5,333 nucleotides of DNA from Sphingomonadales bacterium. Lineage in GTDB: Bacteria > Pseudomonadota > Alphaproteobacteria > Sphingomonadales > Sphingomonadaceae. Each line of letters begins with the position of its first letter. The stretch's first letter is position 1. Below the pieces are notes generated by a model. That model was not told where the DNA came from. It ran no database searches and was given only the letters and a program-made list of their open reading frames with translations. Positions 1 to 5,333 of the stretch are shown here, piece by piece. The stretch lies in contig JAFLDC010000219.1 in assembly GCA_017302775.1 (NCBI GenBank), forward strand, positions 1-5,333, written 5' to 3'. The position numbers were made by a program, and so were the translations under genes.

Positions 1-404
1 AGGCGCTGCGCTACGTGACGCACTTCATCGCCGACCTGCATCAGCCGTTGCATGCCGGATTCGCCGACGACCGCGGTGGCAATCAGTACCAGGTGCAGGC
101 CTATGGTCGTGGGACGAACCTGCATGCCCTGTGGGACACCGGCCTCATAGAGAACTGGCCCGGTGGATTGCTAGCACTGAAGACGGAGGTAGAGGCCCGG
201 ATGGTGCCAAGCCAGAAGACCGACCCGGCAGCCTGGGCGGAGGCCTCATGCCGGATCGTGTCCAGCGAAGGCTTCTACCCTTCAGGACACCGGCTGGCTC
301 CGGACTACTTGTCCAAGTGGGCGCCGGTGATCGAGAGCCAGTTGTCGCTGGCAGCCCGCCGCCTTGCTGACGCTCTGAATGGCGCGCTCGACGGCGGGAA
401 GTGA
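1..404 (+). CDS. S1/P1-type nuclease, C-terminal part (5' end outside window)
   Basis: Partial gene read in the frame whose first whole codon is at 3; it is open to the left edge and ends with TGA at 402-404. About 133 residues are visible. The sequence HFIADLHQPLH (21-53) followed by GGN and then TNLHALWDTGLI (114-149) is the signature of the S1/P1 family of zinc-dependent single-strand nucleases. In that family the His and Asp residues of these motifs (here encoded at 21, 33, 51, 123 and 135) bind the three-zinc cluster and cut single-stranded DNA or RNA, giving 5'-phosphate ends. Family members are usually 260-300 residues and exported, so roughly half is missing, including the N-terminal zinc-binding residues and any signal peptide. 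It is convergent with the HU gene. The GTG at 15 lies inside the conserved motif region and is not a credible start. The family call is firm; substrate and location are inferred from the family. Confidence 0.88.
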   Translation, partial: ALRYVTHFIADLHQPLHAGFADDRGGNQYQVQAYGRGTNLHALWDTGLIENWPGGLLALKTEVEARMVPSQKTDPAAWAEASCRIVSSEGFYPSGHRLAPDYLSKWAPVIESQLSLAARRLADALNGALDGGK

Positions 405-436
405 ACTTGGCCGGCGCGGTTGCGCCGGTCCTCAAT
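405..436. terminator. Candidate bidirectional terminator hairpin between convergent genes
   Basis: The 32-base gap between the nuclease stop and the HU stop contains the inverted repeat CCGGCGC (411-417), loop GGTT, GCGCCGG (422-428). The stem extends by one G-T and one G-C pair to 409-430. Its position between two convergent stop codons fits a shared terminator. Neither side has a clear T-tract, so it is not a textbook intrinsic terminator and may only stabilise 3' ends. Confidence 0.45.
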
Positions 437-853
437 TCAGAGCGCCGCGTCTTTCAGCTTCTTCAGCGCGCGGGTCTTGATCTTGACCGTGGCGGGCTTG
501 GCCGCGAAGACGCGCTCTTGCTTGGTGAACGGGTCAATGCCGGTACGCTTCTTCTTCGCCGGCACGTTGACCACGTTGACCTTCAGCAGCCCGGGCAGCG
601 TGAAGGTGCCCAGACCCTTCTTGTGCACCGAGGCCAGGATGGTGGCTTCCAGGGCGGCCAGGACGGCCTTCGCAGCCTTGGCGTCCACGCCAGCGGTCTG
701 GGCCAGATGGGCCGCCAGGTTGCTCTTGTTGAAGACCGCGGTGATCGGCTTCAGGGACGTGGCTTTGGCGGGGGTGGAGGCCTTCACGGCCTTCTTCGCA
801 GGTGTGGCCTTCTTGGCCGGTGCTTTGGTGGTTGCTTTCTTTGCAGTTGCCAT
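437..853 (-). CDS. HU-family DNA-binding protein with lysine/alanine-rich N-terminal tail
   Basis: A 138-residue nucleoid-associated protein. Residues 1-33 are a low-complexity basic tail of repeated AKKA-type units resembling the tail of histone H1. Residues about 40-138 form an HU/IHF-type body: the dimerisation helices (NKSNLAAHLAQTAGVDAKAAKAVLAALEAT), the beta sheet GTFTLPGLLKVNVV, and the DNA-binding arm KKKRTGIDPFTKQE. The arm keeps the proline that intercalates into DNA in HU. The C-terminus ends in KKLKDAAL, as in HU. Classic HU is about 90 residues, so the extra length is the tail. I chose the ATG at 851-853 because MATAKK begins the typical tail; the open frame upstream to 1048 looks non-coding. 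No good Shine-Dalgarno sequence is visible before it. The gene faces the nuclease gene and is divergent from the XRE regulator. Probable role: compaction or bending of DNA, inferred from the family. Confidence 0.92.
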   Translation of the reverse strand: MATAKKATTKAPAKKATPAKKAVKASTPAKATSLKPITAVFNKSNLAAHLAQTAGVDAKAAKAVLAALEATILASVHKKGLGTFTLPGLLKVNVVNVPAKKKRTGIDPFTKQERVFAAKPATVKIKTRALKKLKDAAL

Positions 854-899
854 TGAGTAGTTGGAACAAAGTGGATGAGTGCCCTCTGAGGAGCGGCGC

Positions 900-905
900 A
901 TTCTA
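900..905 (-). promoter_or_regulatory. Candidate -10 box for the HU gene
   Basis: Read on the minus strand, 905-900 is TAGAAT, a 5/6 match to the sigma-70 -10 box, about 47 bases before the HU start codon. No well-spaced -35 is visible: TTGCCC lies upstream but with a spacer of only 14 bases. It is suggested by position and match only. Confidence 0.3.
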
Positions 906-925
906 GGCGCGGCAATCCAGGGCAA

Positions 926-964
926 GTGCTGCAGTCGCATGCACTGCAATCGCGTTGCAGGCAC
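926..964. repeat. Cluster of overlapping TGCA-type inverted repeats in the divergent intergenic region
   Basis: Two adjacent dyads share one arm: TGCAGT (930-935) with ACTGCA (943-948), and CTGCAA (944-949) with TTGCAG (955-960). The outer GTGC (926-929) and GCAC (961-964) are also complementary. They sit upstream of the candidate HU -10 box and about 100 bases before the regulator start, so they could be binding sites for a regulator acting on either gene. No function is shown by sequence alone. Confidence 0.4.
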
Positions 965-1045
965 TGGTTCTTTGGGGCAAAGAGTTCCGCTGATGGTCCC
1001 GGAACGGATACGTCTTGCGACCCAAACTTGCTTCTCCCCGCGGCA

Positions 1046-1069
1046 CAATGCATGTCATGACAAACATTG
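1046..1069. promoter_or_regulatory. Imperfect 24-bp dyad centred on the regulator start codon; candidate operator
   Basis: The perfect palindrome TGTCATGACA (1053-1062) is flanked symmetrically by CAATG (1046-1050) and CATTG (1065-1069), all sharing one centre at 1057.5. Twenty of 24 positions are symmetric; only the pairs at 1051-1052 and 1063-1064 break it. The ATG of the XRE gene (1057-1059) lies at the centre. A dimeric helix-turn-helix protein bound here would block its own transcription or translation initiation, so autoregulation is a reasonable inference. Confidence 0.45.
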
Positions 1070-1494
1070 CATCTCTCCTGAAGGCCGAAATCACCCGTCT
1101 GGCGCGCAAACAAGTGCTGGCGGAGACCATGGCATTGAAGAAGGCGGCTTCAACCTATCGGACCGAGATCATCGCGCTCAAGCGGCGTGCCGATTCGCTT
1201 GAAGCAGAACTACGTCGACTGAACAAGAGACAGGCGAAGGTGCAAGCTACTGAGCCGACGGAAGAGCCTGGGCAGAAGCTCCGATTCACGGCCAAGGGCT
1301 TTGCATCTCAGAGACGCCGCCTGGGTCTGTCAGCGGCGGAATGCGGGCTGCTGCTGGGCGCATCGGGACAGTCCGTCTACAACTGGGAAGACGGCAAGGC
1401 CAAGCCCCGCGCTCGCCACCTTGCGGCCATTGCGTCGCTGAGGACGATGGGCAAGAAGCAAGCGGCCGCGAAATTGGCCGAAATGCGCCAGTAG
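1057..1494 (+). CDS. Coiled-coil / XRE-type helix-turn-helix transcriptional regulator
   Basis: A 145-residue protein in two parts. Residues 1-60 (from MTNIASLLKAEITRLARKQ) are highly charged and helical, with heptad-like spacing in the stretch ALKRRADSLEAELRRLNKRQ, so a dimerising coiled coil is likely. Residues 61-72 form an acidic linker. Residues about 80-135 form a Cro/C1 (XRE) type helix-turn-helix, with the sequence SQRRRLGLSAAECGLLLGASGQSVYNWEDGKAKPR showing the turn (SGQSVYNWE) and the usual KxxPR after the recognition helix. I chose the ATG at 1057 because MTNIASLLK is the start I associate with this family in betaproteobacteria. An in-frame ATG at 1048 and a TTG at 1015 are possible but less likely. 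No Shine-Dalgarno sequence precedes it. The gene is divergent from the HU gene. Its targets are unknown; the dyad over its start codon suggests autoregulation. Confidence 0.85.
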   Translation: MTNIASLLKAEITRLARKQVLAETMALKKAASTYRTEIIALKRRADSLEAELRRLNKRQAKVQATEPTEEPGQKLRFTAKGFASQRRRLGLSAAECGLLLGASGQSVYNWEDGKAKPRARHLAAIASLRTMGKKQAAAKLAEMRQ

Positions 1495-1674
1495 AGCGGG
1501 CAACTTTCCCGGCCCACTCGAGGCAAGCAGCGTCAGTCGTTGTCGCGGGTCCGCCCGTCCCACGCGAGGTGACGGCATTCACCGAATGCGGGCTTCGGCC
1601 GTCCGGGGAGCTCGCGGCACTCCTGCCAAGCGGCGCCCCGCTCTGCGCCGCGACACACGCCGTCGGAGCGTCTC
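1495..1674. other. Gene-free interval with one small hairpin
   Basis: About 180 GC-rich bases between the XRE regulator and the small cysteine-rich gene on the other strand, the two being convergent. I see no convincing gene. The only clear structure is GCATTC (1575-1580), loop ACC, GAATGC (1584-1589), which could be part of a terminator or of a degenerate intergenic repeat; there is no T-tract after it. Confidence 0.4.
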
Positions 1675-1899
1675 CTAACTCAGTTCGTCATCGGCTCCTG
1701 GTTCACGCTCGAAGGAGCAGCAGGCTCGATGCCGCGAGGCCTGGCCATAGAGGCACTGCGGACAGCGGCAGCCGAGCCCTCCCGTCCTGGTGACTTCTAC
1801 CCATCGGCAATGAATGCAGCGTTGGCCCGTGTCTTGCCATGGCAGGTGCATGGAAGGCAGATGTCTCTGGCCGAACTCTGTGTGGACCTTGTCAGTCAT
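1675..1899 (-). CDS. Small cysteine-rich putative zinc-binding protein
   Basis: A 74-residue reading frame if started at the ATG at 1899, or 58 residues if started at the ATG at 1851 (MHLPWQDTGQRCIHC). It carries CIHC, then CRCPQC, then ACC near the C-terminus: seven cysteines, with His residues beside them, in a pattern suited to one or two zinc knuckles. It ends in CCSFEREPGADDELS. A cysteine followed by FEREPGADD recalls the ends of small hypothetical zinc-ribbon-like proteins of betaproteobacteria, but I cannot name a family. The start is uncertain: AGGAGG on the minus strand (1915-1920) lies 15 bases before the ATG at 1899, longer than usual, and nothing precedes 1851. It lies downstream of, and in the same direction as, the SRAP gene, with a gap of about 100 bases. 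It is antisense to a weaker plus-strand frame. Function unknown. Confidence 0.55.
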   Translation of the reverse strand: MTDKVHTEFGQRHLPSMHLPWQDTGQRCIHCRWVEVTRTGGLGCRCPQCLYGQASRHRACCSFEREPGADDELS

Positions 1900-2002
1900 G
1901 GCCAGAAGGCTAGTCCTCCTCTGGCTCACCAGGTGAGTCTAGCCTCGGTCAAGACGAATCCGAATCCGGCAGCTTGGCCCGGTTCCTCGACGCCAGATTC
2001 GC

Positions 2003-2656
2003 TCAGGCCGGACCGGCGGCGAAGATCTCGACCGGTGTGAGCTTGACCAGCCGACTCGCAACCTCCTGCGTGCCGAACAGCCACGCGTCGACATCCTCGA
2101 GTTCGATCGCGACGACGCTGCGCTTGTCCTGCTCGTCCGGCCCGAGCTTGGGGTCCGGCTTGTGCATGCGGCGCATCAGTGGGTGCTGATCGGCGTTCAG
2201 TGTGAGCATGGTGTAGCTCTCGACGATCTCGCCGCTGGACTTGTCGGTCCATGTGTTCCACAGTCCTGCCAGGCCCCAGGGAACCCCGTCGGCCCGCCGA
2301 AAGCGCCACCAGACGTTCTTGCCGCTCTCCCAGTTCGGCTCGTCGAAAGATGTGGCGGGGATGATGCAGCGCTTGCCGTAGTGCCAGGACTGCTTGAACG
2401 ACGCCTTCTGGGTGATTTCCTCGTACCGCGCGTTGTTCGTGGAGTAGGACAGCTTCGGCGACTTCGCGAACCAGGGGACGAGGCCCCATTGCCCAACCAC
2501 AAGCTCACGCTTTGATTCGGTCGAGTCACGGCCCGCGCGGATGAACGGCCCCTGCCCTCGAGGGAACACTTCGTCGCCCCGCCATGGCGTGTGCGCTCCG
2601 ACATGCCCGTAGCGCTCCATGTCGCCGCCTTCGGGGGAAACATAGCGGTTGCACAT
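2003..2656 (-). CDS. SRAP domain protein (YedK/HMCES-type abasic-site DNA-protein crosslinker)
   Basis: A complete 217-residue SOS-response-associated peptidase (SRAP) protein. This family forms a thiazolidine crosslink through Cys2 with abasic sites in single-stranded DNA, protecting them from strand cleavage during replication. All key residues are visible: Cys2 immediately after the initiator Met (MCNRY), Asn75 in STNNARYEE (the same number as in E. coli YedK), Glu106 in CIIPATSFDEPNW (Glu105 in YedK) and His158 in NADQHPLMRRMHKP (His160 in YedK). The variants QWGLVPWFAKSPKLSYSTNNAR and HPLMRRMHKP are, as I recall, typical of a proteobacterial branch of the family. The ATG at 2654-2656 must be the start because Cys2 has to become the N-terminal residue. 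No clear Shine-Dalgarno sequence at normal spacing and no SOS (LexA) box were seen. It stands alone between the small cysteine-rich gene and the recombination module. Confidence 0.93.
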   Translation of the reverse strand: MCNRYVSPEGGDMERYGHVGAHTPWRGDEVFPRGQGPFIRAGRDSTESKRELVVGQWGLVPWFAKSPKLSYSTNNARYEEITQKASFKQSWHYGKRCIIPATSFDEPNWESGKNVWWRFRRADGVPWGLAGLWNTWTDKSSGEIVESYTMLTLNADQHPLMRRMHKPDPKLGPDEQDKRSVVAIELEDVDAWLFGTQEVASRLVKLTPVEIFAAGPA

Positions 2657-2924
2657 CCTGGGATGCTATCAACGGCTCGAGAGTACCGGGGCAACGTCGG
2701 CGTGCCGACATTGGCAGCCTGCTACGCAGCGCTTGCAGCCAGTCGGCCCGGATACACAAACTCACGCTGACTGGGACTAAGCGGGCGGTCGCTGTGGTGG
2801 CCGCGGAACCCACGAACGTCAGCTGGGCAAGGTGAAGTGGCCGTTCGGGAGGTTGGTCGTCGAATGACCGGTGACGGCGACTGCAGACATCCAGACCCTC
2901 GGCTGCGAGCGACTTAGTTCAGCC
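2657..2924. other. Gene-free interval between the SRAP gene and the coiled-coil gene
   Basis: About 270 bases with no supported gene on either strand; the open frames here are short, arginine/serine-rich shadows. It contains a tight inverted repeat GTCGGC (2696-2701), GT, GCCGAC (2704-2709) upstream of the SRAP gene. Between about 2795 and 2895 there is a scatter of short similar motifs (ACGTTCG, CCGTTCG and CATTCG, counting both strands) that looks like degenerate intergenic repeat DNA. The junction between host DNA and the transposon-like module may lie here, but no terminal repeat marks it. Confidence 0.4.
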
Positions 2925-3914
2925 TCACGAGGCCTTCAAAGCCGAGCGTTTGCGCCTCACGGCCGGCTTGGGTGGGGATGATGGGCTGGCTGCCAGCATC
3001 GCTGTCAGCCGTTCAAGGGTCTCGTGTAGCGCATCGGTTTGGTCACGAGCGGCGCGGGCATTGGCCTCCTGCGCTTGGGCCGCACCCTGGGCGTCTTGGC
3101 GCAAGGTGCGCTCTAGGAGAAGGTCTGCCATGGCCGCAGCGAGCTGGGCCTGAAGCTGCAACTCCCGCGTATGCGCTGCGTCCAGCTTGCGCTGGAGTTC
3201 GTCGGTGGCTGTGACAGCCTCGCGCCTCACAGCATCAGCTCTGGCGGCCCACCCTTCCGCAGCACGCTCGGCCTTTGCACGTGCAGACCGCTCACGCTCC
3301 AGTTCCATGGCAACTCTGCGATCCGCGGCGTCAGCGCGCTCCATAGCGGCAGCCACCTGCTGAGCAGCTGCCTTGGACTGGGAGGCCAGTTCCGCCTCCA
3401 GTTGTTGAATGCGCAGATGGCCGGCCGCCAAGGCTGTGCGAACCTCGTCAACTCGCGCCTTCTCGGAAGCTTCGTGGCGTAGAGCCTGCTCAAGGGCGTC
3501 CGCAACACGGTTCAGTTCCTCCTCGGCACGCCGTGTAGCCAGCGCGGAGGCCTCAAGAGCGGCCTCCGCCTGAATAGCGCGGGCCTCACTCGACTGAGCG
3601 CGCGCTTCGGCTTGGGCCATCCCCTGCGCAACACGCTGCTCGACGTCACGCTGCGCCTCAGCTTGGGCGGTCTCCCAGAGTTGCGAGGCGGCCGCATGCA
3701 CTGGATCAGGCACGCCGCCGGGCTCGGCGAATGCGGCCGAGTCCGCGATACGCGTGCCAAGGCCCTTGAACCAACTATCGAGGTGCGGGCCAACGGTATT
3801 GGGCGAGCCACGGCCCAGATGGTGCCGAACCCTTTCGATGGTTGGCCGTGAACCGCTGACCAGGAGGGCGTCGCAAGCCGTCCAGACGTCGTTTTCGGTG
3901 ATTCCGCGAGGCAT
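2925..3914 (-). CDS. tnpT: KfrA-like coiled-coil DNA-binding protein, probable TnpT of a Tn4651-type resolution module
   Basis: A 329-residue protein. Residues about 1-110 resemble the KfrA N-terminal DNA-binding domain: an initial helical segment (ITENDVWTACDALL), then a helix-turn-helix around PTIERVRHHLGRGSPNTVGPHLDSWFK. Residues about 80-308 are almost wholly Ala/Glu/Arg/Gln-rich and form a very long coiled coil. The tail PKPAVRRKRSALK is basic. An ideal AAGGAG (3921-3926, minus strand) lies six bases before the ATG, fixing the start. It is divergent from a tyrosine recombinase across an AT-rich gap. That pairing, and a length close to that I recall for Tn4651 TnpT (about 332 residues), point to the TnpT role: a helper that binds the resolution site and aids TnpS in resolving cointegrates. 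The alternative is a plasmid-type KfrA regulator or a helper of another integrating element. The domain call is firm; the TnpT name is an inference. Confidence 0.75.
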   Translation of the reverse strand: MPRGITENDVWTACDALLVSGSRPTIERVRHHLGRGSPNTVGPHLDSWFKGLGTRIADSAAFAEPGGVPDPVHAAASQLWETAQAEAQRDVEQRVAQGMAQAEARAQSSEARAIQAEAALEASALATRRAEEELNRVADALEQALRHEASEKARVDEVRTALAAGHLRIQQLEAELASQSKAAAQQVAAAMERADAADRRVAMELERERSARAKAERAAEGWAARADAVRREAVTATDELQRKLDAAHTRELQLQAQLAAAMADLLLERTLRQDAQGAAQAQEANARAARDQTDALHETLERLTAMLAASPSSPPKPAVRRKRSALKAS

Positions 3915-3920
3915 CCGTGT

Positions 3921-3926
3921 CTCCTT
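3921..3926 (-). promoter_or_regulatory. Ribosome binding site of the coiled-coil gene
   Basis: AAGGAG on the minus strand, six bases before the ATG at 3914. It is the strongest Shine-Dalgarno match in the window and fixes that start. Confidence 0.8.
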
Positions 3927-3951
3927 GAGGTCTACGCGTTGCGCCGCCCTA

Positions 3952-4019
3952 CTTTAGTCACGATAATAGATATTTACCGTGATCTGTAGTCCATTTTCAT
4001 ACTACATCATACATAGTAC
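3952..4019. other. Candidate recombination/resolution site (rst-like) between tnpT and tnpS
   Basis: The 129-bp gap between the divergent genes has an AT-rich middle (26 G+C of 85 bases from 3951 to 4035 by my count) against a GC-rich surround. It contains a 25-bp dyad at 3958-3982 with arms TCACGATAA and TTACCGTGA (8 of 9 paired) around a 7-base centre, the geometry of a tyrosine recombinase core site. Next to it lies a second dyad, TGTAGT (3985-3990) and ACTACA (4001-4006). The first half of that dyad repeats an element overlapping the core: CTTTAGTC (3952-3959) and CTGTAGTC (3984-3991), 32 bases or about three helical turns apart. A further TAGTA (4014-4018) follows. In Tn4651 the resolution site lies between tnpS and tnpT and combines a recombinase core with helper-binding repeats, so this site is the expected target of the two flanking proteins. 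The crossover position is inferred. Confidence 0.6.
3963..3968 (-). promoter_or_regulatory. Candidate -10 box of the coiled-coil gene inside the core dyad
   Basis: Minus-strand TATTAT (5/6 to the -10 consensus) lies within the 25-bp dyad, about 49 bases before the start codon. A weak -35, TGGACT, lies upstream at 19-base spacing. If real, any protein bound to the dyad would repress this gene. Confidence 0.35.
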
Positions 4020-4043
4020 GTTTGATTTAAAACACAAGGCAGC

Positions 4044-5147
4044 ATGATCGACCGTTCGCCGAAGCTCGAACTGGCCCCGCTGGCCGCGAGGTCCACCGAA
4101 GTCGCGCCGCTGGATCCCGAGCAGCTCGGGCCGATGGCCGAGGACGCTGTCCGCGCACTTGTTGCCGAGGGCGAGTCTGAAAACACGATCCGCAGCTACC
4201 GATCGGCGCTTCGGTACTGGGCCGCTTGGTTCGGGTTGCGGTACGCGAAGCCGATCGCCCTACCCGTACCTGTCCCGGCGGTCATCCAGTTCATCGTCGA
4301 CCACGCCGAGCGCAAGACCCGGACTGGCCTCAGTTGCGAGCTTCCCGAGTCGATCGACCTCGCACTGGTCCAGAGCGGCTTCAAGACTGCGCTCGGCCCG
4401 CCCGCACTGGCCACCCTCACACACCGGCTGAGCGTCTTGTCGAAGGTGCATCAGCTGAACCAGGCTCAGAACCCCTGTCAGGACCCCAAAGTCCGTGAGT
4501 TGATCTCCAAGTCCCGGCGCGCGTACGCCAAGCGCGGCGTCAGGCAGGACAAGAAGGCCGCCTTGACGAAGGAGCCACTTGAGGCCCTCCTCGCCACTTG
4601 CGACGAGTCGCTTCGCGGAGTACGCGATCGCGCCCTCCTGCTCTTCGCATGGTCCAGCGGCGGCAGACGCAGATCCGAAGTCACCGACGCCACGATGGAG
4701 AACGTCCGCAAAGTCGGCGAGCGCGCCTATGTCTTCACCCTACTGCGGACGAAGACCAATCAGTCGGGAAGCGAGAGGGAGGACAGCGCTAAACCTCTGG
4801 TCGGCAGGGCCGCCGACGCGCTCGAGGCGTGGCTCAGTCGAAGCGGCATCACCGCCGGCCCGATCTTCCGGCGCATCCGACGCGGCAATCGCGTCGCCGA
4901 GCCGCTCTCCCCTGCCGCCGTACGCGACATCGTCAAGGCGCGGGCCGCGGCAGCGGGCTTGCCCGACGATTTCTCAGCGCACTCGGTCCGATCAGGCTTC
5001 GTCACAGAGGCAGCACGCCAAAACATTCCCATCGGCGAGACGATGGCGTTGACCGGCCACGCTTCCGTGGCCACGGTCGTTGGCTACTTTCGGACTGCTG
5101 CATCGCTCGAAAGCAAGGCTGCCCGTCTTCTGGGTGAGGACTCATAG
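4044..5147 (+). CDS. tnpS: Tyrosine site-specific recombinase, probable TnpS cointegrate resolvase
   Basis: A complete 367-residue integrase-family recombinase. Residues about 30-165 form the helical core-binding domain (ESENTIRSYRSALRYWAAWFG is its first helix pair). Residues about 170-350 form the catalytic domain with all conserved residues: Arg209 in GGRRRSEV, Lys237 in RTKTNQ, His313 and Arg316 in AHSVRSGF, His339 in TGHASVATVVGYF, and the nucleophile Tyr348. His339 and Tyr348 are nine apart, as expected. The ATG at 4044 is preceded by AAGG (4036-4039). It is divergent from the KfrA-like gene, with a candidate core site between them. This matches TnpS of Tn4651-type Tn3-family transposons, which resolves cointegrates at rst with TnpT. 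As I recall, Tn4651 TnpS is somewhat shorter (about 323 residues), so this is a relative rather than the same protein. The alternative is an integrase of an unclassified element. The recombinase call is firm; the TnpS role is an inference. Confidence 0.8.
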   Translation: MIDRSPKLELAPLAARSTEVAPLDPEQLGPMAEDAVRALVAEGESENTIRSYRSALRYWAAWFGLRYAKPIALPVPVPAVIQFIVDHAERKTRTGLSCELPESIDLALVQSGFKTALGPPALATLTHRLSVLSKVHQLNQAQNPCQDPKVRELISKSRRAYAKRGVRQDKKAALTKEPLEALLATCDESLRGVRDRALLLFAWSSGGRRRSEVTDATMENVRKVGERAYVFTLLRTKTNQSGSEREDSAKPLVGRAADALEAWLSRSGITAGPIFRRIRRGNRVAEPLSPAAVRDIVKARAAAAGLPDDFSAHSVRSGFVTEAARQNIPIGETMALTGHASVATVVGYFRTAASLESKAARLLGEDS

Positions 5148-5158
5148 TCTTGGGGCAG

Positions 5159-5333
5159 TTACAGCATCGGCAGTCCTCTGGGTAGCTCGGATTCTGAGCG
5201 AGCGGTCAGGCACACTTTGGCGATCATGTCAGCAACTATCGCTTCCGCCCGGAGCCTGCACCGCAGGGACAGCGTTCGATGAACGCTGTCCGGATCGCCG
5301 CTTCGCTTCGCCTCCTGCGCGAACAGCCGCAGT
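5159..5333 (-). CDS. Partial hypothetical protein, C-terminal 57 residues, open to right edge
   Basis: On the minus strand a frame runs in from the window edge (first whole codon at 5332) and stops with TAA at 5161-5159, eleven bases from the recombinase stop, so the two are convergent. The 57 residues (ending ESELPRGLPML, with the helical stretch RCRLRAEAIVADMIAKVCLTARSE) have a regular amphipathic pattern. By my count 41 of 57 codons end in G or C, the coding style of the neighbours. The two other minus-strand frames are shorter and Arg/Gly/Ser-rich. I do not recognise the family. If the right-hand module is a transposon, this may be a passenger gene or flanking host gene. Confidence 0.5.
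   Translation of the reverse strand, partial: LRLFAQEAKRSGDPDSVHRTLSLRCRLRAEAIVADMIAKVCLTARSESELPRGLPML
5267..5291. repeat. Perfect 11-bp inverted repeat with 3-base centre
   Basis: GGACAGCGTTC (5267-5277), centre GAT, GAACGCTGTCC (5281-5291). All 11 pairs match, the strongest hairpin in the window. No T-tract follows on either strand, and the repeat lies inside the partial minus-strand reading frame. It could be a binding site, a structured RNA element, or an outlying terminator for the recombinase gene if the minus-strand frame is not real. Confidence 0.6.

What the first reader, a model, noticed from the sequence alone, without database searches (positions are those of the whole stretch)
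2925..5147. Divergent KfrA-like protein and tyrosine recombinase form a TnpT/TnpS-type recombination module with no visible transposase
Seen: a 329-residue coiled-coil DNA-binding protein and a 367-residue recombinase with a complete R-K-HxxR-H-Y set, divergent across an AT-rich gap. Known: Tn4651-branch Tn3-family transposons (Tn4651, Tn5041, TnXax1) use a divergent tnpS-tnpT pair flanking the rst site. Inferred: this is such a module. No tnpA or Tn3 terminal repeat appears in the window, so it may be one end of a large transposon carrying cargo, a remnant, or a module kept for another purpose such as dimer resolution.
Basis: partly seen in the sequence, partly recalled or inferred. Interest (0 to 1): 0.7.

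Follow-up and report, generated by a model that had tools for sequence, protein, structure and literature searches.

The report
Cre-like recombinase module beside chromosome dif
The window holds a two-gene DNA recombination module, a Cre-like recombinase and a KfrA-type helper with a shared target site between them, whose relatives often sit at the chromosome terminus and in one bacterial lineage may have replaced the standard machinery that separates joined chromosomes.

Summary
In detail: a KfrA_N coiled-coil gene (2925-3914, -) and a complete tyrosine recombinase (4044-5147, +) diverge across an AT-rich gap. The Tn4651 reading is half right. The layout is that of tnpT-rst-tnpS, but the proteins are only 19% and 26% identical to those of pWW0, no Tn3 transposase was found in the closest genome, and the recombinase is nearest to Cre.

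The gap holds a core-like site, ATAA-N7-TTAT with 14-bp arms (IR1, 3953-3987) whose arms covary, and a second palindrome (IR2, 4006-4026) at rigid spacing. No attL/attR-like pair of sites was seen.

Unexpectedly, 24 of 57 relatives not known to be plasmid-borne lie within 10 kb of the XerCD site dif, always with dif upstream of the recombinase. In Sphaerotilus, 7 of 13 genomes lack XerCD-grade recombinases and dif; all 7 carry this recombinase (one as a fragment), and in the one sampled for GC skew it sits at the terminus. The other 6 keep XerCD and dif; 2 have the module too.

Best explanation: a Cre/TnpS-type, KfrA-assisted replicon-dimer resolution module, used by plasmids and recruited to chromosome termini. 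Replacement of XerCD is inferred, not shown. The window itself cannot be placed at a terminus.

The parts
2925..3914 (-). KfrA-like coiled-coil DNA-binding protein, 329 aa: proposed helper / regulator of the recombinase
   Evidence: PF11740 E 3.4e-27; 19% to TnpT of pWW0
3915..4043 (.). AT-rich intergenic gap with two inverted repeats: proposed composite resolution site and divergent promoters
3953..3966 (+). IR1 left arm (TTTAGTCACGATAA)
   Evidence: ATAA-N7-TTA[TC] in 66 of 78 loci, outer arm positions covary
3967..3973 (+). IR1 7-bp asymmetric spacer (TAGATAT): proposed crossover region
   Evidence: spacer varies between genera, constant (TTGAAGC) in the seven Sphaerotilus loci L040, L101, L129-L133
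3974..3987 (+). IR1 right arm (TTACCGTGATCTGT)
   Evidence: 8 of 14 positions complementary to the left arm in the window
4006..4026 (+). IR2, ATCATAC-N7-GTTTGAT: proposed accessory site, perhaps KfrA operator; starts 32 bp after the IR1 spacer
   Evidence: 39 of 66 loci match at least 11 of 14 positions, 37 of those 39 at exactly this distance, 0 of 66 shuffled; window 13 of 14
4044..5147 (+). Cre-like tyrosine recombinase, 367 aa, catalytic set R209 K237 H313 R316 H339 Y348
   Evidence: (Cre E 1.8e-23)

Best explanation
The pair is a self-contained resolution module for circular replicons. The Cre-like recombinase (4044-5147) binds as a dimer to IR1 (3953-3987). When a replicon has become a dimer, two copies of IR1 synapse and are exchanged across the 7-bp spacer, giving monomers. 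The asymmetric spacer favours resolution of direct repeats. KfrA (2925-3914) binds near IR1, most likely at IR2, represses the divergent promoters and shapes or licenses the synapse, as TnpT helps TnpS at rst. On plasmids the module would resolve plasmid multimers. In many Burkholderiales it has been recruited to the chromosome terminus beside dif, where chromosome dimers are resolved, and in a Sphaerotilus lineage it appears to have taken over that task after XerC, XerD and dif were lost. SHOWN: genes, site anatomy, arm covariation, no second site seen, terminus/dif association, joint absence of XerC/XerD-grade matches and dif with presence of the recombinase. INFERRED: catalysis at IR1, KfrA at IR2, dimer resolution as the function, replacement of XerCD. 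For the window itself only the module is shown; whether it lies on a chromosome or a plasmid is unknown.
For: Divergent pair in 34 of 49 genome loci. IR1 motif in 66 of 78 loci; arm positions 5-12 complementary in 290 of 480 cells against 250 (sd 7) when right arms are permuted among loci, p 0.0002. Perfect 14-bp arms in L035 and 11 perfect inner bp in L040. IR1 with at most 1 mismatch in 31 of 38 genomes or records, in 30 of them the module's own site, with an extra match in 2 of those 30. Nearest solved relative Cre, E 1.8e-23 against 1.3e-8 (an XerC-like protein) and 7.7e-5 (XerD); the fold search ranks Cre first. dif within 10 kb in 24 of 57 loci not known as plasmids, 25 of 25 dif hits (one on a plasmid) upstream of the recombinase. 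Module lies between the flanking samples of the GC-skew switch in 4 of 7 chromosomes sampled. No XerD-model match at 1e-60 in 7 of 13 Sphaerotilus genomes, dif pattern absent in the same 7 and present in the other 6, recombinase in 7 of those 7 (6 full, 1 fragment at a contig end) against 2 of 6; kfrA seen in 6 of the 7, one cut by a contig end. In G161 the recombinase lies about 18 kb away, while kfrA and IR1 are still beside dif.
Against: No recombination, binding or dimer assay. 33 of the 57 loci show no dif within 10 kb; G305's dif-like site is 1.76 Mb away and G332's 120 kb. Two of 7 skew profiles are unresolved and G322 is 0.1-0.2 Mb off. The seven XerCD-less genomes are probably one clade, so one loss event, and Fisher p 0.021 overstates independence; three of the seven have one weak XerD-model match (1e-31 to 1e-42). 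The XerC model itself was never run; XerC was judged from second matches of the XerD model. Seven other family genomes lack the XerD model without having this recombinase, so XerCD loss does not require it; no inventory was made of all recombinases of the XerCD-less genomes. IR1 could instead be a KfrA operator. 16 of the 54 loci with the recombinase show no kfrA, so KfrA may be dispensable. 12 of 78 loci show no IR1 motif and 7 of 38 genomes no match to its pattern; a second site with more than one mismatch would have been missed. The dif weight matrix was trained partly on the sites it then counts, though the first hits came from the E. coli consensus.
Confidence: 0.6

Rival explanations
1. 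Resolution module (TnpS-TnpT-rst) of a Tn4651-type Tn3-family transposon, of which the window shows one end or a remnant.
For: Same gene layout, same kind of site (the rst of TnXax1 is described as two pairs of inverted repeats, PMC7157771 passages); pWW0 gap also has ATAA-N7-TTAT. In W02, W03 and G012 a Tn3 transposase match lies about 8-28 kb from the module.
Against: 26% and 19% identity to TnpS and TnpT of pWW0; catalytic His is Trp in that TnpS; PF01526 not found in 10 of 15 genomes; conserved place beside dif and tatD; no long inverted repeat pair in the window.
Confidence: 0.08
2. Plasmid multimer-resolution module only; chromosomal copies beside dif are relics of plasmids or IMEX-like elements that XerCD integrated at dif, with no role in chromosome dimers.
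For: Relatives on many plasmids, with a divergent KfrA on pXCV183 and pJBCL41; pA82 carries a dif-like site 6.5 kb from the recombinase; about 6-7 kb with ORFs outside the shared families between dif and kfrA in L001 and L012; patchy, 23 of 299 family genomes.
Against: In none of the 25 loci with dif was a second dif seen within 10 kb on either side; pair found on either side of dif in mirror orientation (L005 against L018); catalytic residues and IR1 preserved in chromosomal copies; co-occurrence with XerCD/dif loss.
Confidence: 0.22
3. Integrase of a phage, ICE or genomic island, with IR1/IR2 serving only as KfrA operators.
For: Relatives annotated as site-specific integrase; PHROG integrase hits, best E 8.7e-20.
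Against: One IR1 in most genomes, no attL/attR-like pair seen; only 2 related loci in viral contigs; no relaxase or phage structural gene named in the four annotated plasmid neighbourhoods read; Cre-type, with a core-like recombinase site.
Confidence: 0.08

Closest known systems
TnpS/TnpT/rst of Tn4651 (pWW0)
   Same: Divergent tyrosine recombinase and helper, site between them, ATAA-N7-TTAT in the gap and a palindrome (read by eye)
   Different: 26%/19% protein identity, Trp for the catalytic His in TnpS, not in a Tn3 transposon; in pWW0 the palindrome lies on the tnpT side of the ATAA-N7-TTAT, here IR2 lies on the recombinase side of IR1
Cre/loxP of phage-plasmid P1
   Same: Closest solved sequence and fold; single recombinase, palindromic site with short asymmetric spacer (loxP layout recalled); separates dimers of the P1 genome (PMC8138268 passage)
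   Different: about 21% identity in the structural alignment; 7-bp spacer here against 8 in loxP (recalled); KfrA partner; chromosomal terminus location
Single-recombinase chromosome dimer resolution: XerS/difSL, XerH/difH, XerL/dif of Legionellales
   Same: One recombinase, site linked to the gene in XerS/XerH (PMC5357621 passages), palindromic site at the terminus and no XerCD homologs in Legionellales (PMC9765430 abstract and passages)
   Different: Recombinase is Cre-type by sequence and fold, KfrA partner gene, and sister genomes still carry XerCD/dif. Not compared directly with XerL.
Plasmid KfrA
   Same: KfrA_N domain
   Different: Here divergent to a recombinase with a core-like site between

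Membership tests
Tn4651-type TnpS/TnpT module | Divergent recombinase and coiled-coil helper with a site between | tested here: met
   that the site recombines is not shown
Tn4651-type TnpS/TnpT module | Close sequence kinship to TnpS and TnpT | tested here: not met
   26% and 19% identity to the pWW0 proteins; Trp in place of His339 in that TnpS. Tn5041 and TnXax1 were not aligned.
Tn4651-type TnpS/TnpT module | Carried in a Tn3-family transposon with tnpA and 38-48 bp ends | tested here: not met
   None seen in the window; PF01526 in 5 of 15 genomes only. The window's own flanks are not held.
XerC/XerD | Score above the NCBIfam equivalog cut-off | tested here: not met
   43.4 of 335 bits (XerC), 39.2 of 329.6 (XerD)
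Single-recombinase chromosome dimer resolution | XerC, XerD and dif absent from a genome that carries the system | tested here: met
   7 of 7 such Sphaerotilus genomes carry the recombinase, one as a fragment; judged by the XerD model and a dif pattern; not known for the window's genome
Single-recombinase chromosome dimer resolution | Site at the replication terminus | tested here: met
   XerCD-less G092: skew switch between samples at 4.27 and 4.50 Mb, module at 4.37 Mb; other chromosomes (mixed); not testable for the window
Single-recombinase chromosome dimer resolution | Recombination at the site resolves chromosome dimers in vivo | not testable with these tools
   needs an experiment
Phage/ICE integrase | Two copies of the site (attL/attR) flanking an element | tested here: not met
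   One match to the IR1 pattern in 29 of the 31 genomes or records with any (at most 1 mismatch)
Cre | Cre fold and complete R-K-H-R-H-Y set | tested here: inconclusive
   Cre is the best sequence and fold match but model pTM is only 0.57 and the canonical Cre residues are recalled

The most novel reading that the evidence does not exclude
A KfrA-assisted, Cre-type recombinase with its own terminus site has displaced XerCD/dif as the chromosome dimer resolution system in a Sphaerotilus lineage, and many other Burkholderiales, perhaps including the window's host, carry the intermediate state with both systems side by side at the terminus. This would be a chromosome dimer resolution system built from a plasmid/transposon resolution module rather than from the Xer family.
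Probability: 0.5. Interest if true: 0.85.

Novelty: new variant of a known kind. Interest (0 to 1): 0.74.

Why it matters
Chromosome dimer resolution is nearly universal. Kono et al. 2011 (PMC3025954, passages) named alternative machinery in species without dif/XerCD as an area for future research, and the Legionellales system was reported in 2022 (PMC9765430, abstract). Here a different recombinase class, with a KfrA partner, is found at the terminus beside dif, and in one genus there are genomes with XerCD/dif alone, with both, and with the module without XerCD/dif. That makes the replacement of such a system directly testable. It also suggests a function for chromosomal KfrA-recombinase pairs of the kind annotated only as 'DNA-binding protein' and 'site-specific integrase' on plasmids.

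Tried and rejected
Tn4651 transposon membership: tested by identity to the pWW0 proteins, transposase search and repeat search; rejected. Phage or ICE integrase: rejected because no second site was seen and only two viral-contig relatives were found. KfrA_N in the other XerCD-less genomes (G171, G200, G214, G247, G278) looked promising, but none has a recombinase of this family in the stretch fetched around it or elsewhere at E 1e-8: rejected as further cases. A first dif search with a gamma-type consensus found 2 of 18; the regional consensus differs, so the scan was redone. A weak dif-like stretch in the window at 1042 (11.8 bits; shuffled loci reach 13.5) lies at the start of a gene and is not claimed. 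Window flank 1-2924 does not match the module's contig in the closest genome: its hits in G001 (SRAP and short pieces) are on other contigs, so the window could not be placed. The plasmid DNA search found only the recombinase part in the ten rows listed of 87 records. Literature: searches listed no paper whose title or abstract start links KfrA and a tyrosine recombinase to chromosome dimers; only the listed rows were seen, and only CC0/CC BY/CC BY-SA PubMed Central papers are searchable, so this is no proof of absence. The work on the Tn4651 crossover site is known to me by recall only; nothing of it was seen beyond PMC7157771.
Full report
What is there. The window encodes a KfrA_N coiled-coil protein (2925-3914, -) and a tyrosine recombinase (4044-5147, +). 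They diverge across a 129-bp gap of GC about 0.46 between flanks of 0.62-0.67. The recombinase has the full catalytic set. It is far below the XerC and XerD cut-offs. Its family profile (23 rows, TnpS of pWW0 among them) matches Cre best among solved structures, E 1.8e-23, against 1.3e-8 for an XerC-like protein, 7.7e-5 for XerD and 1.6e-4 for XerH. An AlphaFold2 model (pLDDT 76, pTM 0.57) also ranks Cre complexes first.

Relatives. One scan of genome contigs gave 52 loci, 49 of which hold the recombinase. The nearest is a Rubrivivax MAG at 95% (L001; its KfrA is 82% identical). A divergent kfrA-like gene lies within 1.5 kb in 34 of the 49; of the 15 without, 5 have under 400 bp of upstream sequence. 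The tblastn search of plasmids found matches in 2253 records, nearly all distant (6 of 2253 at 60-80% identity, the rest below). Of the four plasmid neighbourhoods read around this recombinase, pXCV183 and pJBCL41 have the divergent pair, pA82 has it with about 1 kb between, and Variovorax WDL1 plasmid 3 lacks kfrA. Viral contigs gave 2 loci.

Site anatomy. An inverted repeat (IR1) built as 14-bp arms around a 7-bp spacer, with ATAA-N7-TTA[TC] at its heart, lies upstream of the recombinase in 66 of 78 loci examined. The 12 without it include truncated loci and L087 (see below). The inner motif was the search key and is no evidence in itself; where a gap held more than one match the most complementary was kept. 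The outer positions are evidence: arm positions 5-12 are complementary in 290 of 480 cells over 60 distinct sites, against 250 (sd 7) after permuting right arms among loci (p 0.0002; relatedness not removed). L035 has perfect 14-bp arms, L040 11 perfect inner bases; the window has 8 of 14. In the window the arms are 3953-3966 and 3974-3987. A second repeat (IR2, ATCATAC-N7-GTATGAT, a pattern taken from these loci; window 4006-4026) matches at 11 or more of 14 positions in 39 of 66 loci and 0 of 66 shuffled, and starts exactly 32 bp after the IR1 spacer in 37 of those 39. Such fixed geometry suggests one composite site. The IR1 pattern with up to one mismatch occurs in 31 of 38 genomes or records and not in 7; in 30 of the 31 it is the module's own site, 2 of these 30 have one extra match, and in one genome (G029) the only match is elsewhere. 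So no attL/attR-like pair was seen.

Against the transposon reading. TnpS and TnpT of pWW0 are 26% and 19% identical to the window proteins in multiple alignments; in pairwise BLAST TnpS reaches E 3e-11 and TnpT had no match above the listing limit. The Tn3 transposase model matches in 8 of 19 genomes or records searched, 5 of the 15 genomes, and not in the closest genome; in G012, W02 and W03 a match lies about 8-28 kb from the module. The works-like relation to TnpS/TnpT stands: PMC7157771 (passages) describes rst as lying between divergent tnpS and tnpT with two pairs of inverted repeats, and the pWW0 gap holds an ATAA-N7-TTAT.

The terminus. A tatD gene lies within 10 kb of the recombinase in 17 of 79 loci, in 14 of them with a tmk-holB match and in most with an ankyrin-repeat gene (gene names by my reading of the translations). 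A dif-like sequence was then found beside the module with the E. coli consensus and a weight matrix (the maximum over 180 shuffled loci was 13.5 bits, threshold used 16). dif lies within 10 kb of the recombinase start in 25 of 72 loci, or 24 of the 57 loci with at least 1.5 kb upstream and not known to me as plasmids (L023, identical in its recombinase to a plasmid record, is still among the 57). All 25 are upstream of the recombinase, the side on which kfrA lies when present (L021 and L039 show no kfrA), although slightly more downstream than upstream sequence was searched. dif is in either orientation (19 and 6). L005 shows the module on the other side of dif in mirror image, kfrA again nearest dif. 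Sampled GC skew puts the module between the last positive and first negative sample in G092, G013, G161 and G180, 0.1-0.2 Mb off in G322, and unresolved in G332 and G305. Exceptions are real: 33 of 57 loci show no dif within 10 kb, G332's dif-like site is 120 kb away, and G305's 1.76 Mb. In G161 the recombinase (L087) lies about 18 kb from a kfrA with IR1, which are within about 1.1 kb of a dif-like site; that an insertion parted them is my inference.

Loss of XerCD. Of 29 module-bearing genomes searched with the XerD model, 27 have a match above its cut-off and 26 of these a second, weaker one that I take for XerC; G034 and G092 have none at 1e-60. The XerC model was not run. Their genus (13 genomes; the title of L040 says Sphaerotilus) splits cleanly: 6 have both, 7 have neither (one weak match of 1e-31 to 1e-42 in each of three of the seven). 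The dif pattern is found in 6 of those 6 (G332 with one mismatch) and 0 of those 7. The recombinase is in 6 of the 7 as a full gene and in the seventh as a C-terminal fragment at a contig end, and in 2 of the 6 that keep XerCD; kfrA is seen in 6 of the 7, in one cut by a contig end. The seven are probably one clade, so this is one event, not seven. In XerCD-less L040 the module directly follows tatD, with no dif or ankyrin gene found between; in L101 tatD is several kb off. In the family sample 8 of 299 genomes lack the XerD model at 1e-60; only G092 of these has the recombinase, so other solutions to XerCD loss exist.

Tree. The recombinase tree (77 rows, quick method; three short rows dropped) largely groups by genus (Sphaerotilus, Polaromonas/Rhodoferax, Variovorax, Acidovorax/Diaphorobacter) with plasmid copies interspersed and many forks unresolved, as expected for inheritance within genera plus transfer between plasmids and chromosomes. 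The module of one XerCD-bearing Sphaerotilus (G203) falls outside the others of its genus. The window groups with L001 and other Sphaerotilaceae or unclassified Burkholderiales.

Mechanism. Most likely the recombinase exchanges strands at IR1 between the two copies in a replicon dimer, with KfrA bound at IR2 as regulator and architectural partner. In XerCD-less L040 and L101 the IR1 arms agree at 13 and 11 of 14 while IR2 matches its pattern at 9 and 8 of 14, which fits IR1 as the core; but L130 has 10 and 11, so this is a weak argument. The assignment of KfrA to IR2 is inference; IR1 as a KfrA operator is not excluded.

Verdict. The window holds an ordinary member of an interesting family. 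The family works like TnpS/TnpT/rst and Cre/lox, is not tied to a Tn4651 transposon, and by location and co-occurrence is a candidate chromosome dimer resolution system. In the searches made no listed paper described it by title or abstract start.

Noticed in passing
genomes G085, G171, G200, G214, G247, G278: Six other genomes of the family sample have no XerD-model match at 1e-60 and no good dif, but no recombinase of this family; five have KfrA_N proteins without such a recombinase beside them. How they resolve chromosome dimers is unknown.
   Followed up: partly
L035:6486-7531: Ankyrin gene and kfrA stop codons are about 3 bp apart, no dif, and IR1 has perfect 14-bp arms: a predicted second lineage without XerCD/dif, not tested.
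   Followed up: no
L005 and L018: The module lies on opposite sides of dif in mirror orientation, kfrA nearest dif in both, which suggests repeated recruitment or a dif-centred insertion mechanism.
   Followed up: partly
L053 (pA82), about 6.5 kb upstream of the recombinase: A dif-like sequence (25 bits) on a 248-kb plasmid, in line with large enterobacterial replicons carrying XerCD sites (PMC11724359, abstract).
   Followed up: no
G013 (Diaphorobacter aerolatus): Only one XerC/XerD-type match at 1e-60 although dif is present beside the module.
   Followed up: no
window 3-404, 437-856, 1015-1494, 2003-2656: Neighbours: C-terminal part of an S1/P1 nuclease, an HU-like DNA-binding protein with a lysine/alanine-rich N-terminus, an HTH protein and a SRAP protein; the DNA matches to the HU-like and SRAP genes in related genomes are on contigs other than the module's.
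   Followed up: partly
L029 and L031 (Variovorax sp. J22R24): Two contigs of one genome both begin about 60 bp upstream of an IR1 with the same spacer, followed by a recombinase; possibly two replicons carrying the module.
   Followed up: no
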